Assembly (NCBI GenBank): GCA_018607135.1
Contig: JABBCA010000098.1
Location: forward strand, 62,001 to 126,000
Direction of reading: 5' to 3'
DNA: 64,000 nt
Source of the DNA: Opitutales bacterium
Lineage (GTDB): Bacteria > Verrucomicrobiota > Verrucomicrobiia > Opitutales > Coraliomargaritaceae
Of the stretch, positions 1-64,000 are shown one piece after another. Every line of letters starts with the position of its first letter. Position 1 is the first letter of the stretch. The position numbers and the translations under genes are program-made. Under the pieces are notes generated by a model. The model searched no databases. It was given only the letters and a program-made list of their open reading frames with translations, and was not told where the DNA came from.

Positions 1-1
1 C

Positions 2-187
2 CGAGTGTCAGAGTGTATGAGCGGCTTAAATGAGAAACACAAGGAAGTGTTGATTCTCCGTAATGTTAAAAATCTTTCCTATGAAGAGATCGCCCAACAG
101 CTCGAAATAAGTGTGGGCACTGTCAAAAGTAGAATTGCGCGCGGGCGTGAAAGCCTACGCGATTTGATGGGTAGTGATTTTTCATGA
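2..187 (+). CDS. ECF-type RNA polymerase sigma factor, C-terminal part (truncated by window edge)
   Basis: Only the last 60 or so residues lie in the window; the frame is open to the left edge, so the true start is outside. The visible part is sigma-70 region 4: the segment EVLILRNVKNLSYEEIAQQL followed by the recognition-helix motif VGTVKSRIARGRESL is the usual helix-turn-helix that reads the -35 element. The stop codon overlaps the start of the next gene in an ATGA arrangement, which suggests translational coupling to an anti-sigma partner. The family assignment is firm; the regulon cannot be read from the sequence. Confidence 0.88.
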   Translation, partial: RVSECMSGLNEKHKEVLILRNVKNLSYEEIAQQLEISVGTVKSRIARGRESLRDLMGSDFS

Positions 188-1029
188 CCGAAGAACGATT
201 CAGTGAGCTAGTTAACCTCTATCTCGATAAAGAAATTTCCGCTGAAGACCTCGACTTGCTGAAAGCGGAGCTTGCCGAGAACTCTGAGCGTAAAAGCGAA
301 TTTCAAGAACGTTGCCGATTGCATCAAGCGATGCGACTGGCCATGGGGGCGCCGACTTCCAAGCGAAGTAGTCGATCATCAAAGAGCGCTTCGTCTCGCA
401 GAAGTCGTTCTCAGGTAGCTTCACGAGGTGGCATCCGTCGCTCGCGCGCCACAACGGGCAGCACAGTCAACTCTCGTGGTCAGCGTTCTGCCGCTTCAAG
501 TCGCAAAGCGGCAAAGCCGTCAGCTAGGGCAGATTTAGTTTTGCCTGTGAGTCATTTTCCTCGATGGATACTGGCGCTTGGACTTGCTGCATGTCTAGCG
601 TTGGGCGTGGTTTTATTATTTCCAGTTTTCACAGATACGACTCATATCTCAAAGCAGAGCTTAGAAGGTCTTGATGAAGACGAGCTCAAAGAGAGTGTGG
701 ATCCCTTGGATGCTGTGGAACGTTCGGATCTGCGCCGTTTTGTAACGATTCAGGAAAGTCGAAATCGTCGCAGCGCTAGCTTAGCTGCCGAACTTCGCTT
801 ATTGGGCCTACATCCTGAGGTGATGGATGAGGAGGCCGCTTTGAGTGAAGTGAGTCTGGCGAGTATTCAGCCACGCAACAATAGAGAACGTCGCTTAGAG
901 ATGCTGAATCATCTGAAAGAGTATACGCCGATCCCTGAGCCACGTATCTTGCACAGTAGTGAAGCTCGCTCTGAGCGATCCTACACTTGGCCTGCGGGTT
1001 TTAAGACCTCCTTGGCTAATTTTAAGTAG
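184..1029 (+). CDS. Putative anti-sigma factor, single-pass membrane protein
   Basis: This 281-residue protein starts inside the stop codon of the sigma factor gene, the usual layout for a sigma/anti-sigma pair. Residues 1-55 are a charged helical region (RFSELVNLYLDKEISAEDLD) resembling anti-sigma N-terminal domains, but without a clear His/Cys zinc motif. Residues about 57-120 are a very Ser/Arg/Ala-rich low-complexity linker. One membrane helix is predicted at about 127-151 (RWILALGLAACLALGVVLLF). The remaining roughly 130 residues would be periplasmic and match no family I recognise. The anti-sigma role is inferred from position and topology. Confidence 0.6.
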   Translation: MTEERFSELVNLYLDKEISAEDLDLLKAELAENSERKSEFQERCRLHQAMRLAMGAPTSKRSSRSSKSASSRRSRSQVASRGGIRRSRATTGSTVNSRGQRSAASSRKAAKPSARADLVLPVSHFPRWILALGLAACLALGVVLLFPVFTDTTHISKQSLEGLDEDELKESVDPLDAVERSDLRRFVTIQESRNRRSASLAAELRLLGLHPEVMDEEAALSEVSLASIQPRNNRERRLEMLNHLKEYTPIPEPRILHSSEARSERSYTWPAGFKTSLANFK

Positions 1030-1099
1030 TTTCCTTGGAAGTCATTTTACTGCGCCTCAAAGGTGGACAAATGAAAGGTCCATGCTTTGAATCTAATCT

Positions 1100-2167
1100 A
1101 TGAAACTTCAGCGCGTAGTGATGGCGATGATCGCCATCTTTCTTATTTTTTATGTTTTGCATATTGGTCAGGCGTTGTTGTTGCCCTTGGTAATTGCTGG
1201 GGCGGTCGCCTATTTGATCAGCATCTTAGCGCGCACCATTCGCTCGATTCGTATGGGGCGTTTCCGCGTGCCGAATCCTGTCGCGATGTTTCTCGCGCTG
1301 GCAATTATCTTAGCGGGTCTCAGTTTTATTGTCCAGCTGATCACGGTGAACATTACTAGCGTGGTCAAAGTCGCTCCTGAGTATCAAACGAACTTAGAAG
1401 CTTGGATTGTTCGAGGGTATACTTTGTTTGGAGTCGAGGATGCACCCAACTTAAATGAGGTGCTCAGCCAAATCGATTTTAGAGGCTATCTGCAGGACTT
1501 CGGCGGCACGGTTCGCTCATTGGTCAGTAGCACCGGGATTATTATAGTGTATTTGATCTTCCTCTTGCTTGAGCAACGCACCTTTGCCAGTAAGATCAAA
1601 GCGTTGGTTCGTGATCCAGACCGCCAAGAAGATGCCTTTGAACTGCTGGAAAAGATGGGGAGTGACATTCGTTCCTACATCGGCATCAAAGTCTTGACCA
1701 GTGCAGCGACGGGCATCTTGAGTTATATTGTTTTGAGAGTTGTCGGTGTCGACTTTGCAAGTTTTTGGGCGGTGCTGATTTTTTTGCTCAACTTTATTCC
1801 TACTATCGGCTCTATCATCGCTACGGCCTTCCCCTCGATTTTAACCTTGGTGCAGTTTGATACGATCGGACCTTTTATTATCACAGCCTCAGTCTTAACT
1901 GGCCTGCAGTTCTGCATCGGTAGTTTGCTGGAGCCGAAGCTTATGGGGAATCGTCTAAACTTGAGCCCGATTGTCATCTTACTATCCTTGGGCCTGTGGG
2001 GCTCGATTTGGGGGATCCCCGGGATGTTCCTCTGTGTGCCCTTTACAGTGATCATCATGATTGTGTGTTCTTATTTCCCAGCCTCACGTCCCGTTGCAAT
2101 TGTGCTATCTGGTAACGGTGAGCTCACTATCGGGGCACGTCGACCCAACGGTGTCCCGCGCGGGTAA
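1100..2167 (+). CDS. AI-2E family transporter (permease)
   Basis: This 355-residue integral membrane protein has about eight hydrophobic segments. The C-terminal pattern fits the AI-2E/PerM family (PF01594): a helix pair with FLLNFIPTIGSIIATAFPSI, then LEPKLMGNRLNLSPIVILLS and a final membrane helix before a short polar tail. Members are exporters of small molecules or ion-coupled antiporters, and the family name does not prove autoinducer-2 transport. It lies 70 bp after the anti-sigma-like gene on the same strand and may be co-transcribed with it. Substrate unknown. Confidence 0.82.
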   Translation: MKLQRVVMAMIAIFLIFYVLHIGQALLLPLVIAGAVAYLISILARTIRSIRMGRFRVPNPVAMFLALAIILAGLSFIVQLITVNITSVVKVAPEYQTNLEAWIVRGYTLFGVEDAPNLNEVLSQIDFRGYLQDFGGTVRSLVSSTGIIIVYLIFLLLEQRTFASKIKALVRDPDRQEDAFELLEKMGSDIRSYIGIKVLTSAATGILSYIVLRVVGVDFASFWAVLIFLLNFIPTIGSIIATAFPSILTLVQFDTIGPFIITASVLTGLQFCIGSLLEPKLMGNRLNLSPIVILLSLGLWGSIWGIPGMFLCVPFTVIIMIVCSYFPASRPVAIVLSGNGELTIGARRPNGVPRG

Positions 2168-2287
2168 TCATTTAGCTAATCGTAATCGTAGTAGTTCTTA
2201 TTTTAGATTAAGGTCAGTTGACTTCTGTTCTTAGGCTAGCTTGTCTAAATCTTTGTTAACACTCTCACAAAATCACATATTTACCCC

Positions 2288-5200
2288 ATGAAAAAGTTAC
2301 TTGCTGCCAATCGCAGCGAAATCGCCGTCCGTATTTTTCGCAGTGCAACCGAACTCGGTTGCCGAACCGTAGCTGTATATGCCAATGAAGACCGCTTTGG
2401 TGTGCATCGCTTTAAGGCGGATGAAGCTTATTTAGTGGGCGAGGGTAAAGGCCCTGTCGCTGCCTATCTCGACATTCCCAGTGTCATTGACCTTGCGAAA
2501 GCGAAAGGGGTCGATTTTATCCACCCTGGCTATGGTTTCCTCTCGGAAAATGCCGAGTTTGCTCAAGCATGTCAGGATAACGGGATCAATTTTGTCGGTC
2601 CAAGTGCTGAGTTGTTGAGCCGAATGGGCGATAAAATCGAAGCGCGTAAGATTGCGGACAAGGCAAACGTCCCAACATTGCCCGGCACTCAAGATCCAGT
2701 CTCAGACCCAAAAGAAGCGGTAAAGACGGCAAAGAAAATAGGCTTTCCACTGATTATTAAAGCTGCTTTTGGTGGCGGTGGACGTGGCATGCGTGTCGTG
2801 AAAGATCCGAAAGACCTAGAGGCGCTCCTCGAAGAGGCGCAGGGGGAAGCGGAGCGTTCCTTCGGTAATTCTTCTGTTTTCATGGAGCGCTACATCGGCC
2901 GAGCGAAGCATATCGAAGTGCAGATTCTCGGTGATAAGCAAGGCAATGTCGTGCACCTGCACGAGCGTGATTGCTCCGTTCAGCGACGCCACCAAAAGGT
3001 GATTGAGATCGCACCCTCAATTGGCCTTCCTGACAAAGTTCGCGAAGAGCTTTGTGAGGCTGCGGTAAAGATCGCTAAGTCTATTGGCTATTATAGTGCG
3101 GGCACGGTCGAGTTTTTGCTCGATCTCGACACACACGAGTGGTTCTTCATCGAAATGAATCCACGCATCCAAGTGGAGCACACCGTGACCGAAGTCATTA
3201 CAGGTATCGATATTGTGCGCAGCCAAATCCTGATCGCCGAAGGACACTCATTGCACGGCGACGCGATTGGTATTCCACAGCAAGCGGAGATCGCACGGAA
3301 TGGTGTCGCGATTCAAGCACGTGTGACTACTGAAGATCCCGAAAAGAATTTTGCACCTGATTATGGTAAGATTGTGAACTATCGAAGCGCAGCCGGCTTT
3401 GGCATTCGCCTAGATGGTGCCATGGGCGATACTGGAGCGGTCATCACTCCGTATTATGATTCACTCTTAGTGAAGCTAACCGCCTCTGCACGCACCTTCG
3501 AACTCGCGATTCAACGTATGGACCGCGCACTGCGTGAAATGCGTATTCGTGGTGTAAAGACCAATATCCCATTCATTGAGAATGTGATTCACCACGAAAA
3601 ATTCACTTCAGGACTCGCGACCACGACACTGATCGACACCACTCCTGCATTGTTCAAATTCAAGCGCCGCCGCGACCGTGCGACGAAGCTGTTGAACTTG
3701 CTTGGCGAAACGATCGTCAATGGTAATCCTCAGGTGAAAGGCCGTCCGGTGCCACTCATGGACCTGCCGGTGATATTGCCGAAGTATGATCCCAAGGCAA
3801 GTAAGCCGAAAGGCACCAAGGATTATTTAACTCAGCACGGACCAGAGAAATTTGCCGAGTGGACACGCAAGCAGAAGCGCTTGCTCGTTACGGATACTAC
3901 GATGCGTGATGCGCACCAGTCGCTACTGGCTGCGCGAGTGCGTAGCTTTGATCAGCTTGCCGTTGCCGATTCAATCGCTCAGAATGCTCACAACCTTTAC
4001 AGTCTAGAGTGTTGGGGAGGGGCGACCTTCGATACCACGATGCGCTTCCTGCATGAGAATCCATTCAAGCGTCTCCGTCGTTTACGTGAGCGCATCCCTA
4101 ATGTCTGTTTTCAGATGTTGCTACGCGGTGCCAATGGTGTGGGTTACTCTAATTATCCAGACAATGTGATCCGTGGTTTCATTAAGCATTCTGCCGAGTG
4201 TGGCATGGATATTTTTCGAGTGTTCGACTCCTTAAATTATTTGCCGAACTTGAAAGTGGCAATGAACTCGATCCGTAAAGATACGAATTCTGTGTGCGAG
4301 GCTACGATCTGCTATACGGGTGATATTTTAAACCCAGCACGTGAGAAATACACGCTCGAGTATTACGTCAATATGGCGAAAGAACTCGAAAAGATGGGTG
4401 CGCACGTGCTCGCGCTTAAAGACATGTCAGGCCTTTGTCATCCGAACGCTGCGTTCACGCTGATCAAGGCGCTTCGCAATGAGATCGGTATACCTGTTCA
4501 TTTCCATACCCACGATTCCAGCGGTATTGCAGCGGCTTCCATCGTAAAGGCTGCCGAAGCAGGCGTCGACGTGGTCGATTTGTCGGTCTCTTCACTGTCT
4601 GGTCTCACTGCTCAGCCGAATTTGAACTCTATTGCGCATGCAATGCGTAGTGATCAACGTGATACAAAACTCGATCAAAAGTTTTTTGATGACTTATCGA
4701 TTTACTGGGAAGCGGTGCGTCAGTTCTACGAGCCATTTGATACCAGTCCTAAGTTCGGTAGTGCCGAAGTCTATCGTCATGAAATGCCTGGCGGACAATA
4801 TACCAACTTGCGTGAGCAAGCACGTGCCCTTGGTCTAGGCGCGCGTTGGCCAGAGGTGGTGCGTTATTACCACGAAGTGAACATGCTACTGGGTGATATT
4901 GTTAAAGTGACTCCAAGCAGTAAAGTTGTTGGCGATCTCGCAATCTTCCTACTTACGAAGGGCGTCGAGCCGCATGATGTGGTGAATCTAGAGCCCGGCA
5001 CTGCATTCCCAGAGTCTGTGGTGGACATGCTTTCTGGTGGGCTCGGTCAGCCGAAGGGTGGTTGGCCCAAGGATGTGCAAAAGGTTGTCTTGGGCGATCG
5101 TAAGCCGCTCAAGGGACGTCCTGGCGCGAAAGCGGAGAAGGTTGATCTCGAAGTCGCTCGCGAGGAAGTGAAAGCAATTACCAAGCGCAGCGAGGTCCCA

Positions 5201-5728
5201 GATGATGATCTATACGCTTATTTGATGTATCCGCAGGTGTATAAAGACCTAGTAAAAACAGTGGATGTATATGGCCATGCACGTGTTTTACCGACACCTG
5301 CATTCTTTTATGGCTTAAAGCCCGGCGAAGAAATTTCCGTGCAGATTGAAGAGGGAAAGACGCTTATCGTGAAACTGATTTACGTCAGCGAGCCGAATGA
5401 GGATGGTCAGCGCACACTTACTTTCGAGATGAATGGTCGTGCACGTGAATGTGTGATTCTAGATAAGTCGATTAAGACCGAGTCGAAACGCCGGGTGAAA
5501 GCAGATTCTGCTGATAAAACGCAAGTGGGTGCACCGATTCCGGGCATGGTGACCGCGGTAACGACGAGCGTTGGACAGAAGGTCTCTAAGGGTGATAAAC
5601 TCGTTATTCTCGAAGCGATGAAGATGCAGACGACTGTCTATGCGCTCACTGACGGCGTTGTGGATCAGCTCGAAGTGGGAGTCGGTGATCAAGTGGACAG
5701 CAAGGATCTACTGGTGAAACTACGTTGA
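2288..5728 (+). CDS. pyc: Pyruvate carboxylase
   Basis: This 1146-residue protein has the normal full length for single-chain pyruvate carboxylase, which makes oxaloacetate from pyruvate, bicarbonate and ATP. Residues 1-450 are the biotin carboxylase/ATP-grasp part (glycine-rich AAFGGGGRGMRVV; FIEMNPRIQVEHTVTE). Residues about 534-830 are the carboxyltransferase barrel, starting with the TTMRDAHQSLLAARVR motif. The C-terminus is a biotinyl domain with the acceptor lysine in EAMKMQ at about residue 1112. The gene stands alone and supplies oxaloacetate for the TCA cycle, useful when sugars are turned into pyruvate. All domain motifs are intact. Confidence 0.97.
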   Translation: MKKLLAANRSEIAVRIFRSATELGCRTVAVYANEDRFGVHRFKADEAYLVGEGKGPVAAYLDIPSVIDLAKAKGVDFIHPGYGFLSENAEFAQACQDNGINFVGPSAELLSRMGDKIEARKIADKANVPTLPGTQDPVSDPKEAVKTAKKIGFPLIIKAAFGGGGRGMRVVKDPKDLEALLEEAQGEAERSFGNSSVFMERYIGRAKHIEVQILGDKQGNVVHLHERDCSVQRRHQKVIEIAPSIGLPDKVREELCEAAVKIAKSIGYYSAGTVEFLLDLDTHEWFFIEMNPRIQVEHTVTEVITGIDIVRSQILIAEGHSLHGDAIGIPQQAEIARNGVAIQARVTTEDPEKNFAPDYGKIVNYRSAAGFGIRLDGAMGDTGAVITPYYDSLLVKLTASARTFELAIQRMDRALREMRIRGVKTNIPFIENVIHHEKFTSGLATTTLIDTTPALFKFKRRRDRATKLLNLLGETIVNGNPQVKGRPVPLMDLPVILPKYDPKASKPKGTKDYLTQHGPEKFAEWTRKQKRLLVTDTTMRDAHQSLLAARVRSFDQLAVADSIAQNAHNLYSLECWGGATFDTTMRFLHENPFKRLRRLRERIPNVCFQMLLRGANGVGYSNYPDNVIRGFIKHSAECGMDIFRVFDSLNYLPNLKVAMNSIRKDTNSVCEATICYTGDILNPAREKYTLEYYVNMAKELEKMGAHVLALKDMSGLCHPNAAFTLIKALRNEIGIPVHFHTHDSSGIAAASIVKAAEAGVDVVDLSVSSLSGLTAQPNLNSIAHAMRSDQRDTKLDQKFFDDLSIYWEAVRQFYEPFDTSPKFGSAEVYRHEMPGGQYTNLREQARALGLGARWPEVVRYYHEVNMLLGDIVKVTPSSKVVGDLAIFLLTKGVEPHDVVNLEPGTAFPESVVDMLSGGLGQPKGGWPKDVQKVVLGDRKPLKGRPGAKAEKVDLEVAREEVKAITKRSEVPDDDLYAYLMYPQVYKDLVKTVDVYGHARVLPTPAFFYGLKPGEEISVQIEEGKTLIVKLIYVSEPNEDGQRTLTFEMNGRARECVILDKSIKTESKRRVKADSADKTQVGAPIPGMVTAVTTSVGQKVSKGDKLVILEAMKMQTTVYALTDGVVDQLEVGVGDQVDSKDLLVKLR

Positions 5729-5893
5729 GGTTTGTTTCATTCGAGTCTGGTAGAAAAGTTAGGCGGGACGCTGACCCTCCAGATTGAGTGATTTAATTGG
5801 AGAGACAGTCGCTGGTTTGTCCGCTGCGGTGAAGTTTGTGGCGTTCGCTTTCTCGCAGGTATTCGATGAGTGTGGCGCGCTCGGTCTTCCTTA

Positions 5894-6898
5894 CTACTTC
5901 GCTGCAGCACGGTGCAGTCGATCATTGATCGCTTTGCCGATGCCCTTGTTTTCAGCCAATTCAATATACAATTCTTTGAAGTTGAGCTGATCCAATCGTT
6001 GAATGAGTTCAAAGAGATTGTGTGCGACCGTTTCAGCTTTTCCGTCTTCCGATAGCCAGAAGGTGTGGCTTGAGGTCGGGCCAAAAGCTGGCTTGCGGTT
6101 GAACACTACTGCCTCGTTTGTGTGATGTGTAATTTCCGAGAGTCGTGTCGGGCAGGTGTTATGTTCAAATAAGTGAACGTTTGCAGTCGGGCTGTAGTGT
6201 TTCGTCAGCAAGCCAGGTGCGGCTTGTGCTTTATTGTCGGCTTTACCTGCGGTGTGATCGTCGATATCGATGCCACCCAATGCCTCAGAAAGTGCACATT
6301 GGCTAATTGGGCCATGGCGAAAGATCGCGGGGCGGTCAGGATCGCGAAGGTCGATAATGGTTGATTCGATGCCGAGTTCGCAGGGTCCACCATCGAGGAT
6401 TGCTGGGATTCGTTTGCCCAGAGTGCTCGCCACATGGCTGGCGAGGGTGGGGCTGACGTAGCCAAAAGGGTTGGCACTGGGCGCAGCGAGTGGGAAATCG
6501 AGGCGCCTGAGGAGGCTGCGAAAGACCGGATGGCGGGGCACGCGAATCGCCACACTGGGGAGTCCTGCCGTAACGATGTCGGGAATGCTTTTCTTTTTAT
6601 TGACCACCATGGTCAGTGGTCCCGGCCAGCATTTTTCGGCGAGGATTTCCACCGCAGCGTTGAGCTCAATATGTTGTTTCGCTGCTGCCACTTCTGGGAA
6701 GTGCACAATCAAGGGGTCGAGTAGCGGGCGGCCCTTAACATTAAAGATCCTGCGAGCGCTTTCTTCACGTAGCGGATTCCCCGCAAGTCCATAAACGGTC
6801 TCGGTAGGCACGCTCACCACATCCCCATCGCGCAGCAGTTGTGCGCAAATATCGAGGTTTTCCTCGGTTGGTTCATAGATGGTGCAATGCTTAGACAT
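5894..6898 (-). CDS. L-threonylcarbamoyladenylate synthase (Sua5/YwlC type)
   Basis: This 334-residue protein makes threonylcarbamoyl-AMP from threonine, bicarbonate and ATP, the first step of t6A tRNA modification. The YrdC/Sua5 catalytic domain fills residues about 10-195, with the PTETVYGLAGNPL motif, the KxR pair in FNVKGRPLLDPLIVH and the SAN motif in APSANPFGYVSPT. The extra C-terminal domain of about 130 residues (including GLLTKHYSPTA) is the Sua5 domain, so this is the long form. It lies downstream of rpsR on the reverse strand, but a strong terminator separates the two, so it probably has its own promoter. It converges on pyc. Confidence 0.93.
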   Translation of the reverse strand: MSKHCTIYEPTEENLDICAQLLRDGDVVSVPTETVYGLAGNPLREESARRIFNVKGRPLLDPLIVHFPEVAAAKQHIELNAAVEILAEKCWPGPLTMVVNKKKSIPDIVTAGLPSVAIRVPRHPVFRSLLRRLDFPLAAPSANPFGYVSPTLASHVASTLGKRIPAILDGGPCELGIESTIIDLRDPDRPAIFRHGPISQCALSEALGGIDIDDHTAGKADNKAQAAPGLLTKHYSPTANVHLFEHNTCPTRLSEITHHTNEAVVFNRKPAFGPTSSHTFWLSEDGKAETVAHNLFELIQRLDQLNFKELYIELAENKGIGKAINDRLHRAAAK

Positions 6899-6925
6899 TT
6901 AGAGCTTGGTAGATGCCTATAAAAA

Positions 6926-6950
6926 ATCCTTCCCCGAAAAAGGGAAGGAT
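6926..6950 (-). terminator. Rho-independent terminator downstream of rpsR
   Basis: A 9-bp perfect stem (ATCCTTCCC paired with GGGAAGGAT) closes a 7-nt loop. Read on the reverse strand it is followed by a run of six T residues (positions 6926 down to 6921). It lies 29 bp beyond the rpsR stop codon and just before the Sua5-type gene. Confidence 0.85.
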
Positions 6951-6978
6951 TGAAAATACCTAATCAGCAAGGTGGGGC

Positions 6979-7176
6979 TTACTGCATTGTCAGCATGTTA
7001 CGACCTTGTTTAACAAGTTTCGTGATGCGACGCTGATGTTTTGCGGAAAGTCCTGTGTCCTTACGTGGAAGGATCTTGCCTGTTTCAGTTATGAAACGCG
7101 CAAGTAGCTCCGTATCGTTGAACGTGTAGTCCATCGGGTTACGGGAGCGATTAAGTGGTTTGTTCTCTGTGCTCAT
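6979..7176 (-). CDS. rpsR: 30S ribosomal protein S18
   Basis: This 65-residue basic protein carries the S18 signature: [20 protein letters not shown] then [19 protein letters not shown]18 binds S6 and the platform of the small subunit. The length is slightly short for the family (usually 70-80) because of a brief N-terminal arm. It stands apart from the common rpsF-ssb-rpsR-rplI cluster, since no such partners flank it here, and it ends at a clear intrinsic terminator. Confidence 0.94.
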
Positions 7177-7377
7177 GAAGGGCGGGAAAGTAGGACTTTC
7201 GGCAAGGTGTGCAAGTATAAATTCTCTGTTTTTTAAGGCCTAGATGGCTGATACTCGGTGTTATTTAAATAAGAAAAGCAGGAAAGCAGGAAACGGATGC
7301 TGATAATAAAGGATTCAGGCGGTTTTACGTAGCTTTCGGTTGTCCTGCTCTCCTTATTCAAAATCGCGCATGAAACG

Positions 7378-9492
7378 TCAGGAATGCGCTTGAATTGCTT
7401 CTAGAAATACCGGCAGCACGGTTTTCGCCTTTGCGGGGCCGATTCCGCGAATCTTGATGGCTTCCGAGACGGTGGTCGGTTGCTGATTCGCTAGCTCGAC
7501 CAGCACCGTGTTTGGGAAAATGGTATAGGCAGGCTTACCGTTTTGTGCCGCCATCTGCGCCCGCAGCGCGGTCAGTTTTTGATAGAGCTCGGGCGAAGCG
7601 GAGCTCGCCGCAAGGTTGTCTTTGCCTGATTTTGAGTTCGAGCCAGTCGAAATCGCTCCCGCTGTGCGGTCGGGCAGCTCCAGTTCCACTTTCGCGCGCC
7701 CAGCCATGACCTCGCCACCAAGCTCGGTCAAGGTTAGTAGCGGGTAGTTGCCCTCCATCGCAGTTTGCACCAGGCCGCCGTTCTCCAGCGCGGTAAACAA
7801 GGCATCCACATACACACTGCCTTCGCATTTGAGTAGTCCGTAGGTGGTGAGGCGGTCCAGCCCTGCGTCAAGAATCGGGGCGGCTTGGCTGCCGAGTAGG
7901 CATTGTATGATCTTTCGTTTGCCGAAACGCGCTGCCCATGGCGCATCGGGGCGCTTGGTCGACATGCGAGCCACGCCGCTCAATGCCTTGCGCACGATGG
8001 TGTTTTCGTCGTTGCTCAGTGCGCGAGCGCTCTGTTGCTTGCGATTCTTGCAACCATCACAACGGCCACAGTTCTTAGAGTTGCGCTCGCCAAAATAATC
8101 GAGAATCCACTTCTGGCGGCAGCTTTTTGCATACGCAAAATGGATCACCGACTTTAAGCGCGATTCGTCGCGGTCGGCTTTTTCGGCCAGCGCTGCGCCA
8201 TCGAGTGGGATGTCGCGGCCCGATTTGCCGAGTTGTAAGATGCGGGTGCCCTTCATGCGTTTACCTGGAATGTCGTAGCGCTCGATCCATTTATGCCGTC
8301 CCAGCACGCTCAATGCGGTGCTCACTGCCATCGGATTCACTTTATCCACCATGCGTTCGCAGAGCTCATCGACTGGTATTTGCACCTCGTGGTTGGCGTC
8401 ACTCTCCGCGCAGAGCGTATCAAACACCGCCGCGATCAAGGCTTTGCCTGGGTTGGCACCTTCGATGAAAAAGTCCTGCACCCGTTTGTCCGCGTAAGAG
8501 AAGAGCATTTCGCACACCGAGTCCTTGCCATCACGACCCGCACGGCCGCCTTCTTGATAATAGGCTTCCACGCTGCCGGGCATTTCATAGTGACATACAA
8601 AGCGGATGTCTGCTCGGTCGATGCCCATGCCAAAGGCATTGGTGGCTACAACAATGTTGGCCTTGCGCGACATGAAAACATCCTGCGCCATACTGCGCTC
8701 GTTATCGGAGAGTCCGCCATGGTAGCGAATGGTCGATCCGGCAAAATCTTCGATCTTGTCCGCGACATTATCCACGGACTTGCGTGTCGCGCAGTAAATG
8801 ATGCCTGTCTTGTGCTGCTTCACCAGCTTCTCGATTGCGTCGAGCTTATCGCTCTCGGTTGCGGCTTGGCGCACTCGAAAACTCAGGTTTTCACGGGCAA
8901 ACCCAGCCACAAACTCCACTGGCTCGCGCATTTCGAGCGTGCGCATGATGTCGCCCTGCACATCCGGCGTCGCCGTCGCGGTCAGTGCCACGCAGGGTGG
9001 GTTGCCGATCGCTTTACGGGCTTCACCGAGCCGCATATAATCAGGCCGGAAGTCGTGCCCCCACTGCGACAGGCAGTGCGCCTCGTCGATCGCCATCAAG
9101 CTGATCGCATCCTTTGGCAGCGCATTCAAAAACGACTGCGAACGAAAGCGCTCCGGCGCGACATAGACCAGTTTCAGTTTGTGCGTGCGAATGTCGTCCA
9201 GCACCGACCGCTGTTCCTCCAGTGATAGGGAACTGTTCAGCAGACCCGCAGGCAAACCTCGCGCTTGCAGCGCATCGACCTGATCCTTCATCAAAGCAAT
9301 TAGCGGCGAAACCACCAGCGTCACTCCTGGCAGGAGTAGGGCGGGGAGTTGGAAGCAAAGACTCTTACCACCCCCGGTAGGCATCACCACCAAAGTGTCC
9401 TTCTTCTCCAGAACCGACTGTATGATCGAGCGCTGCGGCTCTCGAAAGGAGGGCATACCGAAATACTTCTGCAGTGCATCTTCTGGTGTCAT
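7378..9492 (-). CDS. recQ: ATP-dependent DNA helicase RecQ
   Basis: This 704-residue superfamily-2 helicase unwinds DNA 3' to 5' in recombination and fork repair. Walker A is MPTGGGKS (Lys43), the DEAH box is at 136-139 followed by the RecQ-specific loop CLSQWGHDFR, and helicase motif VI is YYQEGGRAGRDG. The zinc-binding subdomain is visible as CRQKW...NCGRCDGC at about 480-500, followed by a winged-helix RQC region. The last 80 residues form an HRDC domain with the KIRGIGPAKAKT helix-hairpin. The full architecture of bacterial RecQ is present. The gene is monocistronic as far as can be seen. Confidence 0.96.
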   Translation of the reverse strand: MTPEDALQKYFGMPSFREPQRSIIQSVLEKKDTLVVMPTGGGKSLCFQLPALLLPGVTLVVSPLIALMKDQVDALQARGLPAGLLNSSLSLEEQRSVLDDIRTHKLKLVYVAPERFRSQSFLNALPKDAISLMAIDEAHCLSQWGHDFRPDYMRLGEARKAIGNPPCVALTATATPDVQGDIMRTLEMREPVEFVAGFARENLSFRVRQAATESDKLDAIEKLVKQHKTGIIYCATRKSVDNVADKIEDFAGSTIRYHGGLSDNERSMAQDVFMSRKANIVVATNAFGMGIDRADIRFVCHYEMPGSVEAYYQEGGRAGRDGKDSVCEMLFSYADKRVQDFFIEGANPGKALIAAVFDTLCAESDANHEVQIPVDELCERMVDKVNPMAVSTALSVLGRHKWIERYDIPGKRMKGTRILQLGKSGRDIPLDGAALAEKADRDESRLKSVIHFAYAKSCRQKWILDYFGERNSKNCGRCDGCKNRKQQSARALSNDENTIVRKALSGVARMSTKRPDAPWAARFGKRKIIQCLLGSQAAPILDAGLDRLTTYGLLKCEGSVYVDALFTALENGGLVQTAMEGNYPLLTLTELGGEVMAGRAKVELELPDRTAGAISTGSNSKSGKDNLAASSASPELYQKLTALRAQMAAQNGKPAYTIFPNTVLVELANQQPTTVSEAIKIRGIGPAKAKTVLPVFLEAIQAHS

Positions 9493-9844
9493 TACAGCTA
9501 AATGTGCAAATGTTCACCATATTGCCAAGCCCTCTTTTGCGTCTAACTCATAATCCTAATCCAACAGAGAAGGGGACTTCTCAAGACCAGTTCATAAAAC
9601 TGGGACGCTGCATATATACCGCATACCCGACCTCTGCGTTTAAACGCACGCCAGCAGTATCCACATCAGTTTCGCCAGTTCCCGCCTTCCTTACCCAAAT
9701 TAAGGTGTGAACAGCCCATTTCACCTCCAAAGCTCAGAAGATTACGATTACGAGTAAGATTAAGCGTAAGACTTTAAAAAAACCGTCTCGACAAACCGCC
9801 TGCAACTGAAACCCTTCTCGCTTCACTGAATTTACAGGACGATC
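9493..9844. other. Intergenic region upstream of pheS with degenerate hexamer run
   Basis: This 352-bp gap separates the divergent recQ and pheS genes. It should hold both promoters, but I cannot fix their -35/-10 boxes. At 9740-9775 lies a run of degenerate hexamers of the form GATTAC, GATTAC, GAGTAA, GATTAA, GCGTAA. I saw no phenylalanine-rich leader peptide and no T-box or tRNA-like element. A short purine stretch (AGGAC) precedes the pheS start. Confidence 0.4.
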
Positions 9845-10885
9845 ATGCAAGAACAATTAACAGCCATCGTAGCCGGCGTGCGGGAAAATGCACCCAAGGT
9901 CCAAACACGTGCCGAGTTTGAAGCTTACAAAGCCACCATCTCTGGCCCTAAGGGCGCACTCACAGATGTGATGAAGGGCATGGGCAAAGTGCCTAAAGAA
10001 GAGAAGCCAGCCATGGGCAAAGCCATCAACGAAGCCAAGACCGCCGTCACTGCAGAGTTTGACGCCGTTCTCGAGCGCATCGAAGCCGCCGAGCTTGCTG
10101 CCAAGCTGGGTCCCGCTATCGACCCAAGCCTACCGAGCCCCGATTCCGCACGTGGCACGCTGCACCCGATCTCCCAAGTCCGCGAGGAAATGGTCGAGCT
10201 CTTTCGTCGTATCGGATTCTCCGTCGCCGAAGCCACCGAGGTCGAAACCGAGCACTATTGCTTCGACGCACTCAATATCCCAAGCGATCACCCAGCTCGC
10301 GACATGCAAGACTCTTACTACCTGCCAGACGACCTGCAGGTAAACAACGTCAGCAAAGAAGGCGACGAGAAGTATCTCCTCCGCACCCACACATCGACCG
10401 TGCAGATCCGCACCATGCTCAAGGAGAAACCTCCGATCCGCATCGTAGCGCCCGGTCGTTGCTTCCGCCGCGATACGCCCGACGCCACCCACAGCGCCAA
10501 CTTCCACCAGATCGAAGGCCTCTACGTCGACAAAGACGTCACGCTCCTCGACCTCAAAGCCACCCTCGATCACTTCGTAAAGACGATCTTCGGCCCCAAG
10601 GCCAAGACACGCCTCCGCCCCAGCTTCTTCCCATTCACTGAGCCCAGCTTCGAGATGGACTTCTTCTCACCCGATCTCGGCAAGCTCAGCAACAAGTGGC
10701 TCGAAATTATGGGTTGTGGCATGGTCGACCCCGAAGTCTTCAAAGCCGTCGGCATCGACCCCGAAGTTTACACCGGCTACGCCTTCGGAATGGGCATCGA
10801 GCGCATCGCCATGATCCTCCAAGGCGTCGACGACATCCGCTACTATTACCAAAACGACGTCCGCTTCCTAAAGCAGTTCGCGTAA
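9845..10885 (+). CDS. pheS: Phenylalanine-tRNA ligase alpha subunit
   Basis: This 346-residue class II aminoacyl-tRNA synthetase subunit charges tRNA-Phe as an alpha2-beta2 tetramer with PheT. Residues 1-90 are the helical coiled-coil arm that contacts tRNA. The catalytic core follows, with motif 2 (GRCFRRDTPDATHSANFHQI) and motif 3 (GYAFGMGIERIAMIL) near the C-terminus. The length is normal. pheT follows on the same strand after 219 bp, an unusually long gap for this operon that contains a repeat cluster. Confidence 0.97.
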   Translation: MQEQLTAIVAGVRENAPKVQTRAEFEAYKATISGPKGALTDVMKGMGKVPKEEKPAMGKAINEAKTAVTAEFDAVLERIEAAELAAKLGPAIDPSLPSPDSARGTLHPISQVREEMVELFRRIGFSVAEATEVETEHYCFDALNIPSDHPARDMQDSYYLPDDLQVNNVSKEGDEKYLLRTHTSTVQIRTMLKEKPPIRIVAPGRCFRRDTPDATHSANFHQIEGLYVDKDVTLLDLKATLDHFVKTIFGPKAKTRLRPSFFPFTEPSFEMDFFSPDLGKLSNKWLEIMGCGMVDPEVFKAVGIDPEVYTGYAFGMGIERIAMILQGVDDIRYYYQNDVRFLKQFA

Positions 10886-10895
10886 ACCACTTTAA

Positions 10896-10980
10896 TTAGA
10901 CAGAATAATTATCCGACAGAATGATTATTTAAAAATGACATCCGCATAGTTTCTCCTCACTGGAAAATCATTCTGTCTAA
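10896..10980. repeat. Direct and inverted 14-15 bp repeats between pheS and pheT
   Basis: Two direct copies of GACAGAATRATTAT (10899-10912 and 10915-10928) are followed by an inverted copy (10966-10980). The first and third copies form a near-perfect 15-bp stem: TTAGACAGAATAATT against AATCATTCTGTCTAA with one mismatch. A short T/C-rich stretch follows. It could act as a partial terminator or processing hairpin between pheS and pheT, or be a small mobile repeat. Confidence 0.6.
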
Positions 10981-11104
10981 AAAACTTTTCATTACATCAG
11001 AATCACGCCGTTTAAGCTTCCAAAATATCTGCGTCCATCTGTGGTTAAAATCCACGTTAGCATAGCCCACGACAGAGAAGCCCACGCATTCAAAAGTCTT
11101 TCCC

Positions 11105-13564
11105 ATGAAAATTTCCTATAACTGGCTTAAAAACTACATCGATCTCGATCTCGTCGAGCACTCACCCGAAGTGCTGCAAGAAGTGCTCCCGCTGCTCGGC
11201 TTCGACATCGAAGAAATCGAAAAACTCGGTCCACCGCAGCTCAGCAACGTCGTGGTCGGTCAAGTCCTCGAGTATGGTCAACACCCCGACGCCGACCGCC
11301 TCCGCTGCTGCAAGGTCAGCACAGGCAACGAAGGCGAAGTCCACGACATCGTCTGCGGCGCTAAGAACTTCAACCAAGGCGACAAAGTCATGGTCGCGCT
11401 CCCAGGCGCCGTCCTCCCAGGCGACTTCAAGATCAAGGCCTCCAAGCTCCGTGGTCAGCCCTCCGCTGGGATGATGTGTTCCGCAAAGGAACTACAAATC
11501 GGTCAAGACCACGACGGTATCATGATCCTCGATCAAGACACCGCCCTCGGCACACCCGTCAACGACCTCTACACCGACGGCGACACCGTTCTCAACCTTG
11601 AGATTACACCCAACCGCGTCGACGTGCTCAGCCACATCGGCGTCGCTCGCGAGCTTGCCGCCAAATTCGGCCTCGAAGTGAACTACCCCGAGGTTAAAGC
11701 CAGCACTGAAAACCCCGCCATCGGCGATCCACTCATTTCCGTCGTCGAAGTCAGCGCCCCCGAAGTCTGCCCGCACTATACCGCGGTCAGTATCAAAGGC
11801 GTCAAAGTCGGCCCAAGCCCCAAGTGGCTCAAGGATGCCATCGAGGCCACCGGTCAACGCTCGATCAACAACGTGGTCGACGTCACCAACTACGTGTTGC
11901 ACGAAACCTGCCAGCCACTTCACGCATTTGACGCAGCCAAGATCCAAGGGAAAAAACTTGTCGTCCGTATGGCGACCGAAGGCGAGCCGATCACCACTCT
12001 TGATGATGTCGAGCGCAAGCTCACCGCCAACATGGCCGTCATCGCCGATGCCGAGCGTCCGCTCGTCGTTGCCGGCGTCATGGGCTCCGTCGATGCCGAA
12101 GTCGACGAGTCGACAACCGACATCGTCCTCGAAGCCGCATACTTTGCACCCACCTCAGTCCGTGCCACCGCGCGTAAGCTCGGTCTGTCCTCCGACAGTT
12201 CCTACCGCTTCGAACGCGGCGTCGACCCAAAGGGCGTCACCTACGCATCCCTCCGCGCAGTCGACCTCATTCTCGAAGTCGCCGGCGGGACCGTCGATGG
12301 CAACCTGATCGAAGAAGGTGCAGAGCCACCCACAATTTCCGAGGTCAACCTCTACCCAGAGCGCGTCCGCACCTTCATCGGTTTTGATATCAGCGATGCA
12401 GAGATGCAGTCCGTCCTCGAATCTCTCGGACTCGGCGTTTCCATCCACGACGAAGCCGACGGCACCACACGTTGGGAAGTCGCCATCCCATCCTACCGTC
12501 AAGACCTCCAGCGCGACGTCGACCTGATCGAAGAAATAATCCGCGTCTACGGCACCGATAAGATTCCCGAGTCCGAAGTCGTCGCACGCGGCATTGGCAC
12601 CGAGGATCACCGCATCTACACCGTTAACGAAGCCGTGGCCAATTACTTGACCGGGCAAAACTTCAACGAAGCCTTCCTCTATTCGCTCCGCGATCCGGAA
12701 GAGACTCAGTTCTTCTTCGGCGAGGAGAGCCACAAAGTGCTCGCATTGGACAACCCACTGCAAAGCGACCAAAGCCACCTCCGCCCATCCCTCATTCCAG
12801 GGCTGCTCGATGTGCTTAAGCTCAATGCCGCACGCGGCACAGGCGCGACACGCTTCTTCGAGCGCGGACACGTCTACCGCGAAGTCAAAGGCCAGATGGT
12901 CGAGCTCGTCTCCGTCAGCTTCGTCATCGTCGCCGATCAAATCACCCGCGAATGGCGCCAGCGCGAAGTCGCCGATTTCTTTACTGCGAAGACCATCTCT
13001 GGCGAGATCCTCGACATCGCAGGCACCGCCGCCAGCAAGCTCACCTTCAAGCCGATTGAAGACTGCAAGCTCTGGCAAGCCGGACACTCCGCCGAAGCAG
13101 GGGAGTTTGCCAAGATGGGCTTCCAAGCTACTTGCGGCCTCCTCAACATCGCTACTTTGAAAGAGCGTTGGGACATCACCACACCCGTCATTGCCGGTTC
13201 GATTCTGATGACACCAAAGTTCTTCGAGCGCAAAGCCAAGCGCGGTCGCCACACCGGCGTCAGCAATCAGCCCGCCTCCGCAAAAGACCTCGCACTCATC
13301 GTCGATCAATCCGTCCACGCAGGCGATGTCGAAAAAGACGTCGCCAAATTCGCCAAGAAAGCCACCCAAGGCTTCAATTGCGAAAGCGTCCGCATCTTCG
13401 ATGTTTACGAAGGCGAAGGCCTCCCCGAAGGCAAAAAGAGCCTAGCCGTCACCATGAGTTTCCGCGCTGCAGACCGCACTTTGAAAGACAAAGAAGTGAA
13501 CTCCGCTTTCGATGGTATTCAAAAACTCATCGCGGATAAGACGGATTATCAAATCCGAAAGTAG
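11105..13564 (+). CDS. pheT: Phenylalanine-tRNA ligase beta subunit
   Basis: This 819-residue protein is the tRNA-recognising and editing partner of PheS. In order it shows an N-terminal YNWLKNYI start, an OB-fold tRNA-binding domain at about 40-155 (EYGQHPDADRLRCCKV, KIKASKLRGQPSAGMMCSAKEL), the B3/B4 editing region (RSINNVVDVTNYVLHE, HAFDAAKI), the B5 domain at about 405-480, the synthetase-like core, and a C-terminal anticodon-binding ferredoxin-fold domain from about 725. The length is normal for bacterial PheT. No ribosome-binding site is obvious before the ATG. Confidence 0.97.
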   Translation: MKISYNWLKNYIDLDLVEHSPEVLQEVLPLLGFDIEEIEKLGPPQLSNVVVGQVLEYGQHPDADRLRCCKVSTGNEGEVHDIVCGAKNFNQGDKVMVALPGAVLPGDFKIKASKLRGQPSAGMMCSAKELQIGQDHDGIMILDQDTALGTPVNDLYTDGDTVLNLEITPNRVDVLSHIGVARELAAKFGLEVNYPEVKASTENPAIGDPLISVVEVSAPEVCPHYTAVSIKGVKVGPSPKWLKDAIEATGQRSINNVVDVTNYVLHETCQPLHAFDAAKIQGKKLVVRMATEGEPITTLDDVERKLTANMAVIADAERPLVVAGVMGSVDAEVDESTTDIVLEAAYFAPTSVRATARKLGLSSDSSYRFERGVDPKGVTYASLRAVDLILEVAGGTVDGNLIEEGAEPPTISEVNLYPERVRTFIGFDISDAEMQSVLESLGLGVSIHDEADGTTRWEVAIPSYRQDLQRDVDLIEEIIRVYGTDKIPESEVVARGIGTEDHRIYTVNEAVANYLTGQNFNEAFLYSLRDPEETQFFFGEESHKVLALDNPLQSDQSHLRPSLIPGLLDVLKLNAARGTGATRFFERGHVYREVKGQMVELVSVSFVIVADQITREWRQREVADFFTAKTISGEILDIAGTAASKLTFKPIEDCKLWQAGHSAEAGEFAKMGFQATCGLLNIATLKERWDITTPVIAGSILMTPKFFERKAKRGRHTGVSNQPASAKDLALIVDQSVHAGDVEKDVAKFAKKATQGFNCESVRIFDVYEGEGLPEGKKSLAVTMSFRAADRTLKDKEVNSAFDGIQKLIADKTDYQIRK

Positions 13565-13790
13565 CGGCTTGTCTGCATTTGGCAGTGTTGTGCGGTCTAG
13601 GGCGTCGTCCCGTTGCTTGGCTGTTTATTGGATGTAAGCCATTGCGATTAATCATCAGTCAAAACGACAGACTATTGAAGTCATTTTCTAGCCTCTTAGC
13701 CTGAAGTGACCAAGAGCTCACAGCCATCGCGTGAGAGAAAACTCGCCCATTGCGTTTGCACTTTGAGTGATGTAATGCATGATCTAAAAT

Positions 13791-14243
13791 ATGTCAAAGT
13801 TTCTGGTTTCCCTTTTCGCTTCACTCTTCCTCCTTGGCTGCGCAAACACTCAGTATGTAGGGCAAAGCTACCCACCGACCTCACACGTGGATGTTTATAT
13901 GACTGGGGCTGAGGTCACACGTCCTCATACAGTCATGGGCCGCGCTGAGACTGAGGCTACCGAATACATGAGTTTCCAAGACATGCAGACCCAGCTCATG
14001 CAAGACGCAATGGCGAAAGGCGCTGACGGCATAATCATCACTGGCATGAAGACGATCAACGTCGGCAGTTCGAGTTACACCAGTGGTCAGAAAGAAGGCG
14101 AACCGGAGTATTATGTAACCAAAGATGGGAAGCTCAAAACCCGTAACAAGCACAGTAGCAGCTCAAGTTATAGCGAAGTCAGTTCGACCTCTCAGATCCG
14201 CGACCACGTGCTGAGTGCTCAGTTAATCAAATACATCCACTAA
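13791..14243 (+). CDS. Small lipoprotein of unknown function
   Basis: This 150-residue protein begins with a short signal peptide ending in a lipobox, LFLLGC, giving a lipidated Cys17. The mature part contains AMAKGADGIIITGMKTI, which faintly resembles YbjQ-type or other small periplasmic folds, then a Ser-rich stretch and a conserved-looking tail DHVLSAQLIKYIH. I cannot assign a function. It sits alone between pheT and a PEP-CTERM protein on the same strand. Confidence 0.65.
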   Translation: MSKFLVSLFASLFLLGCANTQYVGQSYPPTSHVDVYMTGAEVTRPHTVMGRAETEATEYMSFQDMQTQLMQDAMAKGADGIIITGMKTINVGSSSYTSGQKEGEPEYYVTKDGKLKTRNKHSSSSSYSEVSSTSQIRDHVLSAQLIKYIH

Positions 14244-14265
14244 TACTTATAGTCTTTTAAACCAG

Positions 14266-15153
14266 ATGAATCATAAACTACCGCTTCGTTCAGTTCTACT
14301 CGCCTTTACCGTATTTGTTAGCCACACATTTGCAGAGATAGTCTCTTACGAAGCGGTCTTTCAGATAGATTCAAAAACCGATCTACTCGTAGGAGAAACC
14401 CCCATTTTCGACTCGGATGGCTGGAGTAACGTATCGATTGGAGATCGTTACATCGTCAATTTTTCAGTTGATACGAGCATAGAGGACACCAACGATACTG
14501 TTGAGTTAGTTGATAATACGATTATCGAAGGAAGTCGCCGCAATGGCAGTTATCAAGGCTTGCTGACGGCCTTATCAATTCAGGCAGTTCCAGCCAACAC
14601 AGGCACCTATGATCCTGATGGGACTTCTTTTAACTTAGATACAGCAACGACGACTGTCGATGAAGTGGGCGAATATAAATCGAATGGCAATCTCGCCCAC
14701 ATCGAACGAATTTTTATGCTAAACAGCGCCATGTCAGAAGGTCCACCTATTTTAGGGGGTGATCTATCTGACTTGGGAATGAACTTTAGAAGCATCCAAT
14801 CACTAGGCGGGCAAAATCAATTAGATGTTTTGGATGATCGAAGCTTTACGACAGACCCATTTGCTTATGGGGATATATTTGGAGGAGTATCTTCTGTTCA
14901 GGGCAATGCGGAAGATCTCACACTCCTGACCGATGACATCTTGGGAACAGGTTTTGCTGAAACAGACCTTGGCCGTCCCTTATCGCTCCGATTTGGAGAA
15001 GTCACTTACTTTGAGAATCTCAGCGGCACCCATGATCTCTACGCTTGGGGCACTTTCGAGAGTATTGCAGTGGTTCCTGAGCCTGCTAACAGTGCTTTAA
15101 TCATAGGTATGTCGCTCGGCTTCCTTAGCCTCCGGAGGAGACGTCGTTTGTAA
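14266..15153 (+). CDS. PEP-CTERM sorting domain protein
   Basis: This 295-residue exported protein has an N-terminal signal peptide (LRSVLLAFTVFVSHTFAE) and a classic C-terminal PEP-CTERM tag from about residue 270: VPEP, a hydrophobic helix (SALIIGMSLGFLSL), then RRRRR. Such tags are handled by an exosortase in bacteria that make exopolysaccharide. The middle part is acidic and probably beta-rich, with no recognised catalytic motif. It lies 22 bp after the small lipoprotein gene and may be co-transcribed. No exosortase gene is in this window. Confidence 0.8.
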   Translation: MNHKLPLRSVLLAFTVFVSHTFAEIVSYEAVFQIDSKTDLLVGETPIFDSDGWSNVSIGDRYIVNFSVDTSIEDTNDTVELVDNTIIEGSRRNGSYQGLLTALSIQAVPANTGTYDPDGTSFNLDTATTTVDEVGEYKSNGNLAHIERIFMLNSAMSEGPPILGGDLSDLGMNFRSIQSLGGQNQLDVLDDRSFTTDPFAYGDIFGGVSSVQGNAEDLTLLTDDILGTGFAETDLGRPLSLRFGEVTYFENLSGTHDLYAWGTFESIAVVPEPANSALIIGMSLGFLSLRRRRRL

Positions 15154-15240
15154 TCTGGAAAGGACGGTGCCTAGCTTAGGCTCATATTGAGATCATCGAA
15201 ATCGCCTAGGGCTCAGGAAGGGAAATCTAAAAGGAAAACT

Positions 15241-15274
15241 AAAAGAAAAAGGGACAGGAAAAGAAAAAGGGACA
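15241..15274. repeat. Perfect 16-bp tandem repeat upstream of the RAYT transposase
   Basis: AAAAGAAAAAGGGACA occurs at 15241-15256 and again at 15259-15274, separated by GG. It lies about 55 bp before the start of the RAYT gene and may be a REP-like half-site or target mark for that protein. Confidence 0.6.
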
Positions 15275-15327
15275 AGCTAATAATAGTTGACGCGCGAGTG
15301 GGCGTAAGTCAGCTTGTTGATTGAATT

Positions 15328-16314
15328 ATGAGAACAAAACGACTGAAAGTGAGTGGGGCAGCGGCTACTTACCACTGTATGACGCGCACGGTGAACGGAG
15401 AGATGTTGTTTGGTAATCGCGAGAAGGAAGTTCTCAGGAAGATGATCCGCCAAATCTCTGATTTTTGTGGGGTTGAAATTCTTACTTACTGCATCATGTC
15501 AAATCACTTCCATGTCTTGGTGCGTGTTCCAGATGTGCAGTCTGTTTCGGATGCGGAGCTAAAACGCCGCTACAAGACCCTGTATCCAAAGCCTACTAAG
15601 TATCAGGAGGCGACGGCGGAGGAGATGTTTAAAGCGCTGCAAGCTGGAGGTGAAGACGCTGAGGTGATTCGCCGTAAGTTGTTGGTTCGGATGGGGGATG
15701 TGTCTCAGTTTATGAAGGCTGTGAAGCAGAGGTTCTCTGTTTGGTATAATCGCTCGCATCAGCGCTACGGCACGCTTTGGGCAGAACGCTTCAAGTCCGT
15801 GCTTGTTGAAGGGCAGGGTAACCCTCTGCAAACGATGGCTGCTTACATCGATCTAAACCCAGTGCGTGCGGGCTTGGTCGACGATCCTAAAGATTATCGC
15901 TTTTGTGGTTATGCAGAAGCCGTTTCTGGTGTTAAAGAGGCGAAGGCTGGCTTGTGTCATATTTGGTCGGATCATGGTGCGAAGTTCATTGATTCAGCTC
16001 TGAAAGCGCATCGACTCTTAATTTTTGGAAAACGTGCTTCGGAGGCGCATCTCACTGAGGCAAAGCGCGCGGCTGCTTTGAAAGTTTTGGATAAGGAAGA
16101 CGGCTGCTTGCCGAAGTCCACGATACTGCGCTGCCGTGTTCGGTATTTCACTGATGGAGCCATCTTGGGCTCGACGGAGTTTGTTAGAGGTTTCACCGGA
16201 GCCTGGCAAATGGAACGTCGACGAAAGTATCCGCCGAAAGTTAATCTACTCAGAGGTGCCGACTGGGGTGATCTTGCCGTAATCCAAGGTCTAAGGAAGC
16301 AGATCTTTGGTTAA
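15328..16314 (+). CDS. REP-associated tyrosine transposase (RAYT, Y1_Tnp/IS200-like)
   Basis: This 328-residue HUH-type single-strand transposase has the metal-binding motif SNHFHVLVRVP at about 55-65, preceded by GVEILTYCIM. The catalytic-tyrosine helix lies near SQFMKAVKQRFSVWYNRSH, followed by RYGTLWAERFKSVLVEG and YIDLNPVRAGLV, which are RAYT hallmarks. RAYTs are usually single-copy domesticated relatives of IS200/IS605 that act on REP hairpins. A 16-bp tandem repeat precedes the gene and a small hairpin follows its stop codon, but no classic REP pair was found. The frame is intact. Confidence 0.9.
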   Translation: MRTKRLKVSGAAATYHCMTRTVNGEMLFGNREKEVLRKMIRQISDFCGVEILTYCIMSNHFHVLVRVPDVQSVSDAELKRRYKTLYPKPTKYQEATAEEMFKALQAGGEDAEVIRRKLLVRMGDVSQFMKAVKQRFSVWYNRSHQRYGTLWAERFKSVLVEGQGNPLQTMAAYIDLNPVRAGLVDDPKDYRFCGYAEAVSGVKEAKAGLCHIWSDHGAKFIDSALKAHRLLIFGKRASEAHLTEAKRAAALKVLDKEDGCLPKSTILRCRVRYFTDGAILGSTEFVRGFTGAWQMERRRKYPPKVNLLRGADWGDLAVIQGLRKQIFG

Positions 16315-16333
16315 GCTTCGATGGGATCGAAGC
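16315..16333 (+). terminator. Hairpin directly after the RAYT stop codon
   Basis: A perfect 8-bp stem (GCTTCGAT paired with ATCGAAGC) with a GGG loop begins at the base after the TAA stop. No T-run follows, so it may be a REP-type hairpin or a message stabiliser and not an intrinsic terminator. Confidence 0.45.
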
Positions 16334-16529
16334 GCAAAGGGGCAATACGACCTGCTTATTCTGACGCGAAGGCGCTCGCTTTGGCGGCTTTTATACATGG
16401 CATTCTTTGACTATATTACTAATTGTCATTTGCATGCAGACTCTTGAAAAGCTTGGGCAGGTTTTAGTGTTTAGCTACGCGCCGTGTGATAACTGCAGGT
16501 GAATTGCAGTTCTGTTGACGGGAATTTAT

Positions 16530-17633
16530 TTAGACGGTCGCCTGTGCGTTACCACCAGTGCGAGCTTTGGGTTGTTTGCGTATCTTGCGTTTCGTTCCTG
16601 TGACCTCTCCAGTGCTTTTTCTTGCGGTGAGATCGACTGATAGCACAGTATCCGCAAAGCGTTTTTTCTCATTTTGGCTGCTTTCAAGCAAAAGTTCGGC
16701 AGCAACACGTCCCATTAACTCAGGCGAAGTCGCGGCGCCAGTTAGGGTTGGATATTCCTCCTCGCAAATGCGCGTATTATCGAAGGCTGCTATGCTTATG
16801 TCTTCAGGTATTTTGAATCCATTGCTGAGTAGGTAGGTCGAGGCACCACGAGCCATTGCGCCATTGAAGCTGAGCCAAGCGGTTGGTATATTTTTACCAG
16901 ATGTTTTTAGGAGTGCTTCAGCGGCTTCAGTGCCTTCGCGGCGGTCGCCAGATTTGACTTCAATGCAAAATTTAGGATCCAACTCTAGGCCACGAATATG
17001 AAGTGCGCTCTGAACCGCTCTGAGGCGTGCCTTTGCGCGCTGGGTGTCGCGATTGCCGCCTAGCCAAGCAAACTTTGTGTGCCCCAAGTCCATTAGGTGC
17101 TGCACGAGTAGGTCGGCGGCCTGCTCCTCATTGGATACAACTGAATCACAAAGTCCTGAATATTGGCTAGATACGGTGACTATTCGCGAGTCGAGCTTTA
17201 GCATTGCTTGCATAAACTGCCTAGAAACTTCTCCTAAAATCACTAGCCCAAGAAACGAGTCTGGGTTTTGGAGTTGCTTGAGGTGTTCGACTTGCAGATC
17301 GTTTTCCACTCCAAGGAAGAGTAGTGAGATGCCCTGTTCAGCAAGGTAATCATGAATGCCATGTTGGACGTGCCCGAAGAAAGGGCTTTGATTATAGAGT
17401 TTAACTCCTTCGCGGAGAAGAAAGCCCACGGTCTTGTGCCCATTGTTTGGTGCCAATAGTTCAGTAGCAATACCTTTTGGGCGGTAGCCGCTCTTGCGGG
17501 CGTGATCCCAGATCTTGTTATAAGCAGTTTCGGAGACGCCTTTGCGCCTACCGTTTAGCACCATAGAGACCAGAGTTTGCGAGACCCCAAGGTCTTTGGC
17601 AATTTGCTGTTGAGAAATTCTTGTTTTTTTCAC
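16530..17633 (-). CDS. LacI family transcriptional regulator
   Basis: This 367-residue protein has an N-terminal LacI helix-turn-helix (ISQQQIAKDLGVSQTLVSMV) at about 5-25 with a hinge near residue 50, then a periplasmic-binding-protein-like effector domain (GLVILGEVS, HTKFAWLGGNRD, IPEDISIAAFDNTRICEEEY). Such proteins repress sugar genes until a sugar binds. The start is GTG at 17633, chosen because it places the HTH at the usual distance from the N-terminus. No Shine-Dalgarno sequence precedes it, and an inverted repeat abuts the start codon. It diverges from a beta-solenoid protein and a GH42 gene, its likely targets. Confidence 0.93.
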   Translation of the reverse strand: MKKTRISQQQIAKDLGVSQTLVSMVLNGRRKGVSETAYNKIWDHARKSGYRPKGIATELLAPNNGHKTVGFLLREGVKLYNQSPFFGHVQHGIHDYLAEQGISLLFLGVENDLQVEHLKQLQNPDSFLGLVILGEVSRQFMQAMLKLDSRIVTVSSQYSGLCDSVVSNEEQAADLLVQHLMDLGHTKFAWLGGNRDTQRAKARLRAVQSALHIRGLELDPKFCIEVKSGDRREGTEAAEALLKTSGKNIPTAWLSFNGAMARGASTYLLSNGFKIPEDISIAAFDNTRICEEEYPTLTGAATSPELMGRVAAELLLESSQNEKKRFADTVLSVDLTARKSTGEVTGTKRKIRKQPKARTGGNAQATV

Positions 17634-17662
17634 TTAGAAATAAAAAAACGTTTTATTTCTAA
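17634..17662. promoter_or_regulatory. Perfect inverted repeat abutting the LacI start codon (candidate operator)
   Basis: Twelve-base arms TTAGAAATAAAA and TTTTATTTCTAA flank the five bases AAACG. Inside it lies AAAACGTTTT (17645-17654), a palindrome centred on CG as in many LacI-family operators. The element occupies the untranslated leader immediately before the GTG start, so protein binding or RNA folding there could give autoregulation. Assignment is by inspection only. Confidence 0.5.
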
Positions 17663-17922
17663 ACAGGCAAGTATTAGTTAATTTTATTAGTATATTGTTA
17701 ATGCTAACGGCTGCAGGTGCCATGCGTTTTAAGTTGGCCAATCGGGACGGTAATTTTTTTACTCGTTAGGCAATTGAATACGAACTTGGATGTTTGGTAT
17801 TTTAAGTATTTTAACTATTTGTTTAATAATGACTTGCGGATTAAGGGTGCGGTAGGAGTGTTCGCGTTCGTAGATAAGTTCTGTGAAGCTATACTGGTGA
17901 TTCGCTGGCAGTGAATACTTTC

Positions 17923-18063
17923 ATGCTGATGACTGTAAATTCGCTTTTGAATGCTCAAGTGACACTTAATTCAAGATTTGATGGCACAAATCGATACCCC
18001 GATTACAAGTCTGCCGGTTCGTATCATGCTCAAAACGACTCACTGATTGTGCCTTTGAATTAA
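17923..18063 (+). pseudogene. Possible remnant of a pectate-lyase-fold protein
   Basis: A 46-codon open frame ends with RFDGTNRYPDYKSAGSYHAQ then NDSLIVPLN and a stop. This resembles the segment just before the beta-helix in the two complete proteins of this window, for example NAVNTVPDYSRAGYKGGG in the gene at 44068 and DQIIDFSFCGYQKSELPLP in the gene near 58.9 kb. The rest of such a gene is absent. It may be a decayed fragment, or chance similarity in a short frame. Confidence 0.3.
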
Positions 18064-18081
18064 TCAGTGAATGTTTTGAGC
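18028..18081 (+). other. Compound hairpin
   Basis: An outer 9-bp stem (GCTCAAAAC with GTTTTGAGC) and an inner 8-bp stem (CACTGATT with AATCAGTG) are separated by a small internal loop (4 and 3 nt), with a 13-nt apical loop. All 17 pairs are Watson-Crick. No T-run follows, so it is not a standard terminator; it could be a protein-binding or RNA element upstream of the gene at 18247. Confidence 0.6.
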
Positions 18082-18246
18082 GTCTTAGTCTGAGCAGTTG
18101 CACCTGAAAAACAATGGGACTTCACGATCTGTTGACTTGGTTCAATAGTATGCATACGGTCAATATAATTATTATTAATTGATCCGGTCTTAGTCTGAAC
18201 ACTTTACGCGTGCTGGGCTTGAGTGTTCTACAAATTCTAATAGACA

Positions 18247-19206
18247 ATGTGTAAATTTCTTAGTTTACGGCTTATCATTGCCGCTTCCCTTTGTATCCTT
18301 CACGCGTTGGGCGCATCTATATACGTCGGAGGCGCGGGCGAGTCAATTTCTGTCGCGGAAAATTGGGATCCAGTCGGGCTTCCTCTCAGATCTGGCAATG
18401 TTGGGATCATTGAAAGTGATGCTGGATGGAATGTGGCGAGTGCGCCCAGGCTTGTGAACTATCATTTGCAGATTACTTCTGGTGTATTATCTAGATTTAA
18501 TTTTTCCAACAAGCAGACCATCGATGGTGGAGTCTGGGAATTTGATGGTGGTTTCTATATTGGTAGGGCCTTGAGCCTTGTAAATGGAGCCGAAGTAATC
18601 GTGAACTCCGGCGGCATTCGTGCACTTGAGAACAAAAATGACGATATTACCTTATCTGCGGGCTCTTCGCTAACGATCCATGGAGGCGAGACAATTGCAA
18701 GCGATACCATTGGAATCGATGCTACAGGCGGGACGATTACCATTAACGGAGGCACGTTGAGCTCTCGCAAATTTGCCAGTAACTTCAATGCAGCGGGAAC
18801 TTATAATCTAAATGGTGGAATAATCAGAGGGGGCGATTTTGGCTCTATCAATGCCAAGGGTGTAGTCTTGAATTTTGGTGTTGGAAGTGTTGGTTCGGTC
18901 TTATTTGAAAGCTTTAACTCGACCAATGTGACAATCGATTGGTCCCCGAAGTCGTTGATGTCTCTAACTATTACCGATTCTGACCAATCATTTTATGAAG
19001 CCTTGTATCGACAAGGATCCCTGTTGTTTGCAGGTTCAAACAAATTCCCTTTTAGCGATAACTTTGAGGTTTCTGGATCAACTCTGAAAAAAGTCGATAT
19101 TCCTGAACTATCGAATTGTTCGTTGCTTTTTGGACTGCTAACTTTCGCGTGGAGTCTTAGCAGGGCCAACGGTGGCAAGCAGGTAAGTTCCTGTGTGAAT
19201 GTATAA
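18247..19206 (+). CDS. Secreted beta-solenoid-like protein with degenerate PEP-CTERM-like tail
   Basis: This 319-residue protein has a signal peptide (LIIAASLCILHALGA) and a Gly/Asn/Ser-rich body with repeating short strands (SSLTIHGGETIAS, GTITINGGTLSS), typical of a beta-solenoid adhesin or passenger. It shares its layout, from ENWDPVGLPL near the start to an IDW...MSLTI segment near the end, with the PEP-CTERM protein at 60878 and a module in the protein at 39109. The tail IPELSNCSLLFGLLTFAWSL then SR looks like a PEP-CTERM tag in which PEP has become PEL and the basic cluster is weak. Function unknown. It lies between the LacI gene and GH42. Confidence 0.65.
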   Translation: MCKFLSLRLIIAASLCILHALGASIYVGGAGESISVAENWDPVGLPLRSGNVGIIESDAGWNVASAPRLVNYHLQITSGVLSRFNFSNKQTIDGGVWEFDGGFYIGRALSLVNGAEVIVNSGGIRALENKNDDITLSAGSSLTIHGGETIASDTIGIDATGGTITINGGTLSSRKFASNFNAAGTYNLNGGIIRGGDFGSINAKGVVLNFGVGSVGSVLFESFNSTNVTIDWSPKSLMSLTITDSDQSFYEALYRQGSLLFAGSNKFPFSDNFEVSGSTLKKVDIPELSNCSLLFGLLTFAWSLSRANGGKQVSSCVNV

Positions 19207-19392
19207 GTTTCATTTTACCTAACTGGTGCGCAATGCTCGTCATGGGTTTTGGCCTTTAGAACCACTGGTTTCTATACTAGGCTTAGCAGGTGTATTTTAA
19301 AGTGTGACAAATTATATTTAATTTATATTACTTGGTTGTCGGTGTTTCAATTTTAGCTGTTTAATTAACTCGTAATCATTCCCTTCCTTAAA

Positions 19393-21471
19393 ATGAAAAA
19401 ATCTTTTTTGTTCCTAACTTTCTTGTCTGCTCTTTTTTTCATGCGAGCAAATGCTGCGGAACCGCTTTTTGCGCCCGAGCAATTGATTTCTACGGGTGCT
19501 TTTTATTACCCAGAGCATTGGGATGAAAGTCAATGGGAACGAGACATTAAAAAAATGTCCGAGCTTGGTTTGGAGATCATTCATATGGGTGAATTCTCAT
19601 GGGCGGCCCTAGAGCCAGAAGAGGGCGTTTACACTTTTGACTGGTTGGATACTGCTGTTGCATTGGCTGAGAAGTATGGGCTCAAAGTAATCCTCTGCTC
19701 GACGACGGCGACACCGCCAGCTTGGCTTTCGACACAACACCCAGAGATCCTTCGTGTGGATGAGGACGGCAAGCGGCTGGCTCACGGTCGCCGTCAACAG
19801 GCGTCTTTCTCCAGTGATTTTTACCGCGAATATAGTTTGGGGATCATTGAGAAGCTGGCGAAGAGGTATGGCGGCAATGCCACAGTGATTGGGTGGCAGT
19901 TAGATAATGAGCCAAAAGGCACAGTCGATTACAGTGAGAATGCGACGAAGCGCTTTCGCGGTTGGTTGGAGCGAAAATATGGAAGCATCGCCGCGCTAAA
20001 CAAAGCTTGGGGAGCGGCCTTTTGGAGTATGACTTATAATAATTTCGAGCAGATCACTTTGCCTCGTCTCAGTATCGGCATGAATAATCCGCATCAACAT
20101 CTGGACCATGATCGATTCATGGCCCACGAGACTGCTAGCCATCTGAGCCTACAAGCGGAGACGATTCGTAAACAGACCACTGTAAAACAATGGGTGACGA
20201 CTAACTTTGAGAACGATCGCGACAATGCTGACCCTTGGCTGAATAAGGATCTCGATTTTGTGTCTTACACCACCTACATGGCGCACGCATATAACAAAGG
20301 TGTCGGGCAGGAAGGCTATCGGCGTGGGATGCCACACCACATCGTCCGTGCCGCCGATTACTATCGTCCTATAGGCGGCATTACCGGCATCATGGAGTTA
20401 CAACCTGGGCAGATAAACTGGAGCCGCGTCGCGAACCCGCTGTTAGAACCCGGAGTGGTCCGCATGTGGCTATGGCACGCCTACGCAGCGGGCAATCAGT
20501 TTGCGACCACCTACCGTTTTCGGCAGCCCACATATGGTTCGGAAATGTATCACTACGGTATCATGGACCCAGACGGTGTTACACCTAGCTATAGTGGTAT
20601 CGACTTTTCTACCTTTGCTCACGAAATCCAAAAGCTTCGGAAGGAATATAACCCCAAATACAAGCCAAACAAAGCGTATGAGGACCGCAAGACAGGTATC
20701 TTGTTTGCTCGTGACAATCGCTGGAGGCAAGAGCGGAGACCTCTCACAAAAGAGTGGGATCACTTCGAGTTTGTGGTAGACCACTATTACCCCGTTGTGA
20801 AGTCTTTTGCCGCGCCTGTGGATTTTATTGATGAAGAAAAAGATTTTTTAGAGTATCCTGTTATTATTGCGCCAGCGTATCAGCTTCTTGACGACGAACT
20901 GGTCAATAAATGGGAGTGTTACGTAAAGCAGGGTGGGCACCTTGTGCTAGGCGCGCGCACTGGGCAGATGGATCGAGATGGGCAGCTCTGGCAGGCGCGC
21001 CGAGCTGAACCGATACTCGATTTGATCGGAGCCGAAGTATTCGGGTTTGACATCATTCCAAGTCCTGAAAAAGGCACTGTGGATTATCTGGGTGATTCTT
21101 ACGATTGGAATATTTGGGGCGATATTCTTGAGCCGATGGCCGGCACTGAGATCTGGGCGACTTATGAAAACAGCTTTTACCAAGGCAAGGCTGCGGTGAC
21201 GCACCGCAAATTAGGCGAAGGCACAGTGACATACATTGGAGCCTACAGCCACGATGCGGGATTGGAAGAGGTTGTATTGCGTCGTGTGTACGAACAGGCC
21301 GGCATCCACACCGAAGCCTTGCCCGAAGGCATGATGATGGAATACAGAGATGGCTTTGGCATCGCCGTGAATTATTCAGACCAGACCCTCACCGTTCCTG
21401 CACCTGCGGGTGCGGAGTTCATTTTCGGTAGCCGCGAGATCGGCCTCTGTGGTGTTGCCGTTTGGAAGTAG
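19393..21471 (+). CDS. Beta-galactosidase, glycoside hydrolase family 42, exported
   Basis: This 692-residue protein begins with a signal peptide ending ANA and then the GH42 barrel (GAFYYPEHWDESQWERDIKK, GEFSWAALEPEEG). The acid/base glutamate is in WQLDNEPKG (Glu173) and the nucleophile in GIMELQPGQINW (Glu335). A beta-galactosidase trimerisation-like domain follows (about 410-620), then a short C-terminal beta domain. The family removes terminal beta-galactose. Export is less common for GH42 and suggests action on oligosaccharides in the periplasm. It lies downstream of a LacI gene and a secreted protein gene, a plausible LacI target. Confidence 0.92.
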   Translation: MKKSFLFLTFLSALFFMRANAAEPLFAPEQLISTGAFYYPEHWDESQWERDIKKMSELGLEIIHMGEFSWAALEPEEGVYTFDWLDTAVALAEKYGLKVILCSTTATPPAWLSTQHPEILRVDEDGKRLAHGRRQQASFSSDFYREYSLGIIEKLAKRYGGNATVIGWQLDNEPKGTVDYSENATKRFRGWLERKYGSIAALNKAWGAAFWSMTYNNFEQITLPRLSIGMNNPHQHLDHDRFMAHETASHLSLQAETIRKQTTVKQWVTTNFENDRDNADPWLNKDLDFVSYTTYMAHAYNKGVGQEGYRRGMPHHIVRAADYYRPIGGITGIMELQPGQINWSRVANPLLEPGVVRMWLWHAYAAGNQFATTYRFRQPTYGSEMYHYGIMDPDGVTPSYSGIDFSTFAHEIQKLRKEYNPKYKPNKAYEDRKTGILFARDNRWRQERRPLTKEWDHFEFVVDHYYPVVKSFAAPVDFIDEEKDFLEYPVIIAPAYQLLDDELVNKWECYVKQGGHLVLGARTGQMDRDGQLWQARRAEPILDLIGAEVFGFDIIPSPEKGTVDYLGDSYDWNIWGDILEPMAGTEIWATYENSFYQGKAAVTHRKLGEGTVTYIGAYSHDAGLEEVVLRRVYEQAGIHTEALPEGMMMEYRDGFGIAVNYSDQTLTVPAPAGAEFIFGSREIGLCGVAVWK

Positions 21472-21616
21472 GGCGTCCAATCGATTATAGTTATAGCACT
21501 TTCGTAGGGATTATTTAGGATTTATCGCAACCCAGCTTGTGATCTGATTCACGCTTTTATCTGCTCTGTAATGTTGAGCTTTGGAAACTAGTTTTGAGTA
21601 ATCGAAATAATGCAGT

Positions 21617-22348
21617 TCAAGGTAAAGTTACCTTAAAGTTGTAGAAGTCTAGCACCCATCCGCTGCGTAATCGTGCAGATAAACCAAATTGAGTATCGGT
21701 GTGGTAGGTGCTCTCTATCACTGAGGAGACTGTTTGTGTGTTGGTTCCATCGCTAACTGTTAGGCTCAGCTTTAAGTCTGTTTCGTTTAAAAACTCACCA
21801 ACTACTTTGAATGAATATTCTTGGCCATCTTTAAAGCTGCCGGGGCCTAGAATAGCTGTGGTTATGAGTTTGCCGTCCAATCCGTAGCGCAATGCTATTT
21901 CCCGATGCTTCCTGCTTTTGGCTCCCATTACTTGAGCAGAAATACCTCTGTAGCGTGTATCACCACTATTAAAGAGATGAATGCCCCAACGACGATTGAG
22001 GCTCGATTCCGAAGTGTAGACACGCGTGTCCGCCTCGATTATGAAGTCATAAGTTGCTCCATTGCCTAATCCTAGAAATGTGCGTAACAGTGATGCGTTC
22101 TGAAAACCATCAACTTCGCCATAGGCAATTCGTGCCGCGTTTGTGAGGAGTTGATACTCCCCTCCAGGCGGGAGTTCAGCCTTAAAGTCAGTTGCCTCTG
22201 GAGACGTGCGACCCTCAGCAGAGCCAAAATCGAGAATTAGCTGAGCCTGATTGGCCGATGCGGCGGATCCTAGGAGTAAGCATACGCCACAGATTAAGGG
22301 TGCATACAATGTTAGTGTGACTCTGGGGATGTAATGCCGTAATTTCAT
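21617..22348 (-). CDS. Secreted protein with a beta-sandwich-like domain, function unknown
   Basis: This 243-residue protein has a signal peptide (LTLYAPLICGVCLLLGSAAS) and one domain from LILDFGSAEGR to the end. The domain is the same as one in the giant protein at 44068 (residues about 945-1152): both start with DFG, have a RWGIHLF or RYGVTLF strand and end with LRSGWVLDFYNFK or IRSGFTVDFDNFS. This looks like a concanavalin-type or carbohydrate-binding sandwich. On the reverse strand the 10 bases before the ATG read CCTCCTCCTT, the complement of a ribosome-binding site, so initiation is unusual. Convergent with GH42. Confidence 0.65.
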   Translation of the reverse strand: MKLRHYIPRVTLTLYAPLICGVCLLLGSAASANQAQLILDFGSAEGRTSPEATDFKAELPPGGEYQLLTNAARIAYGEVDGFQNASLLRTFLGLGNGATYDFIIEADTRVYTSESSLNRRWGIHLFNSGDTRYRGISAQVMGAKSRKHREIALRYGLDGKLITTAILGPGSFKDGQEYSFKVVGEFLNETDLKLSLTVSDGTNTQTVSSVIESTYHTDTQFGLSARLRSGWVLDFYNFKVTLP

Positions 22349-22558
22349 AAAGGAGGAGGTATAAGTGTTAATAGTTATTAATTTCTATTGTTTTTTTGCT
22401 CGTAGTCAAGTTTGTGTAATACATTGGCTTGATGATTGAATTGAGCTTATACTGAGTGATAAAGTTTGCGTTAAAGAAATGCATAATATTTATAAATTTT
22501 CGTGCGTTACTATTTTAATCCTGCTCACAGTAAGTCTTTGAACTAAAAATTTCCTCTA

Positions 22559-24073
22559 ATGCGTTTGTTGACCCTCTTCCTTGCCGGTTCGGTTGTTTAT
22601 CTGAACGGCTGCGTCAGCCCCGAGGCTCAGCAGGCGCATCAGTCAGCCAAACCAAATATCGTTTTTATCACGGTGGATGATCTCGGTATCATGGATGTTG
22701 GGGCTTACAACCCAGACTGCTTTTATGAGACTCCGAACATCGATCGTTTTGCAGCTTCGGCGATGCGCTTTAATCGAGCTTATGTGTCCAGTCCGGTTTG
22801 CTCTCCCTCGCGATATACCTTGATGACTGGCAAATATCCTAGCCGAGTGCATGCGACGGATTGGTTTGTTGGGACGCGTAGCGGACATTTCTTGCCAGCT
22901 GAGATCATTGATCGCATGCCACTTGAGGAGATTACCATTGCCGAACTCTTAAAAGGCGCGGGCTACGCGACGGGCTTTATTGGTAAATGGCACCTCGGGC
23001 CAAGCCAAGAATTCTATCCGCAGAACCAAGGATTCGATCTAAACCAGGGCGGGCATCATCGTGGCGGTCCTTACACAGGGGGAGAGTATTTTTCACCGTT
23101 TGAAATGCCAGAGCTGAAGCCCGATAGCCCCCCGGGCGAGCACTTGCCAGATCGCTTAGCCCGAGAAACAGCCGCCTTTATTGAGGCCAACAAAGATCGA
23201 CCCTTTCTCGCTTGTTTGAACTTTTATTCAGTGCATACGCCGCTGATGGGGCGGCCAGACTTGGTCGAGAGATACGGCGAAAAAGCAAAAGCGGTAGAGG
23301 GTGTGGAATTCGGCAAAGAGGAGTATGTCACCTTCTACCATAAGGGGAAAAAGAAACTCCACTCCGAACCCTATCGTCCAGTTCGTATTCTGCAAAAGCA
23401 TGCTATTTATGCGGCCATGGTCGAAGCAATGGACGAAGCGGTGGGGCTTGTCTTGCAGCAGTTGGAGACCTTAGGTCTGGCCGAGAATACGATCGTGATC
23501 GTTACATCCGACCATGGCGGACTCTCGACCAAGGAGGGCACTCCGACCAGTAACGTGCCATTTCGCGGGGGCAAGGGCTGGCTTTATGAAGGAGGGATAC
23601 GGGTGCCCTTTATCATCCGATATCCTGGCGTGACCTCGCTAGAGCAGGTTTATGAAGAGCCTGTTTCGACTCTGGATCTCTATTCTACATTAGCAGCGGC
23701 GGCCGATGCGCCGATACATCATGAAATTGACGGGGTAGATCTGGCCCCAGCCCTAGCGGGGGGAGCCATCGAGCGAGGTCCGCTTTACTGGCATTACCCG
23801 CACTATTCGAATCAAGGCGGTTTCCCCTCGGGTGCCGCTTTGATTGGTGACAAGAAACTAATCCAGCGCTACGAGGACGGGGGGGTGCATCTGTATGATC
23901 TCAGCGAGGACATTTCGGAGCAGAACGACATCGCCGCCGAGCATCCCAAGTTGGTGGAGCAAATGACTGCCCACTTACATGGTTGGCTTCATAGCCAAGA
24001 TGCGCGATTCCTCCGCCAGCGCCCCGAGGCAGGCTCTCCGAAGCCTTGGCGCCCCAGTTATTTCAAGCCTTAA
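22559..24073 (+). CDS. Sulfatase (formylglycine type), lipoprotein
   Basis: This 504-residue sulfatase has a lipobox-like signal (VVYLNGC, Cys18), so it is probably anchored in a membrane facing the periplasm or outside. The active-site motif CSPSR starts at Cys81, which is converted to formylglycine by a maturase. Metal-binding residues are seen in FITVDDLG and VTSDHGGLSTKEG, and the GKWHLG motif is present. It removes sulfate esters from a sugar. Three sulfatases occur in this locus, presumably for different linkages. Family S1; the subfamily cannot be assigned by eye. Confidence 0.94.
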   Translation: MRLLTLFLAGSVVYLNGCVSPEAQQAHQSAKPNIVFITVDDLGIMDVGAYNPDCFYETPNIDRFAASAMRFNRAYVSSPVCSPSRYTLMTGKYPSRVHATDWFVGTRSGHFLPAEIIDRMPLEEITIAELLKGAGYATGFIGKWHLGPSQEFYPQNQGFDLNQGGHHRGGPYTGGEYFSPFEMPELKPDSPPGEHLPDRLARETAAFIEANKDRPFLACLNFYSVHTPLMGRPDLVERYGEKAKAVEGVEFGKEEYVTFYHKGKKKLHSEPYRPVRILQKHAIYAAMVEAMDEAVGLVLQQLETLGLAENTIVIVTSDHGGLSTKEGTPTSNVPFRGGKGWLYEGGIRVPFIIRYPGVTSLEQVYEEPVSTLDLYSTLAAAADAPIHHEIDGVDLAPALAGGAIERGPLYWHYPHYSNQGGFPSGAALIGDKKLIQRYEDGGVHLYDLSEDISEQNDIAAEHPKLVEQMTAHLHGWLHSQDARFLRQRPEAGSPKPWRPSYFKP

Positions 24074-24083
24074 ACTACCGGCG

Positions 24084-26003
24084 CTACATCCTTTCTCCTA
24101 GATGTATGAGGCTTCGATCTTTACGGATGGCGTTCGCATATTGAGCGTAGAGTGTCGCTAGCCTTTTGTCATATTCGCTGTTTGCTGCTGCTTTCTCTTC
24201 GCTACTTAGCGGGTCGCAAAGACCGTCAATCATGCCCTCCTTAAAAGCTTCTAGCACATAAAAACGTTCTCTTGCAGGGCTGTATTGATGGCCGCCACGT
24301 TTGCTTCCGTAGGGATCTACTTGAGACATGGTGGGGCACTCGATGTGTCCAGATAACACGGCTTCACCGTGCCTTTGTATTTTGGTTGTCGAGTTATGAT
24401 AAATTGCACTGGCGACAGCGGTCATGAGTTGGTCATTCGCTCCCAACTCTGGTGCTGATTCATACAAAAACACCACGCCTTGCATGGTATGCGAATAGTG
24501 ACCTGCGTCCTCTGGTCTTTTAAAGATGGGGCAGCCGTCGACCTTTTCATACGCCTTATCCTCGGGTTTATAAGAATAGTAAAAACCGCCGTTCTTATCA
24601 CAGAAGTGACTCTTGCTGAACCAGTGTTTGATGTATTCCCCGGCTACGTGTTGATATTGCTGAATCGCTTTTTGAAATTGATTGGTGTTCTTAAGCGTCT
24701 GCAGGTCTTCCATCGCCGCTGCAAAGATTCCAAGTGTGCCAATTCCGTTCATGGAGCGGTTGAAGGCGCGAGTTCTGAAGTCGTCAGCTAACTCTTGAGG
24801 GATGCGCATTTCTTGATCGAGCTTGGAACGCGTGCCTTCGCAGGTCGGGTGTAATACGAGATACATCGTCTTGAGAAAGTCCTCAGCCTCCGCCAACTGC
24901 TCAGGGCTCACCGAATCGGGCTTTTTTAGTGCAAGCTGTAGGGTGATGCGCGCTGAAGCGGCCATGGTAAGCATGAACGGTATTCCTTCGGGAGTGCTTG
25001 CCTTGGCTTGAGCAACCGAGGGGAACGTCTTGGCAAGTTGGTTATAGTGCCGCGCCGATTCTAATAGCTTTTCACGAAGACGCTCATCGCCCGTTGCGCG
25101 GTAGGCCATGTAGAAATCAAGCCAGTTGTGCACGGGAAAGAAAAACCGCATTACCATGAAGTTTTCCATGGAGGCTAGTGGGTCCGTAAACTGTAATTCT
25201 TGAATGCCATTCGATTTGGCTAGGGTCTCTTGAATCAAGAGTTCCAGTTCTTCCTGAGAGGGTCGGCGATCTGGAAAAAAGGCCGTCGGGGACCATCCAG
25301 AGGGAGCGACAAACTCAAAGGGCGTGCCTAACTTTGCCCATTCTTCGTCGGTGATGGAGGCGACACTTGGCCCTCTCTCGATGCAGTGATCACAAACTTT
25401 GAAGCCATCTGCCACCCAATCCTTGAGGGGGCGTCGCATGTCAGTGCGGTCTGGCCAGTAACGATGGCAGCCAGCAATATGTTTTACATTGCGCTTGTTG
25501 TCATTGCCGCAGAGCAGGGTCTCGTCGGTCAGTTTTTTCTGCGGGTGTTGTCTTTGGTAGCCAAAGAAGCAACAATTCGTGCGTCCAGACTGACCCGATT
25601 CGCCGATACGCGCTCCAGCCAGATCAGCTTCAGCTAAGGTCATGGTTTTTTTGTGCTCTTTCAGGATCAGCTCAGGGCAGTTCTCTGCATGAACACGGAA
25701 CCATAGTGCATCACGATAAACCTTCATCTTGGGATCGTAATTGAACAGCTTAGCCATGATGTCGGGACACTTGGAGCAAAGTTCAATGCGTTCAGACATC
25801 ATATCTTTCGGAGTGATCTGACTCATTTTTGCTTTTATCTGTGGGTCCGCCAGCATCGTTTCAAGACGTGGGCAACCTTCAGCGTGAGCTTTCTTGCCCT
25901 CGCCTTTCCAGATTTCCTGAGCCTGTGTTGCACTCGCGAGTAGGGATGCGCAGAGCGCTAGTGACGCAACTTTCAACAAGAGGAAAAATCTTTTTGTAGA
26001 CAT
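24084..26003 (-). CDS. Secreted protein with His-Cys/CxxC modules and an alpha-helical (toroid-like) domain
   Basis: The 639-residue protein is read from the ATG at 26003, because a signal peptide (FFLLLKVASLALCASLLASA) follows it directly; a longer frame to 26108 would bury the signal. Residues 30-80 form a module GKKAHAEGCPRL...ELCSKCP with His40, Cys44, Cys76 and Cys79, matching the triple module of the gene at 59025-59894. Two looser copies follow (RVHAENCPE; HIAGCHRYW...VCDHCIERG). From about 230 on the sequence is helical, with NWLDFYMAYRATGDERLREK and HYSHTMQGVVFLYES, resembling alpha/alpha-toroid lyases or hydrolases. No named family is recognised; enzymatic function is inferred. Confidence 0.6.
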   Translation of the reverse strand: MSTKRFFLLLKVASLALCASLLASATQAQEIWKGEGKKAHAEGCPRLETMLADPQIKAKMSQITPKDMMSERIELCSKCPDIMAKLFNYDPKMKVYRDALWFRVHAENCPELILKEHKKTMTLAEADLAGARIGESGQSGRTNCCFFGYQRQHPQKKLTDETLLCGNDNKRNVKHIAGCHRYWPDRTDMRRPLKDWVADGFKVCDHCIERGPSVASITDEEWAKLGTPFEFVAPSGWSPTAFFPDRRPSQEELELLIQETLAKSNGIQELQFTDPLASMENFMVMRFFFPVHNWLDFYMAYRATGDERLREKLLESARHYNQLAKTFPSVAQAKASTPEGIPFMLTMAASARITLQLALKKPDSVSPEQLAEAEDFLKTMYLVLHPTCEGTRSKLDQEMRIPQELADDFRTRAFNRSMNGIGTLGIFAAAMEDLQTLKNTNQFQKAIQQYQHVAGEYIKHWFSKSHFCDKNGGFYYSYKPEDKAYEKVDGCPIFKRPEDAGHYSHTMQGVVFLYESAPELGANDQLMTAVASAIYHNSTTKIQRHGEAVLSGHIECPTMSQVDPYGSKRGGHQYSPARERFYVLEAFKEGMIDGLCDPLSSEEKAAANSEYDKRLATLYAQYANAIRKDRSLIHLGERM

Positions 26004-26125
26004 ATAATAACTTTTTTGGAAACGATGGAGCTCTTGGGACATGCCAGGATAATAGTTATTAAAATGCTTGTGTAAAACTTGCAAGCCAAGACTCAGGCTT
26101 CGAGTCACTCTTGAGAGTCGGTGAC

Positions 26126-27034
26126 TCAGCCAATGTTGAGTGTGCGATAAGTGGTGGGTGGCATGCCGGTATGCTTGCGGAACAGTCTTGAAAAGTAGAG
26201 TGTATCTTCATAGCCAAGCCGATGGGCGATTTCGGCAACTTGCATGTCGGACTCGTCGAGAAGCCGACATGCTTTTTGGATGCGCAATTCTGTGAGGTAA
26301 GTCATGGGGCTGACGCCGCAATGCTCACGAAAGATTTCGCTGAAGCGGGATACCGAGAGGCCTGCGTGTTGAGCATATTTAGTGAGCGCCTCAGGCTGTT
26401 GGAGTGTTTCACGCATATAGTCCATTGTCTTTTCGATGCGTCCTAGTTGTTTATTCTGAATACTACCGTGAGTTCGAGCGTGTAGGAGTGTAAGAATATT
26501 GACCAATATTCTGGATAGTTCCAAGAGTGAGTCGTCTGCATAGCCGCGCTCTAACGTTGCGATGACGCTACGGAAGTGCCGACGCAAACTCTCCATAGCG
26601 GGGCATGGTATGATTGGAGATTTTTTTGAAAAGGGTGCCCAGTTGAGAAGTTCGGTTGCTCCGTTTCCATTGAAGTGAATCCAGTAAATTCTCCATGGAT
26701 CGTTACTTGTTGAACCATAGGAATGCGGGCAGTTGGGCGGAATCAAGAGCACGTTGCCCCGGCTTAAAGTATAATTGCGCCCCTGTAGCTTGAGCCACCC
26801 GCTGCCTGCTTCGACGAGGATTAGCACGTAGCTATCCACACCTTGTGGGCGCTCGACTCGATGGCCGCTGGTGACGGGGAAATACCCGAGGTCAGTGACG
26901 AGGAAGTCCTTGATGTGGGGTCTCTGGCGCATTCGCTTAAGGACAGTCGAGGGCACTCGATAGAGCCGTTGACCTTCAAATCCCTCTGGCTTTATTTCCG
27001 TAAGATTGTCCATGTAAAAGCGAAAGCTATCCAT
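26126..27034 (-). CDS. AraC family transcriptional regulator
   Basis: This 302-residue protein has an N-terminal cupin-like sugar-sensing domain (LILVEAGSGWLKLQGRNYTL, LLIPPNCPHSYGS) and a C-terminal pair of helix-turn-helices (AGLSVSRFSEIFREHCGVSP; VAEIAHRLGYEDTLYFSRLF followed by RKHTGMPPTTYR). It is divergent from the SSS transporter gene with only 64 bp between the start codons, so it very likely controls the transporter operon. The intact C-terminal signature makes the family call secure; the inducer is unknown, perhaps fucose or galactose. Confidence 0.94.
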   Translation of the reverse strand: MDSFRFYMDNLTEIKPEGFEGQRLYRVPSTVLKRMRQRPHIKDFLVTDLGYFPVTSGHRVERPQGVDSYVLILVEAGSGWLKLQGRNYTLSRGNVLLIPPNCPHSYGSTSNDPWRIYWIHFNGNGATELLNWAPFSKKSPIIPCPAMESLRRHFRSVIATLERGYADDSLLELSRILVNILTLLHARTHGSIQNKQLGRIEKTMDYMRETLQQPEALTKYAQHAGLSVSRFSEIFREHCGVSPMTYLTELRIQKACRLLDESDMQVAEIAHRLGYEDTLYFSRLFRKHTGMPPTTYRTLNIG

Positions 27035-27036
27035 TT

Positions 27037-27079
27037 ACCAAGTGGCAGAGCAAGTATATACTGTATGCCCCTACTTGGT
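27037..27079. promoter_or_regulatory. Divergent promoter region with a 7-bp inverted repeat
   Basis: The 64 bp between the AraC and transporter start codons contain ACCAAGT (27037-27043) and its complement ACTTGGT (27073-27079), 29 bp apart, with the AT-rich TATATACTGTAT stretch between. This is a reasonable candidate binding site for the AraC protein, but the arms are short. Confidence 0.4.
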
Positions 27080-27098
27080 CTTTTCCCCTTAAATTTTT

Positions 27099-28637
27099 AT
27101 GGCTCTAAATCTTGCTGACTGGTTGTTGTTTCTCGGATTCTTCGTCGTTGTGATCGGCTTCAGTCTCTGGAAGAGCCGTGGCTCATCTGGTGATGGTGAA
27201 GACTACTTCCTGGCTGGGCGGGGCTTGTCATGGTGGCTGATTGGTATCTCGATTGTGGCTGCAAATATTTCTACGGAGCAATTTGTCGGGATGGCAGGGC
27301 AGGGCGCGAGTTCTGTTGGTTTGGCAGTGAGTTGGTGGCAATTGATCGGTTCGGTCGGTATCGTCTTGATCGCGTTCACGCTTCTGCCGAGATTTTTACA
27401 GGCGGGTATTTACACGATGCCCGAGTATTTGGAATATCGATACAATGTGGTGGCACGGTCGATCTTCGCCTTGTTGACCGTCTTTATCTACGTGCTGGTT
27501 TTGGTCACTGCGGTCTTGTTTTCGGGCGCACTGACCTTGCATACGATCTTCGGGATTGATCTTTCGGTGGCAGCATGGGTGATCGGTGCGGCGGCTGCGC
27601 TTTATACTTCTTGGGGTGGGCTCAAAGCGGTTGCTTGGGCAGATTTGATTCAAGGTATCGCGCTCTTAGCGGGTGGTTTGGTCGTCTTCTTTCTCGGGCT
27701 GCAAGCCTGCGGTGGCTGGGAAGCGTTCAGCACGACCAATGCGGATAAGCTGCACATGATATTACCAGCTGAGGATGCCAGTCTGCCTTGGACAGGAGTG
27801 GCGGGTGGTATGTGGATCGTCTTGATTTATTACTGCGGCTTGAATCAATTCATCGTGCAAAGAAATCTCGCGGCTAAAACCCTGCGCGATGGCCAGCTAG
27901 GCATGGTCTTTGCGGGAGCGCTTTGGTTGCTGGTTCCCTTCGCAATTGTGATGCCCGGTATTATGGCCTTTCAACTTTATCCAGAAGAGCTGGCGCTCAA
28001 TCCGGATAAGGCTTACCCGACTCTAATTGCCAGTTTGTTACCGGGTGGAATGCGCGGCTTCCTGCTGGCGGCATTAGCCGGAGCGATAACGAGTTCGCTG
28101 GCTTCGATGTTGAATTCGGCCTCAACGATTTTCTCGTTAGATGTGTTTAAGCGGCTGATTAAGCCGGATGCCGAGGAGAAGAACATGGTGCGACTCGGGC
28201 GGGTCATGGTGATCATCTTTGTCATCATTGGCTGCTTGCTGGCTCCGATGTTGGCCGATCCAAAATTTGGCGGCGTCTTCCAATACATCCAACAATTCCA
28301 GGGCTATATATGGCCGGGTGTGGTCGCGGCTTTTATCTTCGGCATGGTGGTGCCTCGCGCACCTGCGGCTGCGGGTGTATCCGCACTGATTACAGGGCCA
28401 GTGCTCTATGGTTTGATGCAGGCCTACGCGACGCAGATCCACTTCTTATTACAGGTGCTGATTACGTTCGTTCTCGTATGCCTCATCATGGGAGTTATCA
28501 CGCTCATTCGACCCATGTCCGAGCCTAAGTCGTTGCCCGTCCGCGACGATATTGATCTTCAGTCGGATCCTAAGGTCAAGGCACTTGGTGGCATCGTGAT
28601 CGCTGCAGTGGTCTGTTTTGTAGTTATTTTTTGGTAA
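27099..28637 (+). CDS. Sodium/solute symporter (SSS, SLC5 family), probable sugar importer
   Basis: This 512-residue integral membrane protein has about 13-14 hydrophobic segments. SLC5 motifs include the N-terminal DYFLAGRGLSWWLIGISIVA followed by NISTEQFVG, the GGLKAVAWADLIQG loop, and the AALAGAITSSLASMLNSAST helix that holds sodium-site serines. The NISTEQFVG segment is typical of SGLT-like sugar transporters. It heads an operon with the DUF5107-TPR gene 4 bp downstream and is divergent from an AraC regulator. In this locus it is the likely importer of a released monosaccharide, which is inference. Confidence 0.93.
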   Translation: MALNLADWLLFLGFFVVVIGFSLWKSRGSSGDGEDYFLAGRGLSWWLIGISIVAANISTEQFVGMAGQGASSVGLAVSWWQLIGSVGIVLIAFTLLPRFLQAGIYTMPEYLEYRYNVVARSIFALLTVFIYVLVLVTAVLFSGALTLHTIFGIDLSVAAWVIGAAAALYTSWGGLKAVAWADLIQGIALLAGGLVVFFLGLQACGGWEAFSTTNADKLHMILPAEDASLPWTGVAGGMWIVLIYYCGLNQFIVQRNLAAKTLRDGQLGMVFAGALWLLVPFAIVMPGIMAFQLYPEELALNPDKAYPTLIASLLPGGMRGFLLAALAGAITSSLASMLNSASTIFSLDVFKRLIKPDAEEKNMVRLGRVMVIIFVIIGCLLAPMLADPKFGGVFQYIQQFQGYIWPGVVAAFIFGMVVPRAPAAAGVSALITGPVLYGLMQAYATQIHFLLQVLITFVLVCLIMGVITLIRPMSEPKSLPVRDDIDLQSDPKVKALGGIVIAAVVCFVVIFW

Positions 28638-28641
28638 GATT

Positions 28642-31600
28642 ATGTGTTCAGTTAAAGCCACACAAACGATACGACAGATCCCGACCTACCGCCTGGGGCA
28701 GCCCGAGAAAAACCCACTCTTTTTTGAGAAGCGTGTTTACCAAGGCTCATGCGGCAAAGTGTATCCCGTGCCGTTCATCGACAAGGTGTTCGATACGCCG
28801 GAGATGGTGTCTTACCAATCGGTGGAGATCGAAAACGACTACCTACGTTTGTCCATGTTGCCAGAAATCGGAGGGCGCATTTTTACGGGGCAGGATAAGG
28901 CCAATCAAAATTATGATTTTTTCTATCGTCAAGATGTGATCAAGCCCGCGCTCGTTGGGTTGGCAGGGCCGTGGATCTCGGGGGGAGTCGAATTTAACTG
29001 GCCGCAACATCATCGCCCCGGCACCTATATGCCCACAGATGTGGAAATCGAAGCGGGTAGCGATGGTTCTAAGACCGTCTGGATGTCGGAGCACGACCCC
29101 ATCAATCGCTTAAAAGGAATGCACGGTATTTGTGTGCAGCCCGGCAGTGCGCTGATCGAGTTGAAGGCTCGCCTCTACAATCGCACGGCAATCACGCAAA
29201 CCTTTCTCTGGTGGGCGAATGTCGCGGCACGGGTCCACGATAATTACCAAAGTTTTTTTCCGCCAGACGTGCACTACGTCGCCGATCACGCGGTGCGGGC
29301 GATGTCATCCTTTCCGACCGCAAACAATAATTACTATGGTGTCGACTATGCCCAGCGCCCCGGAGCGAATGATCTCGCATGGTATAAAAATATCGAGGTG
29401 CCGACCAGCTATATGGTCTGCCAGACTCGCTACGATTTTTTCGGTGGTTACGATTTCGATGCGCAGGGCGGATTCATCCATGTGGCCAATCGACACATCG
29501 CCCCAGGGAAGAAGCAATGGACATGGGGTAATCATGATTTTGGCTGGGCTTGGGATCGTGAATTAACGGATCACAATGGTCCCTATGTCGAGCTTATGGC
29601 GGGCGTTTATACGGACAATCAGCCAGACTTCTCTTACCTTGCTCCGTATGAGACGAAGACGTTTTCTCAGTATTGGTGGCCGTATCAAAAGATCGGCCCG
29701 GTTCAAGAAGCCAATATTTTGGCGGCGATACGTTGCGTCGTTTGTGATGACCAGTCGATTGACCTCGGTCTAGTCGTCGTGCGCCCGATGGATAGGGTCA
29801 GAGTGTTGGTGAAACAAGGCGAGGCGATCTTGTTGGAAGAAACGATCACGGTATCGCCCGATCAGCCATGGCAAAACAAAGCATTACAGTTTGATGGAGA
29901 CGATTTGGAGGAGCTTTGTGTATGGGTCTTCAATGATCAAGGGGAGGCTTTGATCGGTTATCGTCCAGTTAATACATCTAAGCTTCGCCGCGAGCGAGAA
30001 CTGGCCACGGAGCCGCCGTTGCCCGATGGGATTGAATCGGTTGAAGAATTGTATCTGACTGGGGAACACCTCGAACTTTATCGACATCCGACGCGCTATC
30101 CTGAGCTTTATTGGGAGGAAGCGCTTCGCCGTGAACCTTTAGATGCGCGTTGTAATATCGGACTAGGGCGTCAAAAAATGGCGCGAGGTCAGTTCGTAGA
30201 AGCAGCGCAGCACTTTGAAAATGCCATTGCGCGTCTAACCTTCCGCCATCCGAATCCAGAGACTGGGGAAGCGCACTACTATCTCGGCTTGTGTCACCGC
30301 TACCTTGAGGATTTTGAGGCAGCCTATTCACTCTTTTATAAAGCGACATGGAATTATGCTTGGCGCGCAGCGGCCTACTATGAATTGGCCTGCATCGATC
30401 TGATGCATGGAAAAACCAGTGATGCCCTCAAGCATTATAGCGAATCTTTGGAGACCAACGCGACCAACAACAAAGCACTGGTGGGCCAGAGTATCTGCCT
30501 GCGAAAACTTGGCCAAACCAAGGCGGCTCAAGCGACCCTGGAATCTTTGCTCAGTATCGACCGTTTGGATCATTGGGCGCTCGCTGAAAAAGCAAAGCTT
30601 GAGAACGGAACGGCACAACTTGCGCAAAGCAGCCGCTGCGACGCACAGACCGCGCTAGACGTCGCTTTTGACTATGCAGACTGTGGCTGTTGGGGCGAAG
30701 CGATTGAATTACTCGAAGCCCACCTAAATACAGAGGTCGCGCCCGTCAATGTGCCCAACCCGCTGGAGCGAACGCTTTTGACCACCTATGCTTTGGCATG
30801 GTTCGCCGAAAAATCAGGCGATACCAAACGCGCACTATCGATGCTTGAAAACGCACGTGCGCAGGCACCCGACTATTGTTTCCCCTCTCGCCTTCACGAA
30901 ATGAAAGTGCTCGAATGGGCTTCCATGCAGGCAGATCGAAATGCTGCTTACGGATTGGGTAATTTTTACTTTGATAAGAAACGGCACGAAGATGCGATCC
31001 ATGCCTGGGAGCAAGCTAGAGAAGCAGATCCAGAATTTGCGACCGTGCATCGCAATCTTGGTATCGCCTACTGGAATGCACGTCGCGATGGGGTCGCTGC
31101 GCGGAACAGCTACCAACGAGCACTGGCGAGCGATTCAGCCGACTCACGCCTAGTCGTTGAGTTTGCTCAACTTTGCGAAAAGCTTTGTGACGACGCCGAA
31201 TCGCGGCTGGCCTTCTTCGAAGCGCATATTGATCTTGTGCTCGATCGTGATGATGCCACCGTTGAGCTGGCTCAACTTTACAACGAAACGGTGCAGCCTA
31301 AAAAAGCGCTCCAGCTACTGACATCGCGACGCTTTCACCCTTGGGAGGGAGGGGAAGGTAAAGTGCTCCGGCAATACACAGATGCACGATTGAAACTCGG
31401 AGAAATCGCGCTAGGCGAGGGCGACCCCGCCGAAGCATTGAACCACTTCCAGCTCGCCTATGAGCCACCCAATGACTTGGGTGAGAAATACCATTTACTT
31501 CAAGCAAAGGCGGACCTGCGTTACTGGCAGGGTAAGGCTTTACGGGCACTTGAACAAGAGCCTGAAGCTATACTGGCTTTTGAAGAAGCCGCCAATGAGT

Positions 31601-31872
31601 CGGGCGACTTTCAAGGAATGGAGCAAATTGAGTTCTCAGAGCTGACTCTGTTCAAAGCGCTCTCATTGCGGGAACTAGGTCGAGAGTCCGAGGCCGCAGA
31701 AGTGCTCGAAGCCATGGCGACCTATGCGAAAGCGGAGATGCAGGTGCCTGCAAAGATCGATTACTTTGCCACCTCGCTACCAGACCTGTTGGTCTTTGAG
31801 GAAGATCTCGATATTGCAAAAAGTAAGAGGTTGCATAAACTGCTCAACTTATCCCAAAGCAAAAATAGCTAA
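28642..31872 (+). CDS. DUF5107 domain and tetratricopeptide-repeat protein
   Basis: This 1076-residue cytoplasmic protein has no signal peptide. Residues about 40-370 match DUF5107, a mutarotase-like beta-sandwich (LSMLPEIGGRIFTGQDKANQ, GPWISGGVEFNWPQHHRPG). The rest is rich in TPR-type helices (ALRREPLDARCNIGLGRQKM, HYYLGLCHRYLEDFEAAY, FATVHRNLGIAYWNARRDG). Such proteins often accompany SSS or MFS transporters in plant and algal glycan loci; the role is unproven, possibly carbohydrate binding or epimerisation. It follows the symporter gene after only 4 bp, so the two are co-transcribed. Confidence 0.88.
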   Translation: MCSVKATQTIRQIPTYRLGQPEKNPLFFEKRVYQGSCGKVYPVPFIDKVFDTPEMVSYQSVEIENDYLRLSMLPEIGGRIFTGQDKANQNYDFFYRQDVIKPALVGLAGPWISGGVEFNWPQHHRPGTYMPTDVEIEAGSDGSKTVWMSEHDPINRLKGMHGICVQPGSALIELKARLYNRTAITQTFLWWANVAARVHDNYQSFFPPDVHYVADHAVRAMSSFPTANNNYYGVDYAQRPGANDLAWYKNIEVPTSYMVCQTRYDFFGGYDFDAQGGFIHVANRHIAPGKKQWTWGNHDFGWAWDRELTDHNGPYVELMAGVYTDNQPDFSYLAPYETKTFSQYWWPYQKIGPVQEANILAAIRCVVCDDQSIDLGLVVVRPMDRVRVLVKQGEAILLEETITVSPDQPWQNKALQFDGDDLEELCVWVFNDQGEALIGYRPVNTSKLRRERELATEPPLPDGIESVEELYLTGEHLELYRHPTRYPELYWEEALRREPLDARCNIGLGRQKMARGQFVEAAQHFENAIARLTFRHPNPETGEAHYYLGLCHRYLEDFEAAYSLFYKATWNYAWRAAAYYELACIDLMHGKTSDALKHYSESLETNATNNKALVGQSICLRKLGQTKAAQATLESLLSIDRLDHWALAEKAKLENGTAQLAQSSRCDAQTALDVAFDYADCGCWGEAIELLEAHLNTEVAPVNVPNPLERTLLTTYALAWFAEKSGDTKRALSMLENARAQAPDYCFPSRLHEMKVLEWASMQADRNAAYGLGNFYFDKKRHEDAIHAWEQAREADPEFATVHRNLGIAYWNARRDGVAARNSYQRALASDSADSRLVVEFAQLCEKLCDDAESRLAFFEAHIDLVLDRDDATVELAQLYNETVQPKKALQLLTSRRFHPWEGGEGKVLRQYTDARLKLGEIALGEGDPAEALNHFQLAYEPPNDLGEKYHLLQAKADLRYWQGKALRALEQEPEAILAFEEAANESGDFQGMEQIEFSELTLFKALSLRELGRESEAAEVLEAMATYAKAEMQVPAKIDYFATSLPDLLVFEEDLDIAKSKRLHKLLNLSQSKNS

Positions 31873-31912
31873 CAGCTACATAAATTGGTTCGTTTGCAGA
31901 TGGAAATTATGC

Positions 31913-32605
31913 CTATTGGGATACCGCGTCGAAGAGGTTATATACCCGAATTTTTCCGGCTTGTTCGACGAAGATGACCATGCTTCGTTGATTCTCATAA
32001 ATTGGCCAAAAGCGTGAGTAGATACGCTTCCATCCACTTTCTTCGTAAACAGCGACTCGAATCGCCGCACCGCTGCCTTCTTGGACTTCAGCCTTATGAG
32101 CGACTGACTGTCCAGGGGGCAGTGCAACGGGCTTGTTGGCCTCGCCTAGTTGGACTGCTATGGGTGTTTGCGTCGTATTAATGTAAAGCCAATCTCTGGC
32201 ATTTGAACTTAGGTTGTCGGCGACTGCTCTGAACCCCACTTGTTCGCCATTGCTGCTGGCAAATACAATAATTTGGCGACTGTCCGCAGGAAATGAAACG
32301 CTACTATGCACATTATAGAGATATCCGCCTTCAGAGTCGATGTCTCTCGTGAAAAGCGGCAGCGCGCCATCCTCGCTGATGGATGCAGTAAAGCTAGCAG
32401 AGGGTCTAAAATAGGTTATTGGTAATACCTCGAAGCTGCCTCCCGTTTGATAGTAAATTTTGGTTTCCGCCATGTTGCTAAGCCCTAGCGTGCGAAGACG
32501 GATTTCGCCGCTGGCACCTCCGCTAGGCTCAGCTGACTGGGAATGTGCCGCTAGCGTTAATGCCGTTGAAGAGAGTAGACAAAAAAGATATTTTTTTAAT
32601 TTCAT
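31913..32605 (-). CDS. Secreted protein of unknown function, partner of the pilin-like gene
   Basis: This 230-residue protein has a signal peptide (YLFCLLSSTALTLAAHSQSA). The mature part has beta-rich character with segments such as GEIRLRTLGLSNMAETKIYY and SGWKRIYSRFWPIYENQR. I recognise no family. It starts 11 bp after the stop of the giant pilin-like gene, so the two form an operon and probably act together. It converges on the DUF5107-TPR gene with 40 bp between stops. Confidence 0.6.
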   Translation of the reverse strand: MKLKKYLFCLLSSTALTLAAHSQSAEPSGGASGEIRLRTLGLSNMAETKIYYQTGGSFEVLPITYFRPSASFTASISEDGALPLFTRDIDSEGGYLYNVHSSVSFPADSRQIIVFASSNGEQVGFRAVADNLSSNARDWLYINTTQTPIAVQLGEANKPVALPPGQSVAHKAEVQEGSGAAIRVAVYEESGWKRIYSRFWPIYENQRSMVIFVEQAGKIRVYNLFDAVSQ

Positions 32606-32616
32606 GGAGTGATTGA

Positions 32617-35600
32617 TTAAACTTCATCCTCATCTAACCAGCGAAATGACACGATGCGGAATTGACGACCAAAGGAGCTGGGAGAGGACTCGAGATCTTT
32701 CAAACGGTCAGCGGTAGTTGTTCCACTTAATGTGTCGGCGACGGGGTCGGGGAGGCGCTGCACGACGGCTTCGCACCAAACTTTGCTAATAACTTCACCA
32801 TTGATTGGATCGAGGGTCTCACCGTAACTGCGGATTTTAAAAGTGTCCGAACGTGTTTGCATGTAAGGGGCGAGCGCTTGCAAAACATCTCCTTGCAGCA
32901 GTTGTGTCGGGAAGCCAGCCCCTTGCGTACTGCCTGGCGATAGTTGCGTGTAGAGCGAGGTGTCGAGGTCGCTTTCCATCGAAGGTGGCAACGTGGAATT
33001 AATGACGTTATCAAGCGCTGCTTGCAGCACGCCTGATTTGCCCGAGTCATCGTTCAATAGTTGGCGATTTACAAACTCTGATAAGTTGTGAAATGGCCCC
33101 TGTGCTTGGACTAGACGAACGATCTCAACTGCAAGGTCTCTAATCTCTTGAGTCGTCAAACTACGGAATCCAAACCAGGCTGCGTCTTCATCAGCAGGAG
33201 TATTTTCCCATGGCACTCCCAATACCGTCTGAACCCGTGGGAAGCGAACCCCATCGACTGAATCGTAAGTGGTGCTGGCAGAGCCATCTGCATTCAGCTT
33301 GAGGTAGGGCAAACCTTTAGTGCCCGACAGGAACACCTCCCAAGCTTCAACAGAGGTCGAGTTAACATTGAAAGCGCCGTCGACAAGCAGGAAGCCTGCA
33401 TTGGTGCGACCTGCCGTTGATGCCTTGATGTTGCTTTCAGCAAAACTCAAATTATATGGTTCGTATGCTAAATAACGGGGATTTGGGAGTAATTCGGTTT
33501 GATCGAGGAAACCAGTGTAGGATCCTCTGTCTTGGGGGATAGTTGTAAAGATGTAAGCGTCAAAGAGTGCCTCATTGACTAGGTATGAGGCATCATAGAG
33601 GCTAAAAGGATTATCAATATCAACGTCATCGCTGAAATTTCCAGCGAAGTTGTCACTGTAGAGATCATTCCCGTTAGTTTGCACCCAATTGCCGAGCGGA
33701 ATGCGAATGTTTGCATAGGAGTTTCCCACAATGTAGCTGGGTTCATAGCTGAAGCGTCCAGCGGCGGCATGCTGTAGTTGCCCGACGGATACCAAAGGTT
33801 CGCGAGGAATGTCGAAAAGAATAACCTGTTTGGGGCCTGCGCCATCATCTGTTGCATTTCCATAGGGTAGAAAGCCTGCAGTTCCTTCGCTGGTGTAGGG
33901 GGGCGTCGGGTCTAATAGTGTGTTCGCAGGCTTGTTATGCGTGATTTTGTAAGTAGCGAGCGTGTTTAGGTTAGCGATACTGTCCCACTTCGGGTTGTTC
34001 CAAATAGCGCGAATATTACTATCAATTAATGGGCGAATCCGTTGCACATCCGATTCAATTGTTTTCCTGAGTTCGAATCGGTAGGTGGCTTCTTCACTTG
34101 GATTCATCCTACTGGGTGCGAACGTGGCATTTTCGCGCAGAAACTGAATGCCTGGTGAGTTGTTTAGTAGTTTGAATCGAGGAACGGATACGCGAAACCG
34201 CTTATCGATACTCTTACCCTCAATGATGTCGGGCCCATCGGAAATATTATCTACAGAAAAAGGAACATAAAAAATTTGTGCAATTTCGTGACCTCCGTCT
34301 GTTTCAGGATCCGTTGAATCTTGATTCGAGGGTAGACCCCATGCGACATTGGGCCCGTTCCAATTAGGATCTGTCCATTGACCTGGTAGAAATGGCATTT
34401 CGACGACCATATCTAGCGGAGGAATACCATCGCTGGCAGGTATATTGATTATCTGATTGCGGAAAGCAGAATTTTGAGCTGCAGTTTGTAAGTTGCTGGA
34501 AAAAGTGTTATCTCTGGCTCCTTCGGTCTGTGAGACGGGAACGTCATCGCCAAAGCCAAACACCTGCGTCTTTCCTGGTTCGATCACGATCGCTTCTTCA
34601 GCATACATCCATCTCACTCCGCGTACCATGAAGCCATCAAACCTAGTGGTCGGTCCGCCGCTTTGTGCATCGTTGCTCAGTAAATCGCCAGTTACGTTAT
34701 CCAGTAGATATATCCGAGCCTCGGGGTAACCGCGAAACATCGGGCCTTTATTGGCATCACCAGCTAGCTGCAGTGAAATATTGTATGGGTTGTAGAGACC
34801 TGTCCACAATTGCAAATGACTCTGGAACTCCGGGTATTGTTCGCCGCCGGCAGTTACATTTGCTCCAGTAGATTCAAACCAAGCGTTCTGTTGCATGAAT
34901 GCTAATACTGGCGATATTGGATTATGTGCACCGTCAGTGTCAGGGGAACCGCTGCCCGTCCACATGTCAAAGTTACCGTAAGGGTGGTTTAAGCTGCTAA
35001 ACTCATGAGGGCCGACGTTCCCTAGTCTCGTGGCATCATTGCTATTATTATCGATGAGTTGCTTATCAAAAACGTTGATCGGTAGTTGGTTTCCAATGAC
35101 TCGATCCTTTAGAGTGTAGTAGTCGCGAAAAATCCCGTGGTGTATGTATCCGTTCGCGCGTAGCTCGCTGGCATCGGAATCGCGGAATTTCTGAGGATCT
35201 ATCGCGATGTAGGAATTATCCGCCGTGGAATTATATGGAGCGCTTTTGTTCGGGAATAAATTGTTAAAGATTGAATCTCGCTCATATGCTGCCGTTAGAT
35301 CCTTTTTTAAGCCGCCCTCTCTGGTGTTTGAAAGTATGCCGTAGCCAGCTAGTGTGTAGTCGTAGTAATGCTCACTCGCCAACAGCGCGTTGTTTGCGTC
35401 GTCGATTGCTAGATCGTTCAAGCTGTCTGTGCGTGCAAGAGAAGCCAGAGACGTGCTGAGCCCAGTAGTCCCAAATAGGTCAAAATAGCCTGGTAGGACG
35501 TGGCGTTGGTTGCTGAGTAGTGTCGATGGATTCTCATTGTTGACCTCATCATTCGCTGGAGCCAGTTTGGCCTTTTGTGTCTCGTCGTCGACAATCCAAG

Positions 35601-36150
35601 CGAAAGCACCAGCTTCCGCTGGATTGCCTTCGATCATAACTTTGCCAGCACTTAACTCATTATTGATTTCCACTGAATTCGTATCAACGAGGACTACTGA
35701 GTCATTAAAGGGCTGAATGAGCTGGTCAGCAGGCGTTGCGTTGGAGGTGTCGATACCCGAAACAAGCCAGCGTACGGGTTGATTGGTTGGTTCTATGTTA
35801 GAGCTGCCGTCGCTATGACTAATGCCCACCCAGTATTTGCGCGTGTCCTTGGGAGTGTTCGTCGGAGCGGTTCCCACGCTGGGGTGCTGGCTCATTAAAT
35901 CGGCACGAGCCACGCTGCGTTGATCGGGGCCAGCGGCGGCCTGCAGCTCGCCCAGCGCTATTTGAATGCCCAGCAAAGCATTCTGACGAGACTCTAGTTG
36001 TTGGAGTGCAATGGTGCTGGATCGGGTCTCTACTTGAACCAAAGCGGTAAAGCCCAGCAAGATGGTTAAGATAAAGGCCATTAAACCCAATGCAATTACC
36101 AGGGAAAAACCAGCGGTTTGACGTATCGCTAAGCGGTTGCTCGACTTCAT
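32617..36150 (-). CDS. Giant type IV pilin-like exported protein (resembles Verru_Chthon cassette protein A)
   Basis: The start is taken at the ATG at 36150, giving 1177 residues; a longer frame to 36201 adds an unlikely N-terminus. Residues 13-37 (TAGFSLVIALGLMAFILTIL...) form a prepilin-like leader: basic N-terminus, Gly-Phe cleavage site and long hydrophobic helix. The usual Glu at position 5 is missing, as in GspK/PilX-like proteins. The long remainder is polar and beta-rich with no enzyme motif. Very large pilin-like proteins of this sort occur in Verrucomicrobiota cassettes named Verru_Chthon; here only this member and one small secreted partner are present. Possible surface or secretion role. 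Confidence 0.6.
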   Translation of the reverse strand: MKSSNRLAIRQTAGFSLVIALGLMAFILTILLGFTALVQVETRSSTIALQQLESRQNALLGIQIALGELQAAAGPDQRSVARADLMSQHPSVGTAPTNTPKDTRKYWVGISHSDGSSNIEPTNQPVRWLVSGIDTSNATPADQLIQPFNDSVVLVDTNSVEINNELSAGKVMIEGNPAEAGAFAWIVDDETQKAKLAPANDEVNNENPSTLLSNQRHVLPGYFDLFGTTGLSTSLASLARTDSLNDLAIDDANNALLASEHYYDYTLAGYGILSNTREGGLKKDLTAAYERDSIFNNLFPNKSAPYNSTADNSYIAIDPQKFRDSDASELRANGYIHHGIFRDYYTLKDRVIGNQLPINVFDKQLIDNNSNDATRLGNVGPHEFSSLNHPYGNFDMWTGSGSPDTDGAHNPISPVLAFMQQNAWFESTGANVTAGGEQYPEFQSHLQLWTGLYNPYNISLQLAGDANKGPMFRGYPEARIYLLDNVTGDLLSNDAQSGGPTTRFDGFMVRGVRWMYAEEAIVIEPGKTQVFGFGDDVPVSQTEGARDNTFSSNLQTAAQNSAFRNQIINIPASDGIPPLDMVVEMPFLPGQWTDPNWNGPNVAWGLPSNQDSTDPETDGGHEIAQIFYVPFSVDNISDGPDIIEGKSIDKRFRVSVPRFKLLNNSPGIQFLRENATFAPSRMNPSEEATYRFELRKTIESDVQRIRPLIDSNIRAIWNNPKWDSIANLNTLATYKITHNKPANTLLDPTPPYTSEGTAGFLPYGNATDDGAGPKQVILFDIPREPLVSVGQLQHAAAGRFSYEPSYIVGNSYANIRIPLGNWVQTNGNDLYSDNFAGNFSDDVDIDNPFSLYDASYLVNEALFDAYIFTTIPQDRGSYTGFLDQTELLPNPRYLAYEPYNLSFAESNIKASTAGRTNAGFLLVDGAFNVNSTSVEAWEVFLSGTKGLPYLKLNADGSASTTYDSVDGVRFPRVQTVLGVPWENTPADEDAAWFGFRSLTTQEIRDLAVEIVRLVQAQGPFHNLSEFVNRQLLNDDSGKSGVLQAALDNVINSTLPPSMESDLDTSLYTQLSPGSTQGAGFPTQLLQGDVLQALAPYMQTRSDTFKIRSYGETLDPINGEVISKVWCEAVVQRLPDPVADTLSGTTTADRLKDLESSPSSFGRQFRIVSFRWLDEDEV

Positions 36151-37065
36151 AAACAAATAGGGGATAGGATTTTTTGGGTGATGAACTTTCGAGGTTTCCA
36201 CGAAAGCGGTGTAACTTTTCGATATAATAATTATAAACTAGCTGTGAGAGTCGTTTAAGCAAGTGAATAAATGAAATTTACCTTTTGATAACAGCATGAT
36301 GGGGAGTCTAATAAAACTCTAAAGATTCATACGTGTAGCCTCTTGTAATAGGCTTAGATTTCGACATGCATTGATCATGCATAAGCGGTCTGAATGAATG
36401 CGCATAGTGTTCGCGGTGTTGCCTGTGGCGGTGCAGGGCAAAGCGCTCTGCACCACTAGAAAATTTATCAAAGTCCAACTCCACAGATGGCTGGCGTGGG
36501 TCCGCTGCCGTCCAGATCTGGTGAATTCTGATTGCTGACCACCCACGCTGCATTCGCAGAGTGCTTTTAAGGGTTTGACTGGAGTAGCGATAGCCTAAGG
36601 AAAGAAAGCAATGTTACCTTTGCTTGAAGACTGTCGCGCAAATGATCATATCATAACCGATGTGGCTATAGACCTATGTAAATGTAGCCGATAGCGTGCG
36701 CGCTTGGTCAGTTTGTATGGTAAATTCACTGTAGTTTCTAATTTTGAGACAGTTTCCTCGCAAGGCGCTGCCGTAGCCAAGTTCATGTGAGGCTAGGTTC
36801 TAAAGGGCGTCTTGCAAGCAAGGGCCCTGCGCTTAGCCACGAGTGGAATGGACGCAATTTTTCGATGTATGCCCTCAGGTTAGCGCCATTGGGTTTGACT
36901 GCTTTCTGAGTTTCAGTGTTTGGGTATATCTACGGTTACGCTAAAATGGGTCGTCGCGGTAACGAGAGTCAGGTATGAGTCAGTGGAGTAAGGTGATAAA
37001 TTTTCATAGAATTGACGAGTTAGCTTGCAGCTATTTTAATAAAAATTAATTTAATCACTCCCATT
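36151..37065. other. Long intergenic region with a dispersed repeat
   Basis: About 915 bp separate the divergent pilin-like and sulfatase genes. An AT palindromic stretch (36222-36236), read on the reverse strand, contains TATAAT and is a possible -10 box for the pilin-like gene. Positions 36684-36754 repeat, inverted, a sequence found at 60237-60305. Short reverse-strand frames near 36.3-36.5 kb show no family features. The region looks like debris of mobile or duplicated DNA. Confidence 0.5.
36684..36754 (-). repeat. Dispersed intergenic repeat, copy 1
   Basis: Read on the reverse strand this 71-bp stretch (from AACTGTCTCAAA to GGCTAC) matches 60237-60305 on the forward strand at about 80% by eye, including the exact core CTACAGTGAATTTAC. 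Both copies are intergenic in the same locus. Confidence 0.7.
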
Positions 37066-39036
37066 ATGTTATCATTCAAATCTGCTTTACCTAAGTATTT
37101 CCTCGTTGCCCTGCTAGCGCCTCTTTGTGCTTGTGCTGAGCAGCTGCCTAACGTTTTACACATTGTGATCGACGATCTTGGTGTGGCGGACGTAGGCTTC
37201 ATGGGCGATGAGCGTTATGAAACTCCAAACATCGATCGACTTGCGGCTCAAGGTATGACCTTTACGCAAGGATATGCGCCCGCATCCAATTGTGCGCCTA
37301 GCCGAGCGTGTGTGCTGACGGGACTGCAATCGACACGCCACGGCGTGTATACCGTAGGTAGCGCGGCACGTGGCGAGGCGAGCACTCGTAAGCTCATACC
37401 TACGACCAATACGCAGTATGTGGATGATGCGTTTGTGTTGCTGCCCGAGGTCTTTAAACAGGCGGGCTATGCAACTATCCAAATCGGCAAATGGCATGTT
37501 GGTAAGGACCCTGCTACACAAGGGGTGGATATCAATATTGCAGGCAATCATCGGGGCAGCCCTGACACTTACTTCAGTCCCTATGGGAACCCCTATCTAG
37601 CTGATGGGGAGGCGGGCGAATATCTAACCGATCGTTTGACGGATGAGGCGATTCGTCAGCTAGAGGCGCATCGCGACCAAGCATTTTTTCTCTATTTCCC
37701 TTACTTCACGGTGCACACCCCGCTAGAGGGTAAAGCGCATTTAATAGAAAAATACGAGGGCAGAGAGGGGGTCAATCCTACCTACGCAGCGATGGTGGAG
37801 TGCCTCGACGACAATATTGGTCGACTCATGGATGCGTTGGATGATTTAGGTCTGTCGCAAAATACCATTGTGGTTTTCACCTCTGACAACGGAGGTATCC
37901 GCAAATTCTCGCCGCAGGATCCGTACCGAGCAGGTAAAGGCTCTTACTACGAGGGTGGCGTCCGAGTTCCCTTTAGCATTCGCTGGCCGCAAGTCGTCGA
38001 ACCAGGCACCAGTAGTGACGTGCCAGTGACAGGTTTGGACTTTTATCCGACCTACCTTGATGTGCTGGGCATGGCCTCCCAAGATGAACTCGATGGTGCG
38101 AGTCTCTTGCCTTTACTCACTGGTCAGGGCACCTTTGATGATCGCGCGCTCTATTGGCATTTCCCAGTTTACTTACAGGCTTACGATCCTGCTAGCGATG
38201 ATGGACGCGATCCGCTCTTTCGCACCCGCCCAGGTTCGACGATACGTTACGGCCAGTGGAAGCTGCATGAGTATTACGAAGACGGCGGTTATGAACTCTA
38301 TGATTTGCATCAAGACATTGGTGAACTGCGTAATTTAGCCGCGCTTATGCCAGAGAAGGTCGAGGAGCTGGCCACAATGCTCAATGCATGGAAGGTCGAT
38401 CAGCACGCTCCAGTGCCAACCGAGCGTAATCCACTGTATAAGCAGAACGCATCGACGCGTTATGTTCTCAGCGATTTATTACGGTCTGATGATCCTAGTG
38501 TGCAGATTTGCGGAACTCCTGAGCTGGTCGATTCGCCACATGGTTCAGCGGTGCATTTCAATGGCCTCAATGACGCGATTGTTTTGGAAGAGAACCCGCT
38601 CTTGGGACTCTCTAGTTTCACTATCGAACTATTGATGCGACCTGATACGGGGGGCAGCTTGGAACCACGCTTCCTCCACATTGGTGAGGTCAGTGGTGAT
38701 CGAATGATGCTTGAGCTGCGCCTGACAGATGACGGGCAATGGGCTTTGGATAGCTTTCTGCGGGCGGGCGAGGACTATCTTGTGCTGCTGGATCGGGGGC
38801 GTCTGCATCCCGCTGAAGCGTGGGCGCACGTTGCACTTGTTGTAGAGGAGGGCCGGGCTCAAAACTATGTCAACGGCGAGTTGGAGTTGAGTGGCGAGCT
38901 AGACTTTCATCCCATCAGTTCAGGCGGGATGTCGATCGGCGTGCGCATGAATCGAGTTCATTGGTACAAGGGGGCAATTCATTCAATTCGCATCACTCCG
39001 TGCGCCTTAAGCCCAGACGCCTTTGGTCTACGCTAG
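37066..39036 (+). CDS. Sulfatase with C-terminal LamG-like domain, exported
   Basis: This 656-residue protein has a signal peptide (KYFLVALLAPLCACAEQ). The sulfatase domain spans about 25-450, with the active-site motif CAPSR starting at Cys76, GKWHVG and VVFTSDNGG. Residues about 460-656 form a LamG/concanavalin-like sandwich (GSAVHFNGLNDAIVLEE, FTIELLMRPDTG, WAHVALVVEEGRAQNYVNGE), probably binding the polysaccharide. The fusion makes this the longest of the three sulfatases. It is followed after 72 bp by the giant metallopeptidase gene on the same strand. Confidence 0.93.
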   Translation: MLSFKSALPKYFLVALLAPLCACAEQLPNVLHIVIDDLGVADVGFMGDERYETPNIDRLAAQGMTFTQGYAPASNCAPSRACVLTGLQSTRHGVYTVGSAARGEASTRKLIPTTNTQYVDDAFVLLPEVFKQAGYATIQIGKWHVGKDPATQGVDINIAGNHRGSPDTYFSPYGNPYLADGEAGEYLTDRLTDEAIRQLEAHRDQAFFLYFPYFTVHTPLEGKAHLIEKYEGREGVNPTYAAMVECLDDNIGRLMDALDDLGLSQNTIVVFTSDNGGIRKFSPQDPYRAGKGSYYEGGVRVPFSIRWPQVVEPGTSSDVPVTGLDFYPTYLDVLGMASQDELDGASLLPLLTGQGTFDDRALYWHFPVYLQAYDPASDDGRDPLFRTRPGSTIRYGQWKLHEYYEDGGYELYDLHQDIGELRNLAALMPEKVEELATMLNAWKVDQHAPVPTERNPLYKQNASTRYVLSDLLRSDDPSVQICGTPELVDSPHGSAVHFNGLNDAIVLEENPLLGLSSFTIELLMRPDTGGSLEPRFLHIGEVSGDRMMLELRLTDDGQWALDSFLRAGEDYLVLLDRGRLHPAEAWAHVALVVEEGRAQNYVNGELELSGELDFHPISSGGMSIGVRMNRVHWYKGAIHSIRITPCALSPDAFGLR

Positions 39037-39108
39037 GAGCTATTTTAATTAATAATTATCAGTTATAGGGTTTACTTTAGCCCTTTTTTAGGCACAGTCC
39101 TAAAGTTG

Positions 39109-42100
39109 ATGAAGTGGCACCCCTATACCCCTTTCGTTGGTTTGCTAGCACTCACTGCTTTGGCGGTGCTGTTCTTTTTTGCTGACCAACCCTCAATCGA
39201 GACGACTGACTCAGCTGAGGCTGAGCATTTGGCGAGTTCGGAAAAGCAGACTGCTCAGGCGATACAGACTGGCTCACCAGCTTCCGAACTCGACCAGATT
39301 CAAGAAGAGCCGATTGTCCAAGCGCCGCAAGTCGGAGAGTTTAGCCCTGAGATGCAGCGTTTGGTTGATGGTATCTATGCGGGGCTGCGGGTCCGTGTTC
39401 AAGTCGCAGGAGTCGAAGCCCACTACGTTTTCCGGCCTAAGAACATCACCAGTGAGAATTTTAAGATATCCTCTGGCCCGAGCACTGAGTTGCCGCTTGC
39501 CTACAAAGTGTTTGAAGGGCGTCAGCTCTTGGAGGATGGAAGTCTTGCGCGAAAGGCGAAATTAGCGGTGGTGAATGATACGGTGTCGATCGCTATGGAT
39601 ACAGATCAAGGTTCTGTTCTGATCGAGCGGAATGAGCAAGGGGAGCAGGTTGCCCGTTTAGTATACAGTGCAGACCCAGAATTGGGGATCGGTCATACAA
39701 GGTGCGTCACGGATGGGGATATCGCCGGCATTCAAGCGCTCAACGATCGTCCCCCTTTGGAAATGACTGCAAAAATCGCCTTGGGCGGTGAATCGGAACC
39801 AGAACCAGAGGTCGCGGGCGCATGGGCCGATCACAATTATTATCGTAACGGGTCACAATATGATGCTTCGCTGAAAGACATCATCATTTTGATGGTTTCT
39901 GGAAGTACGCAGACAGGAAACTCCACTCCCTCGAATCTGAGTAGCCGAGCCGCTACCTATTTTACATATGCTGCCAAAACAGCTGACACTTACGAGAATC
40001 AGTTAGGCTTGCGCTACCTACTGCAAGAATTGGTGCTCATTCCTAATGATATTGTGGGCGATGATATTGAAGTGAACACCCAAGACTCCACGACCCAGTT
40101 GAATGCGGTCAGAGACTGGGCGGCGGCTCACCGTCCGCAATCCACCTACAAATGGGGGCATGTGGCAGGTTGGACGAATGTAAGCAGCGCTGGGGGCTCA
40201 ACCAAAGGTTGGGCATGGATTGGAAGCTATGGGAGTAGTAGTTTTGGCACATCCGTTCAGCAGCGGAGTTTGGACTGGAGACTGCATACCCACGAGCTGG
40301 GGCACAATGTTGGGGCGAACCATACCAATGGCGGCAATATGAATTCCAATGTATCGAATGCTGGGCAGGACTTCTTCACCGAGAACAATACTGCTGGTGG
40401 TGGATTTACTGCTGCCAAAGAAATCTATGACTACATGTCCAGCCCCAGTCGGAGTTATGTCTATGGGCCAGCAGATCTACGTAACGCCGAGGAAGTGGCG
40501 CTGGGTGTGGATGACAATCTCTCTACGGCCGTCAATACCCCCGTAACTTTTAACCCTCTTACAAATGATCAAACTTCAGTGCTGTTTGGTGCTGTCAACA
40601 ATTTACGATTGATCGAAGTGGGGCAGGTCTTCCCTAAAACGGCTGGATCTGCGAGCGTATCCAACAATGAAATCACCTTTACACCTGCAGCAGGATTTGC
40701 CGGTAATGTATGGTTTCGCTATACTTTAAGCGGAGATGTCGGTAACAATGGGCAAGGCTGGCTGCATGCCGCTGACGTTGTTGTAACGGTCGGCGGTAAT
40801 AGTTCGGATCCTGGGCAGAACCCGACCATCAGCACGACCGATGATTCGATTGCTACCGATTTTTCGGGTGCGATTCGACTGAACCCCTTGCTCAACGATG
40901 AAGGCACAGGCCGGCTCTGGACGGGTGATGTGGAGGCGCGTAATTTTAACGATGGCAGCCTTGTAACCAGTGATGGGGCGTTTCGCTTAGTCGGTGCGCA
41001 GTTGTTGGCGGGCAGCGGAACGATCAGTTTGGAAACTTCAGAAATGACGCGTAACAACGCGAATGCTCAAGATAATACGGGCTATCTGGTTTACACACCT
41101 GGAATGAACGAACCTGCCCAAGTTGAGATTCAATACACCGTCGAAGATGCGGATGGCAACCAAAGCACTGGCACCATTTTTCTCAACGAGACTGAGACAG
41201 TTTCCATTGTATCGGATCTGTCCCTGCTAGTTGAAACGGAAGGACGCCTGGCGACGATCACGATCACACGGACTGGCTCTACGGTCGCCTCCGAATGGGT
41301 CGATTTTTCTGTCAATGGATCAGTTGCGCTAACAGGAGTAAATAGCGATGTGGCGATCGCTGGCTTTGATGATTTTGATGCAAGTATGGGCATGGGTCGC
41401 ATTACGATACCTGCGGGACAATCGTCCGTCTCTCTGGAAGTCTCTGCGATGGCGGATGCGATCAATGAGGTTGATGAAAACGTCACTTTTACTCTGGGTT
41501 CTTTAGAGAGCCTGTTAGTCGATGCAAGCGCTGCGACCGCTCAGATAGAAATTACGGATTTGGCTGGAATCGGCGTGGCCACGGTTAGCGAGGACTTCGA
41601 CGGATTTTCGACAGGCACAACACTTACCAACGGATGGACAAACGAAAACACTTCGCCCGGAGTATGGACGGCCAATAGCGGCACGACCTCTAGCTCCAGC
41701 ACGGGACCCGACAACGACCATACGCAAGGCGATGCGAGCGGCACCTATCTTTATAGAGAAGCCAGTGGTTCTAACAATAACCAACAGGCAGATTTGACCA
41801 GCCCGACCATCGATCTTTCTGGACTCAGTGATGCCCTAGTCGAGTTTCGCTACCATATGTATGGTGCGGACATGGGCGAACTACGGGTCGATGTCTTTTC
41901 TGCTGGGGCGTGGAATCTCGATGTCATGCCAGCTTTGATCGGAGAGCAGCAGGATTCCTCGGAAGCGGACTGGGGCTTCGCCCGCTTCAACGTTTCGGTC
42001 TACACGACCGCTGATTTTAAAGTGCGCTTCCGTGGGCTGACAGGCAGCACCTTTTTGAGTGATATGGCGATCGACGATTTCAAAGTCGGGGAGCCTGCGA

Positions 42101-44058
42101 CGCTAACGACCGAGAGCCCGACGATCTCTGGCCAACCTCAGTCTCTGAATCTAGATGATGGTGAGACTGCCTATCTTTCTGTAGTGGCGCAGGCCTATCC
42201 AGCTCCGACCTATCAGTGGAAAAAAGATGGATTCAACATCTCAGGTGCGACACAGTCAGTGCTTTATTTTAATGCTGTTTCTGTCGGCGATGCGGGCGAT
42301 TACAGTTGCGAAGTAACCAGTGGTAGCATAGTGGCCAGCGCGACAGCAACGCTATCCGTTTACGATGAGTCGGACACAGATGCCGATGGTTTAGAAGATG
42401 GTTGGGAACAAGATAATTTCGGAGACCTCGACGAGACTGCGAGTGGGGATCCAGATGGGGACGGCTCCACCAACCTCGAGGAATTCACAAACGGAACCGA
42501 TCCCAATTTGGATGAGGCGCCTAATGCGCCGACTGGATTGGTCGCTTCCTTTGGCGATGCTGAGATCTCCTTGAATTGGAACGACAACATCGACAACGAC
42601 TTTGCCAGCTACACCGTGTATCGTTCCACCACCTCTGGTGCTGGTTTTTCTGCAATCCAGAGCGGAGTCTTCACTAGTGAGTATCTAGACGATACCGTGA
42701 TGAATGGCACAGAGTATTTCTATGTGGTCACTGCAGTAGATGTAAACAGCACTGAGTCTGCGCAGAGTAATGAGGACTCCGCTACGCCAATTGCTGGGAC
42801 TATCTTCGTTGGAAACGTGGTTTCGGGAGAAGCCGATAACTTTATAAGTAACGCAAACAACTGGAGTAATGGGTTGCCGCTCGGAAATCAGGGCACGCTC
42901 TTTATAGATGCTAGATTTGATAGCAACGTCACCCACGACAATTACTGGATCCATCTCACGGGAGGTAATTTAAGTCTAGGCAACGCATTTTCTGGGCTTA
43001 AACTAGGTTCAAATTCTGTCTGGGTGATGGACGGCGCGAGTGCTTCATTTTCCAACGTGCGAGGGATTGCCGTTGGAGCGGATGCTTCATTTACGCTTAA
43101 CATTGGAAATGCCGATGTATCTGCGAACAATAGTAACACTACAGTTTCTGGAGCCAATGCTGAGATCACTATCAATGGAGGAAGCATGACAGTAGGCCGC
43201 GATTTAATTGTGAATAACGGGGGTATACTGACAGTGAATGGTGGCACTTTGGCAGGCGTTGATCGATTCTTCACGCAGAGTTTTGCTTCCGCATCCAACG
43301 GATTCTTCTTCAATGGAGGAACGATTTCGGCAGATACCTTTGAGTTGATTAAGGCCGCGACGGTTACCTTCGGCGGCTCGAACGCAGGTTCTTTGACCTT
43401 GGCTACGGGAATCGGCACAGGTGCCAGCTTCGATTGGTTGACTGGGACGCAAATGACAATGGCGATACCGTCCGCAGATGAATGGGCGGCGACGGAGTGG
43501 GCGGCGGATCGCTTGCTCTACAATGGCCAAAACGGCACGCAGCTTGGCAAGAGCTGGGCGCAGGTCACGACCGCCGATGGTCTGGCAACTGGCACCCGCT
43601 TTGTCTATGACAGCACGACGGAAACATTGAGTCTAGAATCCGTCGCAGACCCGGACGCGGACAACGACGGAATCGCAGACAGTTGGGAAACTACTTACTT
43701 CCCCGGGCAGGAAGCAACGATTGATGGCACTGACGATTCCGATGGTGACGGCGTGTTCGATTTCTTTGAGTATCTTTTCGATTCGAATCCAACCGATCCT
43801 ACCAGTAAGGGTTCAAGTTTACTCATTGCGCCAGATCAGACCGGAACTGATATGGTCTTCGAGTGGGATATTAAAGAAGGCTTTGTTAATGGAGAGGACT
43901 ACCTTCTGGAGCTATCGACTTCACTCAGCCCTTGGGTTCCGATTTCAGAAGTGGACTACACCCTGACTACAAGTACGGCGAATGGCATGACGCACGTAGA
44001 GCTCACGATACCTTTGAGCTTTAGTGACAATGTGTTCCTGAAGTTGATTCAGCCCTAG
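39109..44058 (+). CDS. Giant exported multidomain zinc metallopeptidase
   Basis: The protein has 1649 residues from the ATG at 39109; a TTG lies one codon upstream. An N-terminal hydrophobic segment (about 8-24) is a signal or anchor. The peptidase domain has the metzincin-type zinc motif HELGHNVGANH (His395). In order follow two cadherin-like linkers (about 460-690), a Calx-beta domain (700-820), a MAM-like domain (826-994), an Ig domain (1003-1084), a calcium-binding DTDADGLEDGW/DPDGDGSTNLEEF segment, a fibronectin III domain (1138-1229), a beta-solenoid-like module (1231-1514), and a C-terminal domain shared with the next gene. The peptidase may free enzymes or polysaccharide from matrix protein. 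The next gene begins 9 bp later. Confidence 0.83.
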   Translation: MKWHPYTPFVGLLALTALAVLFFFADQPSIETTDSAEAEHLASSEKQTAQAIQTGSPASELDQIQEEPIVQAPQVGEFSPEMQRLVDGIYAGLRVRVQVAGVEAHYVFRPKNITSENFKISSGPSTELPLAYKVFEGRQLLEDGSLARKAKLAVVNDTVSIAMDTDQGSVLIERNEQGEQVARLVYSADPELGIGHTRCVTDGDIAGIQALNDRPPLEMTAKIALGGESEPEPEVAGAWADHNYYRNGSQYDASLKDIIILMVSGSTQTGNSTPSNLSSRAATYFTYAAKTADTYENQLGLRYLLQELVLIPNDIVGDDIEVNTQDSTTQLNAVRDWAAAHRPQSTYKWGHVAGWTNVSSAGGSTKGWAWIGSYGSSSFGTSVQQRSLDWRLHTHELGHNVGANHTNGGNMNSNVSNAGQDFFTENNTAGGGFTAAKEIYDYMSSPSRSYVYGPADLRNAEEVALGVDDNLSTAVNTPVTFNPLTNDQTSVLFGAVNNLRLIEVGQVFPKTAGSASVSNNEITFTPAAGFAGNVWFRYTLSGDVGNNGQGWLHAADVVVTVGGNSSDPGQNPTISTTDDSIATDFSGAIRLNPLLNDEGTGRLWTGDVEARNFNDGSLVTSDGAFRLVGAQLLAGSGTISLETSEMTRNNANAQDNTGYLVYTPGMNEPAQVEIQYTVEDADGNQSTGTIFLNETETVSIVSDLSLLVETEGRLATITITRTGSTVASEWVDFSVNGSVALTGVNSDVAIAGFDDFDASMGMGRITIPAGQSSVSLEVSAMADAINEVDENVTFTLGSLESLLVDASAATAQIEITDLAGIGVATVSEDFDGFSTGTTLTNGWTNENTSPGVWTANSGTTSSSSTGPDNDHTQGDASGTYLYREASGSNNNQQADLTSPTIDLSGLSDALVEFRYHMYGADMGELRVDVFSAGAWNLDVMPALIGEQQDSSEADWGFARFNVSVYTTADFKVRFRGLTGSTFLSDMAIDDFKVGEPATLTTESPTISGQPQSLNLDDGETAYLSVVAQAYPAPTYQWKKDGFNISGATQSVLYFNAVSVGDAGDYSCEVTSGSIVASATATLSVYDESDTDADGLEDGWEQDNFGDLDETASGDPDGDGSTNLEEFTNGTDPNLDEAPNAPTGLVASFGDAEISLNWNDNIDNDFASYTVYRSTTSGAGFSAIQSGVFTSEYLDDTVMNGTEYFYVVTAVDVNSTESAQSNEDSATPIAGTIFVGNVVSGEADNFISNANNWSNGLPLGNQGTLFIDARFDSNVTHDNYWIHLTGGNLSLGNAFSGLKLGSNSVWVMDGASASFSNVRGIAVGADASFTLNIGNADVSANNSNTTVSGANAEITINGGSMTVGRDLIVNNGGILTVNGGTLAGVDRFFTQSFASASNGFFFNGGTISADTFELIKAATVTFGGSNAGSLTLATGIGTGASFDWLTGTQMTMAIPSADEWAATEWAADRLLYNGQNGTQLGKSWAQVTTADGLATGTRFVYDSTTETLSLESVADPDADNDGIADSWETTYFPGQEATIDGTDDSDGDGVFDFFEYLFDSNPTDPTSKGSSLLIAPDQTGTDMVFEWDIKEGFVNGEDYLLELSTSLSPWVPISEVDYTLTTSTANGMTHVELTIPLSFSDNVFLKLIQP
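43807..43861 (+). repeat. Near-identical 55-bp DNA segment in the shared C-terminal domain, copy 1
   Basis: Matches 48613-48667 at 54 of 55 bases, while surrounding parts of the same domain are clearly more diverged. It encodes the peptide KGSSLLIAPDQTGTDMVF. Confidence 0.85.
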
Positions 44059-44067
44059 GAGATCCTT

Positions 44068-47000
44068 TTGAGCGCATATTTCCATAACAATACTTTTAGG
44101 CATAGAAAGCTTAGACCAATTCGTCGTAGGGATCTACTAGGTCGGCTCGGTCTTGCGCAGACATTACTCACTCTATCTTTAAGCGCTGCAATTGTAAGCG
44201 AAGGCCCTTCCGGTCTCGTGTATCAACCCTACGCGAATGAGGGGCAGACCAATGCAGTCAATACTGTCCCTGACTATTCGCGCGCAGGTTACAAGGGAGG
44301 GGGGGAGGAAATTCCTTTTGTCTCGACCGCAGTTACTGTGAACCCTTCGGGTGGCAATGACACCTCAGCGATACAAAATGCAATCAATACAGTTTCGGCC
44401 TTGCCTTTGGTGAATGGTTTCCGTGGTGCTGTTTACTTGAGTGCGGGTGACTACACTGTTTCTAGCACACTAAACATTAGTTCGAGCGGCGTAGTCATTC
44501 GAGGAGCGGGGCAACAGCAATCTGGCGGCACGCGAATTACCTACACTGCGGCCACTCAGTCGGACCTTTTTCTTTTTAATGGCAGTAGTAATCCGAATTA
44601 TGTCGGAAGTAGTGCGCGGGCGATTACAGATGCCTACGTGCCTGTTGGCTCGAAGACAGTCAACATCACTGATGCTTCTATCTACACGGTGGGTGATCTT
44701 ATTCGTATCACCAATTTAGTGAACCAAGCATGGGTGGACGATATCGGCATGACGGTCGCGGGTGGATTGGCGGGAGAGCCTAATGATCCTGCTTGGAATC
44801 CTGCAGATTTTCAGCTGACGCATTATCGCTACGTGACAGAGATCAATGGCAATGAATTAACTCTGGATGCGCCCATTGTTCAGGCCATTGAAGATCAGTA
44901 TGGTGGTGGCGAAGTTCGGCGCTATACTTTTGGAGGTGCGATTGAAAATGTTGGAATCGAAGCGATGCGCCTAGAGTCAAGTTTCACCAGCGACAATGAC
45001 GAAGACCACGGCTGGCAAGCGATTGAGATGCGGCGAGTGGTCAACGGATGGGTGCGGCAAGTCACTGCTCGATATTTTGGTATGAGTTTAATACTCATCG
45101 AAGACTTTAGCCAATTTATAACGGTTGAAGATTCGGCTTTTTTAGACCCGAAATCACAGACGACCGGTGGGCGCAAGTATTCCTTCTACATCGACGATTC
45201 GTCGTACGCGCTCTTTCAGCGCTGTCTCACGCGTGGGGGTCGCCACGATTATGTGAGCGGCTCTAAAACGCCGGGGCCTAATGTTTTTGTTGATAGCTTG
45301 GCGACTCAAGCCAACAGCGATATCGGGCCGCACTTCCGCTACGCGACAGGTGAACTTTACGATAACATTAAGAGCAATAATTCTATAAATGTTCAGAATC
45401 GATTAAATTCAGGAACCAGCCACGGCTGGTCTGGAGCGCAGGTCATGTTTTGGAATGTCGAGGCAGGTGGTATCATTTCCGATGCGCCTACTGGTGCGAT
45501 GAATTGGAGTATTGGAACAGTCGGCCCAAAGAGAGAGGGAGCTTGGGTAGCTAGTGAGCCCTTTGGTATTTGGGAATCTGAGAACGTGCCAGTCACGCCG
45601 CGTTCTTTGTATTATGCGCAGCTAGAGGAACGTCTCGGGTCTGGTGCATTGAATGAGGTCATATTACCTCAACAAATTCACGGTACTATTTGGACTGAGC
45701 TAGAAAGCTGGGATGGCAACGGCCTGATCCTAGATGCAGTCGTCTGTTGGCTCGATGACTCATCGATGCCAGCGATCAATACTCCGATCTCAATCAATGC
45801 CAGAATACGTGATTTAGCGATATTGGACGGATTATCCTCGACGACTTGGAGTCAGGTCTCGGGTCCGGGTGCGGTCAGTTTTGGTGACAGCTCACTACTC
45901 GAAACGACGGCTTCATTCTCTGCTACAGGCCAGTATACTTTACAGCTTTTAGCGGATAATGGAAGTGAACAAGCGACTGGGAACCTAGTGGTTAATGTTC
46001 TGGATCTTAGCGATCTCACGCCGCCCGCGATGCCACTATCATTGGTCGCGACTCCAGGCTTCAACTCCGTGAGTTTGGATTGGGGTGATAATGTTGAGAC
46101 CGATCTCGCAGGCTATTCTATCTATCGGACTCAGACCTCACTTAATTACGAAACGCCGCTAGATACTAACATCAGCAGTAGCGAGTATGTGGATACGTCT
46201 GCCCTCAATGGGGAAACTTACTTCTACAGGGTAGTCGCCTCCGACGTGAATGGTAATGACTCTGCGCCCAGTAGCGAAGTGTCAGCTAGTCCTGTCGATA
46301 CAGATCAGCCTCCGCATGTGAATTTTAACTTCCCAGTAGACGGAGCATCCATCGCGGCAGGGAGTGATTTGCAAGTGCAAGTCGAGGCGTCCGATCCGGA
46401 CGGCACGATTGTTCATGTGCAGCTTTTTCTTGATGGTCAACTGATACGTCAGGAGACTACCGCGCCTTATGATTGGGGGGGCTCGAATCAGAACGACTCG
46501 CCGCTGCAGAATATGGCCGCGGGGACTTACGAGCTAGAGGCTCTTGCACTCGATGATGAGGGCGACTCTACGAGTGTGAGTATTACAATTACGGTCGTGG
46601 CTGATGTCGTGCCACCAGTCAGTCCTACTGGCCTGCTTTCTGTAAAAGGAGATACGGTGATCTATCTGGATTGGGCTGATAATAACGAAGGCGATTTTTC
46701 GACTTATTCGGTCTACCGTAGGACTGGCGCAGGTAGCTATGGTGCTCCGCTTGCATCAGGGTTAACTGCTAGCACGTATACAGATACAGACGTGACTGAC
46801 GGTGTGATATATTTCTATATGGTCACTGCGCTCGACGATGCTGGAAACGAATCGAATCAAAGCGAAGAACGTTCATCGATGCCGCAAGACGTGATCGATT
46901 TTGGAACGGATTCGGGTGAGAAGACAGTGAGCGCCGCAGGTTTTACTGCTACGGTTCCTCTTGCCGATAGCTCTAATCATGTGAGCGACGCTTACCAGAT

Positions 47001-48864
47001 CGAGTCGAATCCAAATTCAGGTTTGGGCAACTTTGCTTTCTTAAAAAATTTTACTGATATGGGCGGTAGCAAGCGCAGCGATTTTTCGATGACACTGGAA
47101 GCGCGCTTGGTTTCGAAAGGCTCAGCCTTGAACAACAACTACCGTTATGGAGTGACTCTCTTTAGTGACGGTTCGGATCTTTCAAATTCCGGGATTCAAG
47201 CGCAGATTCGTTACGTTAATAGTGACCTAGTGATGGAGTTTAGGGAAGGTCTCAACGGATCAATACCTATCAGCCAAGTTTTTAAAACGGTCAGCGGGAG
47301 CGCACGGCCTTATGATTATCCTGAAGGCGAAACCTACACTATGGAAGTTACTGGGACGTACACGGATGATCATTTAGACCTATCGTTCACACTCGGAGAC
47401 GGGGCGCAGATCAAGACGATGAGCATGAGCGTGGATGCGACTCAGTATACTGGCACCTACTTTGGAGGCGCGGCTCGGATTCGAAGTGGTTTTACAGTCG
47501 ATTTTGATAATTTCTCTATGCTCACGGATGGCGTTGATACCGCTCCTTCTGCACCCTCGGGTCTTAATGCGACTGCGGGCAATGCGTTCGTTGCTCTTAG
47601 TTGGAATGACAATGGGGAGTCAGACTTCGTTGGCTACAATATATACCGAAGCACGACTGCAAATACCTTCGGAGCGCCGTATGTTTCAGGAATTGTTTCC
47701 AGCGAATATACGGACAGCATGGCAGTTAATGGGACTACTTTCTTCTATCGGATCACCGCTGTAGACCAAGCGGCAAACGAGTCCGAAGTAAGCATGGAGG
47801 TTTCCGCATTACCTGCAGCATACCTTGATGTCGCACTTGCTGCCATCGACAGTTCTTTCGTGCGGAAAGACAATGGTGTGCAGGATGCAAGCGAAACGCT
47901 TCAGATAAAAAGAAACGATTGGGGCAATGCCTTTGCCCGGATCGCGTATCTACGTTTCCAAGTGGGGGCAGGCAATCTGCTCGGTGGTATCGCGGCAAGC
48001 GATATTGATACGGCATCCTTGGATGTATTTGTTACGAGTAACGAGCCAGGAGATACGCTGCTACTCTATGGTCTGAAAAATGATGCGCAGTTCCCTGGGG
48101 CAGCTCTGTCAGAATCTACATGGACAGGTGGCTTGGACGGCACTTTAGCAGGCGGGCATAATTTACAGGGCGATTCTCGGCCCGATGGAGAGTTTGCAGT
48201 CCCGAATCCAAACACGACCACTCTATTGGGTAGTCTAACGTTTGCTGCTGGTGTGGATACTGGAGTGAAGACAGTTATGATTTCCGATTTGGCCGCTTTT
48301 CAAGATTTCATAGCCAGCGATACTAACGGAGAAATTACCTTGGTCATACGAGGCACCTTAGATGGTAGTCCCAATCAAATTGCCTCTTCATTTAATACGA
48401 GTGGCAATCCTATGCCGACTCTGTTTGCCTCTGGAGATGCTCAAAGCATGCCGCAACCTCCAGATGAAGATGGCGATGGCATGAGCGATGTATGGGAGGA
48501 ACAGTATTTCACAAGTGCACAGGTTATCGACGGCAGGGCTGACTCGGATGGTGATGGTGTCCTCGATTTTTTCGAGTATCTTTTCGACTCCAGTCCAACC
48601 GACCCTGCCAGCAAGGGTTCAAGTTTACTCATTGCGCCAGATCAGACCGGAACTGACATGGTCTTCGGATGGGAGATCAAAGAGGGCTTCGTTGTCGGGG
48701 AACATTACTTTGTTGAGGTTTCTACGGCTCTCAGCCCTTGGCTTCCAATTGCCGAAGCACACTACTCCTTGAGCGGCACCCACTCTGATGGAATCACTCG
48801 AATGGAATTGATGATTTCATTAAGCTATAGCGACTCCGTCTTTCTCAAGTTGAGAGGGCCATAG
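44068..48864 (+). CDS. Giant exported pectate-lyase-fold (right-handed beta-helix) protein with FN3 and binding modules
   Basis: The start is a TTG at 44068, backed by AGGAG six bases upstream and by the basic-hydrophobic leader (RRRDLLGRLGLAQTLLTLSL). Residues about 50-525 form a parallel beta-helix related to the protein at 57082 (shared RHDYVSGSKTPGPNVFVDS and HGWSGAQVMFWNVEAG-type segments). Then come a PKD/Ig-like region (560-647), FN3 (652-748), an Ig-like domain (749-846), FN3 (847-943), the DFG beta-sandwich also found in the gene at 21617 (945-1152), FN3 (1158-1250), a DNRLRE-like domain (1252-1465) and the C-terminal domain shared with its neighbour. Probable polysaccharide lyase or hydrolase; the catalytic residues are not clear. 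Confidence 0.82.
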   Translation: MSAYFHNNTFRHRKLRPIRRRDLLGRLGLAQTLLTLSLSAAIVSEGPSGLVYQPYANEGQTNAVNTVPDYSRAGYKGGGEEIPFVSTAVTVNPSGGNDTSAIQNAINTVSALPLVNGFRGAVYLSAGDYTVSSTLNISSSGVVIRGAGQQQSGGTRITYTAATQSDLFLFNGSSNPNYVGSSARAITDAYVPVGSKTVNITDASIYTVGDLIRITNLVNQAWVDDIGMTVAGGLAGEPNDPAWNPADFQLTHYRYVTEINGNELTLDAPIVQAIEDQYGGGEVRRYTFGGAIENVGIEAMRLESSFTSDNDEDHGWQAIEMRRVVNGWVRQVTARYFGMSLILIEDFSQFITVEDSAFLDPKSQTTGGRKYSFYIDDSSYALFQRCLTRGGRHDYVSGSKTPGPNVFVDSLATQANSDIGPHFRYATGELYDNIKSNNSINVQNRLNSGTSHGWSGAQVMFWNVEAGGIISDAPTGAMNWSIGTVGPKREGAWVASEPFGIWESENVPVTPRSLYYAQLEERLGSGALNEVILPQQIHGTIWTELESWDGNGLILDAVVCWLDDSSMPAINTPISINARIRDLAILDGLSSTTWSQVSGPGAVSFGDSSLLETTASFSATGQYTLQLLADNGSEQATGNLVVNVLDLSDLTPPAMPLSLVATPGFNSVSLDWGDNVETDLAGYSIYRTQTSLNYETPLDTNISSSEYVDTSALNGETYFYRVVASDVNGNDSAPSSEVSASPVDTDQPPHVNFNFPVDGASIAAGSDLQVQVEASDPDGTIVHVQLFLDGQLIRQETTAPYDWGGSNQNDSPLQNMAAGTYELEALALDDEGDSTSVSITITVVADVVPPVSPTGLLSVKGDTVIYLDWADNNEGDFSTYSVYRRTGAGSYGAPLASGLTASTYTDTDVTDGVIYFYMVTALDDAGNESNQSEERSSMPQDVIDFGTDSGEKTVSAAGFTATVPLADSSNHVSDAYQIESNPNSGLGNFAFLKNFTDMGGSKRSDFSMTLEARLVSKGSALNNNYRYGVTLFSDGSDLSNSGIQAQIRYVNSDLVMEFREGLNGSIPISQVFKTVSGSARPYDYPEGETYTMEVTGTYTDDHLDLSFTLGDGAQIKTMSMSVDATQYTGTYFGGAARIRSGFTVDFDNFSMLTDGVDTAPSAPSGLNATAGNAFVALSWNDNGESDFVGYNIYRSTTANTFGAPYVSGIVSSEYTDSMAVNGTTFFYRITAVDQAANESEVSMEVSALPAAYLDVALAAIDSSFVRKDNGVQDASETLQIKRNDWGNAFARIAYLRFQVGAGNLLGGIAASDIDTASLDVFVTSNEPGDTLLLYGLKNDAQFPGAALSESTWTGGLDGTLAGGHNLQGDSRPDGEFAVPNPNTTTLLGSLTFAAGVDTGVKTVMISDLAAFQDFIASDTNGEITLVIRGTLDGSPNQIASSFNTSGNPMPTLFASGDAQSMPQPPDEDGDGMSDVWEEQYFTSAQVIDGRADSDGDGVLDFFEYLFDSSPTDPASKGSSLLIAPDQTGTDMVFGWEIKEGFVVGEHYFVEVSTALSPWLPIAEAHYSLSGTHSDGITRMELMISLSYSDSVFLKLRGP
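48613..48667 (+). repeat. Near-identical 55-bp DNA segment in the shared C-terminal domain, copy 2
   Basis: Partner of 43807-43861 in the same reading frame of the adjacent giant gene; one base differs. Confidence 0.85.
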
Positions 48865-49165
48865 AATAAACTTCAGTTTATACAATCACCCGAATTGTCA
48901 GAAACTCTAAATTTTCATTTTGAGCGCGCTCGAAACTGGTAGTCATCTCTGGTGGCTTCATCTGTCGGACCTAGGCCAGTCAAATGCTTCGATATACACT
49001 TTGATATTCATTTAAAGGGCTAAGAGGTGCAGATCATCGTGCCGACCCTGTGATAGAAATTAGATGACTGTCAGGCCTTGATCAGCTCAAACATGGGACA
49101 CCGTCAATACACCTGAAATAAGCATAGGGCCTTTCGAGAAATAATTTGGGCCTACAGGAGAGTTT
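48865..49165. other. Intergenic region between convergent genes
   Basis: About 300 bp. A small perfect inverted repeat (ATAAACT and AGTTTAT, 48866-48881) sits immediately after the stop of the giant beta-helix gene and may end its transcript weakly; there is no T-run. Nothing else was recognised. Confidence 0.4.
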
Positions 49166-50260
49166 TCAATCGCACGATTTCGAATGGATCGGTTGCGCGT
49201 TTTCAAAACGTTCGAGTATGAAAGTGTCCAAGACAGCCTGCCTAGTTTCCTTACCTGCAAATGCAATTGTGCAATTTAAGCCCAGTGGCGCACACTGTTC
49301 TTTTAGAATACGCCCAAATTCGACGTGATGGATGCCGTCCTTTTCTGGCGGTGCGGGAGTGTCGGCCTCGTAAACAATCAAGACTGGTGGATCATCAGCA
49401 CTGAGATGTGTGATCGGGGAGGCTTCTGTCGAAATGGCCTCGTATTCATCCCAATTTTCAAACAAATCTTTCAAACTATCGGCGCCGACGGTTTCCCAAA
49501 TCATTGCGTGTCCCGACCCGCTAGGGCCGAGACGCTTATCGACCACCCATGGGTTGATCGTGCTCTGGGCTTTGATCGCGGCTACGCCAAGGACACGGGT
49601 TGAAAGACGAGCGATAGGGTCAGTGCTGTCGGGATCAGCGAGATCGTCGTGATAGGCCAGCCATAGGCTGGAGCAGCCGCCCGCCGAGCCACCCGAGGCG
49701 ACAATCTGCTCTGGGTCGATATTCCACTCCGCTGCTTTAGAGCGGACAAACTGCAGGGCGCGGGCAGCGTCGTGTAGGCTGCAAGGTAGGGTATTTTCAT
49801 CACGTGCGAGTCTATAGTTAATGCTGACGTAGGATACGCCTTGGTTGAGCAAAGTCAGTGAGGGGCCGGAGTTGGATTCCTTGCTGCCGGAGCGCCAGCC
49901 GCCACCATGGATGTAGAATACCAAAGGAGTCGGCTCGGCAGATTCCGCCTGCCAGAAGTCCAGCTTGTGCCGAGCGTGAGAGCCGTAGGCGACATCGCGC
50001 AGGGTGGGTGGAACTGCTTTCGGACTGACTTTGATGACTTTTCCTTCGATTGTGACTGTCTCCAGGGAGTCCTTGATCGCGAAATCGTCAGATAATTCCG
50101 AATTTTCTAAAGTGTGTGATTGAACTTGCGGTTCTGTAGGCTGAGCCAATGGTGCTGGTTTGGCCATGGCAGGTAGCGAAGCGGAGCTCAATGAGAGGCT
50201 CAGCGATGCTACCAGCATGGGGATCGTTCGTTGGCGGGAAAAAGCGCGGGCACAAAGCAT
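49166..50260 (-). CDS. Exported alpha/beta-hydrolase, carbohydrate esterase-like
   Basis: The ATG at 50260 gives 364 residues with a signal peptide (IPMLVASLSLSLSSASLPAM); a longer frame to 50416 runs into the neighbouring promoter. The fold is the BD-FAE/acetyl-xylan-esterase type: oxyanion motif YIHGGGWRSGS, nucleophile elbow ASGGSAGGCSSLW, and likely Asp and His near VIYEADTPAPPEKDG and HHVEFG. It probably removes acetyl or other ester groups from the polysaccharide before glycosidases act. Divergent from the third sulfatase, with a shared 158-bp promoter region. Confidence 0.85.
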   Translation of the reverse strand: MLCARAFSRQRTIPMLVASLSLSLSSASLPAMAKPAPLAQPTEPQVQSHTLENSELSDDFAIKDSLETVTIEGKVIKVSPKAVPPTLRDVAYGSHARHKLDFWQAESAEPTPLVFYIHGGGWRSGSKESNSGPSLTLLNQGVSYVSINYRLARDENTLPCSLHDAARALQFVRSKAAEWNIDPEQIVASGGSAGGCSSLWLAYHDDLADPDSTDPIARLSTRVLGVAAIKAQSTINPWVVDKRLGPSGSGHAMIWETVGADSLKDLFENWDEYEAISTEASPITHLSADDPPVLIVYEADTPAPPEKDGIHHVEFGRILKEQCAPLGLNCTIAFAGKETRQAVLDTFILERFENAQPIHSKSCD

Positions 50261-50418
50261 GTATGTAATTATTATTGCCACGCTTTGGGGTAAAGACTTT
50301 ATTTTGGTTGGACGAGATTTGCAGGTCATTAAACTGTTACCCACAAAGGTCATCCCCAGGCACGACTGTATCCCACGGCACGCTGAGCCGACTTTACTTA
50401 CTCCCCAAAGCTTCAATT

Positions 50419-51807
50419 ATGTTTATATCGAAACATCGAACTATCGCCTGCTTAATCACACTGCCGCTGTTGTTCGCGGCGCAAGCGTGCGCATCGGCAA
50501 AACCCGAAAGTAAGACCCCACCCAATATTATTTTTATCTTTGCCGACGATTGGGGATATGGCGATCTAGGGATTCATGGGAGTGGATTTTGTGAGACACC
50601 ACGGCTTGATGGTCTGGCAGCGGAGGGAACCGATTTTCAAAATTTTTGGGTCAACGATCCGGTTTGCTCTCCCAGTAGAGCGGCAATCATGACGGGGCAT
50701 TTCCCCTCGCGGCACCGTGTGCACGGTCATTTCTCTACTGTAGAAGCCCACGTCAAACGCGAGATGCCTGACTGGTTGGATCCAGATCTGACGATGCTAC
50801 CGAGCGTTCTTAAAAGCGCGGGTTATAAAACCGCACACTTTGGTAAATGGCACCTTACCAATACCAAGGTGCCCGATGCCCCGGCGTTGACCGCCTATGG
50901 CTACGATGAGTTTGGTGCGTTCAACCATTCGGGTGAGCAAATGCCCGTAGGGGAGACCTGCTCACGCACGATCGATTTCATCCAGCGTAATCAAGAAGAG
51001 TCTTTTTTTGTGAACGTGTGGATTCACGAAACACATACGCCTCACTACCCGAAAGAGTCGTATCTTAAGCAATTCGCGCACTTAGATGAAAAGCAACAGG
51101 TGTATGCAGCTGTCGTCGCGGAGGCTGATGCCGAAATCGGTCGGATTTTGGATGCTTTAGAGGAGCTGGGTTTGGCGGAGAACACACTCGTCATCTTTAG
51201 TTCGGATAATGGCCCTGAGTTGGAGGGCGAGGATGCGCAACGAACACATAGTGATGCCTCTACGGGTCCCGGTTTAGGTCGTTACTATTCGGTGGGCGAG
51301 ACTGCTGGTTTGTCTGGACGTAAACGTTCACTCATGGCAGGCGGTGTGCGTGTTCCCTTTATTGTTCGATGGCCAGGGAAGGTGCCTGCAGGGCAGATCA
51401 ATCGTTCTGCGGTCTTGGCTGGCGTGGATTTGTTACCGACCTTTGCAGCTTTGGCGAACGCATCGCTGCCCGATGCGTATCGGCCAGATGGAGAGGATGT
51501 ATCGGCCGCTCTTTGGGCACAGGATTTTCAGCGTGAGACACCGCTCTTTTGGGAGTGGCGCAATAGTAACGAAGATCGCGAGTGGTGGCCACATTATGGT
51601 GTGCAGTCTGCGCAATGGCGCTTGATCATGAATGAGACCGGTAAGCGCGTGGAACTCTATAATATGGAAACGGACTGGGCAGAACGGCAAAATATAGCTG
51701 CGGCACATCCCGAAGCTGTGGCAGCCCTCCGTGCGCAGCTAGATGCTTGGGTGGCGGCGCTGCCGAAGGGACCAGCGGAGTCTGGGCTTTCCTCTCTTCG
51801 AAAGTAA
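50419..51807 (+). CDS. Sulfatase (formylglycine type), exported
   Basis: The ATG at 50419 is used because a signal peptide follows at once (CLITLPLLFAAQACA); a longer frame exists but reads through the promoter. The 462-residue protein carries CSPSR at Cys83 for formylglycine, metal-binding FADDWGYGD near the start, GKWHLT, and VIFSSDNGPE. The stop is two bases before the ATG of the GH29 fucosidase, so the two are co-transcribed. The pairing suggests desulfation of a fucose residue followed by its removal. Confidence 0.93.
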   Translation: MFISKHRTIACLITLPLLFAAQACASAKPESKTPPNIIFIFADDWGYGDLGIHGSGFCETPRLDGLAAEGTDFQNFWVNDPVCSPSRAAIMTGHFPSRHRVHGHFSTVEAHVKREMPDWLDPDLTMLPSVLKSAGYKTAHFGKWHLTNTKVPDAPALTAYGYDEFGAFNHSGEQMPVGETCSRTIDFIQRNQEESFFVNVWIHETHTPHYPKESYLKQFAHLDEKQQVYAAVVAEADAEIGRILDALEELGLAENTLVIFSSDNGPELEGEDAQRTHSDASTGPGLGRYYSVGETAGLSGRKRSLMAGGVRVPFIVRWPGKVPAGQINRSAVLAGVDLLPTFAALANASLPDAYRPDGEDVSAALWAQDFQRETPLFWEWRNSNEDREWWPHYGVQSAQWRLIMNETGKRVELYNMETDWAERQNIAAAHPEAVAALRAQLDAWVAALPKGPAESGLSSLRK

Positions 51808-51809
51808 CT

Positions 51810-53648
51810 ATGAGAACGCTCTACAAAACACTACTTTACTGCACGGCGAGCAGTTTGCTCTACCTTCCCTTATCAGCAGTCGACGAGAGAGAGAAAGGTA
51901 TGGATGAACTGTGGGGCGATGCCAAGGTGTCCAGCGAATCCACACATCCGGGGCTGCAATGGTTTACCGAAGACAAATACGCGATGTTTATCCACTGGGG
52001 GCTCTACTCGGAAATGGCGGGCGTGTGGAAAGGAAAAACATATTATGGTATAGGCGAGTGGCTCATGCACATGGCGGAGATTCCTGTTGAGGAATATAAG
52101 GCCTACGCGCGCAACTTTAACCCTGATCAATTTGACGCAACCCAGCTAGTTAGGCTTGCGAAGGCGGCTGGCATGAAGACCATCGTGGTGACTTCAAAAC
52201 ATCACGATGGGTTTGCAATGTTTGATTCGAAGGCGAGTGAGTTTACGGTTACCAAAGCAACTCCTTACCAAGGCGATTTGATGCGAGAACTTGCTGATGC
52301 GTGCCAAGAGGAGGGACTACGATTTGGCTTTTATTATTCGCAAAACAAGGATTGGACCGAGCCCTACGCCACTAGCTATAAAGGGGAGCGCCCAGTGGGC
52401 TATACACCTGCCGACTTTGAGAGATACTTTAATCAGAAAGTCGTTCCACAAGTAACGGAACTACTCACCAATTACGGTCCAATTGCTATGATCTGGTTTG
52501 ATACTCCAGGTGGTATGGATAAAGCCTACAGTGCCAAGCTCGTCGAGCTTGTTCAGAGTTACCAACCGAATTGTTTAGTCAATAGTCGCATCGGTGGTGG
52601 TTATGGACATTATGTTTCTCTTGGGGATATGCACATACCACCGGTTCGTCCTGATTACGAGGTGTGGGAGACCGTTGATACGACAAACGACTCTTGGTCC
52701 TATGCGTGGTATGATCAAAACTGGAAGTCCCCTAAAACGATTTGTGAACACCTCGTTCGGGTGCTCGCTCGCGGCGGTTCTTACATGCTCAATGTCGGGC
52801 CGAAGGGAGATGGAAGTCTACCTGCTAAAGTGGTTGAAACGCTCACTGTCTCGGGCGATTGGGTGCGCAGTCATAGCGAAGCGATTTATGGCACGGAGGC
52901 TTCGCCGTTCGATCAGGGGTTCAGTTGGGGTGATATTACCCAGAAAGGAAACCATTTGTATCTGCACATTTTTGATTGGCCTGAAAGCGGACTCTTACGT
53001 CTTGCTGACTTAGGAACGCAAGTGACTGCGGCCTCGCTTTTGCATGATTCGTCTACGGTAGTTTTTTCGCAGGAGGGTTCGATCCTCGAAGTCATGCTTG
53101 GCGAAGTCAGCGGACGGGATTTACCCATCGTTCCTGTGGTCAAGCTTCAGTTGAAGGCCCCAGCGAAAGTGGAAAATCATGCGACACAAGTGGATGGTTT
53201 CAGCACTGTTAAACTACTTGCGGAAATGGCCGATGTGGAGGCTTGTGAAATTACTGAGCGTCGATGGATGGAAAAATTTGGAGAGTGGAAACACGATTAT
53301 TTCGTAGACCAGTGGAACTCGCTTGAATCCTTAGCGAGTTGGGATTTGAACGTGCTCGAAGCGGGCGACTATTCAATCAGTCTTGAATATTCATGTGAGC
53401 CAGAGGCTGCCAATTCCGAATGGGTGTTGTCGCTAGGGGATAATAGCCTTACGTTTATCACTTACGAATCAGGCTTCGACTCGAACAATAGTTTTCACCG
53501 CGGCCCCCCTCGCCAACGCAATCATAGCATGAGCTTGGGAGTGCTGACGATACCTGAATCTGGCTTGCAAACTCTAAAGCTGATTCCCCGCAATCTACTG
53601 GGAGCAGGCATTGGAGTGAAAGCGATTACCTTAACGCCTTTTCATTAA
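51810..53648 (+). CDS. Alpha-L-fucosidase, glycoside hydrolase family 29, exported
   Basis: Read from the ATG at 51810, the protein has 612 residues with a signal peptide (LLYCTASSLLYLPLSA). GH29 signatures are WFTEDKYAMFIHWGLYS, the VVTSKHHDGFAMFDSK segment, and the nucleophile aspartate Asp231 in AMIWFDTPGG. The barrel is followed by a beta domain and a C-terminal region with jelly-roll character. It releases terminal alpha-L-fucose with retention. A two-base gap links it to the sulfatase. Together with the GH95 enzyme it marks the substrate as fucose-containing. Confidence 0.95.
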   Translation: MRTLYKTLLYCTASSLLYLPLSAVDEREKGMDELWGDAKVSSESTHPGLQWFTEDKYAMFIHWGLYSEMAGVWKGKTYYGIGEWLMHMAEIPVEEYKAYARNFNPDQFDATQLVRLAKAAGMKTIVVTSKHHDGFAMFDSKASEFTVTKATPYQGDLMRELADACQEEGLRFGFYYSQNKDWTEPYATSYKGERPVGYTPADFERYFNQKVVPQVTELLTNYGPIAMIWFDTPGGMDKAYSAKLVELVQSYQPNCLVNSRIGGGYGHYVSLGDMHIPPVRPDYEVWETVDTTNDSWSYAWYDQNWKSPKTICEHLVRVLARGGSYMLNVGPKGDGSLPAKVVETLTVSGDWVRSHSEAIYGTEASPFDQGFSWGDITQKGNHLYLHIFDWPESGLLRLADLGTQVTAASLLHDSSTVVFSQEGSILEVMLGEVSGRDLPIVPVVKLQLKAPAKVENHATQVDGFSTVKLLAEMADVEACEITERRWMEKFGEWKHDYFVDQWNSLESLASWDLNVLEAGDYSISLEYSCEPEAANSEWVLSLGDNSLTFITYESGFDSNNSFHRGPPRQRNHSMSLGVLTIPESGLQTLKLIPRNLLGAGIGVKAITLTPFH

Positions 53649-53665
53649 AAGTATGGTGCGCCTTA

Positions 53666-53698
53666 AGTTCGTTCCTGCGTCGAGCAGTGGAACGAACT
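53666..53698. terminator. Hairpin between convergent GH29 and GH95 genes
   Basis: A perfect 10-bp stem (AGTTCGTTCC paired with GGAACGAACT) with a 13-nt loop lies in the 69-bp gap between the two stop codons. It is symmetric enough to serve both strands, though neither side has a long T-run. Confidence 0.55.
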
Positions 53699-53717
53699 AA
53701 AGCGCTTGGAATCGTGA

Positions 53718-56153
53718 TTATTTTGTCTTGCTGGGTTCTTTGTGGTGCACGGTATATCGCTCACCTTTTTGCGTTGGAAAGGAAATTAGATCAGCTCCCT
53801 CTGAGGTGAAGGCTACTGAGTTGCCATTCGAGTCGACTACGCTCGCGCTGGTGAGGCCAGAGTATTTTAATTGGCAGTCTTTGCCACTGCGCGAATGTAG
53901 GCTGAGCTCGTTGAGCGCACGGTCTTTCCAAGTTACGGAGATTTCGAAATTACCACGTGCGACGAGGCCGCTGTAGCTGCCATTTTGCCAAGCTTCGGGA
54001 AGCGCGGGTAGTGGTTCGATGTATCCTTGATGGCTTTGCAGAAGCATTTCGACCACGCCTGCCATCATGCCGAAGTTGCCGTCGATCTGAAATGGAGGAT
54101 GCAGTGACCAGAGATTTTCACCGATCTTGTTTGCTAAGAATTTTTGATAGAGCTCCAATGACCGCTTTCCGCTGTTCAGTCTCGCCCAGCAGATCATGCG
54201 GTGTGCCATTGCCCAGCCAGTAGTTAAATCGCCGCGTAGATTGAGCGTTGTCGCGGCCGCCGCCATCCAGTCTGGATGCGACGAATTAATGAGTGTTCCA
54301 GGGTAAAGCGTGCAGAGGTGAGAAATGTGGCGGTGGAGTGGATCGCCAATCTCGCCATAGGCGTCTTCCTCACGATATTCTTTGATCTGACCCGAACTTC
54401 CGATTAAGATGGGATCGAGTAAAGGGATCTGTTCGCGAACGATATCTAGAAAAGGATCCTCTTTTCTAAGTGCTTCTGCGGCGCGAAGCACATTGTTGTG
54501 GTTCTCCCACACGAAGCCTTGGTCGAATGTGCAGCCTTCGGTCACATAATAGTTACCGTTGTGTTTTATTTCTGGTGAGGCTGAGGGCCTAATCAATAGG
54601 AGGCCTGCTTCGGTTTCGTGCAGTGCACTGGCAAAGAATTTGCTCATTTCGAGCAGTGAAGGGTAGCCCGTTTCACGGAGAAAGACCTCGTCCTGCGTAA
54701 AGTCGTAATAATCCATCAGCAGTTGAGAGGTGAAGGCGCCAGTGCCTGGTCCAGAATGAGTAGAGCGGCCCGAAATTTGATAGGCATTGGCACCTGTTCC
54801 GAGTATCCATCCGTTCTCTGCCAAATCGTCCGACAAAGCATCTGGGTTAATTTCTTGTAGGGAGTCGCGAGCGAAACGACGCGCTTGTGGTTTGTAAGCT
54901 TCGAAGTAGTCTAGATAGGCCTCAAATGTCTCGGCCAGATTCCCACTGAATGCACCCCAGTAGTTCATCTGCACGTTGATATTGTGCCAGTAGCCAGAAC
55001 ACCAAGGGCTGACTTCAAACTGTGACCATGCGCCTTGTAAGTGTGCGGGCAGCGTATTTTCTCTGGAGCTTGCAATCAAGAGGTAGCGACCATATTGAAA
55101 AAAGAGTTCTTCTAAATAGGGGTCATGCTCACCTGCTTGGTAGTCTTCCAGCAATTGATGTGTTGGAAGGTCGGATACTTCGGAATTCAGATTCACTGCA
55201 ACTCGTCCAAAAAGACTGCGGTGATCCTCAAGGTGACGGGACTTAAGAGTCTCATAGCTCAGTTGTGACGCATGTTCAATTTTGGCAGTCACTAGATCGT
55301 GCGGATAAAAATCAGGGTTGAGTTTTTCCTTTGGTTCATTGAGGAAAATGTGTGGTCCGAGCTCGTAATTAGTATGCGCAGCCACGATGAGGGTAACGGC
55401 ATCCGCGTCGTTGATTTGTATGCTCGATTCGTCGGTCACTAGTTGGCCGCCCACGGGTAGAACTTTGACCTGTATTTCGTAATTGACTTGATAGTAATCA
55501 ATCGTGCCCGCGAGTGTGATCGTATCGTCTGCCGCGGTAGTGGTTCCGGACTTGGTGTCGAGTTCGTGTCGGCTCTCAAGATAGGGGATCTCGGGGCGCA
55601 CTGTAAATGAAAGCGCACCAGGTTGGTCGGCTGTTAGATGTATCACCATTACGTCATCGGGATAACTGGTAAAATACTCTCGTTGGTAGGTCACCTCACC
55701 CGATTGGTAAGTCACCGATTTGATCGCATCATTCAGGTTGAGTGCGCGGCGGTAATTGGTGATTTGTTTATGGCCAATATCCAGATAGAGTTCTGCGGCG
55801 TTGGTAACACCGCCACGTCCGTAGGCGCTGCCGTTGGCAAAGGTTTTTTCCGATAGTTGAATGCGCTCCACATCGGTGCCGCCGAATACGCTTGCGCCGA
55901 GCATGCCATTTCCGAGTGGATAGGACCAACGCTCCCAATCTTCATCGTAGGGATAGCCGCGGCCTGGTTTCTCGATGTCAAAATCGTGTCCGCGATTGGG
56001 TGCAGGTGCGGGTTCCCAAAGTTCGTAAGTGCGAGTCGTCAGGGACGGTTCGGCAACGACCTCAGTGTCGTGATTGACACACGCTTGCGTGAATAAGGTC
56101 GATGCGATCAGCGCAAGGCCTGCACGGGTTTTTGCAAAATTAGAATGAGTCAT
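53718..56153 (-). CDS. Alpha-L-fucosidase, glycoside hydrolase family 95, lipoprotein
   Basis: The ATG at 56153 gives 811 residues with a lipoprotein signal (LALIASTLFTQAC, Cys25). GH95 features in order are WERWSYPLGNGMLGASVFGG and ERIQLSEKTF in the N-terminal beta domain, LQGAWSQFEVSPWCSGYWHN then INVQMNYWGAF at the start of the alpha/alpha barrel, EGCTFDQGFVWENHNNV, and DPLHRHISHLCTLYPG. The family removes alpha-1,2-linked fucose (or sometimes galactose) with inversion. It complements the GH29 enzyme on the opposite strand. It lies 28 bp after the upstream DUF1961-like gene. Confidence 0.94.
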   Translation of the reverse strand: MTHSNFAKTRAGLALIASTLFTQACVNHDTEVVAEPSLTTRTYELWEPAPAPNRGHDFDIEKPGRGYPYDEDWERWSYPLGNGMLGASVFGGTDVERIQLSEKTFANGSAYGRGGVTNAAELYLDIGHKQITNYRRALNLNDAIKSVTYQSGEVTYQREYFTSYPDDVMVIHLTADQPGALSFTVRPEIPYLESRHELDTKSGTTTAADDTITLAGTIDYYQVNYEIQVKVLPVGGQLVTDESSIQINDADAVTLIVAAHTNYELGPHIFLNEPKEKLNPDFYPHDLVTAKIEHASQLSYETLKSRHLEDHRSLFGRVAVNLNSEVSDLPTHQLLEDYQAGEHDPYLEELFFQYGRYLLIASSRENTLPAHLQGAWSQFEVSPWCSGYWHNINVQMNYWGAFSGNLAETFEAYLDYFEAYKPQARRFARDSLQEINPDALSDDLAENGWILGTGANAYQISGRSTHSGPGTGAFTSQLLMDYYDFTQDEVFLRETGYPSLLEMSKFFASALHETEAGLLLIRPSASPEIKHNGNYYVTEGCTFDQGFVWENHNNVLRAAEALRKEDPFLDIVREQIPLLDPILIGSSGQIKEYREEDAYGEIGDPLHRHISHLCTLYPGTLINSSHPDWMAAAATTLNLRGDLTTGWAMAHRMICWARLNSGKRSLELYQKFLANKIGENLWSLHPPFQIDGNFGMMAGVVEMLLQSHQGYIEPLPALPEAWQNGSYSGLVARGNFEISVTWKDRALNELSLHSRSGKDCQLKYSGLTSASVVDSNGNSVAFTSEGADLISFPTQKGERYTVHHKEPSKTK

Positions 56154-56181
56154 GTTGTGTGTATGAGGTGAGGTAATAGAG

Positions 56182-56991
56182 TTAAATGCTTTCAACTAAG
56201 AAGTCGCGGTAGATATATTGTTTCGTGGACATGTGCCGTAGGCCAATTCGCCCCTTTTGAATTAATTTAGGTTCTCGGTTTTCCGAGACCTGTGATGTGT
56301 TCCATGTATGGTCGGCGTAAATCTTGCCTGACTTCGTGCCTGACAACACGAGGCGAACCGACTCAGCCGTTTTTTCAATCATTACTGTGTAAGATTTACC
56401 TGGAACCATGGGCTCATAATCTACCATGGGTTCAATGATTCCGCGCCCTGGATACCAATTGCCTTCAGGGTCCTTCCAAGGGTAGCGCCGACAGCGGAGG
56501 TTTTCTCGAAAACTAAGGCTGATGAGATCCATGTTGAGAAAATACTTATCCATGCCTGGAATCTCTCGCAGTTCATTCCATTCGGTGATGTCTTCAGTGA
56601 ATGGATGCGTGCCGATACCTTGGGCTTGTATGTAAAGTAATATATTGCCGAAACCGTCTGTGTCCACCGGCATGATTTCATAGCTAATGCGAATGTCTCC
56701 CTCAAAGACTTGCTTTGTCCAAAGCACCGCGTGGTGAGCATGGTATTCCTCGGGGTCCATTCGTTTCGTGACCGTGCCCGCGGAGAAATACAGGCCACCT
56801 TCACGATGCTCTAAGGTCGCTTTATGGCCGTCGAGGAACCAGTTCTCCTGCCAATTTTCGCTCATGGAGTCGCGTAGTAGTTGAGTTTCGTTCGGCTTCG
56901 TATGGGCTGTTTTGCTTTCTTGATCGACGGTGACGCAGGCGGTCATTGAAAGCGAGAAAAGCAGGAGGCTGAGTGTGGTTACTGGCTTCAT
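56182..56991 (-). CDS. Lipoprotein with a DUF1961/concanavalin-like domain
   Basis: This 269-residue protein has a lipobox signal (LFSLSMTAC, Cys19). The body (GGLYFSAGTVTKR, HAVLWTKQVFEGDIRISYEI, FGNILLYIQAQGIGTHPFTE) resembles YesU/DUF1961 proteins, which have a concanavalin-like sandwich and occur in polysaccharide loci. It probably binds or cleaves oligosaccharide on the cell surface; no catalytic residue can be named with confidence. It sits between the beta-helix gene and GH95 on the same strand and is likely part of that operon. Confidence 0.68.
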   Translation of the reverse strand: MKPVTTLSLLLFSLSMTACVTVDQESKTAHTKPNETQLLRDSMSENWQENWFLDGHKATLEHREGGLYFSAGTVTKRMDPEEYHAHHAVLWTKQVFEGDIRISYEIMPVDTDGFGNILLYIQAQGIGTHPFTEDITEWNELREIPGMDKYFLNMDLISLSFRENLRCRRYPWKDPEGNWYPGRGIIEPMVDYEPMVPGKSYTVMIEKTAESVRLVLSGTKSGKIYADHTWNTSQVSENREPKLIQKGRIGLRHMSTKQYIYRDFLVESI

Positions 56992-57081
56992 TTTGGTAGA
57001 AAATAGTTTTAAATCTGAGGGCTGGTATTCAAGGGGGTTGGCGCGAAATTAAGGAGATGGGTCTGTTCGATTTTTTTGGGT

Positions 57082-59104
57082 TTAATGGATGATCTTTTTG
57101 GCGCGGGTCTCACCAATACGATCAATCAATTGCTGTTTAAATAGACTGCGAGGTTCTACCGCGGCGAGGGGGCTTTCGATGTGGCCGTTACCTACAATAG
57201 CGAAACCGTAATATTTGCCCTCATTGGGTGTGCCCCAGTATCCAGCTCGGGTATTCGCATAGTAGAGGCTATTGGTATCGTAGCTCTCCTTGACTTGTCC
57301 TGTAAAACCGATGGCAAAATTATTCTCACCTTCAGTTTCAGGATCGAACACGGTAATGCTATCTGCATTGCAGTTCCAAAAGACTGTATTGGCGCCTGCC
57401 CAGCCGTGTCCTGAGCCGGAGTCGCCACGGTTGAAGGCTCCCAGTTTTCCACCTTCGAGTTTGGTCACGTTGTCGTAGAGCGTGCCGACGCCCCATCGTG
57501 CATGGGGCTCTGAAGTTCCACCACGGCGGGCCGTGCAGTCGACGAATGCATTCGGGCCAGGTGTGCGCGCATTAACCACGAAGTCGTGGCGCCCTTCCTC
57601 GGAAGTGCATTTGTAAAATAAGACGCCCATGCTGCCACCTATGGAATAGGTGTAATAGCGGCCGCCCCGTTTAGGACCTACTGGCTCGAGTGATTGGCAG
57701 TCGCGAACTGTAATAAATTGAGAACCTTCGACTTTGACTGCAGACAGCCAGACATGCTTGACCAGGACGTCGCGCACCCAGCTGTGGCGACCGTTGACTT
57801 GCACGCCATTTTTCAAATTTCCGAAATCGGCCTCTTTGCCAGTGTCCACCACTTGAGTGTCGTAGTTTGAAATGACTCGCAGCGATTCCACCCCAGATTG
57901 CATGCTAGTAGTTTTCGGCTTCCATAGGCTGACATTGCCTCCTCCGTGTGCTGGATCAAAAGACTGGGGTAGAGGAACATCCAGAGTGATGGTGTTACCG
58001 CTGATTGCGGTGATCTGGCGGGGGTGGCTGTAGTTTTGCAAGCCCCATGGTTTTTTAAATGCACCTTCTTTACCTCCACGAATGTGGCGTAAGCGCTCAC
58101 CGACACCGAGTCGTTCGATCCATGCCTCGTTGGTCGTTTTAGCCACGTTAATGTGGTCGCCAACTTTAAAGCCAGTCGTATTTTCTAAGGTGAGCAATCG
58201 ACTCCCCGAGGGTGTGTAAGTATCGGCGATTGCGCTGCTGGCTGTGGCATTGGTTTCTTGTTCTACAGGCAGTATGAGGTCGCTGGGTAGTGTAGCCGCT
58301 GCTTGGTCGGATGGACTGTGTTTGAAAGACTCGGGGTATGTTTTGTGCAATTGAGTGTGAGTCTCTCCGCCTAGGCTCGTAATTTGGGTTGAAAAGGTCA
58401 GTGTGACACGCTCATTGAGAATCTCGTCGTAGCTGAAACCCGCTTGTGCACGTGGCGTGTGAACTCGAAAAGTATTTCCATCATCCATCGTGAACAAGTA
58501 GCCCGGCTTGCCGTTTTCCAGCACGATCTCAGAGACGATTCCAGTAATCTCCGCAGTGCCATTGATTGTGGAGCCACCACCCGCTTCACCGATTTGGATG
58601 CCCACGCTACCCGTATTTGAGGGTGTGAAGATCAGTGTGGTGCCATTTTCGCCGCTACCTTCACCGCGGAGCACAACGCCGGAGCGAATGAGGAGCGCAC
58701 CACTGAGATACCAATGCCCTTGTTGTAATAATACCGCGCCACGGTGGCCGTTTGCATCTGGCTCCATTGCTGCCACCTCGTTGAGCGCTGCTTGGATCGT
58801 GGCAAAGCTGTCGTGGCCGACTGGATATTTCATGTTACCTGAAGCGGCTACTTCACTGTTAGGTGCTTCAAGTGTAACTGTGACTGGGACATTCGGTAGT
58901 GGTAGTTCGCTTTTTTGGTAGCCACAGAAGGAAAAATCGATGATTTGATCACCGCGATCGCTATATGGTTTGTAGATCAATTGCCCCTCTTCATTTTTCG
59001 AAACTAGAGGCGCCCGTTGGCTTTCTATAAACTGAGCAACTGGAGGGTTCCAAGCATCGGCACTGTTAGTTGGAGGTTGCTGGACCCAGGATTCAGGCAG
59101 TCCG
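57082..59104 (-). CDS. Right-handed beta-helix (pectate-lyase superfamily) part of a frameshifted gene
   Basis: This frame is open from just after an A9 run to 57082 and encodes about 674 residues. It lacks a start: no ATG occurs before the conserved region, the first usable codon is a TTG at 58980, and the segment upstream of it (LPESWVQQPPTNSADAWNPP, then VAQFIESQRAPLV) is clearly coding. It lacks a signal peptide. The beta-helix matches the gene at 44068 (GRHDFVVNARTPGPNAFVD; HGWAGANTVFWNCNAD). Most simply it is the C-terminal two thirds of the gene that starts at 59894, reached by a +1 base slip at 59106-59114. Likely role: polysaccharide lyase or glycosidase. Confidence 0.75.
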
Positions 59105-59894
59105 CTTTTTTTTTATTCACCTCTGATGACGATTGGGCACTTTTGGAGCTTCCGCTATTTGGGCAGCGTGAGCAGGTCTCGAGTCCTTGCGCGAGCGCCT
59201 CCGCATAAGTCATTTGCTTCATGGCTGCGATTTCCTCAGGGTCCGTAGGCATGCGTCGGCAGTCTTTGAAATGGACTCGTTTTTTGCCAGTCCAGTAAAC
59301 CAGCGTGTCGCTAGAGATTCCAGCATTGGCACCAGCGCTTACACTAGCGGTCGCGCTCTTGGGAGCGGTAGCAGTAGTCCCAGCGCCTGCGGCGCTTAGG
59401 GCACCTGGGCAGCGTGAGCAAGTTTCGAGTCCCTGCGCGAGCGCTTGAGCATGAGTCATTTGAGTCATGCCTGCGATCTCGGCAGGATCCGTAGGCATGC
59501 GTCGACAGTCTTTGAAGTGGACTCGTTTTTTGCCTGACCAGTAGACTTGAGTGTCGTCAGAGATTTCGGTATTAGCATCAGCACTTGCTGCAGCTGCGGC
59601 AGAGTTTGGAGTGGCAGTGGCAGTCGTTCCTGCGTCGGTGGCACTCGTTGTGCCAGGGCAACGTGAGCAAAGAGGTAAATTCTGTGCGGTCGCCTCTGCG
59701 TATGTGATTGCACTATGGTTGGCTTTTTCTTCTGCCGACAGCTTGTAGTAGCGTGGGCAATCTGCTTGGTGCACGCGTTTCTTGCCCGCGTGGTAGACTG
59801 TGGTGTCACCTGAAATGCTCGTTGCAGATGCAGGGGATAAAGCGAATAAGAGCACAATCAGCGCAAGAAAGGAGGGGGCAGTGTAACGTTTCAT
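59025..59894 (-). CDS. Secreted triple His-Cys/CxxC-module protein, N-terminal part of a frameshifted gene
   Basis: The ATG at 59894 begins a signal peptide (APSFLALIVLLFALSPASA). Three modules follow with ligands His42/Cys46/Cys76/Cys79, His126/Cys130/Cys159/Cys162 and His208/Cys212/Cys241/Cys244; consensus is VYW-GKKRVHFKDCRR ... LETCSRCP. Modules 2 and 3 are also very alike as DNA, with a 243-bp period. Linkers are Ala/Thr/Ser-rich. In the genomic frame the protein ends after 289 residues with a short out-of-family tail that overlaps the beta-helix coding region. Without the shift it would be a small secreted, possibly zinc-binding protein; with it, a 937-residue module-beta-helix fusion. 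Confidence 0.7.
   Translation of the reverse strand: MKRYTAPSFLALIVLLFALSPASATSISGDTTVYHAGKKRVHQADCPRYYKLSAEEKANHSAITYAEATAQNLPLCSRCPGTTSATDAGTTATATPNSAAAAASADANTEISDDTQVYWSGKKRVHFKDCRRMPTDPAEIAGMTQMTHAQALAQGLETCSRCPGALSAAGAGTTATAPKSATASVSAGANAGISSDTLVYWTGKKRVHFKDCRRMPTDPEEIAAMKQMTYAEALAQGLETCSRCPNSGSSKSAQSSSEVNKKKADCLNPGSSNLQLTVPMLGTLQLLSL
59106..59114 (-). other. A9 run: candidate slippage site or sequencing/assembly indel
   Basis: On the coding strand nine consecutive A residues (codons AAA AAA AAA after AAT) lie at the point where the triple-module frame must shift to join the beta-helix frame. One extra A in the message gives KKKSGLPESW and a continuous 937-residue protein. A TAA immediately upstream closes the beta-helix frame in the genome. 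Confidence 0.75.
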
Positions 59895-60877
59895 TACACT
59901 AATCTTGCACGAAGCTGAAACTATGCAAGATTTCAATTAATAAATATTGCGCATATGACTTAGCTTTGGTGTTAGTTGGCTTGAGTTGGGTATTAATCAA
60001 TGATTTCAGTGTTTTGCCCAACGCATTGGTTATTCAGCTCCTTGGATCTCTCTTGCACGGGGTTGGTCACTGGTAAACCCACGGCGATCTCAGTCGCACT
60101 CTGACACTGTCCCAGCTGTCTTAGGCGAAATCATCTGGCTGTTGAATTCTGTGTTCTTTATAGGAGTGGAAGGTGCTACTTTAAGGCTATGAAACGATTG
60201 GAAGTAGAGCCTCTGCTTGCAGAGTGCCGACTGTAGAACTGTCTCAAATAGAAAACTACAGTGAATTTACTATTGAAACTGACCGAAAGCTCACACTTTG
60301 GCTACGGATCATGTTTTGTAGCCAAGTCAGTAACGATTTGGTCATTTTTTGGACAGTTGCTTAGGCCGAGCCCTACCTTGACGCGTATCTGCTTGGCATC
60401 GTGCAAGCACAGCCCTCCGTTCAGTCGTCAATAAATAAGGGTATTTACAGACTAAAACAGGTTCAATTTCTGCCATTCGGAGCAAGGGCTGTTGCGCCTA
60501 TTGAAGCATGAACACTACTTAAATTCTCGGGTGCCCTTAACTGGGTCTGATTCGCGAGCCTGCGACGAGTTCCCCTCTGACGCTTCTATACGCCCTGTTG
60601 TGAAGATGAGCGTTTAAACTCCTTGGGAATGGCAGTGCATGTAGTCGTTTTTCACGCGATGCCTATAGTTCTTTTCAAGCAATAAACCTCTGTTGAGACA
60701 GTATTCGAGGGTTGCTATTACCATAGAAAACGTAGCTCTGCATACTTAATTTGAATTTTTGCGAACTAATATAACTAATAAAAGCGATAAATATTAAAAA
60801 AACCTTGCGCCGTCATCTGGTTGAGGACATATTAAATGGTCCAGTATCGATTTATTAACCCAAACATACACTCCTAC
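59895..60877. other. Long intergenic region with repeat remnant
   Basis: About 980 bp between divergent genes. It holds the second copy of a dispersed repeat (60237-60305), an 8-bp hairpin TTGGCTAC/GTAGCCAA (60298-60325), and a 10-bp inverted pair ACTGTCTCAA (60239-60248) with TTGAGACAGT (near 60692-60701). This could be the remains of a small mobile element. I saw no gene. An AT-rich stretch near 60.77-60.81 kb may carry the promoter of the PEP-CTERM gene. Confidence 0.45.
60237..60305 (+). repeat. Dispersed intergenic repeat, copy 2
   Basis: Sixty-nine bases from AACTGTCTCAAA to GGCTAC, matching the reverse strand of 36684-36754 at about 80% by eye. Its right end overlaps a short hairpin that continues to 60325. 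Confidence 0.7.
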
Positions 60878-61849
60878 ATGAATAAATTAAGCATTTTATT
60901 TTCTTCGCTCACTGCTTTAGCGCTAAGTGCCACCGCTCAAACCGCTTGGGATGGTGGTGGAGCTAATACGAACATCGATGATGTTAACAATTGGGATAAT
61001 GGACTTCCTAGTTCAACCAATGCAGGAACAATTGGTACAGGTTTCACGGCTCGCGTCGTTGGTGGCACAACCTACACAGGTTATCATTTCACCCTTGGGT
61101 CTGGTGCCGACATTACTGGCACTGGCGTGTCACAAGCAATCCTTGATGGAGGTGAATTTACCATCGATGGTGGGTCGGTGGCTGCACTGCGCGGAATTAA
61201 CCTGAGTGGAGGCCAACTTGTAACGGTTGACAATGGCTCTTGGGATCTTAGAGACAGAAATACCAGCATGACTGGCGCAGGCACTGCCGTTGTCATGAAT
61301 GGTGGCACAGTTACCTCCAGTAACAATCGGCGCTTCGTCCTTGCCCTCGGCACAACTTTTACCATCAATGCTGGTACACTAGGCACTGGAGGCACTTTTG
61401 CTGGTTTTGACGGAACTATTGGTGACGGCGGAACTGTTAATTTCTTAGGAGGCGTTTCTAATTTCACCGAGTTTGGCTACACTCAAAATGCTGGTCCCAA
61501 CGGTATTGTTTACAATTTTGGTGGAACTTCTGGCTCTGTAACCGCTGCTGGCTTTGATGCCAATACAAACGGCCAACTCAATTGGCTCGCCGGAGCAGGC
61601 ATCAGCTTAACGATCTCTGGTTCGACCACATGGGCTGAGGCCGAGTATAATGCAGGCCGTCTGACGTATCTTGGCGATGATTCAACTGATCTCGGTCTTA
61701 CATGGGCACAAGCGACTTCAGGTGGCACTCAGATTTGGGACTTCACTGGCGACACACTCACACTTGCGGTTCCTGAACCCTCTTCTTACGCTCTACTTGC
61801 TGGCTGCTTTGGTCTGGCATGGGTGATGCTTCGTCGTCGTAAAGCATAA
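60878..61849 (+). CDS. PEP-CTERM protein with a beta-solenoid-like passenger
   Basis: The ATG at 60878 gives 323 residues with a signal peptide (LFSSLTALALSATAQ). The body is Gly/Thr/Asn-rich with repeating strands (GEFTIDGGSVAALRG, TTFTINAGTLGTGG) and begins with the NNWDNGLPSS motif also seen in the proteins at 18247 and 39109. It ends with a complete PEP-CTERM tag: VPEPSSYALLAGCFGLAWVM then RRRKA. It is probably sorted by an exosortase and displayed at the cell surface or in the exopolysaccharide. An intrinsic terminator follows. Confidence 0.83.
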   Translation: MNKLSILFSSLTALALSATAQTAWDGGGANTNIDDVNNWDNGLPSSTNAGTIGTGFTARVVGGTTYTGYHFTLGSGADITGTGVSQAILDGGEFTIDGGSVAALRGINLSGGQLVTVDNGSWDLRDRNTSMTGAGTAVVMNGGTVTSSNNRRFVLALGTTFTINAGTLGTGGTFAGFDGTIGDGGTVNFLGGVSNFTEFGYTQNAGPNGIVYNFGGTSGSVTAAGFDANTNGQLNWLAGAGISLTISGSTTWAEAEYNAGRLTYLGDDSTDLGLTWAQATSGGTQIWDFTGDTLTLAVPEPSSYALLAGCFGLAWVMLRRRKA

Positions 61850-61875
61850 CTATTTTTTAACGCATTTATCTAATC

Positions 61876-61906
61876 AAGCCTCCGTGTAAGCGGGGGCTTT
61901 TTTTTG
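61876..61906 (+). terminator. Rho-independent terminator after the PEP-CTERM gene
   Basis: A 9-bp stem (AAGCCTCCG with CGGGGGCTT, one G-T pair), a 6-nt loop and a run of eight T residues follow the stop codon by about 27 bp. This is a textbook intrinsic terminator. Confidence 0.88.
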
Positions 61907-62242
61907 TATTTAATGCGGTTACGTCGGATATGGGTTTAAAGCGCTTGAGTTCTGTATGGGCACTTGAAAAAGCGCTGTGGTAGTGTGTGTGGAGATACGC
62001 GTTCTTTCTTCGATACTTTGCCGCAGGTCAAAAAAGTCTTTAACAGTCAAAATCAGTGTTGTTTGCAGTAAATTGTGATAACTATTATAAAGTTCTCGTG
62101 TTCAGTAAAAAAACAGCTTTTAATTGATAATGGCACTAAACTACGCAACTGCTTTTAATGTGGAGAACTGTATTAACTCATCGTTCGTTCGCTTAGTATT
62201 TAAGTTCTACTGTGAGCGTAGAAAGCTGATTTAACAAATTTC
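61907..62242. other. Intergenic region upstream of the SDR gene
   Basis: About 335 AT-rich bases between the terminator and the SDR gene. It includes ATAACTATTAT at 62078-62088, the complement of a string also found near 22369-22380 and 26049-26059. It must hold the promoter for the fucose catabolic genes, but no clear -35/-10 pair stands out. Confidence 0.4.
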
Positions 62243-63013
62243 ATGAGACTTAAGGACAAGGTGATCTTTTTAAGCGGAGGCTCCACGGGCATTGGGCTGG
62301 ATTGTGCGAAGGCTTACGCGGCGGAGGGAGCCAAGGTCGTCATCGTTGCGCGTCATGCAGCAGCTTCGGCTGATGCAGCGAAAAGCTTAGGTGAGGGGCA
62401 TCTTGGCTTTGCTTGCGACGTCTCCGTTGGCGAGCAGGTCGAGGCAGCTATCGCGAAGACCTTGGAGCATTTTGGACGCCTGGATGTGATCCACAACAAT
62501 GCGGGCATTGCCACGCCTTCCAAGCCACTCCACGAAACCAGCGAGGACGAGTGGGACAGTCTCTTTAATATCAATTTGAAAAGTGTTTTCCATACCACTC
62601 GCTTTGGCTTAGAGGCCTTGAAAGCTTCGAAGGGTTGCATCCTGAATACCTCCAGTCTCGTCGGGGTGATGGGGCAAGCGATTCACGCTGCTTATACCGC
62701 TACGAAGGGGGGGATGAATACGTTGACCAAGTCGATGGCACTCGACTACGCGCCCCTAGGCATCCGTGTGAATGCAGTCTGCCCCGCAGGCACCTGGACG
62801 CCGATGCTCCGCACTTGGTGCGCTGAGCAACCGGACCCCTCGAGTATTGAACGCTATCTAGATGAAATACACCCTCTCGGTTATTGCCCTGAGGGCGACG
62901 TGATTGCCGATGCATCGGTGTTTCTGGTTTCCAATGAGGCTCGCTTTGTCACGGGGCACATTATGCATGTGAGTGGCGGCGCGGAGCTTGGCTACCGTCG
63001 CCCTAATGATTAG
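62243..63013 (+). CDS. SDR family dehydrogenase, probably of L-fucose catabolism
   Basis: This 256-residue classical short-chain dehydrogenase has the NAD-binding motif GGSTGIG, the NNAG motif, catalytic Ser in NTSSLVG and the YTATK active-site motif (YxxxK). It lies 29 bp before an L-fuconate dehydratase gene on the same strand. In the oxidative L-fucose pathway SDR enzymes act as L-fucose dehydrogenase or as 2-keto-3-deoxy-L-fuconate dehydrogenase; I cannot decide between these by eye. The specific CPAGTWTPMLRTW and IHPLGYCPEGD segments may help a search separate them. Confidence 0.88.
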   Translation: MRLKDKVIFLSGGSTGIGLDCAKAYAAEGAKVVIVARHAAASADAAKSLGEGHLGFACDVSVGEQVEAAIAKTLEHFGRLDVIHNNAGIATPSKPLHETSEDEWDSLFNINLKSVFHTTRFGLEALKASKGCILNTSSLVGVMGQAIHAAYTATKGGMNTLTKSMALDYAPLGIRVNAVCPAGTWTPMLRTWCAEQPDPSSIERYLDEIHPLGYCPEGDVIADASVFLVSNEARFVTGHIMHVSGGAELGYRRPND

Positions 63014-63042
63014 TCCGAGCGAAAAAAAGAAGCACATCAACA

Positions 63043-64000
63043 ATGATTACCAAAGTTTCGACTACCGATAAGCGCTTTCCACTTGGTCCTGGCGCGGGAA
63101 GTGATGCGATCCACCGAGATCCTGTGTATTCGTATGCGGTGACTGAACTTCATGACGATTGCGGGCAGACTGGCTATGGCCTCGCCTTTACACTGGGCGA
63201 GGGAAACGAGCTCGTCTGTAAAGCCGCCGCCTTTCTAGCGCGCAGCTTACAAGGCTACGACATCGAGGAACTAATGGCCGACTTTGGCAACTGGCAGCGC
63301 ACGGTCTCCAATGAGCAACAGCTCCGCTGGCTGGGGCCGCATAAAGGCGTGGTGCAACTGGCGCTGGCTTCGGTAACGAATGCCTGCTGGGATCTTTGGG
63401 CGAAAACGCGCGGATTGCCTGTATGGAAACTCTTATTGGAACTCACCCCTGAGGTGTTGGTGGCTACTCTGGATCTTTCTTACTTGGAGGATGCGCTCAC
63501 TATGGACGATGCGATCGGCATCCTGCGAGCTGCGCTGCCAACTCGTGGCGAGCGCGAAGCGATTACAAACTTGGGCTACCCTGGCTACGATACATCCATC
63601 GGTTGGTTCAACTACAGTGATGAGCAAGTAAAAGAAAATGTTCGCAAATCGGTGGCCAATGGATTCACCGCAATGAAGCTGAAGGTCGGTGCTCCTGATA
63701 TGGATAAAGATCTTCGTCGTGCGGCCATCGTTCGCGAGGGTGCGGGAGACGCCGCGACAGTCATGGTCGATTGTAATCAGCAGTGGAGCATGCCTCGTGC
63801 GTTGGAATTTGGACAGCGGGCGGATGCGCTTGGACTGAACCTTTACTGGATCGAGGAGCCCACTCATCCCGACGACATCCTCGGGCACGCGACCTTGGCC
63901 AAAGCCTACGGAAAGACGCGGGTCGCGGCGGGCGAGCACGTGCCGAATCGAATCATTTTTAAGAACTATTTTCAGTCGGAGGCACTGGGCATCTGTCAGG
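63043..64000 (+). CDS. L-fuconate dehydratase (enolase superfamily), truncated by window edge
   Basis: The reading frame runs from the ATG at 63043 to the right edge, giving 319 residues of an expected 430 or so. The N-terminus (GAGSDAIHRDPVYSYAV, GYGLAFTLGEGNELVC, QQLRWLGPHKGVVQLALAS) matches fuconate dehydratase more than other mandelate-racemase-type enzymes. Catalytic lysines are in MKLKVG and metal ligands in VMVDCNQQW, WIEEPTHPDD and AGEHV; the C-terminal His motif is outside the window. It turns L-fuconate into 2-keto-3-deoxy-L-fuconate. Together with the SDR this indicates a non-phosphorylative fucose route. Confidence 0.9.
   Translation, partial: MITKVSTTDKRFPLGPGAGSDAIHRDPVYSYAVTELHDDCGQTGYGLAFTLGEGNELVCKAAAFLARSLQGYDIEELMADFGNWQRTVSNEQQLRWLGPHKGVVQLALASVTNACWDLWAKTRGLPVWKLLLELTPEVLVATLDLSYLEDALTMDDAIGILRAALPTRGEREAITNLGYPGYDTSIGWFNYSDEQVKENVRKSVANGFTAMKLKVGAPDMDKDLRRAAIVREGAGDAATVMVDCNQQWSMPRALEFGQRADALGLNLYWIEEPTHPDDILGHATLAKAYGKTRVAAGEHVPNRIIFKNYFQSEALGICQ

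Follow-up and report, generated by a model that had tools for sequence, protein, structure and literature searches.

Reading frames that are disrupted at runs of nine A residues, and whose homologues occupy a single ORF, have been described as 'pseudo-pseudogenes' (Baranov et al. 2005, PMC1088944). In many genomes, selection against slippage can be seen from a run length of nine on (PMC1088944). For the E. coli RNA polymerase, A-runs are reported to be less slippage-prone than T-runs, and slippage was not detectable on runs of fewer than eight A's (PMC6260861). In tssM1 of Citrobacter rodentium, a run of eleven A's is followed by a premature stop, and an added A restores the full-length protein (PMC4256274). 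Transcriptional slippage was also proposed in the GeneTack study for dnaX genes that consist of two ORFs and contain ten A's (PMC3711429).

The gene described here matches the 'pseudo-pseudogene' class, and its mechanism would not be a new one. It is encoded on the minus strand of a window of 64,000 nucleotides (the whole stretch of DNA that was analysed) from an Opitutales bacterium. As in the genes of that class, nine A's (A9) lie exactly at the frame change, one insertion restores the frame and a homologue is found in a single ORF (PMC1088944), but the product here would be a secreted enzyme that acts on polysaccharides and carries a module array, and slippage is something that we infer. 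The gene shares with tssM1 a premature stop after the A-run and a full-length protein reached through an added A, although for tssM1 the restoration was demonstrated experimentally and both forms are needed (PMC4256274), whereas for the present gene we infer it. With the two-ORF dnaX that has ten A's (PMC3711429) it shares an A9/A10 run and a long product for which the frame must shift the same way, and the A9/A10 run is also what it has in common with the Thermus dnaX (A9). The reading that we favor, with barely better than even confidence, is that one secreted gene is split at the A9 run and that its full protein is made by means of RNA polymerase slippage.

As the earlier note had described, two frames overlap with an offset of one base and meet at nine A's, and all of its coordinates were right (Table 1). 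The module frame, which has an earlier in-frame TTG at 59936, reads the run as AAT AAA AAA AAA GCG and continues for about 25 further codons (ADCLNPG...LLSL) to its stop. The claim that the beta-helix frame is blocked upstream by a TAA and lacks both an ATG and a signal peptide was likewise borne out, with neither a signal peptide nor a start codon found in that frame upstream of TTG 58980. This TTG is inside the conserved domain (GQLIYKPY), and a start there drops the invariant G43 of P0002. When one extra A is read at the run, the product has the 937 residues that had been predicted. Its stretch across the junction is KKKSGLPESWVQ, and the junction of the fused frame reads CSRCPNSGSSKSAQSSSEVNKKK-SG-LPESWVQQPP.

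Table 1. Positions in the window of the features of the split gene and its neighbours.
Feature	Position	Strand	Remarks
Module frame (0-frame ORF)	59025..59894	-	289 aa, from ATG 59894 to the stop at 59025; signal peptide, three Cys/His modules and linker
Apparent signal peptide	59823..59894	-	MKRYTAPSFLALIVLLFALSPASA; judged by eye
Module 1	59652..59810	-	H-x3-C ... C-x2-C, DUF6233-like
Module 2	59403..59558	-	
Module 3	59157..59312	-	
TAA	59113..59115	-	closes beta-helix frame upstream; overlaps first two A's of run
A9 run	59106..59114	-	T9 on + strand at exactly these positions
LPESWV motif	59083..59100	-	just downstream of A9 run; conserved in both orthologues (G529, G503)
Beta-helix frame	57082..59112	-	676 codons + stop; one base out of phase with module frame
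TTG	58978..58980	-	first ATG/GTG/TTG of beta-helix frame
~110-residue insert in beta-helix	58240..58581	-	absent from aligned homologues, mostly low-confidence in model; perhaps a lid or an additional small domain
DUF1961-type lipoprotein-like gene	56182..56991	-	adjoins beta-helix gene
GH95 gene	53718..56195	-	downstream, same orientation

The stretch between the A9 run and TTG 58980, which had been called plainly coding, does code in the beta-helix frame. Its codon score in this frame (0.003) is above those of wrong frames (97.5th percentiles of -0.05 and -0.08) and within the 2.5-97.5% range of coding sequence (-0.04 to 0.26), and the residues encoded there, APLVSKNEEGQLIYKPY, can be aligned to the consensus LVxxGEDGxLxYxPY that the homologues share, with the invariant G43 column upstream of the TTG among the aligned positions. 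Since the TAA blocks the frame upstream and homology resumes at LPESWV (59100), the frame change must fall within about 12 bases, which are essentially the A-run. The chance that a uniformly placed frame break would land in the A9 run is about 0.3%, and the 3.53 Mb of the genome contain approximately 23 A/T runs that are at least nine bases long. That the offset of the two frames is itself not a matter of chance follows from the homology that runs across the junction. The modules and the beta-helix are one gene, whose frame is broken by one base within a homopolymer. Two independent genes were considered and rejected, given the lack of a start before TTG 58980, the lack of a signal peptide and the homology across the junction. 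No consensus promoter match was found near 59000-59200. Automatic annotation would report this locus either as two genes, one for a small secreted protein and one for an unsecreted beta-helix protein, or as a pseudogene.

The earlier note had proposed that the two parts form a single gene joined through a frame change at the A-run, and had suggested a comparison of run and frame among orthologues. A syntenic orthologue from another family of the phylum (G529; L069/L072) has the two parts fused within a reading frame of 712 codons that is open throughout, in the order signal peptide, one module, CSRCPGSSTPGKGQAGAGNK-LPESWVQPAPP... and beta-helix. Its local matches to the present gene show 60% identity over 385 aa, and 49% over the 171 aa that begin at LPESWV. 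The orthologue in G503 has no modules, and its own signal peptide directly precedes LPESWV, which is thus placed at the mature N-terminus. A DUF1961-type gene like the one that adjoins the split gene is also found beside both orthologues (55% identity in G529 and 41% in G503). Because of these two architectures and the DUF1961 flanks, the fused frame is judged to be the native one, with the module array as an optional N-terminal addition. Two genes with independent starts and a signal peptide apiece were sought among the orthologues and not found. The comparison thus upheld the single frame, in G529, but not the run: G529 reads GGAAACAAGCTACCC at the junction site, the A-run is absent from both G529 and G503, and no closer orthologue was found. 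None was found in other genomes of the same genus, the bacterium's own family yielded distant homologues only, and searches of genome contigs, plasmids and viral contigs gave two distant matches, homologues of about 33% identity and no useful result, respectively.

The modules match DUF6233 (PF19746) marginally, at 28.1 bits over three stretches versus a Pfam gathering score of 27.6, and a literature search on DUF6233 gave nothing. K, H, C, R, C and C are invariant across the five modules of the window; the H-C-C-C set is kept, and the modules are putatively of a metal-binding type. A profile (A1) built from these five led to further modules elsewhere in the phylum. Elsewhere in the genome and in the phylum, the frames that clearly bear modules have 592-712 open codons, and those inspected also include an enzyme domain or a long unassigned domain, some being sulfatases with C-terminal modules. 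The 289-residue product is the sole stand-alone module array that was found in the genome and the sampled phylum. Two paralogous secreted proteins of 54% identity, at 24084-26108 (-) of the window and at L046:1156-2928 (G000:C69), have N-terminal Cys/His modules that are in frame and followed by a long domain without a Pfam match. Sulfatases from other families of the phylum (L067 and L068, in G620 and G645) have one or two C-terminal Cys/His modules, and a similar H-C...C-x2-C module is apparently inserted within a beta-helix protein of G503 (L078).

The confident region of the structural model (pTM 0.77) is predicted to be a right-handed parallel beta-helix. The model matched 8ja4 with a Z of 27.4 (268 residues at 2.3 A) and the AlgE epimerases (A-modules) with a Z of about 27, with polygalacturonases and lyases close behind; a single-sequence PDB search gave no useful match for the protein. 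A right-handed beta-helix is also the fold of PL29 (BT3328, PMC9067506) and of the AlgE and 7chu lyases/epimerases. The NCBIfam model of PL29, the BT3328 family (NF058554), is matched at 19.2 bits (E 2.9e-4) against a cut-off of 1100 bits, and of the 12 homologues in the alignment, 11 are matched by the BT3328 model with E values no higher than 0.01, the best being 1.6e-15. The protein is thus distantly related to PL29, but since it is so far below the family cut-off we have not filed it there. Its activity is a prediction; it is probably a lyase or hydrolase that acts on an algal-type sulfated polysaccharide. Homologues of the beta-helix are found in 54 of 373 genomes of the order, and as a rule the ones inspected have no module and begin with a signal-peptide-like sequence a short way ahead of the conserved domain.

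The beta-helix part does not look decayed. Changes at conserved sites, taken as those shared by 10 or more of the 11 other homologues, amount to 9 of 99 here, compared with 10 of 102 in the intact G529 orthologue and 8 of 99 in that of G503. With 676 codons open and conserved-site changes like those of intact orthologues, the gene has no long history as a pseudogene, although a young break would be equally compatible with an undecayed beta-helix.

A precedent for the required frame change is present in the same genome. Among its A/T runs of at least nine is an A10 in dnaX (L060 run at 2015-2024, G000:C74:70514-70523), where the 0-frame stops one codon after the run (EKKKP*) and another frame continues for 107 aa. 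The frame change needed for the long subunit has the same direction as in the module/beta-helix gene. Of 30 dnaX loci of the family (L144-L173), 26 have A10, three have A9 and one has no run; in all 29 with a run, that of this genome among them, a stop is reached in the 0-frame no more than one codon later, while the other frame stays open for 107 aa or more. These loci differ in the bases that follow the run (AAG or AAC endings), and downstream of the run in the dnaX of this genome no RNA structure beyond that of shuffled sequences was found, which points to the run itself as the conserved element. This pattern of conservation fits transcriptional slippage, and runs of nine appear to be sufficient for it in at least three genomes of the family. 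The precedent differs from the present gene in its conservation: the run is kept in 29 of the 30 family dnaX loci, whereas that of the present gene is in none of the orthologues found, and slippage at A9 is therefore not conserved as it is in dnaX.

By what mechanism, then, might the full protein be made? Readout by RNA polymerase slippage at A9 is plausible. One ancestral gene would have encoded a secreted protein of about 937 residues, with a signal peptide, three modules, a linker with LPESWVQ and the beta-helix enzyme. The linker would have gained the A-run in the present lineage, and a length of nine would place the two halves one base out of frame. If the run is also nine in the cell, the full protein most probably comes from a fraction of transcripts in which RNA polymerase adds one A, and the 289-residue module-only protein would be the default by-product. 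Slippage by the polymerase is favored over slippage by the ribosome because no RNA structure beyond shuffles was found downstream of A9 (z = 0.06 and 1.07, in a model of pseudoknot-free folds) or in the dnaX of the genome. Points against slippage are the absence of the run from both orthologues, the lower tendency to slip on A-runs than on T-runs that is reported for the E. coli enzyme (PMC6260861), and the early stop, which leaves about 1.9 kb untranslated and could cause polarity, possibly on the GH95 gene.

An alternative explanation, less probable than slippage yet one to be taken seriously, is that the run was miscounted in sequencing or assembly, so that in the true genome it is longer by one A and the gene is intact. 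Such errors arise most often in homopolymers, the assembly is a draft of 106 contigs, and the fused frame is the ancestral one. On the other hand, A/T runs of nine within other coding frames (L049, L062 and L065) keep the frame, as do 8-base runs judged to be intragenic in 1.2 Mb, and the dnaX A10 has the identical length in a genome of the same genus (G010). The four candidate breaks that a scan of the 1.2 Mb picked out, all at 7-8-base runs, did not hold up: of two that were read through, one is a gene boundary and the other the end of an intact gene, and in the remaining two the run was past the stop of the upstream frame. The scan was crude and can miss cases, as the present gene itself went unflagged with its module part below threshold, and it gave no convincing break among 7-8-base runs; a systematic homopolymer error in the assembly was accordingly rejected.

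It is also possible, but rather unlikely, that the run underwent a real and recent contraction, inactivating or phase-variable, that leaves the beta-helix off in this strain with no meaningful rescue. An in-frame A10 would be prone to replication slippage, and an undecayed beta-helix is equally to be expected after a young event. However, runs of nine or more A's are transcribed imprecisely in many bacteria (PMC1088944) and the family keeps A9 or A10 in dnaX, so that some full-length mRNA is to be expected even then.

Still less likely is that A9 serves as a natural switch, through slippage and/or a reversible A9/A10 change, that sets the balance of enzyme versus free module array. Were this the case, slippage would control a carbohydrate enzyme in a lineage in which dnaX, too, apparently relies on slippage at an A-run. 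The stricter form, in which free modules and fusion are both functional and their ratio is set by slippage, seems improbable. It would resemble the gamma/tau architecture of dnaX in the same genome and would be analogous to tssM, both forms of which are needed (PMC4256274), but the sampled phylum yielded no further module-only protein, and modules are entirely absent from the G503 orthologue. Nor is a conserved two-product switch supported, since the A-run is in none of the orthologues found. Of the regulated slippage that the earlier note had put forward, slippage as such has a conserved precedent at A9-A10 runs, in the required direction, in dnaX of the same genome and family; the regulated pair of products was not supported, with orthologues that lack the run and other clear module-bearing frames that belong to longer proteins. 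It is very improbable that the fusion arises through a programmed -1 frameshift of the ribosome on A AAA AAA G, for although this shift-prone heptamer is present in the right phase and a candidate SD-like AGAGGTG is located at 59124-59118, there is no downstream RNA structure beyond shuffles and the site is not conserved.

If slippage by RNA polymerase is confirmed, it would be wrong to dismiss other apparently 'broken' genes of this bacterial family that have A9 or longer runs, as dnaX suggests that frame changes at runs of this kind are in routine use there. Other proteins of the window resemble sulfatases and a GH29-type fucosidase, as judged by eye, and the locus is consistent with the use of a fucose-rich sulfated polysaccharide. 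The same polysaccharide locus also includes a 1598-residue beta-helix protein of the same family (window 44068-48864, + strand), which has Ig-like and other domains at its C-terminus.
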